From Occultella gossypii (GTDB lineage: Bacteria > Actinomycetota > Actinomycetes > Actinomycetales > Beutenbergiaceae), in the NCBI RefSeq assembly GCF_019947135.1, contig NZ_JAGSHT010000016.1:124001-188000 (forward strand): a stretch of DNA of 64,000 bases. Reading direction: 5' to 3'. Position 1 is the stretch's first letter. Every line of letters starts with the position of its first letter. Shown here one piece after another: positions 1 through 64,000 of the stretch. The notes beneath the pieces are model-generated. The model saw only the letters and a list, made by a program, of their open reading frames with translations, was not told where the DNA came from and did not search any database. The position numbers and the translations under genes are program-made.

Positions 1-1
1 T

Positions 2-583
2 AGGGCCGGCCTGAGCAGGAAGGCCCTGACCGAGACCGCCCTCGCCATCATCGACGAGGGCGGGCCCCGGGCCTTCGACAACCTCACCCTGGCCGCGGTC
101 GCCGCCAAGCACGGCGTCTCGACGCCGAGCCTGTACAAGCACGTCGGTTCGCTGGCGGACCTGCGGCGGGACGTCGCTCTGGAGTCGGTCCGCGCCTTCA
201 CCCGAGCGCTCAGCCGGGCGACCGTCGGGCGCGCCGGAGCGGACGCCGTCGTCTCCCTCGCGGAAGGTATGCGCGCCTTCGCGGAAGGAACGCCCGCCCG
301 GTACCTTGCCGCCCAGCACGCCGGCGATCCGGACGAGCCCGCGGATGCCGCGATCATCGAGGCGAGCGCAGAGACCTTCGAGGTCACGACGAGCGCCCTG
401 CGCGGCTACGACTTCACGCCGGACCGGGCGATCGACGCCATCCGCGTGTTCCGTTCGGCGATCCACGGGTTCGTGCTGCTCGAGCTGGAGGGCGGCTTCG
501 GGCTCCCGCGCGATCTCGACATCAGCTTCGACGCGCTCGTGATCATGCTGGTGCGGGGCCTCGAGGAGCTCGCCCGAGACTGA
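2..583 (+). CDS. TetR/AcrR-family regulator, 5' end cut by window
   Basis: A DNA-binding repressor of the TetR type that probably responds to a small ligand. The frame is already open at base 2, so the start lies outside the window; 193 codons are visible. The helix-turn-helix lies near the visible N-terminus (AAVAAKHGVSTPSLYKHVGS), followed by an all-helical ligand domain ending in a stretch typical of the WHG/TetR_C_33 group. It is 100 bp upstream of an SGNH hydrolase on the same strand, which could be its target, but no operator is visible in the part shown. Family call is secure; ligand is unknown. Confidence 0.85.
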   Translation, partial: RAGLSRKALTETALAIIDEGGPRAFDNLTLAAVAAKHGVSTPSLYKHVGSLADLRRDVALESVRAFTRALSRATVGRAGADAVVSLAEGMRAFAEGTPARYLAAQHAGDPDEPADAAIIEASAETFEVTTSALRGYDFTPDRAIDAIRVFRSAIHGFVLLELEGGFGLPRDLDISFDALVIMLVRGLEELARD

Positions 584-683
584 TCGCAGCCGGGCGTGGG
601 GAAGAATGACGTCGCGTGCTCGGGGTACCGGCAGGCGGCATCGAGCGGCCACCCGCGAGACCACACCGATGAGGAGCCCGGGC

Positions 684-1508
684 ATGTCGGCGGACCAACC
701 CACCCCGGGCGAGCGAACCCGGCGCCCCTTGTCGATCGCTGCCCTCGGCAGCTCGTTCGCGTCAGGACCCGGCATCGACCCCCTCATCGACCCGATCGCC
801 ATGCGGTCCGGTCGGAACTATGCCCATCAGCTCGCGGACCGCATCGGCGCCGACCTCGTGGACGTCACCACGTCGGGTGCGACCACGGCGAACCTCCTCG
901 ACACCCCGCAGGAGGCCGGTCCGGGACAGGCGCTGCGACCTCAGCTCGACCGGGTGCCGGCGGACACCGACATCGTGACGATCACCGCCGGCGGTAACGA
1001 CCTCCAGTTCTCGGCGGCGCTGCTGCACACCGCCTGGGCCCACACGGACCCGCAGCAACTCATGGATGGCGTGTTCCCCGACGGCGTCCCGTTCCCGAGC
1101 GATGAGGACGTCGAACGGGCGACCGCCGGCCTGGTGCGGGTGGTCGATGCCGCCCGCAGCAAGGCCTCCCGAGCGCGCGTCATCCTGGTCGACTACCTCA
1201 CCGTGCTCGACCCGGTTTCGAGCCGGTCCGCCCTGTTCTCCGAGGACGAGGTCCGAGACTTCCTCGTCATCCAGGCGGCCCTCGCCCGGGCGTTCACGGA
1301 TGCCGCGGACCGCACCGGCGCCGACTTGGTCCGCGCCTCCACCCTCAGCGCCGCACACGCGTGGGACTCCTCGGACCCCTGGGTGCAGCCGTTCCACACG
1401 GACCTGACCCGCACCGGCGCGTCGTTCCACCCCAACGACGCGGGTATGACCGCGATCGCCCTCGCCCTGACCCGGCTCATCGCAGCCCACTCCGACCCCG
1501 CCCGCTGA
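684..1508 (+). CDS. SGNH/GDSL-family hydrolase
   Basis: A serine esterase or acyl/acetyl-hydrolase of the SGNH superfamily; the substrate cannot be read from sequence. From the ATG at 684 the protein has 274 residues. Block I is GSSFASGPG (likely nucleophile Ser24, with Ser in place of the usual Asp of GDS), block III is GGND at about 103-106, and the C-terminal block SFHPND supplies the catalytic His. This start is chosen over the in-frame ATGs at 606 and 669 because GAGGAG sits 7 bases before it and the upstream residues are not family-like. No signal peptide, so probably cytoplasmic. It converges with the minus-strand amidohydrolase that ends at 1520. Confidence 0.82.
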   Translation: MSADQPTPGERTRRPLSIAALGSSFASGPGIDPLIDPIAMRSGRNYAHQLADRIGADLVDVTTSGATTANLLDTPQEAGPGQALRPQLDRVPADTDIVTITAGGNDLQFSAALLHTAWAHTDPQQLMDGVFPDGVPFPSDEDVERATAGLVRVVDAARSKASRARVILVDYLTVLDPVSSRSALFSEDEVRDFLVIQAALARAFTDAADRTGADLVRASTLSAAHAWDSSDPWVQPFHTDLTRTGASFHPNDAGMTAIALALTRLIAAHSDPAR

Positions 1509-1519
1509 TCGCAGCGCGC

Positions 1520-2716
1520 TCAGAGCGTGCTGTGCAGCACCCGCCCGCCACCGATGACCAGGTCCCGCGGCGGGGTGCGCACGAGTGCGTCCATCGGGTT
1601 CTCCGCGTCCAGCAGGATCAGGTCCGCGCGCGAGCCGGGGACCAGATCGTGGACGTCACGTCCCACGAACCGAGCGGCGGCCGACGTCGCGATCCGCATC
1701 ACCCGGAGCAGGTCCTCGTCGCGCACGATCCCGGCGGCACGGCCGTACTGCCATGCGATCCCGAGGGTGTCCCCGGTCCCGTAGGGCGACCACAGGTCCC
1801 GGATGCCGTCGGTGCCGAAGCCGAACGCGACGCCGGCGTCGTCGAACTCGTGCAGCGGCAGTTGCGGCACCCGCAGCGGCGCGACCGTGGTCATGGTGAC
1901 GTCGAGCTCGGCCATGGCCGCGAGCAGGTCCGCGCGCCGGGAGGCCGGCAGCTGCGCGATCGCGAACCCGTGCGCCACGTTGACCCGGCCGGCCAGCCCG
2001 TAGCGCGCGGTCCGCTCCAGGATCAGCTCGAACTGGAACGCGCCGAGCTCGGCCGGGTCGTGCAGGTGGATGTCGATGCCGCAGCCGTGCTCGGCGGCGA
2101 TCGCGAAGATGCCGTCGAGCTGACCGACCGGGTCCCGGTCGATGGTGGCCGGGTCGAGGCCGCCGATGTACTCCGCGCCCGCCCGCGCCGACTCGGCGAG
2201 CAGGTCCAGCACGCCCTCGCGCCGCAGCACCCCGTCCTGCGGGAAGGCGACGATCTGCGCCTCGACGGCGCCGTCGAAGGAGGCGACGGCCTCCCGGACC
2301 ACGTCGATGCCCCGCTGCGCGACGCCGAGGTCCACGTCCACGTGCGTGCGCATCACGGTGGTGCCGTGCCGCACGAACTCCCGCAGCACCGCGGTGGTGA
2401 TCTCCACACCCGGGATGCCGAGCTCGCCCCGGCGCGCGCGCTCGTGTCGGATCCGGCCGTCCGTGCCGCCCTCGCCGCCGTAGGACTGCCACGGCAGGCC
2501 CTGCCACGACTTGTCCACATGGGCGTGCGTGTTCACGATGCTCGGCAGGGCGAGCCGGCCGCCGCCGTCGATGACGTCACCGCCGGCGGTGGTCCCGGTC
2601 TCCTGCCCGACGGCGGTGGCCGGGTCGTGCGCGGTGATCGCCGTGATCTGGGTGTCGGTGATGTGGACGTCGCTGGACGGTCCGTCCCATGGGCGGACAT
2701 TGCGGATGATGGTCAC
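1520..2716 (-). CDS. Amidohydrolase, cytosine deaminase-like
   Basis: A metal-dependent hydrolase of the amidohydrolase superfamily, closest in motif pattern to cytosine deaminase/isoguanine deaminase (CodA-like) enzymes that deaminate or open N-heterocycles. Visible metal and catalytic motifs: THAHVDK at 63-69, MRTHVDVD, DIHLHD, a later HGF, and FGTDGIRDLW carrying the final Asp. The C-terminus folds back as the small beta-sandwich (LVPGSRADLILLDAENP). A GTG start at 2716 is preferred because GGAGG lies 5 bases upstream; the longer frame to 2809 adds residues unlike the family. 398 residues. The true substrate is unknown; dihydro-pyrimidine, creatinine-like or triazine rings are all possible. 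Confidence 0.8.
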   Translation of the reverse strand: MTIIRNVRPWDGPSSDVHITDTQITAITAHDPATAVGQETGTTAGGDVIDGGGRLALPSIVNTHAHVDKSWQGLPWQSYGGEGGTDGRIRHERARRGELGIPGVEITTAVLREFVRHGTTVMRTHVDVDLGVAQRGIDVVREAVASFDGAVEAQIVAFPQDGVLRREGVLDLLAESARAGAEYIGGLDPATIDRDPVGQLDGIFAIAAEHGCGIDIHLHDPAELGAFQFELILERTARYGLAGRVNVAHGFAIAQLPASRRADLLAAMAELDVTMTTVAPLRVPQLPLHEFDDAGVAFGFGTDGIRDLWSPYGTGDTLGIAWQYGRAAGIVRDEDLLRVMRIATSAAARFVGRDVHDLVPGSRADLILLDAENPMDALVRTPPRDLVIGGGRVLHSTL

Positions 2717-2912
2717 GATTCCCTCCCCCGCCGGCCTCGACGGCCGGCTCACGCGCCCCAGTATCGCGCCCGGCTCCTTCCAGGCACGACGCATCGCTCG
2801 CTGTCCCAAAGCTCACCCTCCTTCGGTCGGGCCCGGCAATGAGGCTGGAATCCTGCCTCCGGCGTGAGTTCTGATGTGCGTGTCCCCATCGACGCGGACC
2901 CTAGGAGCAGAA

Positions 2913-5306
2913 ATGTCGCATCTCACCCCGTCCCGACGCACTTTCCTCATGGCTGCAGGCGCTCTCCCAACCGCGGGAGCGCTGACGTCTCTCTTCGGCG
3001 TACTACCGGCCAGAGCCGACACCACCATTGATTACCCCGCTCTACGAGAGAGCTGGGGCGACATCGTCACCGGCCGCAAGGATGTCGACACCTCAGACCC
3101 ACGCTTCACGGAGGTGCTGGCGCGGCTGACCACGGGCGCTGTCGACGCCCAGAGCCTCCTTGATCACAGTTCCGACCGGACCGACGTGTTCACCGATGCC
3201 CCCATCGACACCAACGCCGGAGTCCTGCTGACCTACCGGCGCCTTCGCGACATGGCCACCACCTGGGCGACGCCCGGTACCGCGCTGTTCGAGGACGACG
3301 AGCTACTGTCCCAGATCGTCATCGGACTGCGCACCGGGCACGACAACGGCTACAACCCGAGCATCGCCGAATACGGCAACTGGTGGACCTGGGAGGTCGG
3401 GGCATCCACGGCCCTGGGCACCACCATGGTGCTGCTCTGGGATCACCTGGACAGCGCCGACGTCGCCGACTACTGCGCGACCATCGACTTCTACGTACCC
3501 GACCCCTGGTACAAACTCCAGGGCACCAAGCTGGCTGTCGGCCCCGGTCGCTCCAATATGAGTCAAGTGGTCATCCTGCGTGCCATCTGCGAAGGGCACA
3601 CCGCCAAACTCGACCGCGCCCGCACCGGCCTGTCCGTCTCCTGGGAGGAAGTCACCAGCGGCGACGGCTTCTACCCCGACGGGTCATTCATCACCCACGA
3701 CGCGGTCGCCTACACCGGCTCCTACGGTCTCGAAGTTCCCAAGGCGCTGTTCCGACTGTTCGCGTTGTTGGAACCCGTGGTCCAGCCCGAGGACGGCTAT
3801 GACGAGTTCTATGAACTCATCGAGCGCAGTTTCCTGCCCGTCGTCTACCGCGGTCAGATGCTCGATTCCACCCGTGGCCGAGCCATCAGCCGGGAGAACA
3901 TCCGCAGCTGGGACGCGACCACGGCTCTCATCGAGGCGATGGTGACCATGAGCTCTGCTGTCGACGACGAAACGGCTGACCGCTGGCTCGGGGCGTGCAA
4001 GTCCTGGATCGCCGACCACGACGGGGAAGTTCCGCTGTACAGCGTGGCCCTCGTCTCCGCCCTGCGTCGCCTGGAGGCACACTCCGCACCGCCGGTGCCC
4101 GAGTCTCCCGGAGCAAACCTGTTCGGCTCCATGGATCGCGTGGTGATCCGTGAGCCGGGCTGGGGCCTGGCCATCGCCGGGGCGAGCAACCGGATCGCCT
4201 ACTACGAGCCCGGAAACGGCGAGAACCCGCGTGGCTTCTATACCGGCGCCGGGATGACCACTCTCTACAACGACGACATCGATCAGTACGACGACAACTT
4301 CTGGCCCACGGTGGACTGGTACCGACTGCCCGGAACCACCAGCGACCAGTTGCGGCTGCCAGACGAGACCGGTGGCACGTTCGGCCGGGCGTTGAACCAC
4401 GGCGAATGGACCGGAGGGAGCGTCGTGCATGGCGACAGACCCGGGAGCAGCGTCGTCTTCGCCCAGCACATGCACGGACTTGGCACGACTCGGCTTCGCG
4501 CCCGCAAGGCGTGGTTCAGCTTCGACGGAATGGTCGTAGCACTGGGCTCCGAGATCCGGTCCGGCAGCGGCAGCCTCGTCGAGACCATCCTGGAGAACCG
4601 CAACCTGCACGCGACGGGCGAGAACCGGCTGCTCGTGGACGGGCAAGAGCAGATTCCTGGGATGGGGACCTCCCGCACTGTCCACAATCCGCGCTGGGCG
4701 CACCTGGAGGGCGTCGGCGGGTATCTGCTTGAACCGAGTTCCGTGCTGAAGATGAAGCGTGAGGAGCGCAGCGGCGCCTGGTCGGACATCAATGTGGCCG
4801 GCCCGCCAGACGTCATCACCCGCCGCTGGCTCACGCTTTGGCTGTGGCACAGCGCAAACCCGAACAGCAAGACCTATGGCTATGTCCTGCTGCCCGGGGC
4901 TACGCCGGAGGAGACCGCGGCGGAGGCGGCCGAGCCGCGGTACACAGTGCTGGCCAATGACGAACTGGTCCAGGCGGTGGAGATCCGACCCAGTGGCCGC
5001 GATGTGTCGCAAGGATTCGCCTTCTGGCGGGCCCACACCATCGATGCGGAGGGAACCCGTGCCCACGGAACCAGTGCGGACGGGCCAGGCACCGTGGTGG
5101 TCAAGGACGAAACCCGCGTGCGCACCATCGCGGTAACCCCCCACGGAGGCGCCGAGGGCACCCTGGTGGTCTCGTTGATGAGTGCCGGCTGGCCTCAGGT
5201 CATCGACAACGGCGGGGCGGACGTGCAACTGGACGGGCCATCGCTGCGGATCACCGTCCCGCGCACGACGGTCCCCCAGCAGTTCACGGTGGTGCTGGGA
5301 AACTGA
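2913..5306 (+). CDS. Secreted polysaccharide lyase family 8 (hyaluronate/chondroitin/xanthan lyase type)
   Basis: Cleaves uronic-acid-containing polysaccharide by beta-elimination outside the cell. The 797-residue protein starts at ATG 2913, 4 bases after an AGGAGCAG ribosome site, with a Tat signal (SRRTFLMAAGA, Arg8-Arg9) and an ARA-D cleavage site near residue 36. PL8 landmarks fall at the right spacing: aromatic patch NWWTW at 156-160, catalytic Asn215 (RSNMSQ), His262 and Tyr271 (ITHDAVAYTGSYG), and the Arg pair in RGRAISR at 321-327. The C-terminal half is the beta-sandwich of the family. Hyaluronate, chondroitin and xanthan lyases share these residues, so specificity is open. It is followed by a strong hairpin and converges with an esterase-like hydrolase. 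Confidence 0.92.
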   Translation: MSHLTPSRRTFLMAAGALPTAGALTSLFGVLPARADTTIDYPALRESWGDIVTGRKDVDTSDPRFTEVLARLTTGAVDAQSLLDHSSDRTDVFTDAPIDTNAGVLLTYRRLRDMATTWATPGTALFEDDELLSQIVIGLRTGHDNGYNPSIAEYGNWWTWEVGASTALGTTMVLLWDHLDSADVADYCATIDFYVPDPWYKLQGTKLAVGPGRSNMSQVVILRAICEGHTAKLDRARTGLSVSWEEVTSGDGFYPDGSFITHDAVAYTGSYGLEVPKALFRLFALLEPVVQPEDGYDEFYELIERSFLPVVYRGQMLDSTRGRAISRENIRSWDATTALIEAMVTMSSAVDDETADRWLGACKSWIADHDGEVPLYSVALVSALRRLEAHSAPPVPESPGANLFGSMDRVVIREPGWGLAIAGASNRIAYYEPGNGENPRGFYTGAGMTTLYNDDIDQYDDNFWPTVDWYRLPGTTSDQLRLPDETGGTFGRALNHGEWTGGSVVHGDRPGSSVVFAQHMHGLGTTRLRARKAWFSFDGMVVALGSEIRSGSGSLVETILENRNLHATGENRLLVDGQEQIPGMGTSRTVHNPRWAHLEGVGGYLLEPSSVLKMKREERSGAWSDINVAGPPDVITRRWLTLWLWHSANPNSKTYGYVLLPGATPEETAAEAAEPRYTVLANDELVQAVEIRPSGRDVSQGFAFWRAHTIDAEGTRAHGTSADGPGTVVVKDETRVRTIAVTPHGGAEGTLVVSLMSAGWPQVIDNGGADVQLDGPSLRITVPRTTVPQQFTVVLGN

Positions 5307-5311
5307 CCACT

Positions 5312-5350
5312 CGGCGGACGGGCAGGTCCGTGAGCCCTGCCCGTCCGCCG
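5312..5350. terminator. Bidirectional hairpin terminator between lyase and hydrolase
   Basis: A perfect 15-bp inverted repeat (arms 5312-5326 and 5336-5350, CGGCGGACGGGCAGG and its complement) with a 9-nt loop starts 6 bases after the lyase stop. No long U-run follows, as is common in GC-rich actinobacteria. It sits exactly where two convergent genes should end, which matters because the facing hydrolase frame does not stop before it. Confidence 0.8.
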
Positions 5351-6446
5351 GGACCGCCACACAAACACCCACATGGCGTCTCGCGCTCTCGGCCGTCGAC
5401 GAACGGGCAGCGAGGAGCCGATCGAGCGCGTCCCACCCGGCGTCCGCGTAGAAGCGGTGCCCCTCGTCGCCCACGACCAGCACGCAGTTGTCCGCTGCAC
5501 CAGCGGCGGAGTAGATGCGGCGCAGGCCCTCGAACGCCGTTCCGACACCTTCGACAGGGAAGACCGGGTCTTCCCTGCCGGCCACGACCACGACCGGCTT
5601 CGGCGCGAACAGACCCAGGATGTCCGCCGCCTCGGCAACCTGTAACAGCCCGGGGATGTAGTTGTCAGCGCAGTGATAGATGTGCATGAGCGACGACTCG
5701 AAGGAGCAGAAGGCGCAGGACGGCATCGCGAACGAGACACGGTCCAGTAGGGCGGCGCCATACATGGTGATCACGCCGCCACCTGAGTTGCCCATCAGGC
5801 CGACCCGCTCCAGGTCGATGTCGCCCCGGCCTGCGAGGTAGTCGATGCCGCGGTCGACATCGAGCAGGCGCTCCCCAGTGAGCGTCCTGCCGACCAGCAG
5901 CGCCTTGAGCGCGGCGTCCAAGCACATGTAGTCCGAGATGTGGAGTTGGCGACGCTCGGCGCGCCTGCCGAAGCTTCGCTGTTCGATACACAGTGCCGCA
6001 TATCCTCGCTGGACCGCTCGCACCGCGAAGTCTCGATCGCCGTCGACCTCGATCGGGAGAGCCTCGTCGTCGTAGTCCCGCCCGATCGAGACGTGGGCAC
6101 CGCTGGTGTGGCCCTGCAGGCAGATGACGACCGGGTAGGGAGGTTCGACGTCCCGCGGCAGGCACAGGTAGCCAACGACGTCTGCTCCCTCCTCCACGCG
6201 GTACCGGATCTTCTCGATCGTTGCCCAGTCCGCGTCGATGTGCCCTTCCGAGGTGGGGCTCAGCGGCACCGTGCTGGACGGGATCGAGACGAGGTTGTGC
6301 AACTCGCTGCGGAGGGCCGCCTGCCACGTCTCGAGATCCTGGCCGGAGAAGCTGAGTCTGGGATCCATCTCGGCGGCCAGACGGCGGTACACCGTCGAGG
6401 GTGAGAGCAGCGGGTCTCCGGTGGCCTCGGTGCGTACGATCGGCAT
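5351..6446 (-). CDS. Alpha/beta hydrolase, acetylxylan-esterase/dienelactone-hydrolase-like; own stop codon missing
   Basis: Probably removes acyl groups from sugars released by the neighbouring lyase. Catalytic triad visible: Ser221 in GNSGG, Asp293 in GREDPVF, His330 in GDEGHRF; the recognisable domain ends near residue 350 (about base 5397). The ATG at 6446 has an AGGA 12 bases upstream. Oddly, no frame-closing codon follows: the reading frame runs on through the 5312-5350 hairpin and antisense through the lyase gene until a TGA at 3684, which would give a 920-residue protein with a meaningless tail. The feature is therefore ended at the hairpin. Either a stop was lost by a small deletion or substitution, or the sequence has a local error. 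No signal peptide, so the enzyme is probably cytoplasmic. Confidence 0.7.
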
Positions 6447-6542
6447 CTCGCGTTCCTGCTCCCTGTAGTTGTCTCAGAATTCAAGCACGAGCGAACCCTG
6501 CGTAGGTAGCATGAATCAAGGTTGACCTCATCCCCCTACGCG

Positions 6543-6565
6543 CCGTGGCTGCGGACCCGCCACGG
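6543..6565 (-). terminator. Hairpin downstream of the 2-hydroxyacid dehydrogenase operon
   Basis: A 7-bp stem (CCGTGGC/GCCACGG, 6543-6549 with 6559-6565) lies about 36 bases after the dehydrogenase stop, between that operon and the separate hydrolase gene. Stem is short and no U-tract follows, so this is a moderate call. The rest of 6447-6601 also holds a spaced GCGTAGG/CCTACGC inverted repeat (about 6500-6540) that could be a regulator site for the hydrolase. Confidence 0.4.
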
Positions 6566-6601
6566 TGGATTCGTTCCGTTCAGCTCGGTCGTCGGGCCCG
6601 A

Positions 6602-7636
6602 TCAGGCCATCGCACCGAGCTGGTCAGGGAACACCTCGTGACGCAACGACTCGCCGACGGTGAGGCGCCACACCTCCTCTATGGCCGAGTCGCCCAAGCG
6701 CTGTAGCTCCACGCCGAGCGCACCTGCCACGTGTGGCGTCAGGACCACGTTCGGCATCGTCCACAGGGGCGACGACGGATGTGGCACCTCGGGGTAGGTG
6801 ACGTCCAGGACGGCGTGGATACGGCCACGGGAGACCTCGTCCACCAGCGCCGCCTCGTCGATGACGATTCCCCGGGCGGTGTTGATGATCGTCGCGTCAT
6901 CTCTCATCGCCGCCAGGAAGTCGGCGTCGATCATCGCGTGTGTCTCCGGCAAAGCCGGGGCGTGGATCGAGACGACGTCGCTGCAACTGGCCAGGTCGAC
7001 GAGCGACACGATCCGCACACCGAGCTCGACCGCCGCAGCAGCGTCGAGGTAGGGGTCGTAGACCACGACGTCCACGTCGAGGCTGCGCAGCAGGTGGATC
7101 ACCCGCCTGCCCACCCTCGAGGCCCCGACGATGCCCACCGTGCGGCGGTACACACCGACCCCCGCCATCTGCCGGTACACATCCGGCCGGCTCCGGCTCG
7201 CCAGGTACGTCCGAGCCGCCGTCGGGACACCCTTGAGCGCAAGGATGATCATGGCCAGGGTGTACTCCGCCACCGGCACGGCGTTGTTGACCGCCTGGGA
7301 GGAGACGCGGATGCCGTGTCGGTACGCCTCGGGCGCGACGATCTTGCGCACGCTACCCCCGGTGTGGACCACGGCTCGCAGCCGGGGCATGCGGGCCAGC
7401 ACCTGAGTACTCACCAGTTGCGTCCCCCAGCCCGTGATCAGGGCGTCCGTGGCGGCCAAGCGCTCGAGCCTGGGCTCGGAGAGGATGTCGGCGTGATCGG
7501 CGATCACCCAGGTATCCGCGCACTGCGTCAGCCGCTCCCAGCTGCCGGGGGCGAAGAACTGTTGGCGCAGGTGTTCGGGCATCGCCACCGCGACCGACCA
7601 GATCTGCTCGGGCGCGGGCCGCTTACTTGACGGCAC
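6602..7636 (-). CDS. D-isomer-specific 2-hydroxyacid dehydrogenase
   Basis: NAD(P)-dependent oxidoreductase interconverting 2-oxo acids and D-2-hydroxyacids. 344 residues. The Rossmann NAD-binding loop is GIVGASRVGRRV (the third Gly is kept, first positions vary), and the family Arg-Glu-His set appears as NTARG, DVTYPEVP and LTPHVAG. The GTG start at 7636 overlaps the end of the upstream permease by 14 bases, so it is the last gene of the four-gene import operon 10857-6602. Position suggests it handles an acid derived from the imported sugar. A later ATG at 7582 would remove a beta-strand that homologues normally keep. Confidence 0.87.
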   Translation of the reverse strand: MPSSKRPAPEQIWSVAVAMPEHLRQQFFAPGSWERLTQCADTWVIADHADILSEPRLERLAATDALITGWGTQLVSTQVLARMPRLRAVVHTGGSVRKIVAPEAYRHGIRVSSQAVNNAVPVAEYTLAMIILALKGVPTAARTYLASRSRPDVYRQMAGVGVYRRTVGIVGASRVGRRVIHLLRSLDVDVVVYDPYLDAAAAVELGVRIVSLVDLASCSDVVSIHAPALPETHAMIDADFLAAMRDDATIINTARGIVIDEAALVDEVSRGRIHAVLDVTYPEVPHPSSPLWTMPNVVLTPHVAGALGVELQRLGDSAIEEVWRLTVGESLRHEVFPDQLGAMA

Positions 7637-8573
7637 CGGCAGTCATCCCTTCCATGATCCGACTGCCGGCCCAGAGGTAGAGCACGATCATCGGGTAGAC
7701 CAGAATCACGATGCCCGCGAACAGGCCGCCCCAGTTCGCGTTGTACTGCATCGTTCCGTAAAGGCGGAGCAAGGCGGCCGGAAGCGTCTGCAGCGCGGGG
7801 TCATCCAGCAGCACCAGCACGAGCAAGGTCTCGCTCCACATGTTCAGCAGGTTCAGGACAAGAGCGGACTTGATGCCCGGCCAGGCCACCGGAACCACCA
7901 CCGACCAGAACGCCCGGGCCGGGGAAGCGCCGTCCAGCTCGGCCGCCTCGGTGAGCGACACCGGCAGGCTCGCGAACGCGGCGGTGAGCAGGAAGACGCT
8001 GAACGGCAACGAGACCGCGATGTACACGAACACCAGGGTGAGTCGGTCGTCCCACCAGCCGAACAGGAATTCGACGGCGAACCGGTGCACCTCGGTCCTC
8101 GCGACGAACAGGGGGACGAGGATCGCCTGCACGGGCAACGCCAAGCACAGTGCGACGTAGGTGTTCAGACCGCGTGCGAGCCGGCGGGAGCTGCGCGAGA
8201 TCACATACGCGGCCGGCGCGGCCAGGGCGACCGTCGCCACACCTGAGACGGCGACGATGGTGAACGAGTTCACGGCGGCGCCACCGAAGCCGGAGACGGA
8301 CCAGGCGGAAACGAAGTTCTCCCACACCGGGGTACTCGGCAGCCCGAACGGGGAGTTGAAGATCTCCCGGCCCGTCTTCAGCGAAGAGATCCCCACCCAG
8401 ATCGCCATGAACAGGTTGAAGGCGACCCAGAGCCACAGCATCACCCGGACGAACGTCGGGATCACATGATTGCCGATGGGCTTCGACCCTCGAGTGCGCC
8501 CACCGCGCTGTTCGGCCGGACCTGCGGCGTTGGCCCGGGTGCGACCGGGCGACGGCGTCACGGTCGTTGTCAT
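7623..8573 (-). CDS. Carbohydrate ABC importer permease, MalG/LacG type
   Basis: One of two membrane subunits of a CUT1-family sugar importer. 316 residues, six predicted membrane segments; the EAA cytoplasmic loop that docks the ATPase is EAAELDGASPARAFWSVVVP, followed by the conserved PAWPG-like segment (VAWPGIKS). The protein ends GMTAGAVK, the usual C-terminal signature of MalG-type permeases. ATG at 8573 overlaps the upstream permease stop (ATGA). Part of the operon binding protein-permease-permease-dehydrogenase; no ATPase gene is present. Confidence 0.92.
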   Translation of the reverse strand: MTTTVTPSPGRTRANAAGPAEQRGGRTRGSKPIGNHVIPTFVRVMLWLWVAFNLFMAIWVGISSLKTGREIFNSPFGLPSTPVWENFVSAWSVSGFGGAAVNSFTIVAVSGVATVALAAPAAYVISRSSRRLARGLNTYVALCLALPVQAILVPLFVARTEVHRFAVEFLFGWWDDRLTLVFVYIAVSLPFSVFLLTAAFASLPVSLTEAAELDGASPARAFWSVVVPVAWPGIKSALVLNLLNMWSETLLVLVLLDDPALQTLPAALLRLYGTMQYNANWGGLFAGIVILVYPMIVLYLWAGSRIMEGMTAGAVK

Positions 8574-9520
8574 GACAGCTCCACTCGGTCGCGGGACAGG
8601 ATCCGGCGGGCCAGGATCACGAAGACCGACGTCAGCGCGAAGATGGCGATGCCGATGGCGCTGGCCTGTCCCAGTTGTGGCGTCCCGTCGGGCCCGCCGG
8701 TTGTGGCGAGAAACTGTTGGACCGCGGCGGTTCGGGCTTGCACCGGCGGCGTGCCCTGGGTGCCGATGAAGGCAATGACGATCTCGAACGTCTTCATGCC
8801 ACTGATGAGCCAGAGGACCACGGCGACGCTCGTCGATTCCCAACTCAGCGGCAGGGTGACGAGCCAGAACTGCTGCCACTTGCTGGCGCCGGCGAGATCG
8901 GCCTCCTCGTACAGGTCGATCGGGATCTGGTCGGCGCCGGTGGCGACGATCGCCAGGTAGTAGCCGCTCACGCTCCAGACCAGACCGAGAACGATCATCC
9001 GGAACACGAAGTCGGGCGCGAGCCACGCCTGCCGGAGTCCCTCCAGATTGATCGCCGCGAGGATCGCGTTCACGCCGCCGTTGGGGTTCAGGAGGAAGCC
9101 CAGGGCGGCCCCGATCGCGATCGGGGAGATGATCATCGGCACGAACACGACCGATCGGGCGAAGCCGGCGCCCCGCATGTGGCGTAGGCCGATGAGCATG
9201 AAGAACACGACGGCGAAGATCATCGCGCCACCCACGAATACCAGGATTAGGGTGTTCAGCATCGCCGTTCGGAAGATCTCCGACTGCCACAGGCTCACGT
9301 AGTTGCGCAGGCCGACCCATGCCACGTCGGTACCGAACCCGCGCCACTTGGTCAGGGAGATGATCACGGTGAATACCGAGGGCACCAGGAGGACCACGGT
9401 CATCAGAACGATGGCCGGGGCTGCGAACACCACGAGGATGCGGTCCACCCCCCGACGGCGTCGCCGGATGGCACGTCTGGAACTCACGCTCGCCGGGCGC
9501 GGCGTCAGAGTCTCGGTCAT
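8570..9520 (-). CDS. Carbohydrate ABC importer permease, MalF/UgpA type
   Basis: The partner membrane subunit to the MalG-type permease downstream. 316 residues with a basic N-terminus (RRAIRRRRRGVDR) and six membrane segments; the EAA loop reads YEEADLAGASKWQQFWLVTLP. Starts at ATG 9520, 17 bases after the binding-protein stop, and overlaps the next gene by ATGA, so expression is coupled. Substrate is set by the binding protein upstream and is likely an oligosaccharide from the PL8 locus, which is an inference from location only. Confidence 0.92.
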   Translation of the reverse strand: MTETLTPRPASVSSRRAIRRRRRGVDRILVVFAAPAIVLMTVVLLVPSVFTVIISLTKWRGFGTDVAWVGLRNYVSLWQSEIFRTAMLNTLILVFVGGAMIFAVVFFMLIGLRHMRGAGFARSVVFVPMIISPIAIGAALGFLLNPNGGVNAILAAINLEGLRQAWLAPDFVFRMIVLGLVWSVSGYYLAIVATGADQIPIDLYEEADLAGASKWQQFWLVTLPLSWESTSVAVVLWLISGMKTFEIVIAFIGTQGTPPVQARTAAVQQFLATTGGPDGTPQLGQASAIGIAIFALTSVFVILARRILSRDRVELS

Positions 9521-9537
9521 GGGTCGGCCGCGCGCGA

Positions 9538-10857
9538 TCAGTTGTTCTCGAGGTACGTGGCGGTCTGCTCGTATCCCTGGGCGACAAATTCCTCGGCGCT
9601 GATCGAGCCGGAGAAGAGGGCATCGTCCAACGGGTTCATGACGTCGCTCCACCAACCGGGGTTCGTCGCGGGGGCCAGGTCGTTGGAACCGGTCGTGACC
9701 TCGGCTGCGGCGATCGCCTCGGCGAGTGGGCCGAGGGCAGGCGGCACCTCGACGGCCGTGTGAGCTGCCATGAAGCCTGCCTCCGTGGAGTAGAGGGCCT
9801 GGTATTCCTCCTGCGCCGCGAAGGCGAGGAAGTCCGTGGCCGCCTCGGAGTTCTCGCTGGCGGCGTTCACCGCGAGACCACTGGCCGTGACATCGATGGT
9901 GGGGTATCCGCCGTCGACCATCGGGAACACGAAGGTCGAGGCCTCGAAGCCCTCGGCCTGCAGTTCCGCCGTCTCCCCGCCCATGTAACTGCCGTTGAGC
10001 ATGAAGGCGTACTCGTCGTTCGCCCACGCGACCTGGGCCGCCGGGAACTGGGTGCCCATGTAGTCCTGCTGGAAGTAGCCGCCGTCGACCAGTTGCTGCA
10101 CCATCTGCGCGGACGCCAGTACGTGGTCGGAGTTCCAGTTCTCGGCGTCCTCTCCGAGCGCCCGTAGCGAGCCGGGTCCACCGTTGCGCATCATCGCCTG
10201 AAGGAACCAGAACATGTTGTAGCCGGAGACGGATCCGTCAGCCCCCAGCGGCACCTCGCCATTCGCCTTCAGTTCGTCAAGGAGCGCGATGAAGTCCTCC
10301 CAGGTGGCCGGCGGTTGCTCCTGCAGTTCGGGGAACCGGGCGGCGTTGAACCAGATCCCGCTCGACGTGATGTAGGTGGGCAGGATGGCGAGGCCGTCCT
10401 CGCTCGACCCGGCCGCGACGATGCTCGGGGCGAGCGTCTCGCCGACGGTGCCACCGTCACCAGGAACCTCCTGATCGAGCAGCCCGTCGAGATTGGCGAC
10501 GAAGCCTCGCTCGTGCAGATCCAGGATGTTGCGGGTGCCGGCGTCGAAGAGATCTGGGCCCGTCCCGGTGCCCAGCGCGTTGATCAGGTTGGTGGTGACG
10601 TCACGCCCGAGGTAGCGCACGTCGATCTCGATCCCGGTCTCATCCGTGTAGTCGGCGGCGAGCCGTTCGAAGATCTCCTGTTGTGGTTCGCCGATGTTCC
10701 AGGCGGACCAGTAGGTGAGGGTCACGTCCTGCGCGGTGGCCGCATCGTCACCGGTCTCGTCCTCCTGGAACTGGGTGCCGCAGGCGGCCACCATCGCCGT
10801 CACCAGACCGGCCGTGAGGACAACGTGGGCGGCTCTGCCCAGCGTTCGTGCTGACAT
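9538..10857 (-). CDS. Sugar ABC importer substrate-binding lipoprotein
   Basis: Extracellular family 1 solute-binding protein that delivers a sugar to the two permeases encoded next. 439 residues from ATG 10857; signal peptide with lipobox MVAAC, lipidated Cys26, then an acidic linker. The start of the mature fold is typical (VTLTYWSAWNIGEPQQEIFERLAADY). The longer frame to 10923 adds a non-family N-terminus, and AAAGG lies upstream of the chosen ATG. First gene of the import operon; the GntR/LacI-type regulator gene ends 93 bases upstream on the same strand. Confidence 0.92.
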   Translation of the reverse strand: MSARTLGRAAHVVLTAGLVTAMVAACGTQFQEDETGDDAATAQDVTLTYWSAWNIGEPQQEIFERLAADYTDETGIEIDVRYLGRDVTTNLINALGTGTGPDLFDAGTRNILDLHERGFVANLDGLLDQEVPGDGGTVGETLAPSIVAAGSSEDGLAILPTYITSSGIWFNAARFPELQEQPPATWEDFIALLDELKANGEVPLGADGSVSGYNMFWFLQAMMRNGGPGSLRALGEDAENWNSDHVLASAQMVQQLVDGGYFQQDYMGTQFPAAQVAWANDEYAFMLNGSYMGGETAELQAEGFEASTFVFPMVDGGYPTIDVTASGLAVNAASENSEAATDFLAFAAQEEYQALYSTEAGFMAAHTAVEVPPALGPLAEAIAAAEVTTGSNDLAPATNPGWWSDVMNPLDDALFSGSISAEEFVAQGYEQTATYLENN

Positions 10858-10950
10858 GAGTGATGCCTTTCGTCTGTTGGTGCCCGGCTGCCCGGGACAT
10901 GCGAGTAGTCGAACCGGCCACAACGGGACGAATACAGAAGGAGTGATGGC

Positions 10951-12096
10951 CTAAGTCGCCGCGGACGGGTTCGGCCCGCGTTTGGCCCCGCAAGACTCCC
11001 GGACGACGATCCGCGGCCTGATGCGGATCTGATGAATGGGACAGGCCTCGCCCTCGGCCAGTCTTTGGAGCAGGATCTGCGCCGCCATTCGTCCGATGCG
11101 ATGCTTCGGTGGGGCGACAGCCGTCAGTGGCACCTCGGCGATGTCCGCCGTCTCGTCGTCGTAGGAGACCAAGGCGAGGTCCTCCGGCACGCGCAGTCCG
11201 CGCCTGCGGGCCGCGCCCTCGAGCAGCGTCGCCTCCCGATCTCCGAACACGAGTGCCGCCGTCGCCCGCGCGGTCTGCAGCGCGTCCAGCGCGTCCTCCG
11301 CACGTCGCGCCTCCCATTCCTCGTACTCGGCCTTGAAGATGGGAATCTCGGGCAGCTGCAGGCTGCTGATCGCCCGGGAGTACCCGTGCTGGACGGCGAA
11401 TCCGGTGTTCGACCGGCCACGCAACAGCAGTGCGATGCGCCGGTGCCCCAACCTGTTCAGATATCTCACGGCGTCGTGGGCACCGGCCTGATGGTCGGAG
11501 CAAACGTGCTCGGTCTCGTCGCCCGGGCCCAGGTCCATCAGGCTCCGTTCCAGAAGCACCACGGGCACCGGTAATGCCATGAGCTGTTCCGCACGGTCCT
11601 GTGGACTGGTCAACTGCACGAACGTCGGCACCAGCAGGAGTCCGTCCACCTCGGCCGAGAGCAGCCGCTCGATGCAGTCGTCCTCGCGACGGGGGTCGTA
11701 GTTGTAGGTCGCGAGTTGCAGGGAGGCACCCTCCGCGGTGAGCGCGGACTCGATTCCCTGGAGCACTCGCGGGTAGTACAGCCTGGTGTCCGGCAGGAGC
11801 ACGCCGATGTTCGCCCGGCTCCGCGGGCGCGTGCGCCGCTGCAGCACCACGAATGTACCGGCGCCCTGCCGGCGTTCGACCAGCCCTTCGGCTTCCAGTT
11901 CCTCGACCGCGCGCCGAACGGTGTTCAAGGAGTAGCCCGTGCTGGTCATGAGCTGCTGCTCGGTGGGCAGGCGGTCACCGAGCGCCCAGGTTCCGGCGAG
12001 GATGCCGCGGCGGAGATTGTCTGCGACGGTCTGGAACTTGAGCGTGCGCGCACCGCCATCGCGAGGGTCCACCAAGGCCCCGTCAGAGACGGTCAC
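10951..12096 (-). CDS. GntR-HTH/LacI-sensor hybrid transcriptional regulator
   Basis: A repressor with an N-terminal GntR winged helix (residues about 18-80: LRRGILAGTWALGDRLPTEQ, then SLNTVRRAVEELEAEGLVER and AGTFV) fused to a LacI/periplasmic-binding-like sugar sensor (ANIGVLLPDTRLYYPRVLQGI onward), the architecture of AraR-type regulators. It likely senses a sugar and controls the import operon directly downstream. The GTG at 12096 is chosen for a GGAG 8 bases upstream; a GTG at 12177 would add 27 residues with no ribosome site. 381 residues. No clear operator was found in 10858-10950. Confidence 0.85.
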   Translation of the reverse strand: MTVSDGALVDPRDGGARTLKFQTVADNLRRGILAGTWALGDRLPTEQQLMTSTGYSLNTVRRAVEELEAEGLVERRQGAGTFVVLQRRTRPRSRANIGVLLPDTRLYYPRVLQGIESALTAEGASLQLATYNYDPRREDDCIERLLSAEVDGLLLVPTFVQLTSPQDRAEQLMALPVPVVLLERSLMDLGPGDETEHVCSDHQAGAHDAVRYLNRLGHRRIALLLRGRSNTGFAVQHGYSRAISSLQLPEIPIFKAEYEEWEARRAEDALDALQTARATAALVFGDREATLLEGAARRRGLRVPEDLALVSYDDETADIAEVPLTAVAPPKHRIGRMAAQILLQRLAEGEACPIHQIRIRPRIVVRESCGAKRGPNPSAAT

Positions 12097-12390
12097 CGGC
12101 ACTGCTCCGCGCGGTGGGTGGGCCGCTGTGCGAAATGCGCCCACGCCGACCGTTTGGTGTTCCGAAGGCGCAGCCACACGCGGCGCCGGTCGAGCCGGTG
12201 CGACCTCCGCCGTCGGCGGCTGCCCGTCACCGCGGCGACCTCGACACCGGTCGGCTCATTGCTCAGCCTGGCCATCCCGCCACCGCGGAGCACGACGGCT
12301 GCCTCGACACGATCCTGACACGCACCGCTCCCTTGACCTCGCACGGCGTCATCGCCTGCTCGGCAAGGCTAGGCGAATCGCATGGAATGA
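12097..12390. other. Intergenic stretch upstream of the hybrid regulator
   Basis: About 290 bases that must hold the regulator promoter on the minus strand. No ORF with a ribosome site and recognisable product, no strong hairpin and no clean palindrome were seen. It leads into the gene graveyard that starts near 12391. Confidence 0.4.
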
Positions 12391-12600
12391 ATGCAGCATG
12401 TCTCAGGGAGGGTTCGTGTCCGGCCGGATCTCGGATGCGGAACAGGCGAGCTAGCCGACATCGCCGCACGCCACGGGCGCCTGGGCCAGCCTCGTGGCTG
12501 GATCATCCTTAGGACCCGATCGTGGGACGTCCTCGTTGACCTGGCCGCGGGTGGCCGGGCACTGGAGTTCGCGGGCGGAACGGGCCGGGACTGGCTGCTT
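12391..12600 (+). pseudogene. Remnant of a SAM-dependent methyltransferase
   Basis: Two motif-I-like stretches sit in one forward frame: LGCGTGELADIAARHGR (about 12440) and DVLVDLAAGGRALEFAGGTGR (about 12525-12590). The second matches the opening of class I methyltransferases (acidic residue, then ALE-x-GxGTGR). Nothing of the rest of the fold follows; the frame runs straight into the DUF1016 remnant. No start codon with a ribosome site. Read as decayed fragments, not as a working gene. Confidence 0.45.
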
Positions 12601-13383
12601 CGTGGTCGAGGTGATCGTTCCGCAGCCGGCGAGCGCCGGGCGCCGCACCGAAATGTTGCGTCTGTGCTGGTCGGTCGGGCGCAACATCCTCGAGCGGCAG
12701 CGAACGGCGGGCTGGGGACACAAGGTGATCGACCGCCTGGCAGCGGACCTCAAGCGCGAGTTTCCGGATCAGCGAGGCTGGTCACCGTCGAACCTGAAGA
12801 ACATGCGCCGCATCACGGAACCCTGGCCCATGCTTGAGTAGTTCGGCCAACAGCCTGTTGGCCGATTGCCCTGGGGCAACGTCGTCGTGTTACTCGAGCG
12901 ACTCGGCACGCGTGCCGATCGCGACTGGTACGCCGCTCGCACTACGGAGGCTGGTCACGTGCGGTGCTTGAGCATCAGATCAGGGCTGGCTCACGCGCCG
13001 CGGTGGGGTCGGCCCGACGAACTTCACGACCACCCCTTGAGGCAGCCGACTCCGACCTCGCGCAGCAGCTGGTCAAGGACTCGTAGGTGCTTGAACACCT
13101 TGGCCTGGTGGAGAAGGTGGCCGAACGCGAAGTCGAACAGGCTCTCATCGTCCGCTTCAGGACACGATGCTCGCTCGGGCGCGGGATGGCCTTCATCGGG
13201 CGCCAGATCCATTTATCGGGCACCGGTGAGTCCGGACCGGCCGTCCGGAACGCCTTGGCCAGCACCAGTGCGCCCGTGGCGGTCGCGGACTATCAAGGGT
13301 TGCCGGCCGACGCTCGCGAAGTACTCCCAGCTGCGGCCGAACTCGAAGCCGTCATCGAGGATGAGATGGACCATCACGCTTGA
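12600..13383 (+). pseudogene. DUF1016 (YhcG-type PDDEXK) nuclease pseudogene
   Basis: Decayed copy of a DUF1016 protein, a family of PDDEXK-superfamily nucleases often found near restriction and mobile genes. Family blocks appear in order but in different frames: SVGRNILERQ then GWGHKVIDRLAADLKREFPD and SPSNLKNMRRI (to 12838), in-frame TAG at 12839, GRLPWGNVVVLLERLGTRADRDWYA (to about 12945), a frameshift, WSRAVLEHQI and ADSDLAQQLVKDS, TAG at 13084 where homologues have Tyr, then LEHLGLVEKVAEREVEQAL, AFIGRQIHLSGTG and a tail GLPADAREVLP. The catalytic core between GRQIHL and the tail (normally containing DLLF and ELK) is deleted. Two nonsense codons, at least one frameshift and one deletion make it non-functional. 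Confidence 0.8.
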
Positions 13384-13395
13384 GCGTGCGTCGAG

Positions 13396-13437
13396 TCAGC
13401 CGTGGCTCCGCTGCGGACTGACTATCACCTCGATGTC
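13396..13437 (-). repeat. Copy of the deoR 3' end (42 bp)
   Basis: Read on the minus strand this stretch encodes DIEVIVSPQRSHG followed by a stop, almost the same as DVEVIVSPQRDRG-stop at the end of the intact DeoR gene (13576-13617), 180 bases away. It is a truncated duplicate of that gene's last 13 codons plus stop, with several substitutions, and is not expressed as a gene. Confidence 0.75.
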
Positions 13438-13440
13438 GAG

Positions 13441-13572
13441 GCCGAGCGTGTCATCGTGCGGCGCACCCGCCGGATGCACCGCAGAATCGCACGCTCAGCC
13501 CGGCACCCGGAGGCCGACCGTGCCATCGTGCGGCCCATCCGGCGCACGCGCCGCAGGACCGCACGCTCGCCG
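13441..13572. repeat. Two imperfect direct repeats, 72-bp period
   Basis: About 60 bases starting at 13441 (GCCGAGCGTGTCATCGTGCG) recur from 13513 (GCCGACCGTGCCATCGTGCG) at roughly 80 percent identity, both ending CCGCACGCTC-like. The pair fills the space between the deoR 3'-end copy and the real deoR stop, so the interval looks like a diverged tandem duplication of a deoR 3'-flanking segment. A long forward frame covering it is arginine-rich and not a gene. Confidence 0.6.
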
Positions 13573-13575
13573 CGG

Positions 13576-14376
13576 TCAGCCCCGATCCCGCTGCGGGCTG
13601 ACGATCACCTCGACGTCCGCGCGCGCCAGCGCCTGCGCCAGCGCGGCGCCGGGCTCGGCGTCGGTGACCAGTGTGTGCATCTCCTCGAGCGAGCAGGTCC
13701 GCGCGAACGCGGCGTGGTCGAACTTGGTGGAGTCCGCCACCACCACCACGCGCCGCGCGCTGCTCAGCATGCGGTGGTTCACGTGCGCCTCCGCGTCGTC
13801 GGCGGTGGTCGCGCCACGCTCGGCATCGAGCCCGTCCACGCCGATGAACGCGACGTCGATGACGACTTCGGACAGGGTGGCAGCGGCGATCGGCCCGACC
13901 AGCTCGAAGGTCTGGGACCGAGCCACTCCCCCGGTCAGCACCAGCTTCACATGGGGCCGGATGGCCAGCTCGTAGGCGATGTTCAGGGCGTTCGTCATGA
14001 CCGTCACGCCGGAGCCCACCTTCGGCACCAGATCCCCCCGTGCCGCCAGCGCCCGGCCCAGCTCGGACGTGGTGGTGCCGCCGGTCAGTCCCACGACGTC
14101 GCCGGGGCTCACGAGTGCCGCGGCCGTCGCAGCGATCGCGCGCTTGGCGTGGGCGTTCCTCGCGATCCGGTACGCCATCGGGAGCTCGTACGCACTCGCG
14201 ATGGCGATGGCACCGCCGTGGGTGCGCGTCACCAGACCCTGGTCGGTGAGCACCGAGAGGTCACGGCGAGCGGTCGCCAGTGAGGTCCCGAACAGTTCCG
14301 CGATCTCCTCGACGCTGATTCGATCCTGCGTGCTGATCGTCGCCAGGATCTGGTCGAGGCGCTGCTGCTGTCTCAC
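13576..14376 (-). CDS. DeoR/GlpR-family transcriptional regulator
   Basis: Repressor with an N-terminal DeoR helix-turn-helix (VRQQQRLDQIL, then SVEEIAELFGTSLATARRDL and THGGA) and a C-terminal sugar-phosphate sensor with the family motifs GLTGGTTTSELGRAL, LVLTGGVA and ADSTKFDH. 266 residues from GTG 14376, which has GAAGGGA 6 bases upstream; a GTG at 14394 is less likely. It is divergent from the Ugp-like importer and glycerophosphodiesterase operon, so glycerol phosphate or a related phosphorylated intermediate is a sensible effector, as for GlpR. That link is inference from position. Confidence 0.9.
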   Translation of the reverse strand: MRQQQRLDQILATISTQDRISVEEIAELFGTSLATARRDLSVLTDQGLVTRTHGGAIAIASAYELPMAYRIARNAHAKRAIAATAAALVSPGDVVGLTGGTTTSELGRALAARGDLVPKVGSGVTVMTNALNIAYELAIRPHVKLVLTGGVARSQTFELVGPIAAATLSEVVIDVAFIGVDGLDAERGATTADDAEAHVNHRMLSSARRVVVVADSTKFDHAAFARTCSLEEMHTLVTDAEPGAALAQALARADVEVIVSPQRDRG

Positions 14377-14445
14377 GTCATTCCCTTCGGGCACCCCAGT
14401 GCACCCTGCTGATCTCCAGCGTAGGGACCCGAACGGGCCCGCAGG

Positions 14446-14485
14446 TGAACAATGGTTGAACGCGCGACGAATGATCGATTATGAC
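14446..14485 (+). promoter_or_regulatory. Candidate promoter and DeoR site of the Ugp-like operon
   Basis: TTGAAC (14456-14461), 18 bases, then TATGAC (14480-14485) makes a fair sigma70-type promoter. The -35 box is part of a direct repeat TGAAC (14446-14450 and 14457-14461, 11-base period); DeoR-family proteins often bind direct repeats, so the regulator encoded divergently could block the promoter here. A further small hairpin (GACCGCC-AGT-GGCGGTC) lies near 14560-14576 before the leader ORF. Confidence 0.4.
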
Positions 14486-14600
14486 GTTTAGCGCGCATGT
14501 CGCGCAGATTCACTCGACACGACCTGCTTGCGGCGCTATCGTGCAAAGGCTTTAACGGACCGCCAGTGGCGGTCTCCTTGCATGTCCCAAAGGAGCGACT

Positions 14601-14660
14601 ATGAGCATGACCGACCCCGTGGCGCCCCGACGCTACGACCCCACGGTGTCCCGGCGATGA
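14601..14660 (+). CDS. Possible 19-residue leader peptide coupled to the permease
   Basis: An ATG at 14601 follows an excellent ribosome site (AAAGGAG, 5 bases before). It opens MSMTDPVAPRRYDPTVSRR and stops with the TGA at 14658-14660, which overlaps the ATG of the downstream permease (14657) as ATGA. The permease start itself has no good ribosome site, so ribosomes probably reach it by finishing this peptide. The peptide may only serve coupling; no regulatory codon run is obvious. Alternatively the ribosome site serves a longer permease form in a different frame, which the sequence does not allow. Confidence 0.5.
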   Translation: MSMTDPVAPRRYDPTVSRR

Positions 14661-15610
14661 CGGCGCAGACCGCCACCCCGACGGCAACGGCGCCGAGCCA
14701 GCCCCATTCGGCACAACGCCGCGCGGCGCAGCGCCGCAAACGGCTGCGCAACCTGGGCTTCTTCGCCCTGCTGGCCGGACCGAACATCGCCCTGCTGCTG
14801 ATCTTCGTGTACCGGCCGCTGCTGCTGAGCTTCTACTACTCGATGCTGCAGTGGAACATGGGCTCGAGCGTGGCCCGGTTCATCGGCTTCGAGAACTACG
14901 TCCGCTGGTTCACCGACCCGGACACCCCGCAGGTGATGGGAACCACCGCGATCTTCGCGGTGACCACCGTGGGCGGCTCCCTGGTGCTCGGCCTGGGCCT
15001 GGCGCTGCTGCTGAACAAGAAGATCTTCGGACGGGGCATCGCCCGCACCGTGGCGTTCGCGCCGTACGTGCTGTCCGGGATCGCGGTCGGCATGCTCTGG
15101 CTGTACATCTTCGACCCGCGGTACGGCCTGCTCTCCACGCTGCTGGAGGCGATCGGGCTCAGCTCCCCGCAGTGGTACACCACCTCGCCGTGGGCCCTGA
15201 TCATGATCATCATCGTCTACCTGTGGAAGCACGTCGGGTACGTCGCGCTGATCTATCTGGCCGGGCTGCAGGGCGTGCCGCAGGACCTGCATGACGCCGC
15301 GGCGATCGACGGGGCCGGCAAGACGCGCACGTTCTGGTCAATCGTGCTGCCGCTGCTCGGCCCGGTGACGTTCTTCCTGCTGATCACCACGATCCTGAGC
15401 TCGCTGCAGTCCTTCGACCTGATCAAGGCGATGACCGACGGCGGACCGCTCGGCTCGACGACGACGCTCATGTACCAGATCTACGTCGAGGGCTTCCAGA
15501 CCGGCCGCGCCGGCTTCGCCTCCGCCGCCGCAACCATCCTGTTCGTGATCCTGCTGGTGATCACGGCCGTCCAGCTGAAGTTCATGGAACGAAAGGTCCA
15601 CTACGCATGA
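14657..15610 (+). CDS. Sugar/glycerophosphodiester ABC importer permease, UgpA type
   Basis: Membrane subunit of a CUT1 importer. 317 residues; basic N-terminus (RRAAQRRKRLRN), six membrane segments, EAA loop HDAAAIDGAGKTRTFWSIVLPLL. Start at ATG 14657 overlaps the stop of the short leader ORF and a longer frame from 14528 has no ribosome site. It overlaps the second permease by ATGA. The operon goes on to a binding protein and a glycerophosphodiesterase, which points to a Ugp-like system for glycerophosphodiesters or glycerol phosphate. No ATPase gene. Confidence 0.9.
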   Translation: MTAQTATPTATAPSQPHSAQRRAAQRRKRLRNLGFFALLAGPNIALLLIFVYRPLLLSFYYSMLQWNMGSSVARFIGFENYVRWFTDPDTPQVMGTTAIFAVTTVGGSLVLGLGLALLLNKKIFGRGIARTVAFAPYVLSGIAVGMLWLYIFDPRYGLLSTLLEAIGLSSPQWYTTSPWALIMIIIVYLWKHVGYVALIYLAGLQGVPQDLHDAAAIDGAGKTRTFWSIVLPLLGPVTFFLLITTILSSLQSFDLIKAMTDGGPLGSTTTLMYQIYVEGFQTGRAGFASAAATILFVILLVITAVQLKFMERKVHYA

Positions 15611-16506
15611 GCACCACAGTGGACGAACGCGTCGATGCACCCACGCCGGCCGGAACGGACCAGCCCAAGGGCCGCCGTCGACCATTCCGTGCGCACCTGG
15701 ACGCCGGTCTGTACCTGACCCTGATCGCCGCGATCCTGGTCATGTCGGTGCCGCTGATCTGGATGTTCCTGGCCAGTTTCAAGGAGTCCGGCGAGATCTA
15801 CTCGGTGCCGCTGCAATGGCTGCCGGAGGCGTTCGAGTGGGCCAACTACGAGCAGGTCGCCACGTCCATCCCGATCGGGCGGATGTTCGCCAACAGCGTG
15901 TTCCTGACCATCGCCGGTGCCGGGCTGAAGGTCTTCCTCGGCCTGACCTGTGCGTACGCGCTCGTGTTCATCGACGTCCCGTTCAAGAGGGTCGCCTTCG
16001 TGGTGGTGATCTTCGCGCTGCTGATCCCGTCCCAGATCACGATCATCCCCAACTACACCCTGATCGCCTCGCTCGGCTGGCTGAACACCTACCAGGGCAT
16101 CCTGGTGCCTGGACTGGCGAGTGCGTTCGGCACGTTCCTGTTCCGTCAGCACTTCCGGTCCCTGCCGATCTCGGTGCTCGAGGCGGCGCAGATGGACGGC
16201 GCCGGGCACTGGCGCCGGCTCTGGCGGTTCGTGGTGCCGATGTCGATGCCCACGATCGCCGCCGTGGGGCTCATCTCCCTGGTCGCGGAGTGGAACGACT
16301 ACCTGTGGCCGATGCTCGTCACGGACAACACGGACACGATGACCCTCCCGGTCGGGCTGACCCTGCTGCAGAGCCTCGACGGCCTCCAGAACTGGGGCGT
16401 CCTGATGGCCGCCACGGTGGTGGTGACCACTCCGATGCTGCTCATCTTCCTGGTCCTGCAGCGTCGCCTCGTCTCCGGCCTCACCGCGGGCGCCGTCACC
16501 GGCTGA
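15607..16506 (+). CDS. ABC importer permease, UgpE/MalG type
   Basis: Second membrane subunit of the Ugp-like importer. 299 residues, six membrane segments, EAA loop LEAAQMDGAGHWRRLWRFVVP and C-terminal SGLTAGAVTG, the normal MalG-type ending. Translationally coupled to the first permease (ATGA at 15607-15610). A 60-base gap with GAAGGAAG precedes the binding protein gene downstream. Confidence 0.92.
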   Translation: MSTTVDERVDAPTPAGTDQPKGRRRPFRAHLDAGLYLTLIAAILVMSVPLIWMFLASFKESGEIYSVPLQWLPEAFEWANYEQVATSIPIGRMFANSVFLTIAGAGLKVFLGLTCAYALVFIDVPFKRVAFVVVIFALLIPSQITIIPNYTLIASLGWLNTYQGILVPGLASAFGTFLFRQHFRSLPISVLEAAQMDGAGHWRRLWRFVVPMSMPTIAAVGLISLVAEWNDYLWPMLVTDNTDTMTLPVGLTLLQSLDGLQNWGVLMAATVVVTTPMLLIFLVLQRRLVSGLTAGAVTG

Positions 16507-16566
16507 TCCGCCCGCACCCCAGGAACTACGCCTGTTCATCCCCCCATAAGAAGAAGGAAGCGCACC

Positions 16567-17946
16567 ATGACGACGTCACGTCGCACCACACCGCTGTGGA
16601 CCCCCTCCCGCCGCAGCCTGCTCCAGCTGAGCGGCCTCGGCGCCGCCGGCGGGCTGCTCGCCGCCTGCAGCGGCCCGTCCGTCGGAGGAGGGGGCGGCGA
16701 AGAGGAGGAGGGCGAAGCGACCGACTGGGCCTCCATCGAGCCGGCCACGGAGATCACCTGGTGGTCCAACCACCCGGGGAACACGAAGGAGCTCGAGGAG
16801 TCCTACATCGCGGCCTTCAATGAGGAATACCCGGACATCAAGATCAACCACGTCACCGCGGGCGCCAACTACGACGAGATCGCCCAGCGGTTCCAGGCGG
16901 CCTCCGGCACCGACGACCTGCCGGACCTGGTCATCGCCTCCGACGTGTGGTGGTTCCGGTACTTCATCAACGGTCAGATCATGGCCATCGATGACGTGTT
17001 CGACCACCTCGAGGTGGACACCGACGACTACGTCGAGACGCTCTACAGCGACTACGAGTACGAGGGCAAGCACTACGCCGCCCCGTACGCCCGCTCCACC
17101 CCGCTCTTCTACTACAACAAGGACATCTGGGCCGCCGCGGGCCTGCCGGACCGCGGCCCCGAGACCTGGGCGGAGCTCCAGGAGTGGGCACCCGCGCTGC
17201 AGGCCCAGGTGCCGGCGGACGGCCAGGCGCTCGGCCTCGGCATCGGCCCGTCCTGGGCCGGCTGGTGGTTCTCCAACGTGATCTGGGGTCTCGGCGGCAA
17301 CATGAGCGACGAGTGGACGGTCACCCTGGACACCGAGGAGGCGCTGGCCGCAGGAGCGTTCGTGCGGGACATGTACAACGGCGAGGCCGCGTTCGCCGGC
17401 CTCGGCTCGGACACGAACGCGGACTTCCAGGCGGGCATCTTCGCCTGTCTGCTGGGGTCCACCGGTTCCCTGAAGGGCCACCTGGACGCGGCCCCGTTCG
17501 AGCTCGGCACCGCGTTCCTTCCGAACGGTCCGGTGGACGCCCCGAACGTGCCCACCGGCGGCACCGGGCTGGCCATTCCGTCCTCGCGGACCCCCGAGCA
17601 GCAGCTCGCCGCGGCGATGTTCCTGAAGTTCCTCACCGAGAGGGACAACACCGCCCTGTTCTCGCAGTCCACCGGGTATATGCCGGTGCGCACCTCCGCG
17701 GTCGAGGGCGAGATCATGGCCGCCGTGTACGAGGAGACCCCGCAGTTCCGCACGTCCGTCGACCAGCTGCAGCAGAAGACGCGGGTCCAGGACTGGGTCC
17801 GGGTGTTCACCCCGGGCGGTGACCAGATCATCACCGACGGCATCGAGGAGCTCGTCCTGGCCGGCGCCAACCCCGAGGACGTGTTCCCGGACGTCTCCTC
17901 CAAGCTGGACGTGGCCTTCGAGGACAACGTGGAGCCGTACCTGTGA
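16567..17946 (+). CDS. ABC importer substrate-binding protein, UgpB-like
   Basis: Extracellular family 1 binding protein, 459 residues. Tat-type signal (SRRSLLQLSG, Arg15-Arg16) with a lipobox LAAC, lipidated Cys34, then a Gly/Glu-rich linker. Mature start ITWWSNHPGNTKELEESYIAAFNEEYPDI shares the UgpB/MalE pattern. It is the third gene of the importer operon and its stop overlaps the GTG start of a glycerophosphodiesterase, so a glycerophosphodiester (for example glycerophosphocholine) is a reasonable ligand; direct sequence proof is lacking. Confidence 0.9.
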   Translation: MTTSRRTTPLWTPSRRSLLQLSGLGAAGGLLAACSGPSVGGGGGEEEEGEATDWASIEPATEITWWSNHPGNTKELEESYIAAFNEEYPDIKINHVTAGANYDEIAQRFQAASGTDDLPDLVIASDVWWFRYFINGQIMAIDDVFDHLEVDTDDYVETLYSDYEYEGKHYAAPYARSTPLFYYNKDIWAAAGLPDRGPETWAELQEWAPALQAQVPADGQALGLGIGPSWAGWWFSNVIWGLGGNMSDEWTVTLDTEEALAAGAFVRDMYNGEAAFAGLGSDTNADFQAGIFACLLGSTGSLKGHLDAAPFELGTAFLPNGPVDAPNVPTGGTGLAIPSSRTPEQQLAAAMFLKFLTERDNTALFSQSTGYMPVRTSAVEGEIMAAVYEETPQFRTSVDQLQQKTRVQDWVRVFTPGGDQIITDGIEELVLAGANPEDVFPDVSSKLDVAFEDNVEPYL

Positions 17947-18731
17947 GTCCCCTCGGCGGTCACGGACCGCTCGTGATCGCCCACCGCGGCAACACCGCGA
18001 TGGCGCCGCCGAACACCCTGCCCGCGGTGGAGGGTGCCTGGCGCGCCGGGGCCGACCTCGTCGAGATCGACGTGCGGCTCAGCCGCGACGAGGTCGGTGT
18101 GGTGATCCATGACGAGACCGTGGACGCGACCACGAACGCCAGCGGCCCGGTGGCCGGCCTGCTCGCCGAGCAGGCCGCGGCGCTCGACGGCGGAGCGTGG
18201 TTCTCGCCGACGTTCGCCTCCCATCGGGTTCCGCTGCTCGCCGACGTGGCCGCGTTCGTGGCCGCCCATCCCGGCACCGACCTGCTCATGGAACTCAAGG
18301 GCGACTACACCCCGGCGCAGGCCGCCGGGATCGTCGGCGCGCTCACCGACGCCGGGATCGCCGATCGCACGATCGCGCAGACCTTCTGGCCGCAGACGCT
18401 GCGCTCGCTCGCCGAGGCGGCCCCGGACCTGCGCCGGGACCTGCTCATCTCGAAGGAGGCGGCCTCGAACCCAGAACTCCTGTCCTTCTGCGCCGAGCTG
18501 GGGGTGGCCGGGTGCAACCCGAGCTATGAGGTGCTGCTCGCCGACCCCGGCCTGGTTGGCCGGATCCACGACGCCGGGATGAGCGTGTTCGCGTGGACGT
18601 TGAACGACGTCCAGGCGTGGGCGCAGGCCCTGGAGTGGGGCGTGGACGGCATCATCACCGACCGCCCGGACCGGCTGCTGGGCTGGCTCAGCGCGAGCCG
18701 CCCGGTGCGCGAGGCACCCGCGGTGGTGTGA
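17943..18731 (+). CDS. Glycerophosphodiester phosphodiesterase
   Basis: Hydrolyses glycerophosphodiesters to glycerol 3-phosphate and an alcohol. 262 residues, no signal peptide, so it acts on imported substrate in the cytoplasm. The GDPD core is present: His14-Arg15-Gly, Glu41-x-Asp43 (VEIDVRLSRD) and His56-Asp57 (VVIHDETVDATTN). The normal PENT motif is PPNT (residues 22-25), a small deviation. The C-terminus has the family GVDGIITDRPD. GTG start overlaps the binding protein stop (GTGA), tying uptake to hydrolysis, and a strong hairpin follows the gene. Confidence 0.93.
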   Translation: MSPLGGHGPLVIAHRGNTAMAPPNTLPAVEGAWRAGADLVEIDVRLSRDEVGVVIHDETVDATTNASGPVAGLLAEQAAALDGGAWFSPTFASHRVPLLADVAAFVAAHPGTDLLMELKGDYTPAQAAGIVGALTDAGIADRTIAQTFWPQTLRSLAEAAPDLRRDLLISKEAASNPELLSFCAELGVAGCNPSYEVLLADPGLVGRIHDAGMSVFAWTLNDVQAWAQALEWGVDGIITDRPDRLLGWLSASRPVREAPAVV

Positions 18732-18776
18732 CGCGCCGGCGGGCAGCAGGAGACCGCAGCCTGCTGGAAGGAGCGA

Positions 18777-18810
18777 ACCGGGCAGGTCGGCATCAGCCGG
18801 CCTGCCCGGT
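18777..18810. terminator. Hairpin between glycerophosphodiesterase and M20 genes
   Basis: Arms ACCGGGCAGGTCGG (18777-18790) and CCGGCCTGCCCGGT (18797-18810) pair over 14 positions with one G-U, around a 6-nt loop. It sits between convergent genes and can serve both strands. Confidence 0.8.
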
Positions 18811-18824
18811 CTCGTGGTCCGTGC

Positions 18825-20069
18825 CTACGCGGCCGGCAACCAGGTGCGCGCCGCCGTCACCAACGCGGTCACACCGAGCCGAAGCGTCGGCTCGATGACC
18901 GGCGCGTACCGGGGCGAGTGGTTCGAGGGCACCGTCAGCAACGCCGGGTCCGAGAGGTCCCCCGTCGTGAACAACGAAGGATCCGTTCCACCCAGCAGCC
19001 AGTAGGACAGCGGCGCACCCGAACTTGTGGCCAGCACGCCGACGTCCTCGCTGCCGGCACCGGCACCAGGGTCGAGGAGCTTGTCCGGCCCCAACCAGGC
19101 CCCGAACGCGTCGAACGTCTTGCGCAGCGCACCGGCGTCGTTCACCACGACGGGGAACCGTTCGATCTCGGTGATCGTCGGCTCCTGCGGGGCGCCGGCC
19201 GACGCGGCTTCACCCTTCGCGATCCGATCGACCGCTGCGAGGATGCGACTTCGCACCTTCTCGTCGTAGCTGCGGATATTGAGCTGTAGCTCGACCTCGC
19301 CGGGAATGACGTTCGCAGCGTCGCCACCATGGATGGAACCGACGGTGAGCACCGCCGTCGCCGTGCTCGGAACCTCGCGCGAGATAATCGTCTGCAGCCG
19401 CAGCACCGTCGCGGCAGCCAGCACGATCGGATCGACCGAGGCCTCCGGCATCGACCCGTGCGCACCCTTTCCGACGAGGCGCACCCGGAGCGAGTCCGAT
19501 CCGGCATACGCCGGGCCGGCGTGCCCGGCGATCCGGCCGGCCGGCAACGGCGCCACATGCTGGCCCAGCACCACGTCAGGCCGCGGGAACCCGTCGAACA
19601 ACCCGTCGTCGACCATCGCCTGTGCCCCGGCACCGAGTTCCTCGGCGGGCTGGAACACCAGCAGCAACGTGCCGGACCAGGTGGCCGGCTCGCGGGCGAG
19701 GACCTCAGCCGCACCGAGCAGGCACGTCGTCTGCAGGTCATGCCCACACGCGTGGGCCAGCGGCACCACCTTGCCACCCTCGTCCGTCGCGGTATCGGTG
19801 CTGGCATAGTCCAGACCGGTCTCCTCCTTGACGGGGAGCGCATCCATGTCGGCCCGCAGGAGGGCGGTCGGCCCCGGCCCGTTCCGGAGCACGCCGACGA
19901 CTCCGGTCCGGCCGACCCCGGACGAGAGCTCGAAGCCGAGTCCCTCGAGCTTCTCCTTGACGATCCCGGCCGTGCGATGTTCCTGGAAACCGAGCTCGGG
20001 ATGGCGATGCAGGTCCTTGTACAGGTCCTCGAGCGTTGAGCTGATGGTCACGTTCTCGTGTGCGCGCAT
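18825..20069 (-). CDS. M20 family amidohydrolase (hippurate/IAA-amino acid hydrolase type)
   Basis: Zinc-dependent amidohydrolase that removes an acyl or carbamoyl group from an amino acid. 414 residues. Metal ligands are visible: RADMDALPV (Asp74, Asp76 region), HACGHD (106-111), FQPAEE and the late NHSPRYAP; the dimerisation domain contains GKGAHGSMPEASVDPI. These are the marks of the M20D aminoacylase/amidohydrolase group. ATG 20069 is favoured by GGGAG directly upstream; a start at 20096 adds nine non-family residues. It stands alone, with a shared terminator downstream and a broken gene upstream. Confidence 0.9.
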   Translation of the reverse strand: MRAHENVTISSTLEDLYKDLHRHPELGFQEHRTAGIVKEKLEGLGFELSSGVGRTGVVGVLRNGPGPTALLRADMDALPVKEETGLDYASTDTATDEGGKVVPLAHACGHDLQTTCLLGAAEVLAREPATWSGTLLLVFQPAEELGAGAQAMVDDGLFDGFPRPDVVLGQHVAPLPAGRIAGHAGPAYAGSDSLRVRLVGKGAHGSMPEASVDPIVLAAATVLRLQTIISREVPSTATAVLTVGSIHGGDAANVIPGEVELQLNIRSYDEKVRSRILAAVDRIAKGEAASAGAPQEPTITEIERFPVVVNDAGALRKTFDAFGAWLGPDKLLDPGAGAGSEDVGVLATSSGAPLSYWLLGGTDPSLFTTGDLSDPALLTVPSNHSPRYAPVIEPTLRLGVTALVTAARTWLPAA

Positions 20070-20138
20070 GGGGCTCCCAATCCGAAACTCGAACATACGC
20101 CCGCCGTCGGGGCCGTGCCTGGTGAGCGGGGTACCGCC

Positions 20139-20830
20139 CTATGGGCGGTCGCCGCGCGTCGCGAGGAACTCCGAGGGCGCGCGGAGTCTCGTACCCACCA
20201 GCCGTTGAGTGGCGGCGGAGTCAAGGCGCACGTCGAGCGGACCCGGCACGGCACGGTCGGACCGCTTTCCCGTTCTGATCCCGTCCGGGTCCAGTCCGTC
20301 ACGGCGTGCGATCAACCGGCCAAGGTCATATCTGCTGACCGGTTCCGGCCCAGCCAGGTGGTGCACACCGCTCGCGTCGGTCGCCGCCAGCTCAAGCACC
20401 GCTGCCGCGAGGTCCACCACATCCACCGGACAGCGGACTTCGTCGGTGAACAAGCGCCCCTGCCCGCGTGCGGCCGCATACGCACGACGTTCATGCGCGG
20501 AACTGCCGTCGCGGCCGATGATCAGCGAGGTCCGGACGATGACCGCCGTAGGCGTGACCGCACCGACCGCCGTCTCGGCAGCAGCCTTGGCAGCGCCATA
20601 CGGCGTGATCGGGTCCGGCGTGGCGCTCTCCGCAATAGGGCGAACTGTCCCCGGAGAACACCGCGTCGCTCGAGACGAACACCAGGCGGGCGCCCACCTC
20701 GGCAGCAGCCAACGCGGCGTTGGCCGCACCGTCGGCGGTCGTCGCCCAGTCGCTCTGTCGAAATGCCGCGTTGACGATCAGGTCAGGCGCGACCGCTCGG
20801 ATCGACGCGGCGGTCCCGGAACGGACCCGT
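20139..20830 (-). pseudogene. RmlD-like NAD-dependent sugar epimerase/reductase, truncated and frameshifted
   Basis: Remnant of an extended SDR of the dTDP-4-dehydrorhamnose reductase type. Minus-strand reading gives PDLIVNAAFRQSDWATT, then AAAEVGARLVFVSSDAVFSG in one frame, and PITPYGAAKAAAETAVGAV (the catalytic YxxxK) in the next. A single extra base in the TATTGCGG context (20634-20635) explains the shift. The N-terminal NAD-binding strand-glycine loop is missing: recognisable sequence stops near 20830, against the hairpin at 20838-20876, so about 50 residues were lost. It was probably a sugar-nucleotide or tRNA/rhamnose-like reductase; it cannot work as is. Confidence 0.75.
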
Positions 20831-20837
20831 CGGATCC

Positions 20838-20876
20838 GAAGCAGGGAGCCTCCCCGACCGGGAGGCTCCCTGCTTC
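20838..20876 (-). terminator. Strong terminator of the metallophosphoesterase gene
   Basis: Perfect 16-bp inverted repeat (GAAGCAGGGAGCCTCC, 20838-20853, with 20861-20876) around a 7-nt loop, 12 bases after the stop of the minus-strand gene ending at 20889. It also marks the break point of the truncated reductase pseudogene. Confidence 0.85.
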
Positions 20877-20888
20877 AGTCGTCAAGCC

Positions 20889-23800
20889 TCAGGCACGCCG
20901 TCGACGCACCACCACCAGGGCCAGACCGGCCACGAGCAGGCCGGCCGCGACCAGCCCCACGATGGCCACGTCCGCCCCGGTGCTGGCGAGCGCACCCCCG
21001 CGGGTGCCGACGCCGGTCGGGCCGGCGTCCGTCGTGCCCGGACCCGAGCTCGAACCGGAGCCGCCCGGATCAACGGAACCTCCGCCGTCGCCCCCGCCCG
21101 AGCCACCGCCCGCGGAACCGTCCCCGCCGTCGGAACCTCCGCCGTCGCCCCCATCGTCGCCACCGTCCCCCGGCGGCACCACGAGCGCCGCCGTCGTGAA
21201 GGTCTGCAACGGCGAGACCGTCGCGGCGTCACCCGGCGCCGCGGTGACCGCGAACGTGGTCACCTCCGGCCCGGAGGTGGGGCGGGCGATGGCATACCAG
21301 GAGTACGTCGTGTCCGGCGTGAGCCCGGACCAGGCGACCGTGGCCGTCTCGCCGGGCGCCACCGTCGCGGCACCGATCGGCTCGCCACCGGTGGCCAGCA
21401 CGGCGATGGATTCCGTGTTCACGCGCGTGAGGCGGGTGGCCAGGTCGACCGGCACGGTGAACTCGTCGGCGGCCTCGTTGAACCGCCCGTCCGGGTGGAA
21501 CTCCGACGCGCCGTGGTTATCGAGGAACGGCGAGTAGGTGTCCACCGTCATCAGACCCTCGGCCACATCGAACTGGAGCAGGCGCAGGAACCCGCCGATG
21601 CCACGGAACGTCTCGCCGCCGTTCTGGTCGCCCTGCCCGGGCACGCCGAGCAGCTCGGCAGGCACCTGATAGGCCTGGTAGTCGGCGAGCATCTCGACCA
21701 CGCCGCCGGACTGCTCGCCAACGCGAGCCAGCACGTTCGTGCCGATGCCATGCACGTGGCCGCCGAAGGCCAGCACCACGTTCGAGTTCGGCTCGATGAT
21801 CCCGCTGAACACCGCCTGACCGTCGACCGAGTAGCCGGCGGCGGTACCGTCCGCGTTCGCCCCGGTGCCGAGGTAGGCGTGGGTGAGCACGATGGCGTTG
21901 CGGTCGGCGTAACTGGCCAGCACCTCGTTCGCCCAGGCGATCTCCTCGGCGTCCACCCCGTAGGAGAGCTGGACCACCACGAAGTCCACGCCGCCGGCGG
22001 TGAACAGGTCGTAGTGGTTGAGGTTGTCGTCCGGACGCCAGGGGCCACCGTAGGAGGCGTTCTCCCAGGCTGCGGAGGTGGCCTCGTACCGCTCCGGCCC
22101 GAAGTAGGTGTTGAACAGCGAATCCGGGCCGGTCTCCGCGCCGACGAGGTTGTCGTGGTTGCCGGCGAGCACCCCGTTGGGGATGCCGGAATCGTCGAGG
22201 ATCGCCTGCATCGCGCTGGTGAACTCGTACTCCCGCACCGCCTGTTCGTAGTTCGGGTTGCCGTGCCAGTTCTGGTTCACGTCACCGGTGTGGGCCACGT
22301 AGGCGATCTTGCGCTCGTCGGCGTTCTCGATGATCCAGTCGATCTGGTCGCGGTAGCCGGCCTCCCAGAGCTGCTGCACCGCCGGGTCGGTGGCGGTGGT
22401 GGCCCCCTGCGCGAGGAACTGGGTATCCGTGGTCCAGGCCAGCGAGAAGTCGTAGTCCTCGGGGTCCATGAACGCACCGTCGGGAGCGTCGTCGGTCGGC
22501 TCGTCGAACGGGTCCGTGCCGTACACGAGGGCATGCACCTCATCGTCGAGGAGGTGGTCGGCCGCGATTGGGCCCGACAGGTGGGTCAGGGCGTCCGCCA
22601 CGCCGCGCGAGGCGCCGACCTGGTCCCACGTCCCGGTGGCGGTGTTCCACACCAACAGGGTCACGATCCGGCCCGGGTCGATCTCGCCGGACCAGCGGAT
22701 CCGCAGGTCCGTGGCGTCACCCTCGACGGGCACGCTGAACCGCTGGTAGGGCACGGTCGCGCTCGGCTCGGCGCCGGTCTGCACGTCCGGGGCGATGGCG
22801 GTGGCCGGACCGTCGCCGGCCTGGGTGAACGAGGCGAGGTCGACGGCGAGGGTCTCGCCGGTCACGACCTCGTCCGGTCCGAACTCGGCCGCCTCGGCGA
22901 ACGTGACCTCCACCGGGCCGCCGTCGCCTCCGACGGTCACCGAGAGGGCGACGCTCTCGCCGACCTCCGTTGCGCCGTCGGCCGGCAGTTGTTCGCCGAG
23001 CGTGGCGGTGACCAGGGCGGTGGTGAAGGAGACCTCGTGGACGACGGCGTTGCCCAGGGTGTCGAGGGCGCTCACGCCGAGCACGTGGTCGCCTGGGGCG
23101 AGGCTCGCCGGGTCCAGCACGGCACCGCGGGCGATCGGGGCGCCGTCGACGGTGAGCGCGGTCGCGGAGTCGACGACGCCGGTGGCGTCGCGGAGCACGG
23201 CGTCCACCGTGACGGGGGCGCTCACCTCCGACCCGGCCGACGGGGTGCTGAGCACCAGGTCGGGCGCGGTGTTGTCCACGGTGACGGTGTGCTCGGTGGT
23301 CCCATCCGCCGAGGTCGCGGCGACCGTGTGGGCGCCGTCGGGGACCAGCGTCGTGTCCACGGTCGCGCGGACGCCGGCCGGGTCGGAGTCGCTGGCGATG
23401 ACAAAGTTGAGGAGCAGCGTGGGGTGCTTGTTCGGGTTCGAGCCGCAGGTGCCGTCGCCGACCGGGTACCGGGCGAGGTTCGTGGATCCGTCCGCGCTGC
23501 CACCGGCAACCTCGAGCGTGGGGTCGAGCACGATGTAGTCGTCCACGTTGTAGCCGCACTCGACGAGGTTCTGGCCCGGGACCACCTCGACCACGTTCTC
23601 GCCGAGCACGAGCAGGTCGTTGGGGATCTCGAGGCGGCCGGTCGCACCGACCGGGACGTCCGCGGTGATAGGCAGCCGGGTGCCGTTGACCAGGTAGAAC
23701 GGGTCGATGCTCATCCCCCGCCCGTCGAGCTTGTTGCCGTCGATGCTGAACACGAGAGCCGATGTGCCCGGGGGCAGCAGGCCGACCGTCTCGAGCGCGG

Positions 23801-24034
23801 CGCCGTCGAAGCTGAGCCCGGTGACACCCTCCCCCGGCGCGGGCGGGCGCGCGGCGCCCCCCCCGCCCCGACCGCCTGGGAGCCGCTGACCCCGGCGCCG
23901 TCCTGGGGTGTCAGCACCGGTGCCGCGGCCGCGGCGGGCGCCATCGCACCCATGGCCGCGGCGACCGTCAACGCAACCGTGGCGGCCGCCAACCGACCTG
24001 CGCGCGGAAGGCGCCGGGTTCTCTGCCTATTCAT
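20889..24034 (-). CDS. Cell-wall-anchored metallophosphoesterase, one-base frameshift after the signal peptide
   Basis: Large surface protein with a calcineurin-like phosphoesterase domain. ATG 24034 (GGAG 5 bases upstream) encodes a signal peptide ending AMAPAAAAAP. Within a run of eight G (minus strand, near 23860) the frame shifts: one more G joins it to the long downstream frame (RPPAPGEGVTGLSFDGAALE, then 954 codons from 23753). That frame has Ig-like domains, then metal motifs TDTQF, HTGDVNQ, GNHDN, THAY and GGHVHGIG, a fibronectin-like domain, a Gly/Ser/Asp-rich spacer and a sorting signal LASTG, membrane helix and RRRRA, the LAXTG form used by class E sortases. The downstream frame is intact, so either a homopolymer error or a recent/phase-variable mutation explains the break. 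Substrate may be a nucleotide or phosphodiester. Confidence 0.75.
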
Positions 24035-24202
24035 CTGTTCTCCAGTTTTCGGGGCTCGAGCGGACCCCCAGGTCCGGTCCGTCGACGAGCCTTTCGAGCA
24101 CGCATGAACGGGCGGGAGCGGTTCGGCGATGCGGGGGTGAACGGACCCCGAACGGCACCGAGTGCCCAGGTCCGGACCGAGCCGACCGCCAACGACGGGG
24201 AA

Positions 24203-24220
24203 TAGTTGAGCGCTCAACTA
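24203..24220 (+). promoter_or_regulatory. 18-bp perfect palindrome, likely TetR-type operator
   Basis: TAGTTGAGCGCTCAACTA is a perfect palindrome 53 bases before the SDR start at 24273. The TTGAGCGCTCAA core is typical of operators for TetR-family repressors. No TetR gene adjoins, so the regulator is elsewhere. Confidence 0.65.
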
Positions 24221-24272
24221 CCTTGGACATAGTAGATGCAAACGCATTTTCTACCCAAGGAGGATTCACGTC

Positions 24273-25109
24273 ATGACGAACCATGTGGATGGCAAGGTCA
24301 TCATCATCACCGGCGCGGGCAACGGCTTCGGCAAGCTCGTCGCGCAGATGACCGCCGACCTCGGCGCGAAGGTGATCGGTGCCGACATCAACGAGGCGAA
24401 CCTCAAGTCCGTCGTCGACGGCATCCGGGCCAAGGGCCAGAGCGCCGAGTACCAGGTCGCGGACGTGACGAGCAAGGAGCAGATGGACGCGGTGGCCGCG
24501 TTCGCCGTCGAGAAGTTCGGGCGCGTCGACGTGCTCCTGAACAACGCCGGCATCATGCCGCTGGCCTTCTTCGCCGACCACAAGGCCGCGTGGCAGGGCT
24601 GGGACAAGGCGATCGACATCAACATCAAGGGCGTCGTCAACGGCATCACCGCCGTCTACGACCAGATGATCACGCAGGGCGAGGGCCAGGTCGTGAACAT
24701 CTCCTCGATCTACGGCAACTACGGCGTCGCGGGCTCGGGCGTCTACAGCGCCACGAAGGCGGCGGTGAAGATCATCTCCGACTCCCTGCGCGCCGAGGCC
24801 CAGGGCAAGATCAAGGTCACCACCCTCAAGCCCACCGGGATCCAGGGAACGAACCTGGCCAGCGCCATCGTCAACGAGCAGGCGGGAGTCGGCCTGGCCG
24901 CGCACAACCACGCCAGGTTCGGCGAGAACATGACCAAGTACGCCAACGGTGAGCTGGCCCCGGAGCAGAGCGACCCGAACAGCGTGAAGTACTGGACGGT
25001 CACCCCCGAGGAGCTCGCGCAGAACGTGGTCTACGTGATCAACCAGCCGTGGGGCGTGAACATCAGCGACATCACCGTCCGCGCCACCGGTGAGGACTAC
25101 GTCTACTAA
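24273..25109 (+). CDS. SDR-family NAD(P)-dependent oxidoreductase
   Basis: Classical short-chain dehydrogenase, 278 residues. Cofactor loop TGAGNGFG (residues 14-21), NNAG, then the catalytic Ser (NISSIYGNYG) and YSATK. The ADINEANLKS after beta-2 (acidic Asp) suggests NAD(H) preference. AAGGAGG sits 9 bases before the ATG. The gene is monocistronic between an upstream palindrome and a downstream hairpin, consistent with induction by a TetR-controlled signal. Substrate unknown; homologues include alcohol and steroid dehydrogenases. Confidence 0.9.
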   Translation: MTNHVDGKVIIITGAGNGFGKLVAQMTADLGAKVIGADINEANLKSVVDGIRAKGQSAEYQVADVTSKEQMDAVAAFAVEKFGRVDVLLNNAGIMPLAFFADHKAAWQGWDKAIDINIKGVVNGITAVYDQMITQGEGQVVNISSIYGNYGVAGSGVYSATKAAVKIISDSLRAEAQGKIKVTTLKPTGIQGTNLASAIVNEQAGVGLAAHNHARFGENMTKYANGELAPEQSDPNSVKYWTVTPEELAQNVVYVINQPWGVNISDITVRATGEDYVY

Positions 25110-25122
25110 CGAAGACCGGACG

Positions 25123-25165
25123 ACGGCGGTGGGCGGCCTGGGTAGTTCAGGTCGCCCACCGCCGT
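25123..25165 (+). terminator. Hairpin terminator after the SDR gene
   Basis: Perfect 13-bp stem ACGGCGGTGGGCG (25123-25135) with 25153-25165; the 17-nt loop can form a small inner stem. It begins 14 bases after the SDR stop codon. Confidence 0.8.
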
Positions 25166-25348
25166 TGGTGCAGCCGGGTCCTGCAGCGGACGCGGCTCCC
25201 TACCGCCGGTGGACGCCGTCATCCTGAGGGACGACGCGTCGCCGTCGCCGATATCGGCTGCGGGGAGGTCGAGGCATGTGCAGCGGTGTCCGTAGCGTCG
25301 TTGACGGAGGGGCCAAGCGGGTCCGATCCGTCAACGACAGGAGAGCAC

Positions 25349-26119
25349 ATGATCGAGGTGGAGTCGCTGACGAAGCGCTACGGGACCGTCAGGGCCGTGG
25401 ACGAGCTGAGTTTCACAGCGCATTCGGGGGCCGTGACCGGCTTCCTCGGCCCGAACGGGGCCGGGAAGTCGACGACCATGCGGGTCGTCGTGGGGCTCGA
25501 GCGCCCCACCTCGGGCACCGCGACGGTCGACGGCCGGCGCTATGCCGACCTGGCCGCACCGCTGCACGCGGTCGGTGTCATGCTCGATGCCCGCTCGGTG
25601 CATCCGGGTCGGACGGCCTTTCGCCACCTGCTGGCGCAGGCCCGGACCCACGGCATCTCCCGCAAGCGCGTCGACGAGGTGATCGGCATGACCGGCCTGG
25701 AGTCCGTGGCGGGCCGGCGGGCCGGGACCTTCTCGCTCGGCATGGGCCAGCGGCTCGGGATCGCCGGTGCGCTCCTCGGTGACCCGGGGACGCTGATCCT
25801 CGATGAGCCTGTGAACGGGCTCGACCCCGACGGCGTCCTCTGGGTCCGCCGGCTCGTGCGTGAGCTCGCGGACGAGGGGCGAACCGTCCTGCTCTCCTCC
25901 CACCTCATGCACGAGCTCGCCCTGTGCGCGGACCGGGTCGTCATCATCGGTAAGGGCCGGCTGCTCGCCGACGCCCCGGTCCAGGAGATCATCGACCGTT
26001 CCACTGGTGCGGCCTCCCTCGAGGACGCCTACCTGCAGCTCACCGCCGACTCCGTGCAGTATCGGGGCCGCAGTGCCGACGACTCCGCGACAACCCCGAC
26101 CGCCGGGAGCACCCGATGA
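25349..26119 (+). CDS. ABC exporter ATP-binding protein
   Basis: ATPase of a drug/bacteriocin-type ABC-2 exporter. 256 residues. Walker A GPNGAGKST at 34-42, signature FSLGMGQR (slightly divergent from LSGGQ), Walker B LILDEPVNGLDPDG and the switch His in LLSSHLMHE. ATG 25349 has AGGAG 6 bases upstream; a frame from 25286 is not needed. It overlaps the first permease gene (ATGA). Together with two permeases and a two-component system it resembles lantibiotic or peptide-antibiotic resistance modules, though no substrate can be named. Confidence 0.92.
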   Translation: MIEVESLTKRYGTVRAVDELSFTAHSGAVTGFLGPNGAGKSTTMRVVVGLERPTSGTATVDGRRYADLAAPLHAVGVMLDARSVHPGRTAFRHLLAQARTHGISRKRVDEVIGMTGLESVAGRRAGTFSLGMGQRLGIAGALLGDPGTLILDEPVNGLDPDGVLWVRRLVRELADEGRTVLLSSHLMHELALCADRVVIIGKGRLLADAPVQEIIDRSTGAASLEDAYLQLTADSVQYRGRSADDSATTPTAGSTR

Positions 26120-26994
26120 GCGCGCCCGCCGCGTCCTCTGCCACGCAGGTGCCGGCTCGCGGCCGCACCGCCGGCCGCGGGGCAACCTTCGCGCGCGTCG
26201 TCGCCTCGGAGTGGACCAAGCTCACCAGCCTGCGGTCCTCGTTCCTGCTCGCGGCCGCCACGGTCGCGGTCTCCTGGGCCCTCACCTACGTGTCGGCGAA
26301 CGCGTCGTCGGTGGACCCGGGATTCGACCCGCTCAGCTCCCTCACCTCCGGCCTGGTGCTCTCCCCGCTCGGGCTCATGATCCTTGGGGTCCTCGTCGGG
26401 ACGGGAGAGTTCAGCACCGGCACCTTCCGCTCCACCTTCACGGCCGTCCCGCGGCGGTTGCCGGTCCTCGCCGCCCAGGTCGTCGTCACAGCAGCGTTCG
26501 CGCTCGTCGTCGCCCTCCTCGCCGTCGGCGCTGCCGTGCTCGGGATCGTGCCTGCCGCCGGCTCGCGGGAGATCAACCTGGACCTGACCGGCGATGGGAC
26601 CCCGCTGGTCCTCGCCGGGATGACGCTCTACCTCGCCGGCATGGCGCTGTTCGGTCTGGCCGTCGGGGCGCTCCTGCGCCACTCGGCCCGTGCCGTCGTC
26701 ACCGCCGTCACCGTGACTCTGGTGCTGCCGATCGTGCTGATGCTCGCCTCCGACCTCTCGACCGACCCGATGGCTCCGGCAGAGTCGGGCCCGCCGCCCG
26801 CCGAAGCCGTCGTCAACACCATCGTCACGCTGCTACCCAGCGGCGCGGGATCGCTGATGACCACGCCGGACATCAGCGGCATCGAAGGCGCTCCGGACCT
26901 GGGTCCGTGGGGCGGGGGTGCCGTCCTCGGCGCCTGGATCCTGGTCCCACTCGCCGGGGCCGCGGTCAGGCTGCGCGCCCGGGATGTGACATGA
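26116..26994 (+). CDS. ABC-2 type exporter permease (copy 1)
   Basis: Integral membrane subunit, 292 residues, about six membrane segments. The block VGTGEFSTGTFRSTFTAVPRRLPVL recurs almost unchanged in the next gene, so the two permeases are tandem duplicates. Overlaps ATPase and next permease by 4 bases on both sides, so the three proteins are made together. Confidence 0.88.
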   Translation: MSAPAASSATQVPARGRTAGRGATFARVVASEWTKLTSLRSSFLLAAATVAVSWALTYVSANASSVDPGFDPLSSLTSGLVLSPLGLMILGVLVGTGEFSTGTFRSTFTAVPRRLPVLAAQVVVTAAFALVVALLAVGAAVLGIVPAAGSREINLDLTGDGTPLVLAGMTLYLAGMALFGLAVGALLRHSARAVVTAVTVTLVLPIVLMLASDLSTDPMAPAESGPPPAEAVVNTIVTLLPSGAGSLMTTPDISGIEGAPDLGPWGGGAVLGAWILVPLAGAAVRLRARDVT

Positions 26995-27794
26995 CGGTGG
27001 CGGCGCCGACGCGGCCCGGGGTCACCTTCTCCCGGGTCCTGGCCGCGGAGTGGACCAAGCTCCTCAGTGTGCGTTCGACCCTGTGGACCGTGGTCGGCAC
27101 GATCCTGGCGGCGGCGTCGCTCGCCTTCGCGCTGGGCATGTTCGTCCGGCCGGACTCCGGCCAGTCCGGGTCCTCGCTCATCGTCTCCGGCTACCTGCTC
27201 GCCCAACTCGGGACCCTGGTCCTGGGCGTGATGGTGGGAACAGGTGAGTACAGCGTCGGCACGTTCCGGGTCACCTTCACCGCCGTCCCCCGGCGCCTGC
27301 CGGTGCTCCTGGCGCAGGCGCTCATCACGGCGGTGGTCGCGTTGGCGACCGCGGTCGGCGCGCTCCTCGCCTCGTTCCTCGTGACGGTCGGTCAGCGGGG
27401 CGCCGGTGGACTCACGGTCGACCTCACCGACGGTGCGACCGTTCGCGTCCTGGTGGACTACGTGTGCTTCCTGGTCGGTGTTGCCGTGGTCGGGCTCGGC
27501 ATCGGGGCACTGCTGCGCCGTCCGACCGCGGCGCTCGTCACGGGGGTGCTGGTGCTCGTCGTGTTCGACCACCTGCTCGCGGTGAACCCCGGACGGGTGA
27601 CCGACACCGTCCGCGCCCTGCTGCCGGGTAGCGGCGCACGGCTGACCATGGACGACGCCACGCTCACCGCTCTGGACGCGACCACCCTGGGGCCGCAGCT
27701 CGGCCCATGGGGCGGCGGGGTCGTGCTCGGCCTGTGGGCCGTCGGTCTGCTCATCGCCGCGGGCTACCGGCTGCGCCGCCACGACCTTGCCTGA
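26991..27794 (+). CDS. ABC-2 type exporter permease (copy 2)
   Basis: Second permease, 267 residues, starting at ATG 26991 that overlaps the previous stop (ATGA). It opens with FSRVLAAEWTKLLSVRSTLW, the usual N-terminal amphipathic helix of this permease class, and repeats the VGTGEYSVGTFRVTFTAVPRR block of copy 1. A frame extending upstream to 25860 is a shadow of the ATPase and first permease genes. It may form a heterodimer with copy 1. Confidence 0.9.
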   Translation: MTVAAPTRPGVTFSRVLAAEWTKLLSVRSTLWTVVGTILAAASLAFALGMFVRPDSGQSGSSLIVSGYLLAQLGTLVLGVMVGTGEYSVGTFRVTFTAVPRRLPVLLAQALITAVVALATAVGALLASFLVTVGQRGAGGLTVDLTDGATVRVLVDYVCFLVGVAVVGLGIGALLRRPTAALVTGVLVLVVFDHLLAVNPGRVTDTVRALLPGSGARLTMDDATLTALDATTLGPQLGPWGGGVVLGLWAVGLLIAAGYRLRRHDLA

Positions 27795-27854
27795 GCGTCG
27801 ACGGGTGGGCCGGCCGGACCGGAGGCACCGGCGAAACGATGGGAGAGTGACCAC

Positions 27855-29261
27855 GTGAGGACATCGCGGGTCGACCCACGCCCCGAGCGTGCGCGGGCAG
27901 CGGGCTCAGCCCCGCCGCTGACCGAGACGCAGGTTCAGCGACGCGGGCCGGTCGGACGTCTGTTCACCGCGCACCCCCGGATCGCCGACGTCTTCCTCGT
28001 CGCCTCGGTGCTCCTGCTCGGGGCCGCGACGGCGCTCCTCGTTGCGCTGACCATCGACGGGGCGACCGGCCTGGGCATGTACCTACCGGACGCGCCCACG
28101 GCCTGGCTGTCCCCGGCGGGCACGCTCGCCGGCGCCCTTCTTGGCGCCACCCTCCTGACCGCCCGGCGAGCGTGGCCGCTGGCGATCACGGTGGCGCTCA
28201 CGCTCCTGGCCGTCGTCTCTCTGGTCACGGTTGGTGTCCTGGGAGTCCTGGGCGTGTGCCTCGCGTCCGCGCTCCACAACGTCGCCCTGAGACACTCGGC
28301 TCGAACCACCTGGCTCACCTGCGCGGCCGTGTTCGTCGTGGTCCTGGCGGCCATCTGGTGGTGGCAGGACATCGGCCTGGCCGAGATCCTCCTCTGGAGC
28401 GACCCGATCGTGATACCGGACGGCGACCCGGGTCGCCAGCTCACCGAACCGCCGTTCTCCCCGGGCCGGCGGTCGGCGTCCATGTCACTCCTGCTCGCAC
28501 TCCTGCTGCTCGGAGTCGCGACCGGCTCGGCAGCCCGAGCACGTCGCGCGCACGCCCAGGGTCTGGTCGAGCGGTATGAGGCGATGGCCCGGGACCGGGA
28601 CAACAGCGCCGCGCTCGCCCGAGCCTCCGAACGCGCCCGCATCGCACGGGAGATGCACGACGTCGTCGCGCACAGCGTCTCGGTCATGGTCGCGTTGTCC
28701 GACGGCGCGGGCGCGGCCCTCGACCGTGCGCCGGCCAGCTCGCGGGAGGCCCTGCGTGAGCTCTCGAACACCGGCCGCACGGCACTGTCGGACATGCAGC
28801 GTGTCCTCGGCGCACTCGACCCCGACGACGCCGACGTCAGCGACGACCGACCAGCACCCGTCGAGACCGACCTGGCCACCGCCGTCGAACGCTTCCGCGT
28901 GGCCGGCCTGCCGGTGACCGCGACCGGTCTCGACAGCCCGCTGCCCGAGGACACGTCGGTGCGGCTGGCGGTGGTGCGCATCGTCACCGAGAGCCTGACG
29001 AACGTGCTCCGGCACGCTCCGGGGGCTTCGTCGGTACGGGTCTCCGTGCGGCCCAGCGGCTCGGCGGTCGAGGTGGAGGTGCTCGACTCCGGCGGCACCC
29101 GGCCGGGGACCGGCGGTGGGACCGGCCGTGGCATCGTCGGCATCCGAGAACGCGCCGCGCTCCTCGGCGGCCGGGCCGACGTCGGCCCGCTGCCGGACGG
29201 CGGATGGCGTGTGCACGTCCTCCTGCCGTTGGACCGGGCCGATCAGGCGATCACCCGATGA
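27855..29261 (+). CDS. Two-component sensor histidine kinase, NarL-partner (HisKA_3) type
   Basis: Membrane sensor of 468 residues with several N-terminal helices (about 45-230) and little extracellular sequence, as in intramembrane-sensing kinases next to ABC exporters. The HisKA_3 phosphoacceptor motif is ARIAREMHDVVAHSVSV with His268; the ATPase has ESLTNVLRHAPG (N box) and GRGIVGIRERAALLGG. GTG 27855 follows GGGAGAG. It overlaps its response regulator by ATGA. The adjacent exporter is the obvious target of the pair. Confidence 0.9.
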   Translation: MRTSRVDPRPERARAAGSAPPLTETQVQRRGPVGRLFTAHPRIADVFLVASVLLLGAATALLVALTIDGATGLGMYLPDAPTAWLSPAGTLAGALLGATLLTARRAWPLAITVALTLLAVVSLVTVGVLGVLGVCLASALHNVALRHSARTTWLTCAAVFVVVLAAIWWWQDIGLAEILLWSDPIVIPDGDPGRQLTEPPFSPGRRSASMSLLLALLLLGVATGSAARARRAHAQGLVERYEAMARDRDNSAALARASERARIAREMHDVVAHSVSVMVALSDGAGAALDRAPASSREALRELSNTGRTALSDMQRVLGALDPDDADVSDDRPAPVETDLATAVERFRVAGLPVTATGLDSPLPEDTSVRLAVVRIVTESLTNVLRHAPGASSVRVSVRPSGSAVEVEVLDSGGTRPGTGGGTGRGIVGIRERAALLGGRADVGPLPDGGWRVHVLLPLDRADQAITR

Positions 29262-29938
29262 CGACCGTGCTGCTCGTCGACGACCAGGCCCTGCTGCGGA
29301 TGGGCTTCCGCCTCGTGATCGAGACCGAGCCCGACCTCGAGGTCGTCGGTGAGGCATCGGACGGCCTGGCTGCCCTTGAGCAGGTCGCGGCCCTCGCACC
29401 CGACGTCGCGCTCATGGACATCCGCATGCCCGGCATGGACGGCATCGAGGCCACCCGGCGGCTCACCGCGGAGCACCCGTCGACGCGGGTGCTCGTGCTG
29501 ACCACGTTCGACGTCGACGAGTTGGCGTTCGCGGCGCTGCGCTCGGGCGCCAGCGGCTTCCTGCTGAAGAACGCCCGGCCGGACGAACTCGTCGAGGGGA
29601 TCCGCACCGTGGCGGCGGGGAGCTCGGTCATCGCCCCGCGGGTGCTGCGTCGCATGCTCGACCTGTTCGCCGCGCACCTGCCGGCCGGCGCTGCCGCGAA
29701 GCCTGCCGACGGCGAGCTCGATCCGCGCCTGCGCGAACTCACCCCACGCGAGCTCGACGTGCTGGGCTGCGTGGCGGAAGGACTGTCCAACGCCGAGATC
29801 GCCGAGCGGTTCGAGCTGTCGACCACCACGGTGAAGACGCACGTCGGACGGATCCTGGCCAAGCTCGGCGTGCGCGACCGGGTGCAGGCCGTGATCGCTG
29901 CCTACGAGTTCGGGCTCGTCGGTAGGGACCGGGCCTGA
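29258..29938 (+). CDS. Response regulator, NarL/LuxR type
   Basis: DNA-binding partner of the preceding kinase. 226 residues; receiver with DD at 8-9, phosphoacceptor Asp54 (ALMDIRMPG), Thr in VLTTFD and Lys in LLKNARP; LuxR-type helix-turn-helix at the C-terminus (LTPRELDVLGCVAEGLSNAEIAERF, TTVKTHVGRILAKL). ATG overlaps the kinase stop. Probably activates the exporter genes upstream. Confidence 0.94.
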   Translation: MTTVLLVDDQALLRMGFRLVIETEPDLEVVGEASDGLAALEQVAALAPDVALMDIRMPGMDGIEATRRLTAEHPSTRVLVLTTFDVDELAFAALRSGASGFLLKNARPDELVEGIRTVAAGSSVIAPRVLRRMLDLFAAHLPAGAAAKPADGELDPRLRELTPRELDVLGCVAEGLSNAEIAERFELSTTTVKTHVGRILAKLGVRDRVQAVIAAYEFGLVGRDRA

Positions 29939-30035
29939 TGCGTTGCCGGTGACCGGACGAGCAAGGTCCTCAAGGCCCGGCCCGACGGCGGATGGCGCCT
30001 CTGGGTGGTTCGCTCGCCCCGGCGTCGGGTACGGC

Positions 30036-31097
30036 TCAGTGCGCCCGGGATTGCGGCGGACCGAAACTCGTGGTGCTCTCGCGCACGACCAGTTCGAACG
30101 GCACGGTCTGGTGCACTGGTTCCGCGAGTCCACCGGCAGGGTTCAACTGCGTCTCGAGCATCCGTAGCGCCACCTCGGCGAGCGCGGCCCGGTCCGGGGC
30201 GATCGTGGTCAGCGACGGCGTCACCGCCCGTGCGTACGGGATGTCGTCGAACCCGACGACTGCGGCGTCGTCGGGTACCCGTAACCCGTGCAGGTGCAGC
30301 GCACGCATCGCACCGAGCGCCACCCAGTCGGTGACCGCGAAGACCCCGTCCGGCAGCGCAACATCGGACTCCAACAGTTCACGGACGACGCGTTCGCCCT
30401 CCTCACCGGAGTTCGCCCGGATCGGCAGCATCAGGTCCGGCTGGAGCTCCAGGCCGGCCGCCTCGAGGGCCTCGAGGTAGCCGCGCCGCCGCGGGTCGTC
30501 CGCGGCGGCGTCGGAGGCACCGACCATCGCGATCCGGCGACAGCCGCGCTCGATGAGGTGCTCGACGGCGGTGCGGGCAGCCGCGGTGTTGTCGATGGCC
30601 ACGTGGTGTACCGCGTCACCGAAGGAACGCTCGCCGAGCAGCACCAGCGGCGTGGTGGCGGTGCGCTGGTCGAGGTCCGCACGCTCCAGCTGTTGAGCAC
30701 TGACGATCAGCCCGTCGATGCGCTGCGGGAACTGGCCCTCGATGGCAGCGCGCTCGGCCATGCGATCCCAACCGGTCTCGTGGATGAGGACGAACCATCC
30801 CCTGGCCTCGGCCTGCTCGATGAGCTGACCGGCCAGACCGGCGAAGTACGGCATCTCCAGGCGTGGCACCACGAGAGCGATCACCCCCGAGCGGCCGCGC
30901 GCCAGGTTGCGCGCCGACAGGTTCGGTCGGTACCCGACCGTCTCGACGGCGGCAAGGACCCGTTCCTTGGTGCCTTCGGCGACGTGGGCGTAGCCGTTGA
31001 TCACATTGGACACGGTCTTCATCGACACGCCGGCGATGCTGGCGACGTCGGCGAGACGAGGCTGCGGTGACCTCCGATCGCGTGCCACGGCGATCAC
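30036..31097 (-). CDS. LacI-family transcriptional regulator of the sulfated-glycan operon
   Basis: Sugar-responsive repressor of 353 residues. LacI helix-turn-helix and hinge: RLADVASIAGVSMKTVSNVINGYAHVAEGTKERVLAAVETVGYRPN; sensor domain starts GVIALVVPRLEMPYFAGL. GTG 31097 overlaps the stop of the enolase-superfamily gene (GTGA), making it the last gene of the eight-gene operon that starts at 42654. A LacI-like palindrome (TACAGCGCTGTA, 42730-42741) overlaps that operon's promoter, so the regulator likely represses its own operon until a sugar from the locus releases it. Confidence 0.92.
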   Translation of the reverse strand: MIAVARDRRSPQPRLADVASIAGVSMKTVSNVINGYAHVAEGTKERVLAAVETVGYRPNLSARNLARGRSGVIALVVPRLEMPYFAGLAGQLIEQAEARGWFVLIHETGWDRMAERAAIEGQFPQRIDGLIVSAQQLERADLDQRTATTPLVLLGERSFGDAVHHVAIDNTAAARTAVEHLIERGCRRIAMVGASDAAADDPRRRGYLEALEAAGLELQPDLMLPIRANSGEEGERVVRELLESDVALPDGVFAVTDWVALGAMRALHLHGLRVPDDAAVVGFDDIPYARAVTPSLTTIAPDRAALAEVALRMLETQLNPAGGLAEPVHQTVPFELVVRESTTSFGPPQSRAH

Positions 31098-32209
31098 GCT
31101 ACCCCACGCGACGCGGTCAGCCTGAGGCCGAATCCTGAGGCGTCGGGGACGGCGACGGCTCCGTCGCGCAGCACGAACGCCTCACCCGTCACCCCGTCGG
31201 TGCTGCCCGGCACACCTTCGACGGTCGCGATGTTGCCCAAGCCGGCAGCCAACTGTGCGGCGTAGGCGGTCTTCAGCGGCTGGCCCCACGCGTGGGGCGA
31301 GGCCAGCACCCCGATCTCGGCGAGCGTCGGCATGAGGCGCCGCCACGCCGTCGGGCCGAAGGAACACACGTCCATGAGCAACACGTCGACCAACCCGCGG
31401 CGGGCGAGTTCGAGGACGTGCTGCTCGTCCGGCTCGAACTCGCCATCCGCGATCAGCACGTCCGAACCGGATTCGCGCAGGTGGTCGCGCACCATGCCGA
31501 GGCCGGACGATTCCTCGTGGAAGGGCTCCTCGATCCAGTAGAGGGCGCAGTCCTGGACCGCCCGCAGATAGTCGACCGTCTCGGCGGGGGTGTATCCGTT
31601 GTTGGCGTCGACGAGGATCCGTGCGGCCGGGTAGGCCTCGCGGACGGCCCGGGTCACCTCGATGTCGCGGGCGAACCCGGCATCGTGATCCATCCACCGG
31701 AAACCGCGACCGATCTTGAGCTTGAAGGCGCGAAAGCCCGCGGCCCAGTCGGACGCGCAGTTCTCCAACACCGCGGAGATCCCCCGCGGCGCATCCTCGG
31801 GGTCGAGATCGTCGAAGTAGATGGCACCGGAGTAGCAGGGAACGCTCCTCGTGCCCTGACCACCCAGCAACTCGTGCACGGGCACCTCGAAGATCCGGGC
31901 CACCAGGTCGTGCAGCGCGAAGTCGAGCGGTGCGGCCGTCTTCTCGAGCACGCCGACGTCCGGGTGGAACAACTCCGTCACCGAACGGCCCACCCATTGC
32001 TGAAGGTCGTGGATCCTGCCCTCCACCAGCCCCCATCCGCTGTGTCCGGAGCTCGTGCGCAGCGTCACGGCCGTGGTGGGGAAGCCGGACCCATGGCTGC
32101 CGAGCCGGGCGTTGCGACCCACGGTGCGCGGGTAGCGGACCCGGAGCGAGGTCGGTTCGACCGCGACCAGCCGCTCACCCACGAGCTGCGCGGGATCATG
32201 GCTACCCAT
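31094..32209 (-). CDS. Enolase-superfamily sugar-acid dehydratase (mandelate racemase/MLE type)
   Basis: Magnesium enzyme that abstracts a proton alpha to a carboxylate, most often to dehydrate an aldonic acid to a 2-keto-3-deoxy acid. 371 residues. Catalytic Lys pair AFKLKIGRG, metal ligands ILVDANNGY (Asp), WIEEPFHEE (Glu), IADGEFEPDE (Glu/Asp), and a C-terminal His in ASPHAWG, the mandelate-racemase-subgroup arrangement. ATG 32209 overlaps the end of the GH2 gene by 8 bases and has GGGAGA upstream; the in-frame extension to 32485 is shadow sequence. It fits oxidative breakdown of a monosaccharide released by this operon. Confidence 0.88.
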   Translation of the reverse strand: MGSHDPAQLVGERLVAVEPTSLRVRYPRTVGRNARLGSHGSGFPTTAVTLRTSSGHSGWGLVEGRIHDLQQWVGRSVTELFHPDVGVLEKTAAPLDFALHDLVARIFEVPVHELLGGQGTRSVPCYSGAIYFDDLDPEDAPRGISAVLENCASDWAAGFRAFKLKIGRGFRWMDHDAGFARDIEVTRAVREAYPAARILVDANNGYTPAETVDYLRAVQDCALYWIEEPFHEESSGLGMVRDHLRESGSDVLIADGEFEPDEQHVLELARRGLVDVLLMDVCSFGPTAWRRLMPTLAEIGVLASPHAWGQPLKTAYAAQLAAGLGNIATVEGVPGSTDGVTGEAFVLRDGAVAVPDASGFGLRLTASRGVA

Positions 32210-35200
32210 GGCTCTCCCGGCTTCGCCCTTCCAGCGAGGTGATCGTCTGGACGCCGCCGCTGCGCATGCCGACGGCGTAGTGCCAGCCCTCCAGGGCACC
32301 CGGCTCGGTGAAATCGATCCGCCCCTGGGTGGTCGCGGTCCGCAGCCGTGACCAGCCGAGCCCCGCGTTGATCCAGATCGCGATCGAGTTCCCGTCCAGC
32401 ACGAAGGCCCACCGGTCTCCGGGTTGCAGTCGGTAGGGGGTGCAGCACGCGTTCGTGAGCACCCCGTCGACCATGATGTCGACACCGAAGTTCCCCCCGA
32501 TGCCGGTCCAGGCCATCACGTAGTTGTTCTCGTCCCTCAGGAGCCCGTTGAACTGGGCGTCCGGCGTGATGCCGTTGCTTGCGAAGGAGCCGTGCTCGAC
32601 CACGACCGCCACCTGCGATCCCACCGGACCGGAGCGGTGGGCGACCATCCCGAAGTAGGGCGCGTCCGCCTGTGCCTGGAGGGCGCCTGCTCCGAACGTC
32701 ACCTCCGGGACGAGAGTGCTCGCCGGCGGCTGTAGGACTGTGTACTCGTCGCTGCTGTCGGTCGTGAAGTCGTCGGCAACCCCGACCGTGCCGTAGGCGG
32801 CAGGGTCGAAGGCGACCGTCGAGACACTCGTCGCCTGGATGGCGCGACCGTCCCAGCCGGCGGTGGCGGTGAACTCCACCGTCTGGCCGGGAGCCGTCTC
32901 GGCGGCCGCCTCGACGGCGAACGCGACGTGCCGCGCCTCGCCCGGCTCCAGCGACGCGATCGGCGACGGGCTCTGGCTGCCGGTCGTCCAGCCCTCCGGC
33001 GTCGCGAGACCGACCTCGATGTCCTCGACCCGCTCGGCGGTGTCGTTGACGACCGAGACGATCACCGTCCCGGCCCCGGTCGCGGGTGAGATCTCGGCAG
33101 CGGCCTGATGGACGGACAGCCGGGTGTCGACCGCGTCGTAGCCGGGCCGCTCCTCAGGGACCGTGATAGTCCCGCCCACCAGCACCGGCGGGTGGCCATG
33201 ACGGCCTGACCGTGCACCGAAGACCGCCAGGCCGCCACCATCGCTGGCGAGCCGAACCGTGACCGTGTCGCCGTCGCCGACCTGGGACGCGGTGACCGGC
33301 ACCGCGATCCGGTAGCCGTAGCGGTTGCCGAAGTCACCGGTGGGGGTGCCCCGCGAGCGGCCGGCCACCGCGAGCGGCCCGTTCGGGTCGTCGGGCAGCA
33401 GGACCGATGGCAGCTCCTGCCCGCCGACCGAGACCGTGAGATTCGTCGGATACCGGCGCGCGCTGGTCACGTGGTTCCGGTCGTAGACGCCGGGGGTCTG
33501 CGCCGAGGCCACCTCCAGCACCAGCGTCGCCTCGTCCTCCGCCCCGGTGCGGATCTCCGCCGGCACGGGCACCTCGTACTCGAAGTAGCCACTGCCGTAG
33601 CCGGCCACCCAGTCCGAGTCACCGTGGGCGGCGGCCCCGCCGGTCCACTCCTGGCCGGCGACGTCGGTCGGGGAGAAGCCTGCCTCGCCGTCGCCCGACG
33701 GGGTGTCGAAGGTGAGGTACTGCTCGGCGACGGTCTCGCCGTCGACCTCGATCCAGAACCAGACATACCCGACCCGAAGGTCCTCCGGCGTCGTCACCGC
33801 GACCGTGCCGGTGTCTGTCACCGTGTACCGCTCGGGGGCGATCGCCCGGGACCCGCCGCCGGCGTCACCGACCCACCGGCCGTCGTCGTCATAGCCGCCG
33901 ATCCGCCACCGCAGCTGCGCCCCGGACAGGTCCAGGTCGCTGAAGTGACTGATCCGGACCGGGACGTCGATCGTCTCCCCGCGCTCAAGGGTGTGCGAGG
34001 TGCGCGTCATCAGCACGACCGCGTCATCGGCCTGGAACATCTCGATCGTCCGGGCCCGGCCCTCGTGGTCGAGGAACTCAGCCGAGTTGGGCTGCCGGTC
34101 GTAGCGGAACGGGCTCTGCACCTCCTGTTCCGTCTCCGCGATCTGCACACCCACGTAGCCGGTCATCTCGGGGTAGCTCCGGAACAGGCTGACGCTGTGC
34201 TGGAACTGACCGCCCTTCACGGCGAACTCGGAGTTCAGCCACGGTTGTCCCTCCTGGACACCGTCGTTGAAGTTCCGGCTCGAGCCCGGTTCGAGCTGAC
34301 CGACGAAGCCGTCCAGCAGGTTCTTCCAGGCGTCGTAGGTATCGAGGTAGAAGTGGAAGTCGTTGAGATCGGTGCTCCCCTCGAGATGCCCGTTCTGGCA
34401 GCACGGGGAGTTGTCGACCACCAGCCGTGACGGGTCGACTTCTCGGATCAGGTCCACCATCCGGCGCACGTAGCCGAAGGCCCCGGGCGGGATCGGGTCC
34501 TGGAACGGACGGTCGGTCAGCCCCCATGACTCATTGAACGCGGTCCAGATCACGATCGACGGGTGGTTGTGGTCCCGTTGCAGGGAGTTGGTCAGCAGTT
34601 CCTCGTACAACTGCTCGGCCTGTGGGTCGCCCTGCGAGCCCCAGCCCGCGTTGGGCATGTCGTACCAGATCAGCAGCCCGAGCTTGTCGGCCCAGTGGTA
34701 GTAGGCGGGCTCGTTCACCTTGAGGTGGTGGCGGACCAGGTTGAAGCCCAGGTCGCGGGCATTCTGCAGGTCCAGCACCATCGAGCCGCGGCCCGGGTCC
34801 TGCACGGTGCCGGTCCGCAGATCGGGCCCGGCCGTCACCCCGGTGTAGGTGTAGATGCCCCACGGGTTGTACCCCTGATCGAGCACGCCCCGGACATAGA
34901 TGGGGCGGTTGTTCAAGTAGATGTACTGGTACTCCCCCTCGTGCCCGGCGGCCCAGTCCCGTTCGATGCTGCGCATGCCGAAGAAGATTCGCACGCCGTC
35001 GTCGTTGAGCAGCCGGAAGTCCGCGGTGTACAGGGCGGGATCGTCCGGGTCCCACAGGTGGGGGTCCTCGATCGGCACCCGGACACTGCCGCGCCCGTCG
35101 GTCAGTGGGACCCGTACCCGTCCGAGGACGGTGCGGCCCTCCGGATCCGTGATCGCCACGGTCACCGCCGGACGTCCGCGCACGCCTTCGGCGGTCACGT

Positions 35201-36272
35201 CGATCGTCACGAAGGCTTCCGACGGCGTCCGCGAGTCTCCCTCGAAGGTCAGTTCGGGCGTGACGTGCGTCTGCGTCAGGCGCGCCCCGCGATAGGGCTC
35301 GATCCATACCGACTGCCAGATGCCGCCGATGTCGCTGAACCAGCCCTCGCTCGCTCCGCCACCGCCGGGGGCTTCTCCGGTCTGCTTGCCCTGCGGATAC
35401 GGGGTCTGCGCGTCGGTGGCGGGGGCCACCACCCGGATCGCCAGCGTGTGCGTCGACCCCGGCGCCAGCATCCCCAGGTCCGTGCTGATCTCGGTGTACC
35501 CATCGCCCGAATAGGGCAGCACCGGCGCGCCGTCGAGCCACACCGCCGCGCCGTAGTCGGCGGCACCGATGCGCAACCGCACCTGGGCGCCGTGGGGGAA
35601 GTCGGCCGGCACGGTGAAGGACCGCTGGTACCAGACCGTGCCGCGGTAGTCGGCGAAGGCGCTCTGGAACACCTCGGTGGTCGCGAGTTCCTCCTCGCCC
35701 CACGCCGCCAGCGACTGGTAGCCGAACGGCACCCTGATCGCCCGGTCCAGGCGATGGCCGGGGTCGTACCACCGCTCCGCCTCGCCGACGTCCTCAGGGT
35801 CGAACGCGAACGACCACGTCCCGTTCAGGGACAGCCAGGCGTCGTCGGTGAACGGCCGCCGGTCGGCGTCCGGACGGGGGTACTCGCCTCGGGCGGGTTC
35901 GCTGTCAGGCTCGAGCTCGAGGCGAACCGAGCTGCCGACAGCGGCCGACGCGAAGGCATAGCCCTCGCGGGCGGCGATCACCAACGCCGCCGCTCGGGGC
36001 ACGTCGCGAAGCACGAACGTGCCGTCGGGGCCCGAGGTGGCGACGACCTCCGTGCGGGAGGCGTGCACGGACGCCCCTTCGATCGGCTCACCGCTGCCGG
36101 CCTCCACGACCTGGCCGCGCACGGTCACCGTGGGGCCAGAGGGTGGGCTTGCCTCGGGTGGCTCCTGCTCGCCGGGAGCGGCATTGGCCAGGGCCATCGG
36201 CAGCAACAGCGCGCACGCGGTGATCAGCGTGGCACCGACATGGAAGCGAGAACGTCCAGACTTGCCGAACAT
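32202..36272 (-). CDS. Secreted multidomain glycoside hydrolase family 2 enzyme (beta-galactosidase/glucuronidase-like)
   Basis: Extracellular exo-glycosidase of 1356 residues. Signal peptide to about Ala31; a carboxypeptidase-regulatory-like domain (about 48-122, TVRGQVVEAGSGEPIEGA); GH2 sugar-binding domain (about 140-330, LNGTWSFAFDP, WYQRSFTVP); Ig-like domain; TIM barrel with acid/base Glu581 (FNESWG) and nucleophile Glu682 (NSEFAVKG); then beta domains including a NEW3-like one (VIVSVVNDTAERVEDIEVGL) and a C-terminal LamG-like module. ATG 36272 follows AAGGAG. A frame reaching 37163 is antisense noise. No cell-wall anchor. In this operon it probably trims the chain that the two sulfatases desulfate. 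Exact sugar cannot be told. Confidence 0.9.
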   Translation of the reverse strand: MFGKSGRSRFHVGATLITACALLLPMALANAAPGEQEPPEASPPSGPTVTVRGQVVEAGSGEPIEGASVHASRTEVVATSGPDGTFVLRDVPRAAALVIAAREGYAFASAAVGSSVRLELEPDSEPARGEYPRPDADRRPFTDDAWLSLNGTWSFAFDPEDVGEAERWYDPGHRLDRAIRVPFGYQSLAAWGEEELATTEVFQSAFADYRGTVWYQRSFTVPADFPHGAQVRLRIGAADYGAAVWLDGAPVLPYSGDGYTEISTDLGMLAPGSTHTLAIRVVAPATDAQTPYPQGKQTGEAPGGGGASEGWFSDIGGIWQSVWIEPYRGARLTQTHVTPELTFEGDSRTPSEAFVTIDVTAEGVRGRPAVTVAITDPEGRTVLGRVRVPLTDGRGSVRVPIEDPHLWDPDDPALYTADFRLLNDDGVRIFFGMRSIERDWAAGHEGEYQYIYLNNRPIYVRGVLDQGYNPWGIYTYTGVTAGPDLRTGTVQDPGRGSMVLDLQNARDLGFNLVRHHLKVNEPAYYHWADKLGLLIWYDMPNAGWGSQGDPQAEQLYEELLTNSLQRDHNHPSIVIWTAFNESWGLTDRPFQDPIPPGAFGYVRRMVDLIREVDPSRLVVDNSPCCQNGHLEGSTDLNDFHFYLDTYDAWKNLLDGFVGQLEPGSSRNFNDGVQEGQPWLNSEFAVKGGQFQHSVSLFRSYPEMTGYVGVQIAETEQEVQSPFRYDRQPNSAEFLDHEGRARTIEMFQADDAVVLMTRTSHTLERGETIDVPVRISHFSDLDLSGAQLRWRIGGYDDDGRWVGDAGGGSRAIAPERYTVTDTGTVAVTTPEDLRVGYVWFWIEVDGETVAEQYLTFDTPSGDGEAGFSPTDVAGQEWTGGAAAHGDSDWVAGYGSGYFEYEVPVPAEIRTGAEDEATLVLEVASAQTPGVYDRNHVTSARRYPTNLTVSVGGQELPSVLLPDDPNGPLAVAGRSRGTPTGDFGNRYGYRIAVPVTASQVGDGDTVTVRLASDGGGLAVFGARSGRHGHPPVLVGGTITVPEERPGYDAVDTRLSVHQAAAEISPATGAGTVIVSVVNDTAERVEDIEVGLATPEGWTTGSQSPSPIASLEPGEARHVAFAVEAAAETAPGQTVEFTATAGWDGRAIQATSVSTVAFDPAAYGTVGVADDFTTDSSDEYTVLQPPASTLVPEVTFGAGALQAQADAPYFGMVAHRSGPVGSQVAVVVEHGSFASNGITPDAQFNGLLRDENNYVMAWTGIGGNFGVDIMVDGVLTNACCTPYRLQPGDRWAFVLDGNSIAIWINAGLGWSRLRTATTQGRIDFTEPGALEGWHYAVGMRSGGVQTITSLEGRSRESHG

Positions 36273-36325
36273 GGGTCTCCTTGGATCGCGCGGCCGGGGG
36301 CCGCTGGGGTTCGCGGGAGCGCCGC

Positions 36326-37201
36326 TCATTGCTTGACTGCTCCGGCGATGCTGTCCACGAACTTGCGTTGCAACGCGATGAACACCGCCATGACGGGGAC
36401 CAGCGCGATGATCGCGGCGGCCGCCAGACCGGGCCAGTCGGTGCTGTTCTCGCCGACGAAGGCGGTCATGCCGACCGCGAGGGTCCGCATCTCCGGCTCG
36501 CTGAGGGTGAACACCAAGGGCAGCAGGTAGGTGTTCCAGGCGAACAGGAAACTCAGGATCACGACCGTGGCGGTGATCGGCCACGACAGCGGCAGCATGA
36601 TCTGAGTGAAGATCCGCAGCGGCCCGGCGCCGTCGAGCCGCGCGGACTCCTCGAGTTCCTTGGGCAGGCCGCTGAAGTAGCCGGCGTAGAGCAGGGTCGC
36701 GGCGACCTGTCCGCCGGCGCCGAGGCCGAGGATCACGCCGAGGAAGGTGTTCAGCAGGCCGAGCTGGTCGGTCAGCTGGACCACCGGGATGATCGTGTAG
36801 CCCTCCGGCAGGAAGAACGTCACCACGAAGACGGCGATGAGGACCTTCTTGCCGATGAACTTGTACCGGCCGAGCACGTAGCCGGCCAGCGCACTGCGCA
36901 CGACGATGAGCAGGACCGTGCCGCCGGTGATCAGCACCGTGTTGAGGAAGTACCGGTCGAATCCGACGACGTTCCACGCCCGCGCGTAGTTCTCCCAGAT
37001 CGGCTCCTGCGGCAGCAGCCCGAGGCCCGATCCGAAGATCTCCGGCTGGGTCTTCAGCGATGCCGAAAGCAACCAGATGAACGGGTAGATCCACAGCACG
37101 CCGAGGAGCAACAATCCGAGGAAGATCAACGCGTTGCCGGGCCGGGTCAGGATCCTTCGCCACCGCGGCTGCGTGCGGTCCGACTCCACGGCGGCCGTCA
37201 C
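36326..37201 (-). CDS. Carbohydrate ABC importer permease, MalG type
   Basis: Membrane subunit of the sulfated-glycan operon's importer. 291 residues, six membrane segments, EAA loop EESARLDGAGPLRIFTQIMLP, C-terminal DSIAGAVKQ. GTG 37201 overlaps the partner permease stop (GTGA); the longer open frame to 38074 is a shadow. A 53-base gap separates it from the GH2 gene. Confidence 0.92.
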   Translation of the reverse strand: MTAAVESDRTQPRWRRILTRPGNALIFLGLLLLGVLWIYPFIWLLSASLKTQPEIFGSGLGLLPQEPIWENYARAWNVVGFDRYFLNTVLITGGTVLLIVVRSALAGYVLGRYKFIGKKVLIAVFVVTFFLPEGYTIIPVVQLTDQLGLLNTFLGVILGLGAGGQVAATLLYAGYFSGLPKELEESARLDGAGPLRIFTQIMLPLSWPITATVVILSFLFAWNTYLLPLVFTLSEPEMRTLAVGMTAFVGENSTDWPGLAAAAIIALVPVMAVFIALQRKFVDSIAGAVKQ

Positions 37202-38169
37202 TTCATGCCTCCGATCGACCGCCGGGCCCAGCCCACGCCGACCGCCTGCGCGACGGCCAGCCCCATCGTGATCAACCCGAACAGCACCGCCGCCGCCGAG
37301 GCATATCCCAACTGCGGCACGCTCGCACCGAACGCCGTCCGGAAGATGAAGATCTCGATGACCTCGGACGAGAACGCCGGCCCCCCTGCGGTCAGCGTGT
37401 ACATCAGGTCGAACACGTTCAGCGCCCCGACCGTGTCGATCAGCGTGATGATCACCAGGAACGGCACCAGCAGCGGCAGCGTGACGTGCAGGAACTCCCG
37501 CCCCGGTCCAGCGCCGTCGAGCATCGCAGCCTCGTGGACCTCCTCCGGGATGGTCTGGAGGGCGGCGAGCCAGTAGATCATCGTGATCCCGAGCCACTTC
37601 CAGACCCACACGGCCGCCCCCGCGAACAGCGAGGTCCCGGTGTCGGCGACGAAGTTCACGGGCGAGTCCAACAGGCCGGACTGGACCAGGGCCAGGCTGA
37701 TCGGCCCACCGGCGTCGAGGAGCAGCGTGAAGGAGACGCCGATGATCGCGCCGGTGGTCACGACGGGCAGGAAGTACAGGGTGCGCAGGAAGCCCTTGAA
37801 CGGTGTCTTCTTGCGGTTGAGCAGGATCGCGAGGAACAGTGCGAGTCCGACCCGCAGGGGGACGGCGCACACCAGGAACACCAGGGAGTTGCGGAAGGAG
37901 TTCCAGAACAGGTCGTCGGCGAGCAGACGCTCGAAGTTCTCCAGCCCCACGAAGGTGCCCTGATCGGCGAAGCCGGGCCAGTCCAGGAGGGCGAACCACC
38001 ACGAGGCCAGCAACGGGTAGACGGTATAGGCGCCGTACCCCAGGACGGTCGGCAGCAGGAACAGGTAGATCCACCAGTCCTTGCGCAGCCGTCGCAGCAC
38101 ACCGGCCCTCGGCTGCGCCGGCGGCGCCGGCGGGTGGGTGGTGCGCAGTTGTTCCAGTTCTGCCGTCAT
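37198..38169 (-). CDS. Carbohydrate ABC importer permease, MalF type
   Basis: Partner permease, 323 residues from ATG 38169, which overlaps the binding-protein stop (ATGA). EAA loop HEAAMLDGAGPGREFLHVTLPLL. Six membrane segments after a hydrophilic N-terminus (LRKDWWIYLFLLPTVLGY). As in the other three importers here, the ATPase is not encoded nearby. Confidence 0.92.
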   Translation of the reverse strand: MTAELEQLRTTHPPAPPAQPRAGVLRRLRKDWWIYLFLLPTVLGYGAYTVYPLLASWWFALLDWPGFADQGTFVGLENFERLLADDLFWNSFRNSLVFLVCAVPLRVGLALFLAILLNRKKTPFKGFLRTLYFLPVVTTGAIIGVSFTLLLDAGGPISLALVQSGLLDSPVNFVADTGTSLFAGAAVWVWKWLGITMIYWLAALQTIPEEVHEAAMLDGAGPGREFLHVTLPLLVPFLVIITLIDTVGALNVFDLMYTLTAGGPAFSSEVIEIFIFRTAFGASVPQLGYASAAAVLFGLITMGLAVAQAVGVGWARRSIGGMK

Positions 38170-39671
38170 CGTCCTTCGTAGTCCTCGATCATGTAGTCGG
38201 ACTCGGGCTCCCAGTTCGAGAACACCCACGCGTCCAGCCCGACCTCGATGCCCTCCTGCTGCACCGTCGCCAGGGCACGGTCACGCTCGGCGCTGGCCGC
38301 CTCCCGGAACGTGCGGAGCTGGGCGGCGACGTCGATGTCCTCGCCGCTGAGCGCGGACTGCACGATGATGCCGAGGTCCGGCTGAACCGCGCGCATCTCC
38401 GCGACCACGCGCCACGCCTCCGGGTGACCGATCTCCGGTGCCGGGGCGATCCGCACGTCCTCGGCGAACCGGCTGACGCAGTCCCGGTAGGCGGGGTGCA
38501 CGTCGGCGGTCTCGACCGTCTCCAGCAGCGCCGGTGGTTGGTCCATCGCGCTGGCCAGCGCGGCCTGGAAGTCCTCGCCCGTCATCTGCAGGAGCAGGTC
38601 GGCCGCGACCGCCGGCTGGCCGGAGTCCGTAGAGACCCAGAACACGCCGCCCGCGGGCCCGGACCGCACCGAGTGACGCTCGGCACCCGGTCGCGGGATC
38701 GACCAGCAGCCGAGCCCGCGCTCGACGACCTCCGGCGACTCGGTGATCAGGTCGCCGATGAACCATGGGCCCCAGGGGAAGATCGCGCCTTCGCCGGCGG
38801 CCCACCGGGCGAGGGCGTCCCGCGGGATCATCGCCGCCGAGGCCGGGTGCACCAGCCCGTCCCGCTGGAGCGAGAGCAGGAACTCGACGGCGTCGATGAA
38901 GGGTTGCGAGTCGTAGACGTACTCACCGGTGCTCCAGTCGATGGCGCCCGGCGCACCCGCCGCCATCGCGAGCTGGGTCACGATCGCGGTGAGGTAGTTC
39001 GGGTTCTGGGCGGGCAGGAAGATGCCGGAGGCCTCGGTGTTGTCGGTGACCTGGCGTGCGACGGCGCGCAGGTCGTCCCAGGTGGTCGGCTCGTCCTCGG
39101 GGTCGACGCCCGCCTGCGTGAGCAGCTCGGTGTTGTACCAGGGGATGGTCTGGTGCTGGCGCGCGGAGAAGAGCGGGACGGAGTAGATCTCACCGTCGAA
39201 CCGGTGGAGTCCGTCGAAGATCTGGTCCGCCACGGGGCTGGAGTCGAAGTCGGCGAATTCGCTGATCGGCTGGAACCAGTCCTCGCTGACCAGCGCGGCG
39301 GGCGCCGAGTCCAGACCGACGAGGGTGTGCACGTCGGGCAGCTGATTGCTGCGCCGTGCGACCTGCAGCGCCTGGCCGAGGTCCGCGGCGGCGAGCTGGC
39401 GCCGTTCGATCGTGATGCCGGGATGCGCCTCGGTGTAGGGAGTGAACAGGTCCTGCTCGAGCATCTCGGTCAGCGGGCGGAACTGGTCCCACCACCTGAT
39501 CGTGCCCTCGGCGCCGGAACTGCCGCCGCTCTCCTCGGAACTCTGACCACCTCCGGTGCAGCTGGCCAGGACCGCGGTCATCAGCCCCGCACCGGAGACG
39601 CCGAGGAACCGGCGGCGGTCGAGGGACGGCATCCCGGCGGGGGTGCGCTCGAGGGGGATGTTGGTGCGCAT
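38166..39671 (-). CDS. Sugar ABC importer substrate-binding lipoprotein (Tat)
   Basis: Extracellular binding protein of 501 residues. Twin-arginine motif DRRRFLGVSG (19-24) with lipobox LASC, Cys38, and a Gly/Ser/Glu linker. Mature sequence begins TIRWWDQFRPLTEMLEQDLFTPY. ATG at 39671 has GAAGGAG 6 bases upstream. It sits between the sulfatases and permeases of one operon, so its ligand is likely a (de)sulfated oligosaccharide. Confidence 0.92.
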   Translation of the reverse strand: MRTNIPLERTPAGMPSLDRRRFLGVSGAGLMTAVLASCTGGGQSSEESGGSSGAEGTIRWWDQFRPLTEMLEQDLFTPYTEAHPGITIERRQLAAADLGQALQVARRSNQLPDVHTLVGLDSAPAALVSEDWFQPISEFADFDSSPVADQIFDGLHRFDGEIYSVPLFSARQHQTIPWYNTELLTQAGVDPEDEPTTWDDLRAVARQVTDNTEASGIFLPAQNPNYLTAIVTQLAMAAGAPGAIDWSTGEYVYDSQPFIDAVEFLLSLQRDGLVHPASAAMIPRDALARWAAGEGAIFPWGPWFIGDLITESPEVVERGLGCWSIPRPGAERHSVRSGPAGGVFWVSTDSGQPAVAADLLLQMTGEDFQAALASAMDQPPALLETVETADVHPAYRDCVSRFAEDVRIAPAPEIGHPEAWRVVAEMRAVQPDLGIIVQSALSGEDIDVAAQLRTFREAASAERDRALATVQQEGIEVGLDAWVFSNWEPESDYMIEDYEGR

Positions 39672-39701
39672 GAGGACTCCTTCGTCTCGGTGAACACGGG
39701 G

Positions 39702-41174
39702 TCAGCCCGTGGACTTCATCCAGTTGTGCTCGGTCGTCTTGGGTACGTAGGTGCCGCGCGGAAGCTCGTCCTGGACGCGGAGCATCCATTGCGTCAGGCA
39801 CCACAGCAGGTCGTGCCGAACGGCGGCATGGGACGGGTCGTCGATCAGGTTGGTGACCTCGCCGGCGTCGGTCGTCAGGTCGTAGAGCTCGCCGGTGCCG
39901 TCGCTGTGCACCACGAGCTTCCGACCGTCGCGGACCACCATCCGGGACCTGCCGCTCTGGGTGACGGAGTTCAGTGAGTCGAGCGAGCGGCCGTCGTAAG
40001 AGAAGTGCAACGGCGGGTGCTCGTCCGAGCGGTACGTCAGGCCGCCGAACCCGCGTTCGGCGTAGATCGAGTCGAACTCACCCCGCGGCCTGGGCGCCCC
40101 ACGCAGGAGGGGCAGCAGACTGCGACCTTGGAGCCCGTCCGGGAAGGGCTGGCCCACCAGCGCGCACAGGGTTGGCAGCACATCGGCGATCGAGACCAGT
40201 TCTTCCCGCACCTGGCCGCCGGACACCCCGGCGCCGGAGAAGAACAGCGGTATTCGCACGAGGCACTCGGGCAACCCGGCGCCCTTGCGTTGAAGGCCGA
40301 ATTCACCGGTGTAGTCGCCATGATCGCTGACGAAGACGACCAGGATCTCGCCGTCGAGCGTGGCTCGCGCGTGCTCCACGAACCGGCGCACCTGATCGTC
40401 GATCAGCCGCAGCATGCCGCAGTAGTTCGCGACGTAGCGCCGCCAGTCGGCGTCGTAGCCGGGTCGCTTGCGTTCGAGGAGCTCCTGCAGCCACAGCCAG
40501 TGGCCACCCTTGTCCCGAGCCGCCTGGGGGCCATGGGCACGCTCGGGCACCTCGCTCTCGGCGAAGAGGCTGAAGTACGGATCCGGCACCTGGTACGGGT
40601 TGTGCGGTTCCGGGAACGAGACCCAGAAGAACTGCGGCCCCGCGTGGTCCGCGGCCGCGTCCACGTCGGCGATCGCGTCGCTGACGATGCGATAGGGCAG
40701 CTGGCACTCCAGCGGGAAGGGGGTCGGCTCGGCTGCGACGCCGTGGTCCAGTTCCTCGAGCCACGCGTCGAACGCACCGTGTTCCGGTTCGCGTTGAGGC
40801 CCATCGACATGGAAGTACGGCCCCGCGTAGTGATCGAAGTCGTCCGGGCCGGCGTGCATGTGCGGCTTGCCCGCGAAGCTCAGCCGGTATCCCGCCGAAC
40901 GAAGGATCTGCAGCAGGTCCCGGTCGTACCAGGCGTGCTGAGCGGTGCTGTTCTGCGTCACCCGATGAGCGGACGGCCACCGGCCGGTCAGCAGGCTCGC
41001 ACGCGCGGGCGAGCACGACGGCGCCGTGGTGTAGGCGTTCGGAAAGGAGACTCCGTCCGCCGCGAGGGCATCGCAGAACGGCATCGTGTCCAGTGCGAAC
41101 CCCGATCGTCGGGTGAAGCCGGACCGATGCTGATCGGTCATCACCAGCAGCACGTGCGGCTGTTGCGCGCTCAT
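39702..41174 (-). CDS. Type I sulfatase, formylglycine-dependent (copy A)
   Basis: Removes sulfate esters from a sugar. 490 residues. The active-site signature is CSPARASLLTG with Cys54 to be converted to formylglycine (C-x-P-x-R). Calcium ligands: TDQH (Asp14, Gln15) and VSDHGDYTGEFG. No signal peptide is visible, so it acts in the cytoplasm on imported sugar, or is exported in complex. The C-terminus PKTTEHNW parallels copy B, and the two genes are clearly tandem duplicates. Longer frame to 41390 is not needed: GGGGAG lies before ATG 41174. A formylglycine-generating enzyme must be supplied from outside the window. Confidence 0.93.
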   Translation of the reverse strand: MSAQQPHVLLVMTDQHRSGFTRRSGFALDTMPFCDALAADGVSFPNAYTTAPSCSPARASLLTGRWPSAHRVTQNSTAQHAWYDRDLLQILRSAGYRLSFAGKPHMHAGPDDFDHYAGPYFHVDGPQREPEHGAFDAWLEELDHGVAAEPTPFPLECQLPYRIVSDAIADVDAAADHAGPQFFWVSFPEPHNPYQVPDPYFSLFAESEVPERAHGPQAARDKGGHWLWLQELLERKRPGYDADWRRYVANYCGMLRLIDDQVRRFVEHARATLDGEILVVFVSDHGDYTGEFGLQRKGAGLPECLVRIPLFFSGAGVSGGQVREELVSIADVLPTLCALVGQPFPDGLQGRSLLPLLRGAPRPRGEFDSIYAERGFGGLTYRSDEHPPLHFSYDGRSLDSLNSVTQSGRSRMVVRDGRKLVVHSDGTGELYDLTTDAGEVTNLIDDPSHAAVRHDLLWCLTQWMLRVQDELPRGTYVPKTTEHNWMKSTG

Positions 41175-41199
41175 CGGGGCCGGCTCCCCTCGGTCGGGC

Positions 41200-42654
41200 T
41201 CACGCCCAACGCCAGTTGTGGGGACGGGTGTTCGGGTTGTACTGCCCGACGGGCAGATCGTCGGCGGCCCGGAGCAGCCAGCGCGTGAGGGTGCGGTAGA
41301 GGGCGTCGCGCACGTCGCGATGGGCGGGGTCGGAGCTGAGGTCCTCGAGTTCCGCGGGATCGGCGACGAGGTCGTAGAGCACGCCCTCACCGCTGTCGTC
41401 GACGATCAGCTTGAAGCGACCGGCGACGACCATCCGCATCTCGCCGCTCTGGGTGACGCTGTTCAGCTCGTCGAAGGTGGGACCGTCATAGGGGAAGTGC
41501 AGCGGCGGCAGGTCGTCCTCGCAGTAGGAGACGCCGCCGTACCCTGACTCGCCGAGGATGCTGCCGAACTCGGTCTCGGGCGCATCCGCACCGCGCAGCA
41601 GTGGGGCGAGCGAGCGGCCCTGGACCCCGGCCGGGATCGGTTCGTCGAGCCATTCTGCGATCGTCGGCAACAGGTCGACCATGGAGACCAGCTCACGACG
41701 GCGCTGCGGGGCGATACCCGGCCCGGCGATGGCCAGCGGGATTCGCATCAGGGCATCGGACATCCCGGCGCCCTTGCGCTGCAGACCGTAGTCCCCGAAG
41801 AAGTCGCCATGGTCGCTGACGAAGAGGAAGACGGTGTCCTGCGCACGGTCCCCGAGCCGATCCAGGAGTCGCCCGATCTGGTCATCGATCAGCCGCAGCA
41901 TGCCCAGGTAGTTCGCTCGATACCGGCGCCACTGCTCGTCGAAGCCCGGCCGCTTCTCCTCGATCAGCCGGTGCAGCCAGCGGTAGCGCCAGCCCAGCTG
42001 CTCGATGGCCTCCGGCCCGGCGAGCCGGTCGGGCACGTCTGCCTCGTCGAACATGCTGAAATACGGCTCGGGCACCTGGTAGGGATTGTGCGGCTCCGGG
42101 AACGAGAGCCAGAGGAAGAACGGAGCGTCGCCGTCCTGGCCGACCGCGTCGATCGCGCCGTCGACGATCCGGTGCGGGAGCTGGCACTCGACCGGGAAGG
42201 GCGTCGGCTCCTCCGCGACCGCGTGGTCGAGCTCGCGCAACCACTCGTCGAAGGCGGCGTGCTCCGCCCCGGCCTGCGGACCGCCGTCGTGCAGGAACGG
42301 GCCGTGGAACGTGTCGAAGTCTTCCGGTCCGGGATGCATGTGGGGTTTGCCGGTGAAGTGCAGCGTGTATCCGGCGCCCCGGAGCAGGTCGAGCAGATCG
42401 GTGGCGTACTGGGCAAGGTGTCCGGTGCTGTTCTGCCGCACGTGGTGCGCGCTCGGAAACCTGCCCGTGAGCAGGCTGGTCCGGGCGGGCACGCAGACCG
42501 GGGAGCTGGTGTAGGCACGTTCGAACCGGACGCCGCCGGCCAGCAACCGGTCGAGCCGCGGCATCGTGTCCGGGCCCCCCTCGCCGGCGGTGAGCCCCGC
42601 GCGCTGCTGATCGGTCATCAACAGCACGATGTTCGGCCGTGTCCTCGCTGACAT
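41200..42654 (-). CDS. Type I sulfatase, formylglycine-dependent (copy B)
   Basis: First gene of the 12.6-kb operon. 484 residues; signature CVPARTSLLTG with Cys54, TDQQ metal site (Asp15, Gln16) and VSDHGDFFGDYG. Shares with copy A long blocks (QNST, FTGKPHMHPGPEDFD, RKGAGM, NSVTQSG) at the same positions; they have diverged enough to act on different sulfate positions. ATG 42654 is chosen as the first family-like Met. No signal peptide. The promoter with a LacI-like palindrome is 72 bases upstream. Confidence 0.93.
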   Translation of the reverse strand: MSARTRPNIVLLMTDQQRAGLTAGEGGPDTMPRLDRLLAGGVRFERAYTSSPVCVPARTSLLTGRFPSAHHVRQNSTGHLAQYATDLLDLLRGAGYTLHFTGKPHMHPGPEDFDTFHGPFLHDGGPQAGAEHAAFDEWLRELDHAVAEEPTPFPVECQLPHRIVDGAIDAVGQDGDAPFFLWLSFPEPHNPYQVPEPYFSMFDEADVPDRLAGPEAIEQLGWRYRWLHRLIEEKRPGFDEQWRRYRANYLGMLRLIDDQIGRLLDRLGDRAQDTVFLFVSDHGDFFGDYGLQRKGAGMSDALMRIPLAIAGPGIAPQRRRELVSMVDLLPTIAEWLDEPIPAGVQGRSLAPLLRGADAPETEFGSILGESGYGGVSYCEDDLPPLHFPYDGPTFDELNSVTQSGEMRMVVAGRFKLIVDDSGEGVLYDLVADPAELEDLSSDPAHRDVRDALYRTLTRWLLRAADDLPVGQYNPNTRPHNWRWA

Positions 42655-42725
42655 GAACGTCTCTGTTCCTTTCCGCCGGGCTCTGGGCCCGCCGTGCTCG
42701 CTCCGGTGACTGCTGCTGATCGAGC

Positions 42726-42755
42726 ACACTACAGCGCTGTAAATTCTGATGTCCA
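42726..42755 (-). promoter_or_regulatory. Promoter of the sulfatase-GH2 operon with LacI-type operator
   Basis: On the minus strand TGGACA (42755-42750), 18 bases, then TAGTGT (42731-42726) resembles a sigma70 promoter. The perfect palindrome TACAGCGCTGTA (42730-42741), with the central CG of LacI-family sites, lies in the spacer and touches the -10 box. A second AGCGCT-centred half-conserved site (CTAGCGCTTA, 42777-42786) is upstream and could allow looping. The LacI gene that ends the operon is the natural ligand. Confidence 0.6.
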
Positions 42756-42819
42756 GAGATTCGAGGAAGGAGTTTCTAGCGCTTACCTAGACGGCGATCG
42801 TTGCTGTGGGCACCGATCG

Positions 42820-42931
42820 GCGATAGGCCGAGGTTGGGCTGTTGCCGGGAGGGGCGTGCACATTGCCCTCGGGACGGGCCGATGAGGAAGTCCCCCGGAA
42901 GACAACCGTGCTGCTCGTGGACGATCGCCCG
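42820..42931 (+). pseudogene. Relic of a two-component system (kinase end, regulator start)
   Basis: Forward reading shows the last residues of a NarL-partner kinase (VGLLPGG in one frame, then VHIALGTGR-stop at 42856-42885) and, right after, the first residues of a response regulator (KTTVLLVDDRP, 42899-42931). The same order and an ATGA start/stop overlap occur in the intact pair at 29258. Frames are broken and the regulator stops where the minus-strand toxin gene ends, so this is the scar of a disrupted gene pair. Confidence 0.55.
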
Positions 42932-43702
42932 TCAGATTCGCGCGTCGGCCACAACGTCGCGCAGGAGCAGCCGCAGGTTGGCCTGGTCTGCTGGCCTGGG
43001 CAGCGCGCGTCGGACCGCGATCGCATTGGTCCTTCCGAAGTGTTCGTGCAGGAGCGCACCAGCGTGCTTCCCGTCGCCGGTGCTGGGCCAGTCGGCGGCG
43101 GTGATGCCGGCGGCGTCAGCGGCCACCAGGAGCCGCCAGATGTCGATGGCGTCGCTCGTCTGCAGGCGGCCTTTGAAGGCGAACGCCTTGAGGGTCAGCG
43201 CGCCGATCAGGTGCGGCAGATCCAGGGTCATGGTGACCGAGGAACCGTCCTGTAGTTGGGCGTTGATGCTGACTTGCACCGGGTCGAGGCGCAGTGCCGT
43301 GGTCAGGCCCGGGATGAGGTCTACGGACAGCTCACCGACCGGCTGGTTGGATTCCAGGTGCACCGTGGGCGATGGTGCGAGGACGTCGATAGTGCGGTTA
43401 CGGTCACCGTCGGACCGGACGAACCGGTTGCCGCCTTCGCGCTTGTAGCCGAGGCCCAGGAGGGCCGCCGGCAGCCGATCATCACCACACACCTCCTTGG
43501 GCACACCCATGTCAGCGTCGGCGGTCTCGCGCGCGTCGACCTGGTCCTGGACGCCGTAACGGTGGGTGAGGAGCGTGACGGCGATCCCGCCGACGAGCCG
43601 GTACTTGACCTCGAGCGTGGAGGCGATGGTTGCGATGTCGGCGGCGGCGAGCCAGGCTGCGTCAGTTGCAGCGGACGGCGACCGTACCGGGATGACGCTC
43701 AA
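42932..43702 (-). CDS. AbiEii-like nucleotidyltransferase, toxin of a type IV toxin-antitoxin pair
   Basis: Probable toxin that modifies an essential RNA or other target with a nucleotide and halts growth, for instance on phage attack. 256 residues. Nucleotidyltransferase landmarks: LVGGIAVTLL (Gly38-Gly39), TADADMG with Asp62-x-Asp64, a third acid in TIDVLAP (Asp106), and LKAFAFKGRLQTSDAIDIWRLL with Lys172, Asp184 and Asp187, the pattern of AbiEii/DUF1814-type enzymes. All catalytic positions are intact. Translationally coupled to the upstream regulator (ATGA at 43699-43702), the normal antitoxin-first order of AbiE systems. Divergent enough that annotation may call it hypothetical. Confidence 0.75.
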   Translation of the reverse strand: MSVIPVRSPSAATDAAWLAAADIATIASTLEVKYRLVGGIAVTLLTHRYGVQDQVDARETADADMGVPKEVCGDDRLPAALLGLGYKREGGNRFVRSDGDRNRTIDVLAPSPTVHLESNQPVGELSVDLIPGLTTALRLDPVQVSINAQLQDGSSVTMTLDLPHLIGALTLKAFAFKGRLQTSDAIDIWRLLVAADAAGITAADWPSTGDGKHAGALLHEHFGRTNAIAVRRALPRPADQANLRLLLRDVVADARI

Positions 43703-44781
43703 GCCGAACGCCCCCTGAGGAGGTGCGCCTTGAGCGCGTCTGCTGCCTGGTCGTCTCCATCTCGGATCAAGTCGAGCCAGACACGTGCCGGCGGCAAGAT
43801 CGGCGGCTGTTGCTCGTCGTCGATTGTGCGCAGTAGATGCGGGTCCTCGGGAACGGCCAGGATGAGGTTGGCGTCCTGGGCTCGCACGGGGGTGGCGTTG
43901 GCTTCGGACATGTCGGTCAGCTTCTCGGCCCAGATCAGGGCTCGCTGGGGCCGCGCCCAGGGTGCGAGCTTGTCAGCGGCGACCTGCCCGGAGACGGCGT
44001 GCCGGATCCCACGCTGGGCGAGGAGCGCGCTGGCGCTGCGGGCCGTGTCGCTCGGGCTCTCGCGTGTCAACCAGGTGGTCGTCGCGCGCGAGCTGCGCGG
44101 GTAGGTGGCGGCCAGCCAACTGAGCAGCGTCTCCACCCGCGCAGGGCTATGCCTGTTGTGCAGTCGGGCCAGCTGATCCTTCTCGACGTTGCGTTCGCCA
44201 TGTGCGGCGTCCTTGGGGAAGGTCGTGAGGACGTTGGTGAGCTTCGTCGCACTGATGTTGTGCATAGCCTTGCTGACACCGCCTTGGGAGATCCCGAGCT
44301 TGTGCGCGATCTGGGTCTGCGTGCGCGGTCCAGACTCGCTGCACTCGAATGCGACGGCATACGTCGACCACGGCACCGGGCCCGGTCGCCGGGTCGGCTG
44401 CGCGTCGGGCTCCAGGGCGCTCTCAAGAGCCAGGATGCGGCCGCCGTCTCCGATGAGGTAACCCGAGCGGGCCGGAGTCCGACCGTCGGGCGGCCTGATC
44501 ACGACGGACACACCACGCCTGCGCGCCCCGTCGATGAACGCCTTCGAGGCAGACGGGACGACGAGAAGGAGTCTCGTCGGCGGCCTGGGCGAACTGCGTT
44601 CGAGGACCTTCGTCAGTGCGCTGGGGGTGAGCCGAGTGGGGAACACCTTGACCTTGTACTCGGTCGCAGCCGGCCAGCCCGGTACGAGGAGCGCGATGTC
44701 GGCGTCCGGGGATGATGGGTCGGACAGTTCGATTCCGTGCTCGAGCGCGAGTCGGGTGAACGTCTCGTCATCGATCAGCAT
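43699..44781 (-). CDS. AbiEi-like antitoxin and autoregulator
   Basis: Antitoxin of the AbiE-type pair. 360 residues. A helix-turn-helix lies mid-protein (about 153-176: RTQTQIAHKLGISQGGVSKAMHNI), flanked by an N-terminal domain (VFPTRLTPSALTKVLERS, RLLLVVPSASKAFI) and a C-terminal domain with ILAVPEDPHLLRTIDD, as in AbiEi-like proteins that bind their own promoter. ATG 44781 has a perfect GAGGAGG 6 bases upstream. A clear promoter overlapped by an inverted repeat precedes it. Overlaps the toxin gene by 4 bases. In type IV systems the antitoxin counters the toxin effect without binding it. Confidence 0.72.
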   Translation of the reverse strand: MLIDDETFTRLALEHGIELSDPSSPDADIALLVPGWPAATEYKVKVFPTRLTPSALTKVLERSSPRPPTRLLLVVPSASKAFIDGARRRGVSVVIRPPDGRTPARSGYLIGDGGRILALESALEPDAQPTRRPGPVPWSTYAVAFECSESGPRTQTQIAHKLGISQGGVSKAMHNISATKLTNVLTTFPKDAAHGERNVEKDQLARLHNRHSPARVETLLSWLAATYPRSSRATTTWLTRESPSDTARSASALLAQRGIRHAVSGQVAADKLAPWARPQRALIWAEKLTDMSEANATPVRAQDANLILAVPEDPHLLRTIDDEQQPPILPPARVWLDLIRDGDDQAADALKAHLLRGRSA

Positions 44782-44806
44782 GGTGGCCTCCTCATTCCAC
44801 CACCCA

Positions 44807-44835
44807 ATATTACAGTTTTCACCACTGAGTGACAA
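44807..44835 (-). promoter_or_regulatory. Promoter of the AbiE-like operon with overlapping inverted repeat
   Basis: On the minus strand TTGTCA (44835-44830), exactly 17 bases, then TAATAT (44812-44807) is the best sigma70-type promoter seen in the window, 26 bases before the start codon. TCAC-6-GTGA (44819-44832) overlaps the -35 box and spacer, the expected place for autorepression by the antitoxin. Confidence 0.75.
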
Positions 44836-44878
44836 TAGGAATAGTCGTGTGCGCTGGCCGATAGCGTGGCGGCGCGAC

Positions 44879-45811
44879 TCAGCCGATCAGCAACTCCGGC
44901 AGCCGCGCCCGCGCGTGCTCCCGGGCCGGCACCACCGCCGACTCCGGCGCCCCGAACCACGGCCACCGCACCCGGGTGCCGACGTCGGCCCAGCCACCGA
45001 CGGCGGCCAGGAACTTGTCGAGCGCCGGGTCACCAAAGCCGCACTCGGCCAGCGGCGCAACGTGCGCCGCGAAGAACTCAGCGATGCGACGCTCGACGTC
45101 CGCTGCGCCGTCGGGGTCTGTCTGGATCTGCCGCCACCAGGCGGCCGCGCCCGCCGGCGAGAGCGCGGCGATGTTGGAGTAGCTGCCGTGGGCGCCGCGG
45201 GCCACCCCGGAGGCGAGCCGGTGCCCGGGCACGAACAGCGCGCACCGGTCTGCCAGAGCCCGCATCCGGGCGAACCAGTCGTCGTCGCGGTCGAGCGTCT
45301 TGATGCCGATGACGGCGGGCACCTCGGTCACGATCCGCGCGAGCAGGTCCGGGCTCGCCTGGGTCTTGGCGTGCGGTGGGCTGTAGAGCACGAGCGGGAC
45401 GGGCGCGGCCACCTGCGCGACCCGGTCGAGGAAGCGCAGCACCTCGGCCTCGCTGAGCGGGATCCAGTCGGGCAGGATCACCTGGATCGCGGCCGGCTCG
45501 AGGTCGCGGGCGCGGCGCACCCGCGCCAGGGACGCGTGCGCCAGCGGGTGGCTGGCACCGATCTGGAACGGCATGCCGACGGCGGAGCACGCCGTGGCGA
45601 GGACGGCGTTGACCTGGTCGTACTCCGCCTCGGTCAACGTGTGGAACTCCCCGGCGGTGCCGTGCGCGTACACGCCGTGCAGGTCGCTGCGCGCGAGGTG
45701 GTCCACCTCGGCGCGGAGCCGGCCGGGGTCGATCCCGTCGCCGGGGTCCAGGGGCAGCAGCACGGTGCCCCACACCCCACGGAGCTCGCTCGCGCTCATC
45801 GCGGTGGCCAT
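44879..45811 (-). CDS. DHDPS/NAL-family aldolase-like protein
   Basis: Schiff-base lyase or dehydratase of the dihydrodipicolinate synthase/N-acetylneuraminate lyase family acting on a 2-keto acid. 310 residues. Substrate loop AHGTAGEFHTLT (the GTTGE position), likely Tyr143 (VLYSPPHAK) and Schiff-base Lys171 (VIGIKTLDRD). ATG 45811 overlaps the permease stop by one base (TGATG). Last gene of the importer operon. Divergent from the paralogue at 48881-49789, so the two may take different substrates or steps. Confidence 0.85.
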   Translation of the reverse strand: MATAMSASELRGVWGTVLLPLDPGDGIDPGRLRAEVDHLARSDLHGVYAHGTAGEFHTLTEAEYDQVNAVLATACSAVGMPFQIGASHPLAHASLARVRRARDLEPAAIQVILPDWIPLSEAEVLRFLDRVAQVAAPVPLVLYSPPHAKTQASPDLLARIVTEVPAVIGIKTLDRDDDWFARMRALADRCALFVPGHRLASGVARGAHGSYSNIAALSPAGAAAWWRQIQTDPDGAADVERRIAEFFAAHVAPLAECGFGDPALDKFLAAVGGWADVGTRVRWPWFGAPESAVVPAREHARARLPELLIG

Positions 45812-46635
45812 CAGTCCTTGATCCCACCCTCGGAGATCCCGGCCACCACGTACTTCTGCAGCAACACGAAGATGACGATGATCGGGATCGCGATGATCGT
45901 CGAGACGGCCATCAGGTTGGTCCACTGGGTGCCGAACTGCGCCACGAACCGGTTCAGCACCACGGTGATCGGCTGGATCGCGTCGCTGGTGGCCAGGGTC
46001 AGGCCGAACACGAACTCGCCCCAGGTCATCACGAACGTGAGGGTGGCGACCATGACCAGGCCGGGCTGGACCAGGGGTAGGCCGATCTTCCAGAACGCCC
46101 GGAAGCCGGTGCACCCGTCGAGCAGTCCGGCGTCCATCAGGTCCTGCGGGATCGCGAGCATGTACGGGCGCAGCATCACCACCGCGAACGGCAGCGCCAG
46201 GGAGGTGTTCGCGATGATCAGTCCGGCGTAGGTGTCCACGAGGCCGTAGTCGCTGAAGATCGCGAACATGGGCAGCGCGAGGCTGATCGTCGGCAGCATC
46301 TGCGCGGCGAGCATGAGCAGCATCACCACACCGTTGACGCGCAGGCTGAACCGGGCCAGCCCGTACGCGGCCGGGACCGCGAGCGCGAGGGTGAGCAGCA
46401 GCGTCGGGATGGTGATGATCGTGGAGGACCAGATGCCCTGCAGCACCGCGGAGTCGCCGAACACGGCGTCCCGATACGCGGCCAGGGTCGGTGGGGACGG
46501 CACCAGATCCGGCGGTGAGTTGAAGACGTCGCCGGTCTCCTTCAGGGACGTGGCCACCATCCAGTAGACCGGGATCAGGTAGACCACGGCGACGATCAGC
46601 CCGGTCACGGACAGGCCGACGGTGCGGGTCCTCAC
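45811..46635 (-). CDS. Carbohydrate ABC importer permease, MalG type
   Basis: Membrane subunit, 274 residues, six membrane segments. The EAA loop is shortened/divergent (MDAGLLDGCTGFRAFWKIGLPLV) with Gly-Leu-Leu in place of EAA-type residues. Ends AGISEGGIKD. GTG 46635 overlaps the partner stop (GTGA). Part of the operon binding protein-permease-permease-aldolase between 48836 and 44879. Confidence 0.91.
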   Translation of the reverse strand: MRTRTVGLSVTGLIVAVVYLIPVYWMVATSLKETGDVFNSPPDLVPSPPTLAAYRDAVFGDSAVLQGIWSSTIITIPTLLLTLALAVPAAYGLARFSLRVNGVVMLLMLAAQMLPTISLALPMFAIFSDYGLVDTYAGLIIANTSLALPFAVVMLRPYMLAIPQDLMDAGLLDGCTGFRAFWKIGLPLVQPGLVMVATLTFVMTWGEFVFGLTLATSDAIQPITVVLNRFVAQFGTQWTNLMAVSTIIAIPIIVIFVLLQKYVVAGISEGGIKD

Positions 46636-47567
46636 AGCACGTCCTCCTTCCGGGTCGCGCGGAAGTAGAACAGGGCGAGCACGGTCGGGATGACCAGCAT
46701 CAACGTGTTGATGGTCGCGCCGCTGCCGAGCTCGAAGTTCACGAACGCCTCGTTGTAGGCGAGGATCGGCAGCACCGTGGTGGCATCGCCGGGACCGCCC
46801 TTGGTCATGATGAAGATCGTGTCGAAGGTGCGGAACGTGTAGATGAACCCGAGCAGCGCGACCACCAGGGACACCGGGCGCAGCAGCGGCAGCGTGATCG
46901 CCCGGAACCGGGTGCCCGGGCCGGCGCCGTCCAGGCTCGCCGCCTCGTACAGGCCCTTCGGGATGTTCTGCAGCCCTGCGAGCAGGAGCAGCATCGCGAA
47001 CGGCGCCATCGTCCATGCGGTCGCGAGCACCACCGCGACCAGGGCGGAGTTGCCCCGGCCGAGCCAAAACACCGGGGCGTCGATGATCCCGACGGACATC
47101 AGGGCGTGGTTGACCAGCCCGTAGGAGCCGTCGAGGATCCACCGCCACACGTTCGCGGCCACCACCGACGGCAGGATGTAGGGCAGGAAGATCGCCGCCC
47201 GGACTGCGTTCCGCCCCACGAACTTCCGGTTGAAGAAGACCGCGAGCGCGAGCCCGATCACGTACATCAGCGCGATCGTGGCGACCGTGTAGATCAGCGA
47301 CACCCGCAGCCCGGTCCACAGTTCCGGGTTGCGCAGTTCCTCGGCGTAGTTCGCGAGCCCGACGAACTCGATGGTGCCGGCCAGGAACTTCTGGATCGGT
47401 GCGTCGTACAGGCTCAGGGAGATGTTGTAGTACAGCGGGTAGAGCGTGGTCGCGGCCACGAAGACGACGGCGGGGGCTATGTAGGCGTATCGGCTCCAGT
47501 GCCGTCGAGGTCGACGGCGGGTGGTCGCCCCGGCGGGCGCGCTCGCCGCGCGAACGGTGGTGCTCAT
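46632..47567 (-). CDS. Carbohydrate ABC importer permease, MalF/UgpA type
   Basis: Partner permease, 311 residues. Basic N-terminus (TTRRRPRRHWSRYAYIAPA), six membrane segments, EAA loop YEAASLDGAGPGTRFRAITLPLL. ATG 47567 lies 3 bases after the binding-protein stop. No ATPase in the operon. Confidence 0.92.
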   Translation of the reverse strand: MSTTVRAASAPAGATTRRRPRRHWSRYAYIAPAVVFVAATTLYPLYYNISLSLYDAPIQKFLAGTIEFVGLANYAEELRNPELWTGLRVSLIYTVATIALMYVIGLALAVFFNRKFVGRNAVRAAIFLPYILPSVVAANVWRWILDGSYGLVNHALMSVGIIDAPVFWLGRGNSALVAVVLATAWTMAPFAMLLLLAGLQNIPKGLYEAASLDGAGPGTRFRAITLPLLRPVSLVVALLGFIYTFRTFDTIFIMTKGGPGDATTVLPILAYNEAFVNFELGSGATINTLMLVIPTVLALFYFRATRKEDVL

Positions 47568-47570
47568 CGA

Positions 47571-48836
47571 TCAGGCCAGCGCCTCGTCCGCCGTGGCCTG
47601 CGCGGCCGCGAGCGCGTCGGCGGGCGTGCCGGACCCGGACAGGCTGACCTGGAGGGCGTTCTGGATCCCGGTGAAGATCTCCGCGGAGACCGGGGCGACC
47701 TCCTCGTCCGGGGCCCAGGCGACGTCCAGCTGGGAGATGAAGACCTGCCGGGTCTCGTCCGCCCAGATCTCGGCCTCGGCGGTGTCGGAGCGGACCGGGA
47801 GCTTGTTGCGCTCGGGCAGGTAGGAGTTCATCACGTCCGGCTGCTGCATCCAGGTGATCAGCTCCCACGCGGCGTCGGCGTTCGCGGAGTCCTTCGTGAT
47901 GGTGAGGTTCTCCGCGGACAGGAACGAGAACTGATCGACGTCCGAGGGCATCGGCACCACAGTGAAGTCGAGGTCGCCGGACTCGGCGAGCGAGGACAGG
48001 TAGGACGCACTGTTGATCATCATCGCGGCCGTGCCGTTCTGGAACTGGAGGGTCACGTCGTCCTCGTTCCAGGTCAGCACCCCTTCGGAGATCGCGCCGG
48101 CATCCTTCAGGCGCAGGAACGAGTCCATCGCGGCGAGCCCGGCATCGGAGTCGAGTTCGCGGATGTCGCCGCCGGCGGCGAGGAACCGCAGGATCCAGGC
48201 CGTCGAACCCTCGACACCCTCAATGCCGCAGAACACGAGCCCGAAGTTCTGGCCCTCGGTCACGGCGGCGGCCACGGCCTCGACCTCGGTCCAGGTGGTG
48301 GGTGCCTGCTGGCCGGCCGCCGCGAGGGTGGCGTTGTTGACCCAGAGGGAGTAGGTGTCGGCGACGTGCGGGACGGCGTAGGTGGCGCCGCCGAAGACGG
48401 TGGTGGCCATCGGCCCGGAGAAGTACTGGTCGCTCTCGCCCCACTCCTCCACCCGATCACTGAGGTCGACGATCATTCCGGAGTCGGCGAACAGGGCGGT
48501 GTCGAAGGCGTTCACGAGCGCGATGTCCGGCAGGTCGCCGGACGTAGCGGACTGGAGCAGGGTCCGGTTGAAGTCCCCGAACGGGATCAGCCGCGGGGTG
48601 ACCTCGACACCGGTCTCCTCGGTGTACTTGGCGAGCAGCGCCTCGATCGGTGCGGTGGCGCCGCCACCGTAGTAGTGCCAGAAGGTCAGGGCGCTGCCGT
48701 CCCCGGTCTGTTCGGCTTCTTCGCCGGCGTTGCCGCCGCCCGGGGTGCAGGCGGCGATCGCGCCGAGGCCGGCCGCGCCGAGGCCGCCGATCAGCAGGCG
48801 CCGGCGGGTGAGGTTGAGGTGATCGACGATGTTCAC
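47571..48836 (-). CDS. Sugar ABC importer substrate-binding lipoprotein (Tat)
   Basis: Extracellular binding protein, 421 residues. Twin-arginine motif TRRRLLIGGLG (11-17) and lipobox AIAAC with Cys30. Mature start LTFWHYYGGGATAPIEALL. GTG 48836 is preceded by AAAGGAG 5 bases upstream. Context with two keto-acid aldolases and an SDR suggests a sugar acid or amino sugar acid as ligand; this is inference. Confidence 0.92.
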   Translation of the reverse strand: MNIVDHLNLTRRRLLIGGLGAAGLGAIAACTPGGGNAGEEAEQTGDGSALTFWHYYGGGATAPIEALLAKYTEETGVEVTPRLIPFGDFNRTLLQSATSGDLPDIALVNAFDTALFADSGMIVDLSDRVEEWGESDQYFSGPMATTVFGGATYAVPHVADTYSLWVNNATLAAAGQQAPTTWTEVEAVAAAVTEGQNFGLVFCGIEGVEGSTAWILRFLAAGGDIRELDSDAGLAAMDSFLRLKDAGAISEGVLTWNEDDVTLQFQNGTAAMMINSASYLSSLAESGDLDFTVVPMPSDVDQFSFLSAENLTITKDSANADAAWELITWMQQPDVMNSYLPERNKLPVRSDTAEAEIWADETRQVFISQLDVAWAPDEEVAPVSAEIFTGIQNALQVSLSGSGTPADALAAAQATADEALA

Positions 48837-48880
48837 AACAGCTCCTTTGCATGGTGGCGGCAGCGAACTGCGCCGGTGAG

Positions 48881-49789
48881 TCAGTTTCCGGATGGGGTGA
48901 AGAGCTCGGGGTGCGCGGCGAACAGGGTGCGCACGCGCGCCACACCGTTCGCGTCGAGGTCGTGCAGGGGGTGGCGCGAGGGGCCCATGGCGAACCCTTG
49001 GAGGCGCAGCAGCTCGCGCAGCGTGGGCAGCACCCCGGTGGCGACGAGGTCGCGGACGTAGTTCGAGACGGTGATCTGGGTGGCCCGGGCGGAGTCGTAG
49101 TCGCCGCGGCGGAACTGCTCGAGCAGGCGGACGAACAGTTCCGGGGCGGCGTTGAACGTGGACCCGATCGCGCCGCAGGCGCCGGAGACGAAGCCGGCGA
49201 GGGCCACCTCGTCGTGCCCGTTCCAGACGGCCAGCCGGCCGTCGCCGATCCGGGCGAGCTGCTGCAGCCCGAACATGTCCAGGGAGGTGAACTTCACCCC
49301 GGTCACGTTCGGCTCCTCGGCGAGCGCGGCGAAGAACTCCACGCTGAGGTTCACCCCGGTGCGGCCGGGGAAGTTGTAGGCGACGAACGGCACGTCGCAG
49401 CCGCGGGCGACGGTGCGGAAGTAGTCCAGCTGCTCGGCCGGGGTGAGCGGGACGCTCGGCAGGATCGCCGAAACGGCGTCGACCCCGGCGGCCGCGGCCC
49501 GGTTCGCCAGGTCCAGCGTGAGCCGGGTCGCGTTCGTCCCGACGTGGGCGATCACCGGCACCTGCCCACCGGTCTCGGCGACGACAACCTCGATGCAGGC
49601 GAGCCGCTCCTGCGGGGACTGCATCACGCCGTCGCCGGTGCTGCCGCCGACGTAGAAGCCGGCCACGCCGCGCTCGAGCAGCGCCGCGGTGAGGCGACCC
49701 AGTTCGGGAAGGTTCGGTGCGCCGTCGTCCAGGTAGGGCGTAAGCAGTGCTGGCACGATGCCGTGCGCGCGCTCGAGTGGGTGAGTCAT
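48881..49789 (-). CDS. DHDPS/N-acetylneuraminate lyase-family aldolase
   Basis: Class I aldolase or dehydratase for a 2-keto-3-deoxy acid. 302 residues with family motifs GGSTGDGVMQS (substrate loop), Tyr138 (VAYNFPGRTG) and Schiff-base Lys166 (TGVKFTS). The YNFPGRTG block is closer to sialic-acid and keto-deoxy-acid lyases than to lysine-pathway synthase. First enzyme gene after the GntR regulator on the same strand and next to the importer, so it likely cleaves the imported substrate or its product. Confidence 0.9.
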   Translation of the reverse strand: MTHPLERAHGIVPALLTPYLDDGAPNLPELGRLTAALLERGVAGFYVGGSTGDGVMQSPQERLACIEVVVAETGGQVPVIAHVGTNATRLTLDLANRAAAAGVDAVSAILPSVPLTPAEQLDYFRTVARGCDVPFVAYNFPGRTGVNLSVEFFAALAEEPNVTGVKFTSLDMFGLQQLARIGDGRLAVWNGHDEVALAGFVSGACGAIGSTFNAAPELFVRLLEQFRRGDYDSARATQITVSNYVRDLVATGVLPTLRELLRLQGFAMGPSRHPLHDLDANGVARVRTLFAAHPELFTPSGN

Positions 49790-49858
49790 GAGTGGTGCGA
49801 TCCCCTCCTGGGATTTCTGTCCGGCCTCGACGCGGCCGGCGGGTGGTGATGCGGAGCG

Positions 49859-50536
49859 TCAGTCGGTGGGCCGCATGAGCCGGTCGAGCCGGTAGTCGAT
49901 GTCGACGAAGTGCTGGTCGAGCGCGGAGACGGCGTCGTCGCCCTGGCGCAGGGCGTCCACGATGGCGCGGTGCCGGTCCGCGAGGTCGTGGTACTGCAGC
50001 GGCGGGAGTTCGGCCTGCATGCGGGACATGAGCGTCCAGAACATGTCCAGGACGTCGAGGATGAGGTCATTGCCGATGGCCTCGTACATGGTGCGGTGGA
50101 ACAGTCGGTCCTGCTCCGGGAAGGCCAGGCCCTGCTCCTCGAGCTCGACCATCTCGTCCACGATCGCGTCCAGGCGGGCCAGGGTCTCCTCGGAGATCCG
50201 CGCGGCCACCTTCGGGATCAGGCCACGCTCAAGCGCCGCCCGCAGCTCCAGCAGCTCGTTGAGTTTCGCGCCGTTCGCGATCATCCGGTACGGCAGCAGC
50301 CGGATCACCGGGGAGAGGGAGAAGTCCTGCAGGAACAGGCCCTTGCCGGCCTTCGCGTAGAGCACCCCCATCGACTGCAGACTGCGGGTGGCCTCCCGCA
50401 GGGACCCGCGGCTGACGTCCAGCTGGACGGCGAGTTCCCCCTCGGAGGGCATCGGGTCATCAGGGCCAAGGCCCTGCTCGGTGATGTACTCCAGGAGCTG
50501 GGCCTGCACGGTTTCGAACAGCATCGGCTTCGACAC
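49859..50536 (-). CDS. GntR-family regulator, FadR/FCD type
   Basis: Repressor of this sugar-acid locus, 225 residues from GTG 50536. Winged helix (VQAQLLEYITEQGLGPDDPMPSEGELAVQLDVSRGSLREATRSLQSMG) and an FCD sensor domain with metal-binding acid/His positions (FHRTMYEAIGN, ADRHRAIVDAL). A TTG start at 50545 would fall inside the 30-bp operator; ATG 50524 is another option. It faces the SDR across that palindrome and can repress both directions. FCD ligands are usually carboxylic acids, which fits the locus. Confidence 0.88.
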   Translation of the reverse strand: MSKPMLFETVQAQLLEYITEQGLGPDDPMPSEGELAVQLDVSRGSLREATRSLQSMGVLYAKAGKGLFLQDFSLSPVIRLLPYRMIANGAKLNELLELRAALERGLIPKVAARISEETLARLDAIVDEMVELEEQGLAFPEQDRLFHRTMYEAIGNDLILDVLDMFWTLMSRMQAELPPLQYHDLADRHRAIVDALRQGDDAVSALDQHFVDIDYRLDRLMRPTD

Positions 50537-50540
50537 GTTC

Positions 50541-50570
50541 CGCAACCTATCAGATATCTGACAGGTTGCG
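50541..50570. promoter_or_regulatory. 30-bp near-perfect palindrome, FadR-type operator
   Basis: Outer arms CGCAACCT (50541-50548) and AGGTTGCG (50563-50570) flank the perfect core TCAGATATCTGA (50550-50561); only one base pair is off symmetry. It lies in the short gap between the divergent GntR and SDR genes, where a single dimer could control both. Confidence 0.7.
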
Positions 50571-50589
50571 ACAGCGGTACTTTCGACCC

Positions 50590-51369
50590 ATGACCGCCAG
50601 CGCCAGCAACCCGCCCCTGCCCCGCACCCTCGAGGGACGCCGGGTCATCGTCACCGGCGGTGGCGTCGGCATCGGGCTCGGCATCGTCCGGCGCTTCGCC
50701 GCCGCGGGCGCCCGCGTCGCGCTCACCACGCACTCCCGGTCCGCCGACGACGTCGTCGCGCAGCTCGCCGACGAGGGCCTCGACGTGCTCGGCCTGCGGT
50801 TCGACGCCACCGACAGCGAGCAGGTCACCGCCGCCGTCGACGTCCTCGCCGACCGCCTCGGCGGCCTAGATGTGGTCCTGAACAACTCCGGCGGGCTGCT
50901 CGCCCGCCACACGATCGCCGAGACCTCCGACGTCCACTGGGACGCCGTGTGGCGAGTGAACGTCTCCTCCGCCTTCTACGTCAGCCGCGCCGCCCTGCGC
51001 CACCTCGGCGAGGGCGGGCGCATCATCAACATCTCCTCCCTGGCCGGCTCCACCGGCGGCGGCAACGGCTCTGCCCCGTACGCCACCGCGAAGGCCGCCG
51101 TCGACGGCTTCACCCGCGCGCTGGCCAAGGAGGTCGGACCGCAGGGCATCACCGTCAACGCGATCGCCCCCGGACTGATCCTGGACACCCCGTTCCACGA
51201 GACGTTCACGGCACCAGCGGACCAGGAGAAGACGATCGCGTCGATCCCGGTGGGGCGGCCCGGGTATCCGGAAGACGTTGCCGCGGCGGCTGAGTACTTC
51301 GCGCGGGATGACTCGGCGTTCGTCACTGGGACCGTGCTGGACCTCAACGGTGGGGTGCACTTTTCATAG
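50590..51369 (+). CDS. SDR-family oxidoreductase
   Basis: Classical SDR, 259 residues: TGGGVGIGLG cofactor loop, NNSGG, catalytic Ser (NISSLAGS) and YATAK, C-terminal GTVLDLNGGVHFS. ATG 50590 is 20 bases past the operator and no strong ribosome site is seen, so it may be translated from a very short leader. Divergent from and probably controlled by the GntR regulator. Likely oxidises or reduces a sugar or sugar acid in the same pathway as the aldolases. Confidence 0.9.
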   Translation: MTASASNPPLPRTLEGRRVIVTGGGVGIGLGIVRRFAAAGARVALTTHSRSADDVVAQLADEGLDVLGLRFDATDSEQVTAAVDVLADRLGGLDVVLNNSGGLLARHTIAETSDVHWDAVWRVNVSSAFYVSRAALRHLGEGGRIINISSLAGSTGGGNGSAPYATAKAAVDGFTRALAKEVGPQGITVNAIAPGLILDTPFHETFTAPADQEKTIASIPVGRPGYPEDVAAAAEYFARDDSAFVTGTVLDLNGGVHFS

Positions 51370-51432
51370 TCGGCGGGCAATCAAGGGCCTCGACGAGCCA
51401 CCCGCGCTTCCGATTGCTGTGAGACTGACCGA

Positions 51433-54400
51433 GTGACGTCATCGCCCTTGCCCGACGATGGTGCGCTCGTTGAGGGAGCCTACGAGGAACTCATCACTGA
51501 GCGGCTTGCCGCCACGCTACGCAACCTTCCCGCCGATGATTGGGCTAGCGGTTCCGTACCTGACGGGGACCAACCCCACGTGCTCGCCGCCCACGTCGCG
51601 GAGGCAGTCCATCGCCGGTTGCGGGGAGTCAAAGACTCCGCCGAGCGCCTCGCATTGGTGAACCAGCTGCTCGATACCATTGATGACGGCGAGACGGTCC
51701 CGTCGGCTGAACGTCTGCTCGCTGTCGAGCGGCGACTCCCGACGCAACTCACGACGACCTCTCGTTTCGCTACCCGACCGCAGGCGCCCCTTTCGGAGGC
51801 AGCGCTCCTCACGAACGCGCATGGTGAACCATCGCTCCAGTCGGAGATCCTCGCGGAGATGCCAAGTGCAGATGAGGTCGATCTGCTGTGCGCCTTCGTG
51901 AAGTGGACCGGTGTCCGAACCTTGCGACCCGGACTCGCCTCCCTCCGAGATCGCGGTGTCCCGCTACGAATTGCCACGACGACGTACATGGGCGCCACGG
52001 AACGTGTGGCACTGGATCGCCTGGTCAGGGAAGTCGGCGCGCAGGTCAAGATCCAGTACGACGTCCAGCGGACACGACTGCACGCGAAGGCGTGGATGTT
52101 CCGCCGCCGTTCAGGCTTCTCGACGGCGTACGTTGGATCGTCGAACCTGTCTCACTCGGCTCTCCTCGACGGCGTCGAGTGGAATGTACGGCTCTCGCAG
52201 CGAGCCAACCGGGCGCTGCTAGCGAAGTTCGAGGCGACGTTCGACACCTACTGGGCGGACCCTACGTTCGAGGACTACCAGCCCGACGACGTCGAAGATC
52301 GCGACCGACTTGACGACGCGCTCGCTGAAGCCAGTGGCCGCTCGCAGCACACCCGAGTCACGTTTTCCATCTCTGGACTCGAGGTGCGGGCCTACCCATA
52401 CCAGCAGCGGATGCTCGACGAGATCGAGGCCGCACGCAAGGTGTACGGGCGGCACCGCAACCTGGTCGTGGCGGCCACAGGCACGGGCAAGACTGTCGTC
52501 GCAGCTTTGGATTACCGCCGACTTTCGGAGGAGGCGGGTCCAGGAGAGCACCCCCGGCTGCTCTTCGTTGCCCACCGCCGGGAAATCCTCCAACAATCAC
52601 TGCGCACGTTCCGCGAAGTGCTGACGGACCCTGAGTTCGGCGAGCTCTACGTCGATGGCAAACGCCCCGAGCGCTGGAAGCACGTGTTCGCCAGCATCCA
52701 GTCGCTGACCGCCTATGGCGTCGAGAACATTCCACCAGCGAGCTTCCGCGTCCTCATCGTGGACGAGTTCCACCACGCCGCCGCCAGCACGTACCAGAAG
52801 CTGCTTCGACACCTAACCCCAGACGAGACACTGGGACTGACCGCAACGCCCGAACGGGCCGACGGCGTGCACGTTGCGCGATTGTTCGGCGGGGCTCCAA
52901 CTACGGAACTGCGCCTCTGGGATGCAATCGCCTCAGATCTGCTCGCGCCATTCCACTACTTCGCCATCAACGACGAGACAGATCTGTCTCGGATCGCCTG
53001 GGCACGCGGCGCCTACGATGCCAGGTCGCTCAGCAACCTCTACACAGGCAACGACGCCCGGTCGCGGATCATCCTTAGCCAGTTGCGAGACAAGGTGGCT
53101 GACCTCGACGCGATGAAGGCACTCGGATTCTGCGTCGATGTTGGACATGCTCACGCGATGGCTGAAGCCTTCAACCAGGCTGGGATTCCGTCGCGCGCAG
53201 TCACCGGAGAGACTGCCCACGCGCACCGAGACGAGGCCCTGACGGACCTCCGCAGCGGCGCCACCAAAGTGATCTTTGCCGTAGACGTCTACAACGAGGG
53301 GGTCGACATACCGGACGTCAACACCGTGCTGTTCCTGCGCCCTACGGAGAGCGCGACCATATTCGTTCAGCAGCTCGGACGAGGCCTGCGGCGCACCCGA
53401 ACCAAGAGCGTCCTGACCGCGCTCGACTTCGTCGGGATCCAGCGCAAGGAGTTCCGGTGGGACCTCAAACTGGGAGCAATCACCGGACAGTCTCGCCGAG
53501 GGCTGATTGAGGGCATCGAGAAGGGCTTCACGACCCTGCCGAGCGGATGCCAGATTGTCCTGGAGCGCGAGTCGCAGCAACGAATCCTCGCAAACGTCAG
53601 AGACCAGGTCTCCCGCCGATGGTCTCGGCTCGTGAGTGAACTCCGGACACTGAGTGCGCAACGCGACCACGTATCCCTCGGCACATATCTACACGAGACG
53701 GGCAATGACCTTGGTGCGGTCATCGAGCGACCCGAGCGCTCCTGGACACGACTCCGACGTGAGGCGGGACTAGAGGTCCCGGTGGGTGGGCCACTTGAGG
53801 ACGTGTTGCTTCGCCGAGTCCGAGCGCTGGCCCACGTCGACGACTCCGAACGGACCGCCGCATACCTCGCCGTCCTGTCCGGCGCAGACTATGAATCACT
53901 TTCCCCAACGGAACGAGCGTTCGCCCGCATGCTGTTCTTCTCGCTCTACCCCGATGGCGGTGGGTTCGAGTCGTATGCCGATGGACTCACGGCGGCATCG
54001 CATGAGGCCGCAGCGAACCAAGAACTGATGACGGTGGTCGACCTCGCTCGTGCCACGCAGCTCCGACTGACAGTCGCATCCACGGGGTCCACGGCCGGCC
54101 TCCCGCTACGCCTGCACGCGCGCTACCAACGAGAGGAAGCGCTCGCCGCCCTGGGTTGGGCGAACCTGTCGCGCACCCCGAAGTCGTTCCAAGCTGGCGT
54201 CCTCCACGAATCCGAACAGAACCTCGACGCCCTCTTCGTGACCGTCGAGAAGTCCGAAGCTGCCTTCTCGCCGAGCACTATGTACCGCGACTACCCGATC
54301 TCTCGAACTCTCTTCCACTGGGAGTCGCAATCAACCACCTCCCTGCTGTCCCCCACGGGACAGCGCTACGTGGCCGGAAGCAGCACCGTCCTGCTCTTCG

Positions 54401-54564
54401 TGCGCGTCAGAGGTCATGGGCCCGTCGGCACAGAGCCATACACCTACCTCGGCCCGGTCGAGCTGGTCGCCCATCAGGGCGAACGGCCCATCGCGATCAC
54501 CTGGCGGCTCAACACACCGATGCCCCTCGAACTCTTTTCGTCAACGACCGCCGCTGCACCGTGA
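51433..54564 (+). CDS. PLD-nuclease/superfamily 2 helicase fusion (DUF3427-like), probable defence protein
   Basis: A 1043-residue protein joining a phospholipase-D-type nuclease to a DEAD/DEAH helicase. N-terminal PLD part (about 135-275): VDLLCAFVKWTG, then LHAKAWMF (His217, Lys219) and YVGSSNLS. Helicase (about 315-690): ATGTGKT (348-354), HRREIL, DEFHH (444-448), TATPERADG, and motif VI QQLGRGLRRTR. The C-terminal 350 residues include a DUF3427-like region (WESQSTTS, LLFVRV, YTYLGPVELV). GTG 51433 starts 63 bases after the SDR. Codon use is visibly less GC-biased than that of neighbours, suggesting transfer. Such proteins occur in restriction/defence islands, and a DUF262 nuclease gene follows. 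Confidence 0.85.
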   Translation: MTSSPLPDDGALVEGAYEELITERLAATLRNLPADDWASGSVPDGDQPHVLAAHVAEAVHRRLRGVKDSAERLALVNQLLDTIDDGETVPSAERLLAVERRLPTQLTTTSRFATRPQAPLSEAALLTNAHGEPSLQSEILAEMPSADEVDLLCAFVKWTGVRTLRPGLASLRDRGVPLRIATTTYMGATERVALDRLVREVGAQVKIQYDVQRTRLHAKAWMFRRRSGFSTAYVGSSNLSHSALLDGVEWNVRLSQRANRALLAKFEATFDTYWADPTFEDYQPDDVEDRDRLDDALAEASGRSQHTRVTFSISGLEVRAYPYQQRMLDEIEAARKVYGRHRNLVVAATGTGKTVVAALDYRRLSEEAGPGEHPRLLFVAHRREILQQSLRTFREVLTDPEFGELYVDGKRPERWKHVFASIQSLTAYGVENIPPASFRVLIVDEFHHAAASTYQKLLRHLTPDETLGLTATPERADGVHVARLFGGAPTTELRLWDAIASDLLAPFHYFAINDETDLSRIAWARGAYDARSLSNLYTGNDARSRIILSQLRDKVADLDAMKALGFCVDVGHAHAMAEAFNQAGIPSRAVTGETAHAHRDEALTDLRSGATKVIFAVDVYNEGVDIPDVNTVLFLRPTESATIFVQQLGRGLRRTRTKSVLTALDFVGIQRKEFRWDLKLGAITGQSRRGLIEGIEKGFTTLPSGCQIVLERESQQRILANVRDQVSRRWSRLVSELRTLSAQRDHVSLGTYLHETGNDLGAVIERPERSWTRLRREAGLEVPVGGPLEDVLLRRVRALAHVDDSERTAAYLAVLSGADYESLSPTERAFARMLFFSLYPDGGGFESYADGLTAASHEAAANQELMTVVDLARATQLRLTVASTGSTAGLPLRLHARYQREEALAALGWANLSRTPKSFQAGVLHESEQNLDALFVTVEKSEAAFSPSTMYRDYPISRTLFHWESQSTTSLLSPTGQRYVAGSSTVLLFVRVRGHGPVGTEPYTYLGPVELVAHQGERPIAITWRLNTPMPLELFSSTTAAAP

Positions 54565-55014
54565 CGCCACCCCTATCGTTGTGCGCCCTCGAAGCTTCCC
54601 GGAACCGCTACACCGTTGGCAATTTCCGACAAGCTACCGGGGCACCGTTGGCTCGCGGGTAGCCAGCCACCCACTCCTCCGCCGATGTCCCGCCCTGGCC
54701 ACACGGCGAGGTCTCCCGCTTTGAGGACGACGCGGTTCGTGGTTGACGGCCTGTCGCGTAGGTGGTCACGGCCCTTCCTTCGAGGGTAATTAATGTCGGT
54801 CGGGCCTCGAGGCACGCGCGCGGCCAACCGGTGAGGCAACTCACGCGGTTTCGAGCCGCATCCCTGGCGAGACTGATCCACTAGCTTGAGCGCGAACCGA
54901 GTTCCCCGACGCGACTCCACACGAGCCTGGGCGGGTCGCGGAAAATGGCAGCCGAACGGGAAGAACCGAATAAGCTTGGGGTCCGCACTCGGCTCGCCGG
55001 AGCTGGAGTAGCGA
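54565..55014. other. 450-bp gap between the two defence-type genes
   Basis: No gene was accepted here. Minus-strand frames of 78-115 codons (54573-54920, 54608-54844) lack ribosome sites and known motifs. The stretch is more AT-rich than most gaps (GGGTAATTAATG near 54785) and may hold the promoter of the DUF262 gene, so the two genes need not be one transcript. No tRNA or att-like repeat was recognised. Confidence 0.4.
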
Positions 55015-56778
55015 GTGAGACGGAGACTCTACGTGCCCCAAGACGATTTTCTCAAGTACGAAGCCTCAGGGATCGCCGCACTGCTACGCACCCGAACGCT
55101 CGCAGTTCCGTTCTACCAGCGTTCCTATTCATGGATCACGAAGGAAGGTAGCACCTACACCCCCGACTCAGAGGTAGACAAGCTTCAGGTGATCGACTTC
55201 TGGAGTGATCTGACCTCGAGCTTCGCGAACAATTTTTCGTACTTCATGGGGACCGTCGTCCTTGCACGAGAGGGCGACGGGGCCGATGGCCGTCAACTCG
55301 TGATCGATGGCCAACAGCGCCTAGCCACGACGTCGCTCCTGCTGGCTGCGATTCGCGACAAATTCGAGACAGGCGGCGCGAACGACTTCGCGAAATCGAC
55401 CCAACAGGACTATCTCGGAAAGTTCGATCGCAGAGTTGGACTCGATCAGCCTAAGCTCATATTGAACACCGAGGACCGGGACTTCTATGAGCGTCGAATC
55501 GTCTTGGGTCGGAGCGACGTCGAGCCAGCAAACTACAGTCAAGGGCTCATCTCCGAGGCATTTGAGTATCTCTCCGAGAGGGTTGAAAATTTCACGGCGA
55601 GCCACGGCACCGCTTGGCGCGACAAGTTGAATGAGCTCGTGGACTGGCTTGACACGAGCGCACAAATCGTCGCCATCGATGTGGCAACCGAGGCCGATGC
55701 CTTCCTCATCTTCGAAACGCTAAATGATCGCGGCGCCGACCTGACCGTCGCCGATCTTCTCAAGAACTTCCTGTTCAGCCGCTCTGCGTCGAGACTCGAC
55801 GAGGTTCGTGACAACTGGGTGGCAACACTGACGAACCTCGATATCAACCGGGTCGGCAACCAGCGCTTTACGAACTTTGCGCGCCACCTTCTCAGCTCTA
55901 AGTACGGTCGGACGCGCGAGCGTGAGGTCTATGGCCGATTGAAGGACATCGTCGCTTCGCCCGCCTCCGCAGTGACGTTCTCCCAAGAGCTCAAGGACTC
56001 GTCTCGGCTCTACTACGCCATGCTTACTGCTGATAGCGATTTCTGGGGCGACTACCCAGCGCATGTGTCGAGCGCCGCAGAGATCTTGGTTGAGCTCAAT
56101 CTTGAACAATACCGCCCGCTCCTGCTTGCAGCCTTGTCCGAATTCGATCACGGCGAGATCGTTAGATTCGTGCCCACGATGGTCTCATGGGCAATTCGCG
56201 GACTCTCATCGGGAACGCTCGGCGCAGGCACCGCCGAGGCTGCTTTCTGTGAGGCGGCTCGAGACATCCGGTCGGGCAAGATCAAGACCACCGAACAAAT
56301 CCTGGCAGAGTCTCGCGTAGGGACTCTGATACCAACCGACGGGGCGTTCGAAGCAGCGTTCGCTGGATGGCGCGTCATGCGTGGGTCACTCGCAAGATAC
56401 CTGCTTCGAGCGCTCGAATTACAGGAGCGCGGCGATGCGGAGCCGGAGCTAGTCGTCAACGACGACGTCGAAGCCGTCAATCTGGAGCATGTCCTTCCGA
56501 AGAACGCGAAGCGTGACGACTGGCCAGCGTTCACAGAGGATGATCAGCGAGCGTACGTCCATCGCTTAGGGAACCTCTGCCTGTTGCAGAAGGGCCCGAA
56601 CGGGCGAATCGGCAACAAACCGTGGGCGGCCAAGCAGTCGATACTTAAGCTATCGAGTCTTCGCGTGACGGCTGATGCGGCCGCGAACTCAAATTGGACG
56701 AAGAGCGTCATCGATAGGCGCCAAAAGCAGTTGGCAACCCTGGCCGTCTCAGCTTGGCCGCGTCTGCCTCGTGGGTAG
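55015..56778 (+). CDS. DUF262-DUF1524 protein, GmrSD-like restriction nuclease
   Basis: 587-residue protein with the two halves of GmrSD/type IV restriction enzymes in one chain. N-terminal DUF262 (ParB/Srx-like NTPase): VPFYQRSYSW (31-40) and IDGQQRLATTSLLL (97-110); further FETLNDRGADLTVADLLKNFLF. C-terminal DUF1524 HNH-type nuclease: NLEHVLPKN with His492, then HRLGNLCLLQKGPNGRIGNKPWAAK. All key residues are present. Family members cut DNA with modified bases, often phage DNA. GTG 55015 starts 450 bases after the PLD-helicase gene. AT-richer codons (ATA, TTA, AAT) point to recent acquisition. Confidence 0.87.
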   Translation: MRRRLYVPQDDFLKYEASGIAALLRTRTLAVPFYQRSYSWITKEGSTYTPDSEVDKLQVIDFWSDLTSSFANNFSYFMGTVVLAREGDGADGRQLVIDGQQRLATTSLLLAAIRDKFETGGANDFAKSTQQDYLGKFDRRVGLDQPKLILNTEDRDFYERRIVLGRSDVEPANYSQGLISEAFEYLSERVENFTASHGTAWRDKLNELVDWLDTSAQIVAIDVATEADAFLIFETLNDRGADLTVADLLKNFLFSRSASRLDEVRDNWVATLTNLDINRVGNQRFTNFARHLLSSKYGRTREREVYGRLKDIVASPASAVTFSQELKDSSRLYYAMLTADSDFWGDYPAHVSSAAEILVELNLEQYRPLLLAALSEFDHGEIVRFVPTMVSWAIRGLSSGTLGAGTAEAAFCEAARDIRSGKIKTTEQILAESRVGTLIPTDGAFEAAFAGWRVMRGSLARYLLRALELQERGDAEPELVVNDDVEAVNLEHVLPKNAKRDDWPAFTEDDQRAYVHRLGNLCLLQKGPNGRIGNKPWAAKQSILKLSSLRVTADAAANSNWTKSVIDRRQKQLATLAVSAWPRLPRG

Positions 56779-57013
56779 GTTAGGGGCTTCCGGGTCGGGG
56801 TCGGGGTCGTGTGCGCACCACCGCGCCCGGCGCCGTTGTCAAGCCTCACGTCACGCGCTCCGAACGAACCGTAGCGTGAGCCGCAAACCCGAGGATCCCT
56901 GGCGATGCGGACGAGGCTCGTGAGGGTCCCACTGAACCCTGACACCCCTAGATCGTCGTGTTTAGGACCTTGACCACAATCAGCAAGCGGCACAGGACCG
57001 TCATCCTGGGAGT

Positions 57014-57676
57014 TCAATGCAACAGGCCCGCACGCTCCGCCAGCACCGCCACGTCCACCCGGTTCCTGGCGCCCAACTTCGTCTGCGCCGCGGACAGGTG
57101 CGACTTCACCGTCGCCTCGGACACGTACAATTGCCGGGCGATCTGGACGTTCGAGTGCCCGTGTCCCACGGCGATGGCGACATCTCGTTCCCGTTCGCTC
57201 AAGGACGACATCGCGTCCGTTGCTCGTCGCCGCTCGGCGCCGCCGATATCCCGGGCCAGGTGGTCGAGCACCTGTCGGGTGCTGCGCGGGGACAGCACGG
57301 CGTCGCCGGCCATCACGTCCCGCACGGCGCGGATGATGTCCATCGGCGGGGCGGACTTGAGCAAGAACCCAGCGGCGCCAGCGGCGAGGCTGCGCAGCAC
57401 GGCGTCGTCCACGTCCCAGGTGGTCAGGACGATGACGTGTGGCGGGTTGGGCAGGGCACGGGCGGCCGCGGTGGCGGCAATGCCGTCCATCCGGGTCATC
57501 CGCAGGTCCATGAGCACCACGTCCGGGGCGTGCGCCTGGACGGCTTGCACCACCTCGTCGCCGTCGCCGGCCTCGCCGACCACCTCGATGTCGGCCGCGC
57601 TGTCCAGGATCAGGCGCAGCCCGGTGCGCACCAGAGCGTCGTCATCCACGAGGAGCACTCGGTGCGGTCGGGGCAT
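57014..57676 (-). CDS. Orphan NarL/LuxR-type response regulator
   Basis: Response regulator of 220 residues without a kinase next to it. Receiver: LLVDDDALVRTGL, phosphoacceptor Asp57 (VLMDLRMTRMDG), VLTTWD, LLKSAPP; LuxR helix-turn-helix SLSERERDVAIAVGHGHSNVQIARQLYVSEATVKSHLS. ATG 57676 is the first family-like start; the frame open to 57919 reads shadow sequence. Its kinase gene may have been lost or lies elsewhere. It is 70 bases downstream of the FAH/aldehyde dehydrogenase operon on the same strand but need not be part of it. Confidence 0.9.
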   Translation of the reverse strand: MPRPHRVLLVDDDALVRTGLRLILDSAADIEVVGEAGDGDEVVQAVQAHAPDVVLMDLRMTRMDGIAATAAARALPNPPHVIVLTTWDVDDAVLRSLAAGAAGFLLKSAPPMDIIRAVRDVMAGDAVLSPRSTRQVLDHLARDIGGAERRRATDAMSSLSERERDVAIAVGHGHSNVQIARQLYVSEATVKSHLSAAQTKLGARNRVDVAVLAERAGLLH

Positions 57677-57746
57677 GGCCCCAACGTAGGCGCCCGCACC
57701 GACAGACGGTGCGCAGACGGGCTTGGGTGACCTCCGCCGTCGCCGG

Positions 57747-58928
57747 CTAATGCCCGCCTGAAAGCGAGCGGTGCAGGTACTCCACGAGCGATCGGATCCC
57801 GAACTCCCAGCGGGCCAGGGAGTCCGTCGGCGCGACCTCGTTGGCCAGGGTGCCCAGGTGGGTGCTGGCGATGGTGACGCGGTCGCCGATCTTATGGGTG
57901 AAGCCCAGCCCGGGCACACCCCGGTCCTGGGTGGGGGCGAACAGGGTGCCCGTGTAGAGGGCGAAGCCGTCCGGGTACTGGTGGTGGTCGCCGCTGGTGG
58001 CCTCGACCAGTCGTTCGAAGGACCGGCTCAGGCGGGCGACGTTGTTCTCGTCCTCGAGCACGTAGCCGTCCTCGGCGCCCTCCACCCGCAGCGTGATCCG
58101 CTCAGTCCGGACGGTGTCCAAGGTGAAGGCGTTGTCGAACAACCGGATGAACGGACCGATCGCACTGGAGGCGTTGTTGTCCTTGGCCATGCCGAGAAGC
58201 AGGGCGCTGCGGCCCTCCACGTCGCGCAAGTTCACGTCGTTGCCCAGCGCGCATCCGCGGACCCGGCCGCGGGAGTCGACGACGAGCACCAGCTCCGGCT
58301 CCGGGTTGTTCCAGGAGGAGAAGGCCGGGATGCCGACCTGGGCGCCGTAGCCGACCGAGGAGAGCACCGGGGCCTTGGTGAAGACCTCCGGGTCCGGGCC
58401 GAGGCCGACCTCCAGGTACTGCGACCACAGGCCCTCGGCGAGGAAGACCTCCTTCACCCGCGCGGCGGCCTCGGAGCCGGGCTCGATGGTGTCGATCTCG
58501 GCGTGCAGGGAGGCGGCGAGGGTCTCGCGGACCTGACGCGCGCGGGCCGGGTCACCGGCGCTGCGTTCCTCGATGACGCGCTCGATCATGCTGTCGACGA
58601 AGGTCACGCCGCAGGCCTTGACCACCTGCAGGTCCAGCGGGGCGAGCAGGTGCGGGCGGTCCTGCGCCCGAGCGAGGGACGCCTCGACGAGGTCGGAGAG
58701 CCGCCAGCGCGGGTCGCCGGTGGTGCCGGTCACTACGGCTGCGGCGTCATCGCGCTCGAGCAGGCCGGCGACGGTCGGGGCCACGTCGAAAAGGTCGTAG
58801 ACGGCTTCGCCGAGGACCCGGACCGGCCGGGGTCCGCCGGTCTCGGGGTCCCAGACCCGGCCGACGAGGATCGCCTCGTCGGCGTCGGTGGGGAGGATCG
58901 CGTGCACGGCGTCGGTCTGGGTGCTCAT
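57747..58928 (-). CDS. Fumarylacetoacetate-hydrolase-family protein, likely 2-keto-3-deoxy-pentonate dehydratase
   Basis: 393-residue FAH-superfamily enzyme. Metal ligands NPEPELVLVVD (Glu210, Glu212) and GNDVNLRD (Asp231) with the FAH lid region AKAPVLSSVGYGAQVG. Coupled by ATGA to a 2,5-dioxovalerate (alpha-ketoglutarate semialdehyde) dehydrogenase upstream. Known FAH-family 2-keto-3-deoxy-D-arabinonate dehydratases precede that same dehydrogenase in oxidative pentose pathways, which makes this role the best fit: loss of water from a 2-keto-3-deoxy-pentonate to give 2,5-dioxovalerate. Simple hydrolase function cannot be excluded from sequence. ATG 58928 has AGGAG 4 bases upstream. Confidence 0.82.
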   Translation of the reverse strand: MSTQTDAVHAILPTDADEAILVGRVWDPETGGPRPVRVLGEAVYDLFDVAPTVAGLLERDDAAAVVTGTTGDPRWRLSDLVEASLARAQDRPHLLAPLDLQVVKACGVTFVDSMIERVIEERSAGDPARARQVRETLAASLHAEIDTIEPGSEAAARVKEVFLAEGLWSQYLEVGLGPDPEVFTKAPVLSSVGYGAQVGIPAFSSWNNPEPELVLVVDSRGRVRGCALGNDVNLRDVEGRSALLLGMAKDNNASSAIGPFIRLFDNAFTLDTVRTERITLRVEGAEDGYVLEDENNVARLSRSFERLVEATSGDHHQYPDGFALYTGTLFAPTQDRGVPGLGFTHKIGDRVTIASTHLGTLANEVAPTDSLARWEFGIRSLVEYLHRSLSGGH

Positions 58929-60382
58929 TTCGCTCCTCGTTCGGAGATCTGCCATTCGCCGTCGACTCGGCGGGAGATCGCCAAGGGGTTGTCCTCGCGC
59001 AGGGCTGCGTGCAACGAAGCTTCGGGGAAGCCCTGGTAGGACACCGGGCGCATGAACCGGCGCGCTGCCGCGGTTCCGACCGAGGTGGTGCCGGGCGCCG
59101 TCGTGGCCGGGAAGGGGCCGCCGTGCTGCTGGGCGTAACTGACGGTGACGCCGGTGGGCCAGGAGTTCCAGATCACGCGTCCCGAGCGTGCGGCCAGGAC
59201 GTCCACCAGCTCGTCGAGTTGCTCGCCGGGTTCGGCATGAACGGTGGTGGTCAGCTGGCCCTCGAGGAGTTCGACGCCCCGCGTGAGCTCGGCCTCGTCC
59301 CGGTAGGAGATGACGATGCTGGCCGGTCCGAACATCTCCTCGCGCACGATGGCCGGATCCTGCACGGCTGCCTCGACGGTGGTGGCGAAGAGTGCGGGCG
59401 CGGGTGCGTCACCTTGCCCGCCGGGGACGATCTCGGTCAGGCCGCGCTGGGCCATGGCCGAGCGGGCGTGGAGGAATCCCTCGGCCAGGCCTGTGGTGAG
59501 CATGGGCGACGGGTCGCTGCCGGCCACGGTCTCGCGGAGCACCTGGGTGCTGTCCTCGTCGAGCTGGGGCACGAACAGAATCCCGGGCTTCGTGCAGAAC
59601 TGCCCCATGCCCAGGGTGTAGGAACCGACGTAGGCGGTGAGGATCTCGTCGCGCCGCGCGGCCCAGGCCTGCTGGGTGACGACCACGGGGTTGATGCTGC
59701 CCAGCTCGCCGTAGAACGGGATCGGCTCGGGGCGGGCGGCCGCACGGTCGGCGAGGATGCGGCCCACCCGGGTGGATCCGGTGAAACCCACCGCCGTGGT
59801 GAGCGGGTGGTCCACGAGCGCCTGGCCCGCATCCCGGCCGGTGACGGCGCTGAAGAGGCCCGCGGGCGCACCCGCTTGCGCGAGCGCGGCCACGACGATC
59901 TCCGCCGTGCGGAGCCCGAGCTGCAGGTGGGCCTCGTGGATCTTGTGGACCACGGCGCAGCCGGCAGCCAGCGCCGAGGCGCTGTCGCCACCCATGACGG
60001 AGAACGCGAACGGGAAGTTGGAGGCGCCGAAGACCCCGACGACGCCGAGGGGGACGTTCATCCGGCGCAGGTCCGGCCGAGGTCCCATGCCCCAGGAGTC
60101 GTCGGCATGGTCGATCGTGGCGTCGAGGATCTCGCCGCGGCGGACCTCTTCGGCGAAGAGGCGCAACTGGAACGTGGTCCGCTTCAACTCCCCCTGCAGG
60201 CGCCCTTCGGCCAGGTGGGTCTCCGCCTGGGCCAGCGGGACGAGGTCCTCGGCGGCGGCGTCCAGGCCGTCCGCGATGGCCTCCAGCCAGCCTGCTCGGG
60301 TGTCCGGTTCGGCCCCACGTGCTGCGAGGAATGCCACCTGTGCCTGCTGGACTGCCTCGTCCAGTTCGTCATTGGTCGTCAT
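58925..60382 (-). CDS. 2,5-dioxovalerate (alpha-ketoglutarate semialdehyde) dehydrogenase-like aldehyde dehydrogenase
   Basis: NAD(P)-dependent aldehyde dehydrogenase, 485 residues. Motifs: GASNFPFAFSV (119-129), Lys147 (VVHKIHEAH), GFTGSTRVGR, general-base Glu226 in YGELGSINPV and catalytic Cys263 in GMGQFCTKPG, the signature of the KGSA dehydrogenase branch. Converts 2,5-dioxovalerate to 2-oxoglutarate, the last step of Weimberg-type pentose and sugar-acid routes. First gene of the two-gene operon, coupled to the FAH-family dehydratase. No regulator in the same operon. Confidence 0.88.
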   Translation of the reverse strand: MTTNDELDEAVQQAQVAFLAARGAEPDTRAGWLEAIADGLDAAAEDLVPLAQAETHLAEGRLQGELKRTTFQLRLFAEEVRRGEILDATIDHADDSWGMGPRPDLRRMNVPLGVVGVFGASNFPFAFSVMGGDSASALAAGCAVVHKIHEAHLQLGLRTAEIVVAALAQAGAPAGLFSAVTGRDAGQALVDHPLTTAVGFTGSTRVGRILADRAAARPEPIPFYGELGSINPVVVTQQAWAARRDEILTAYVGSYTLGMGQFCTKPGILFVPQLDEDSTQVLRETVAGSDPSPMLTTGLAEGFLHARSAMAQRGLTEIVPGGQGDAPAPALFATTVEAAVQDPAIVREEMFGPASIVISYRDEAELTRGVELLEGQLTTTVHAEPGEQLDELVDVLAARSGRVIWNSWPTGVTVSYAQQHGGPFPATTAPGTTSVGTAAARRFMRPVSYQGFPEASLHAALREDNPLAISRRVDGEWQISERGAK

Positions 60383-60516
60383 ACGGCAAGCCTACGGTCC
60401 GGCGCCAGTCGCGGACCGCGACGACCACCACGTGGCCCCCTTCGATGGTGCGACAGATGGTGAGCAGAGACCGGGCTACATTGGGCGGTCGGACCGGACA
60501 TTTGGAGGACTGATCC

Positions 60517-60762
60517 ATGGCTGAGGTAAGCGTCGTCGTGTGCGACATGTGTGGCCAACTGGATCGGTCGACGGCGCGCTACGGAATCACGCAGGGCGGC
60601 TCGACGGTCCAATTCGACCTCTGCGAACAGCACGCGGCGCCACTCGAGCGGGTGCTCGACAGCAAGCGTCCGGACGATGGCAGTTGGCGCCGGTTCGAGG
60701 GCATGTTCACGACGTTCGAAGAGATCGAGGAGCAGAAGAAGCGACGCGCTGACGAAACCTGA
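60517..60762 (+). CDS. Small Cys/His-containing hypothetical protein
   Basis: 81 residues with CDMCG near the N-terminus and LCEQHAAPLERVL further on, so a CxxC...CxxH zinc-binding knuckle is possible; the C-terminus is acidic and helical (TFEEIEEQKKRR). GGAGG 8 bases before the ATG supports translation. Not assigned to a family. It is divergent from the aldehyde dehydrogenase gene. Confidence 0.7.
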   Translation: MAEVSVVVCDMCGQLDRSTARYGITQGGSTVQFDLCEQHAAPLERVLDSKRPDDGSWRRFEGMFTTFEEIEEQKKRRADET

Positions 60763-61228
60763 TCGGCGGACTCTAAAAGTCTCTAAAGGAGCCCTTAGTG
60801 AAGGCAACGCGGAAGGTGGCTCCGCTGGGCGATCTACCCATCTGGCCGCCCGATTGTGCCCTGCGGCCTTTGCCGTTAAGTGGCGGGGTTCTGTCGATGC
60901 TCTGTGGCGGCCTCCGCTCGCGGCGATGCAGGCGGGCACTGCGCTGGCTGACGCTCCGTAAACCGATCCTCCATGGGGGACGGAGTGCGAGATGAAGTTT
61001 GCGGTCGATGTCCGAGTCGGCTCGCGGATGACCTGGGCTTTCGGATCCTGTAGAAAGCACTCTGGGAGCCGACGACGGCCACCTCCTGCCCAGCAAAAAC
61101 GACACCAGGAGTTCGACGTGCTCCCCAGAAAGCCTCACCGTCCATCTAGGGCGGGCGGATCGGCTACACATACGGAATACCGAGCAGCCAGACGGCGTTA
61201 AACAAATTGAGAGAGAGGAAGAACAAAC
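60763..61228. other. 466-bp gap with two doubtful small frames
   Basis: Two forward frames have ribosome sites: GTG 60798 (AAAGGAG before it; 65 codons, ends 60995) and ATG 60992 (GGAG before it; 69 codons, ends 61201). They overlap by 4 bases and are rich in Arg, Pro and Cys with no known motif, so they are not called as genes. A minus-strand 132-codon frame (60773-61171) looks like shadow. The end of the gap must hold the SDR promoter. Confidence 0.35.
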
Positions 61229-62083
61229 ATGGCAAATTTACTTGACGGTAAGGTAGCGATCATCACGGGCGGCGCCAGCGGCATCGGCCAGGCGAGCGTC
61301 GAGGCCTTCGTCGACCACGGCGCAAAGGTGATCATCGGCGACATCCAAGACGAGCTGGGCGAGTCGCTTGCGAAGAAGCTGGGTGACTCGGCCCGATACG
61401 TCCACGCTGACGTCACCAATGAGGACGACGTCGCCGGCCTCGTGGATGCAGCGGTGGAGTCCTACGGCAAGCTCGACGTGATGTTCAACAACGCCGGCGC
61501 ACCGTCCGCTCCGTCGCCCATCGTGGACGTCAGCACTGAGTACCTCGACAAGGCCCTCGCACTGTTCGTCCGCTCTGTGGTTCTCGGCCACAAGTACGCC
61601 GCACGCCAGTTCAAGAAGCAAGCCACCGGTGGGTCCATCATCTCCACCTCCAGCCTGGCTGGTCTGCAAGGCGGGTGGGGCGACGTTGGCTACTCCACCG
61701 CCAAGGCCGCCGTACCAAGCATCGCCCGAGTGGCGACCATCGAGCTCGGCAAGTTCGGGATCCGATCCAACGTCATCGCCCCCGGCATCATTGTGACGCC
61801 GATCTTCACCCGCTACGCGGGGCTGAGCGAGGAGGACTCCGGGAAGTTCCTCGAGCGGCTGGAGGAGAAGTCTAAGGACGAGCAGCCCCTGGGCCGGACT
61901 GGTGTCCCGAATGACATCGCCGGCCCCGCGGTGTTCCTCGCCTCCGACTTGTCCTCGTTCATCAGTGGCGTGACCATCCCTGTCGACGGCGGTTCGTCCT
62001 CGGTGACGTTCAACCGCTTCGATGCGATTTTCGGTGAGGTCGCAGCTGAGATGGAGGCCGGCTGGGTCTCCGCCCGCAGTTGA
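61229..62083 (+). CDS. SDR-family oxidoreductase
   Basis: Classical SDR, 284 residues: TGGASGIG cofactor loop, Asp-Ile-Gln after beta-2 (NAD preference), NNAG, catalytic STSSLAG and YSTAK, and VDGGSSSV near the end. The ATG has GAGAGGAAG upstream and the gene is followed by a compact hairpin, so it is probably monocistronic. Substrate unknown. Confidence 0.9.
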   Translation: MANLLDGKVAIITGGASGIGQASVEAFVDHGAKVIIGDIQDELGESLAKKLGDSARYVHADVTNEDDVAGLVDAAVESYGKLDVMFNNAGAPSAPSPIVDVSTEYLDKALALFVRSVVLGHKYAARQFKKQATGGSIISTSSLAGLQGGWGDVGYSTAKAAVPSIARVATIELGKFGIRSNVIAPGIIVTPIFTRYAGLSEEDSGKFLERLEEKSKDEQPLGRTGVPNDIAGPAVFLASDLSSFISGVTIPVDGGSSSVTFNRFDAIFGEVAAEMEAGWVSARS

Positions 62084-62102
62084 CCCACACCAGGCATAGA
62101 GG

Positions 62103-62125
62103 GGCCCGGCAGCATCTGCCGGGCC
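62103..62125 (+). terminator. Hairpin terminator after the SDR gene
   Basis: GGCCCGGCAG (62103-62112) pairs perfectly with CTGCCGGGCC (62116-62125) around a CAT loop, 19 bases after the stop, followed by a T-containing stretch. Confidence 0.8.
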
Positions 62126-62437
62126 GTTCTGCTCGCTCAAGCAACGGTTTGGCTCCGGTCTGGAGGTTGCCCATCAGCAGCGGGTCGATGGAACACCGGC
62201 GTGCACGCGGGTAAGACACTCGTGCCGCCGACGTTGAGAACCTGAGGCGTCCCGTTAGCCGAACCCCTCGAGGGAACGGTGCAGGTCACCGGGCGCACCC
62301 ACGTTCGAGTGTTCGCAAGCCCGCCCGAAAAAGTGCCCGGTGACGGCGGGTCGTGCGGGACACGTCTGGCGTCCCGTAGACGAACGATTCCGCTACAACG
62401 TTCGCGGCATCGCGGGGGCTGGTGTGGCTTGTGCCCT
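62126..62437. other. 312-bp gap without a recognised gene
   Basis: Lies between the SDR terminator and the end of the minus-strand monooxygenase. Short frames on both strands show no motif and no ribosome site. No repeat or RNA gene was recognised. Confidence 0.4.
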
Positions 62438-63562
62438 TCAGGTCGCCGGCGGGCGCCATGCCAGGATCTCGTCCATCGAGCGCAACATCAGATCGGGCCG
62501 CAGCCGCGTCGCCAGCGAGAGCGCCCGGTCCCGCACAGCCACCGCGACCGGGTTGTGCACCGCGGTGACGCGGCAGATCGACATCGAGCGGCGCACGACG
62601 TCGGCTGTCCGCTCCAGCCGGGCGGCCGTGTAGGCGGACAGGTCGCCGTCCGCGAGGTGCCCGAGTACCACGGCGTCCTCGATCGCCTGCCCGGCACCCT
62701 GGCCCAGGTTGGGCGTCATCGGATGGGCCGCGTCGCCCAGCAGGGCCACCCGGCCCACATGCATCGCGGGTAGCGGCGTTCGCAGGTAGTACAGGTCGTT
62801 GCGCAGGATGCGGCCGGCCTCGGCGGCGTCCAGCAGGGCGGGGATCGGCTCGTGCCAGTCTCCGAACCGGCGCAGCAGTTCGGCTCGTTCGTCTTGGTGA
62901 ACCGCCCCGGCGGGAGACCGGTCGGTGGCGTAGTAGTAGACGAGGTCGTCATCCAGCGCGTGGATCCCGAACACGGTGCCACGACCCCAGCTCTCCGAGC
63001 TCCGGATCGACAAATCGGGCCTGCGCACCAGCCCTCGCCACGCCGTCACTCCCGCGTACGACGGCCCCGGGTGCCCGGGAAAGAGCGCTGTCCGCACCGG
63101 CGAGTGGATGCCGTCGGCGGCCACCACGAGGTCGGCGGTGAGTTCACCCGAACTGGTCTGTACCGTCCCGCGGGTGGCGTCGACGCCGGTGACCGCCGTG
63201 CCGAGCCGCAACCGGTCCGCCCCGAGCGCGTCCGCGAGCAGTTCGACGAGCGTCGCGCGCAGGAGGACGACGAGGGAGTCGCCGTACAGCTCCTGCACCC
63301 TGTCTTCGGTGGTGTGCGTCAACCACCGGCCGTCGCGGCGACGCAGGCCCGCCTGGCCCTCAAGCCGCGACAGGGTGCGGACCCGGTCGCCCAGGCCCAG
63401 TGCGTCCAGGGCGCGCAGCGCATTGGCCGCCAGCACCAGACCGGAGCCGACGGGTTCGAGCTCCTGGGCCTGCTCCAGCACGTCCACATGCCAGCCCGCG
63501 CGGCTCAATGCGATGCCTGCCGTCAAGCCGCCGATGCCGCCACCGATCACCACTGCCTTCAT
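62438..63562 (-). CDS. FAD-dependent aromatic-type monooxygenase
   Basis: Group A flavoprotein monooxygenase, 374 residues, which hydroxylates or epoxidises a usually aromatic substrate with NAD(P)H and oxygen. FAD-binding GGGIGGLTAGIALSRAG with VLEQ, the DG motif VVAADGIHSPVR, and the second FAD contact GDAAHPMTPNLGQGAGQAIEDA. ATG 63562 (GGAAGG upstream) is preferred over 63592, whose added residues are not family-like. It is divergent from a TetR gene with an inverted repeat between them, a usual arrangement for a substrate-induced monooxygenase. Confidence 0.9.
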   Translation of the reverse strand: MKAVVIGGGIGGLTAGIALSRAGWHVDVLEQAQELEPVGSGLVLAANALRALDALGLGDRVRTLSRLEGQAGLRRRDGRWLTHTTEDRVQELYGDSLVVLLRATLVELLADALGADRLRLGTAVTGVDATRGTVQTSSGELTADLVVAADGIHSPVRTALFPGHPGPSYAGVTAWRGLVRRPDLSIRSSESWGRGTVFGIHALDDDLVYYYATDRSPAGAVHQDERAELLRRFGDWHEPIPALLDAAEAGRILRNDLYYLRTPLPAMHVGRVALLGDAAHPMTPNLGQGAGQAIEDAVVLGHLADGDLSAYTAARLERTADVVRRSMSICRVTAVHNPVAVAVRDRALSLATRLRPDLMLRSMDEILAWRPPAT

Positions 63563-63605
63563 TTTCGACCCTTCCAAGTCCACGTTCGCCATCCAAGAAC
63601 ACTAC

Positions 63606-63626
63606 GGCTGTAGTGTCACTACAGCC
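63606..63626. promoter_or_regulatory. Inverted repeat between monooxygenase and TetR genes
   Basis: GGCTGTAGTG (63606-63615), one base, CACTACAGCC (63617-63626): a perfect 10-bp inverted repeat 13 bases before the TetR start. It is placed to let that TetR protein control itself and the divergent monooxygenase. Confidence 0.7.
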
Positions 63627-63639
63627 ATAGTATGCACCC

Positions 63640-64000
63640 ATGAAGCGTTCCGAGGCCGTGGCAGAGGCAGCCATCACCCTGCTGGCCGATCGGGGGATGC
63701 GCGGCCTCACCCACCGGGCGGTCGACGAGGCCGCCGGGCTGCCGCCCGGTTCGACGTCCAACCTGGCCCGCACCCGTGCCGCCCTGCTGGAGCTGACGAT
63801 GTCCCGGCTGACCGAGTTGGAGGAGCGGGTCTTCGCCGACGCCTTCGTGAGCGAGCCCCTGACCGTCGCCGAACTGTCCGAGCTGATGGCGCGGTTGCTG
63901 CAGGTCCAGCTGCAGGACCGCCGGCGCACCCTGGCGCGCTTCGAGCTCGCGCTGGAGGCGACTCGCCGGCCCGAGCTGCGCCGCATCTACGACCGGGCCG
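63640..64000 (+). CDS. TetR-family regulator, 3' end cut by window
   Basis: Starts MKRSEAVAEAAITLLADRG at ATG 63640 with a TetR helix-turn-helix (LTHRAVDEAAGLPPGSTSNL). 120 codons are visible before the window ends. The spacing between the HTH and first ligand-domain helices is normal. No strong ribosome site; the leader is short. Expected partner of the inverted repeat at 63606-63626 and repressor of the monooxygenase. Confidence 0.88.
   Translation, partial: MKRSEAVAEAAITLLADRGMRGLTHRAVDEAAGLPPGSTSNLARTRAALLELTMSRLTELEERVFADAFVSEPLTVAELSELMARLLQVQLQDRRRTLARFELALEATRRPELRRIYDRA

Follow-up and report, generated by a model that had tools for sequence, protein, structure and literature searches.

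Gene content and composition of the locus

We analyzed a 64,000-nucleotide stretch of an Occultella gossypii genome (contig NZ_JAGSHT010000016.1, positions 124,001 to 188,000), hereafter called the window. A preliminary description of this DNA reported two large open reading frames side by side, with intact catalytic motifs, encoding a PLD nuclease fused to a superfamily 2 (SF2) helicase with a DUF3427-like tail and a DUF262-DUF1524 protein. Both reading frames, which we call P1 and P2, are real and intact at the reported coordinates (Table 1), and the Pfam matches agree with the reported domains. As was also reported, no methylase lies beside P1 or P2. More broadly, a genome-wide search for C5 methyltransferases (PF00145) found none in this genome.

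Table 1. Features of the P1-P2 locus, in positions of the window
Feature	Positions	Strand	Details
SDR oxidoreductase gene, left border of the variable site	50566-51369	+	Relative in 4/4 Occultella genomes; synteny
P1, predicted SauUSI-type modification-dependent (Type IV) restriction enzyme	51433-54564	+	GTG start, 1043 aa; PADLOC mREase_IV
PLD-type nuclease domain of P1	51922-52254	+	Residues 164-274; PLDc_2 9.2e-9
SF2 ATPase/translocase of P1	52387-53391	+	Pfam ResIII residues 319-475, Helicase_C 562-653
DUF3427 / predicted SRA-like modified-cytosine reader of P1	54100-54540	+	Residues 890-1036; DUF3427 5.7e-19
P1-P2 gap, 450 bp	54565-55014	.	O. aeris homology ends at 54560, end of P1
P2, single-chain GmrSD-like (HEC-06) DUF262-DUF1524 protein	55015-56778	+	Predicted GTG start, 587 aa; Pfam, PADLOC
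Response-regulator gene, right border	57014-57919	-	Pfam, synteny
FAA-hydrolase and aldehyde-dehydrogenase (ALDH) genes, right flank	57747-60382	-	Aligned in 3/3 other Occultella genomes

P1 (GC 0.641, GC3 0.750) and P2 (GC 0.583, GC3 0.696) are both less GC-rich than the flanking SDR, FAA-hydrolase, and ALDH genes (GC 0.707-0.715, GC3 0.887-0.933). The lower GC bias noted earlier holds against the immediate flanks, but the total GC of P1 is not unique in the window: an SDR gene at 61229-62083 has the same value (0.641), with a GC3 of 0.835. We found no convincing flanking mobile-element repeats in 50400-57700 among those listed, which were 20 of the 38 families of direct repeats and 25 of the 34 pairs of inverted repeats. 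A scan of the locus for promoters and terminators gave results at chance level.

P1 resembles SauUSI

The Pfam matches of P1 are PLDc_2, ResIII, Helicase_C, and DUF3427. Its catalytic motifs, described earlier as intact, are also kept across 55 aligned homologues: the PLD residues H217, N238, and E249 are present in all of them and K219 in 54, the Walker A motif (TGTGKT) is invariant, and so are Q646, Q647, G649, and R650 of motif VI. The DE-HH, TATPER, and GRGLR motifs of the SF2 part are kept as well.

The top match of P1 among PDB sequences is SauUSI (7clg, E = 7.1e-74). P1 also matches nearly the full length of PADLOC's mREase_IV model PDLC03659 (1021.9 bits, with residues 110-1039 aligned to positions 11-940 of 945), a model that is built on predicted proteins and assigns membership by sequence only. 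An AlphaFold model of the C-terminal third of P1 (residues 715-1043) reached moderate confidence (mean pLDDT 67.1), and the best Foldseek match of this modeled tail was again SauUSI (7clg, 1.8e-7), followed at weaker E-values by SRA proteins that read modified cytosine (SUVH6/SUVH5, AbaSI, MspJI, LpnPI, and PvuRts1I).

P1 has the features of the SauUSI type: the PLD His/Lys/Asn/Glu residues, SF2 motifs (Walker A, II, III, and VI), a DUF3427 region with an SRA-like fold in the model, and neither an adjacent methyltransferase nor a C5 methyltransferase found in its host. Like SauUSI, it joins a PLD nuclease, an SF2 ATPase, and a predicted C-terminal DUF3427/SRA reader in one chain, and SauUSI is likewise described as having no methyltransferase partner and as acting as a single protein (PMC3874153, PMC7913695). 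However, the two are distant in sequence (252 bits, and 14% identity over the fold-aligned tail), and P1 has about 95 extra residues ahead of the aligned part. Sco2863 of Streptomyces coelicolor, which is reported to restrict m5C-containing DNA in vivo (PMC3874153, Table 1), may be a relative of P1. As judged from its sequence and modeled fold, P1 appears to belong to a known kind, the SauUSI-type Type IV restriction enzymes, and probably destroys chemically modified foreign DNA.

C5 methyltransferases are rarer in genomes with P1

If P1 cuts DNA that contains m5C, then C5 methyltransferases are expected to be depleted from genomes that encode it. We sampled 394 genomes of the class, and 54 of them encode near full-length P1. 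PF00145 was found in 19 of these 54 genomes, as compared to 184 of the 340 without P1 (P = 0.007, one-sided Fisher test), so the exclusion is not absolute. These are raw counts of genomes that ignore relatedness; PF00145 was the one methyltransferase family counted, and five genomes with partial P1 (G072, G088, G218, G366, and G375) were counted as P1-negative.

The difference is clear within one large genus (g45), where 6 of 18 genomes with P1 contain PF00145, versus 20 of 21 without P1 (P = 5e-5); outside this genus, it is weak (13/36 versus 164/319, P = 0.058). Because genus labels were taken from listings, g45 genomes that lack P1, GmrSD_C, and PF00145 alike would go unseen: adding 5 such genomes would raise the P value for g45 to 0.005, and adding 10 would raise it to 0.035.

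P2 resembles single-chain GmrSD proteins

P2 matches GmrSD_N (2.3e-28) and GmrSD_C (4e-22, over positions 2-137 of 138). A DGQQR NTPase motif lies at residues 98-102, and its HNH motif (LEHVLP, with E491-H492-V-L-P) fits the EHxxP pattern, so the catalytic motifs of P2, including H492, are also intact. The PADLOC HEC-06 profile matches nearly the whole protein (520.1 bits over residues 13-582). A single-sequence structure model of P2 was unusable (mean pLDDT 32.7). By description, BrxU/Eco94GmrSD is also a single-chain DUF262-DUF1524 protein with DGQQR and D/E-H-x-x-P motifs (PMC8565348). HEC-06 is reported to work independently and to be antiviral in assays (PMC11411939, PMC12988326). P2 thus seems to be a known kind of protein, a single-chain GmrSD-like/HEC-06 enzyme, and probably also destroys chemically modified foreign DNA.

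We also considered whether P2 might be a DndI-like nuclease that senses phosphorothioates rather than a cutter of modified cytosines. DndI has the same two domains and is the best PDB sequence match of P2 (9jfl, 1.6e-12), and the closest relative of P2 among the 394 genomes (G330, 41.7-44% identity) abuts a complete dndABCDE cluster. However, dndC (TIGR03183), which was the dnd gene searched for, was not found in the window's genome, and DndI is reported to partner with IscS-DndBCDE and to harm cells without phosphorothioation (PMC11662687). Furthermore, the second relative of P2 in this collection (G288) lies near C5 methyltransferases, and its genome gave no match to dndC. We consider the DndI reading to be quite unlikely.

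P1 and P2 are inherited separately

The site varies within the genus. The sister species, Occultella aeris, carries P1 (a 93% match) at the same site without P2, and the DNA homology between the window and O. aeris breaks at the P1 stop codon. Across the four Occultella genomes searched, the cargo at the site differs, but each has restriction-type genes there, and three of the four have GmrSD_N proteins at the site. PF00145 was found in just one of the four (G010), where the gene is inside this site and P1 is absent. The borders vary too: the SDR gene is split at the site in G009, while the response regulator has a strong protein match only in G009 among the three other genomes, with a DNA remnant in G008. 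(Genes in the fetched comparison loci were called by a simple ORF script.) The site is best read as a defense hotspot where related bacteria swap defense genes. The defense setting proposed in the preliminary description is supported.

The preliminary description treated the pair as one unit, and it suggested a search for both families as neighbors. Just 4 of 55 P1 loci have a GmrSD-type gene beside P1, and one of the four is cut by a contig end; the other 51 have none, even with a six-frame search. The best relatives of P2 (in G330 and G288) are not beside P1. Among plasmid records, 11 match P1 (at 1e-60) and 9 match P2 (at 1e-30), with none in both lists. Viral contigs gave no match to the P1 patterns; three stretches fit a P2 pattern, but none encodes a relative of P2.

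These data bear on whether P1, as a translocase, acts with P2, as the nuclease, in one two-gene system. The genes are neighbors on the same strand. Moreover, the P1 subclade that includes the window has four tips, of which three (the window, L095, and L104, but not O. aeris) have a GmrSD-type gene within 5 kb. Adjacency also exceeds random placement: we observed 3 cases in the 53 other genomes of the class where 0.14 were expected (P = 4e-4, about 20-fold), at a distance of 3.5 kb that was chosen after the cases were seen. At 8 kb, 0.31 are expected and four class genomes match (G152 is added). Because several P1 loci end at contig ends, the counts of adjacency are lower bounds.

Against a single system, orthologous partners are not conserved: O. 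aeris keeps P1 alone, and the GmrSD-type proteins near P1 share just 22-29% identity and differ in their extra domains (DUF4268 in L126 and RAMA in L104). One such gene is convergent with P1 (L122), and another, in L104, is found 5' of P1 at a distance of 4.7 kb. The 450-bp gap also argues against translational coupling. Given the O. aeris synteny and the 55 P1 neighborhoods, we set the single system aside as very improbable. The preliminary description could not name the pairing; each half does have a name, as a SauUSI-type Type IV enzyme or as HEC-06/GmrSD-like. In the literature searched, we found no description of a SauUSI-type and GmrSD-type pairing, which is not proof of its absence.

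We also rejected other conserved partners for P1. The commonest neighbor clusters occur in 15, 12, and 11 of the 55 loci, and one representative of each was scanned. These are a regulator with HTH/DUF5753 matches, an ATPase of the histidine-kinase-like type, and a protein in which a SEC-C motif was the sole match. Since one family (f26) supplies 14/15, 11/12, and 11/11 of these loci, we took these neighbors to reflect ordinary synteny within f26.

P1 and P2 as probably independent Type IV enzymes

Because P1 occurs without P2 in O. aeris, 51 of 55 loci lack the neighbor, and the best relatives of P2 are elsewhere, we conclude with good confidence that P1 and P2 are Type IV enzymes that share a defense hotspot but are independent of each other, with P1 being SauUSI-like and P2 being GmrSD/BrxU/HEC-06-like. 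We infer their substrates, cleavage, dimerization, and defense role as follows. The SRA-like domain of P1 would recognize m5C or hm5C in incoming DNA; this would switch on the SF2 ATPase and translocation by P1, and the DNA would be cut by the N-terminal PLD nuclease domains, which would pair in a dimer. In P2, DUF262 would sense a DNA modification and hydrolyze NTP, which would license cutting or nicking by the HNH domain (DUF1524); its candidate substrates are modified cytosine and other modifications, for example phosphorothioate.

The roughly 20-fold excess of adjacency does make a loose association possible, in which two layers with differing ranges of modified bases are assembled repeatedly and independently, with no physical interaction. 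The GmrSD-type proteins involved are dissimilar, the Occultella site itself often holds GmrSD_N proteins, and complementary layers have been published, as with BREX and BrxU (PMC8565348) or with TgvAB, which is encoded within a Type I locus (PMC11411939). However, defense genes cluster in general, which makes random placement too lenient as a null model, and GmrSD neighborhoods are already described as rich in restriction genes (PMC4619093). We view such a module as somewhat unlikely. The stronger idea, that selection favors the SauUSI-type and GmrSD-type pair as a two-layer shield against phages with modified cytosines, with no fixed operon, is rather speculative; if true, one layer would read m5C or hm5C, and the other would read sugar-modified or otherwise modified bases. 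In the four adjacent cases, the GmrSD-type gene is always 3' of the SauUSI-type gene.

Under our preferred reading, that of two independent enzymes, an actinobacterial family found in 54 of 394 genomes of its class can be placed with SauUSI, including the predicted SRA reader. The comparison also marks the Occultella site as one of defense-gene turnover. Finally, the distribution of PF00145 gives a genome-scale hint that P1-type enzymes police cytosine methylation, which would in practice also hinder the transformation of such bacteria with DNA that is methylated.

The two genes

P1 and P2 lie on the same strand, 450 bp apart. Their coordinates and Pfam domains agree with the preliminary description, which had noted adjacent PLD/helicase/DUF3427 and DUF262-DUF1524 ORFs: P1 contains PLDc_2, ResIII, Helicase_C, and DUF3427, and P2 contains GmrSD_N and GmrSD_C. 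The lower GC bias that it reported was also borne out by computed values: GC is 0.641 for P1 and 0.583 for P2 (GC3 of 0.750 and 0.696), versus 0.707-0.715 (GC3 of 0.887-0.933) for the flanking SDR, FAA-hydrolase, and ALDH genes. Another gene in the window (61229-62083) has the same GC as P1, 0.641, but a GC3 of 0.835.

Genes and contents of the site between the SDR and FAA-hydrolase/ALDH genes in four Occultella genomes
Feature	Position	Strand	Length or content
P1	51433-54564	+	1043 aa
P2	55015-56778	+	587 aa
Site, window			P1 and P2
Site, O. aeris			About 12 kb of sugar-catabolism-like genes (read from translations), followed by another SDR copy, which is broken, and by P1
Site, G010	L056:10558-18065		C5 methyltransferase, GmrSD_N, Z1, and DUF4420 proteins
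Site, G009			HNH_2 protein, N6_N4 methylase, integrase-core protein, and GmrSD_N protein; SDR gene split

P1 and its predicted substrate

The architecture of P1 argues strongly that it belongs to the SauUSI type. The PADLOC Type IV model PDLC03659 matches residues 110-1039 (1021.9 bits), and the closest solved structure is 7clg, the SauUSI crystal structure (E = 7.1e-74, residues 125-690). SauUSI is described as having the domain order PLDc_2, P-loop NTPase, and DUF3427 (PMC3874153), and as a dimer joined via its nuclease domains, which has an SRA-like reader, uses ATP to translocate, and shreds DNA between target sites (PMC7913695). Six sequences (the window's and loci L007-L011) went into a model of P1 residues 715-1043 (mean pLDDT 67.1, pTM 0.52). 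The top Foldseek match of this model was SauUSI (1.8e-7), and the next were the SRA proteins SUVH6 (3.2e-4) and SUVH5 (9e-3); AbaSI, MspJI, LpnPI, and PvuRts1I came after (E-values of 6e-3 to 0.2). Across 55 aligned homologues, from 53 class genomes, the window, and O. aeris, none of H217, N238, E249, and K353 varies, and K219 is kept in 54.

If P1 attacks m5C DNA, then its hosts should avoid C5 methyltransferases. P1 had a match at 1e-60 in 59 of the 394 class genomes, and about 89% or more of P1 was covered in 54 of these, including the window's; PF00145 was found at 1e-10 in 203 of the 394. PF00145 is rarer where P1 is near full-length, and this is clearest in one large genus, g45. Ignoring kinship, PF00145 was found in 19/54 P1 genomes versus 184/340 others (one-sided Fisher test, 0.007), or in 8/54 versus 131/340 at 1e-40 (0.0003). 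Within g45, with membership taken from the matches listed (sensitivity to this was computed), it was found in 6/18 versus 20/21 (5e-5, ignoring kinship), and outside g45, in 13/36 versus 164/319 (0.058, ignoring kinship). Among the Occultella genomes searched, the window's and O. aeris have P1, and PF00145 was not found in them; in G010, PF00145 lies inside the site and P1 was not found; and in G009, neither was found. For P1, m5C is a supported but still predicted substrate.

Relatives of P2

PADLOC's HEC-06 models cover almost all of P2 (best score, 520.1 bits), followed by "Orf5" models (491.2 bits). In print, HEC-06 is said to be GmrSD-like and to work independently (PMC11411939), and antiviral activity in assays is reported for HECs, including HEC-06 (PMC12988326). 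The top PDB match of P2 is 9jfl (1.6e-12), which is DndI (PMC11662687). Among the 393 class genomes besides the window's, just two had relatives at 1e-40. One (L143, G330:C99; about 42-44% identity) adjoins a complete dndABCDE cluster, in which every gene exceeds its own NCBIfam cut-off; this arrangement, in an actinobacterium, is similar to DndBCDE-DndI. A few genes away from the other (L144, G288:C23; 42%) are two similar genes side by side, and the PF00145 C5-methyltransferase list includes one of them. We did not find dndC in the window's genome, which makes it unlikely that P2 acts together with Dnd modification in this host.

P1 and P2 as a single unit

The suggestion that P1 and P2 form one unit was not supported, as O. 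aeris has P1 without P2 at the same site. O. aeris aligns to 46611-51369 (94.6%) and 57416-60415 (92.3%) of the window, and its P1 is 90% identical in DNA and 93% in protein. Homology breaks at the end of P1: 54561-57023, which contains P2, does not align, and a focused comparison of part of this stretch recovered only the P1 end, a response-regulator remnant, and 15-17-base matches. No relative of P2 was found in the O. aeris genome at 1e-30.

Co-occurrence across the 55 P1 loci points the same way, with a GmrSD-type gene beside P1 in four: the window, L095, L126 (where one called 242-codon ORF intervenes), and L122 (where it is convergent with P1 and cut off by the contig end, so that only GmrSD_C is seen). 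A fifth locus, L104, has one 4.7 kb from P1, on the 5' side; a six-frame search of the 55 loci found no further GmrSD-type genes. The window, O. aeris, L095, and L104 form one subclade of P1. The five GmrSD-type proteins are 22-29% identical to each other and their extra domains differ, so a single ancestral pair seems unlikely from these sequences. These extra C-terminal domains are DNA_binding_1 and DUF4268 in L126 (11678-14206) and RAMA in L104 (15350-17491), and are perhaps further modification readers.

Still, GmrSD_C lies within 3.5 kb of P1 three times, versus 0.14 expected if the 117 GmrSD_C matches are placed at random across the 53 other genomes that carry P1 (p = 4e-4). Clustering of defence genes is general. 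Restriction genes are also reported to be abundant around GmrSD (PMC4619093), and given both tendencies, we read the excess as co-location, not as a system.

A variable site

All four Occultella genomes contain SDR relatives, and the window's FAA-hydrolase/ALDH flank aligns in the other three, but the DNA in between differs (see table). Given these contents, restriction-type genes are present at the site in all four genomes; a GmrSD_N protein is present in three. In G010 these genes make up a cluster that is linked to a methylase and includes a DUF262 protein. In O. aeris (L047/L048; G008:C17:43960-57656), two SDR copies lie about 12 kb apart around the sugar-type insert beside P1; the second is partial, with one internal stop. 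The site may owe its shape to recombination between such copies. In G009, about 1.3 kb of other DNA splits the SDR gene (L059:2396-3752; G009:C18, about 442400-443750), and the contig holds an uninterrupted second copy farther on. In its behaviour, the site resembles the immigration control regions reported from other bacteria (PMC12707154).

Overall, the only surprising part is the repeated neighbourhood of P1 with dissimilar GmrSD-type proteins, for which controls are required. P1 and P2 themselves each belong to a known kind of Type IV restriction enzyme, and their inheritance appears to have been separate.
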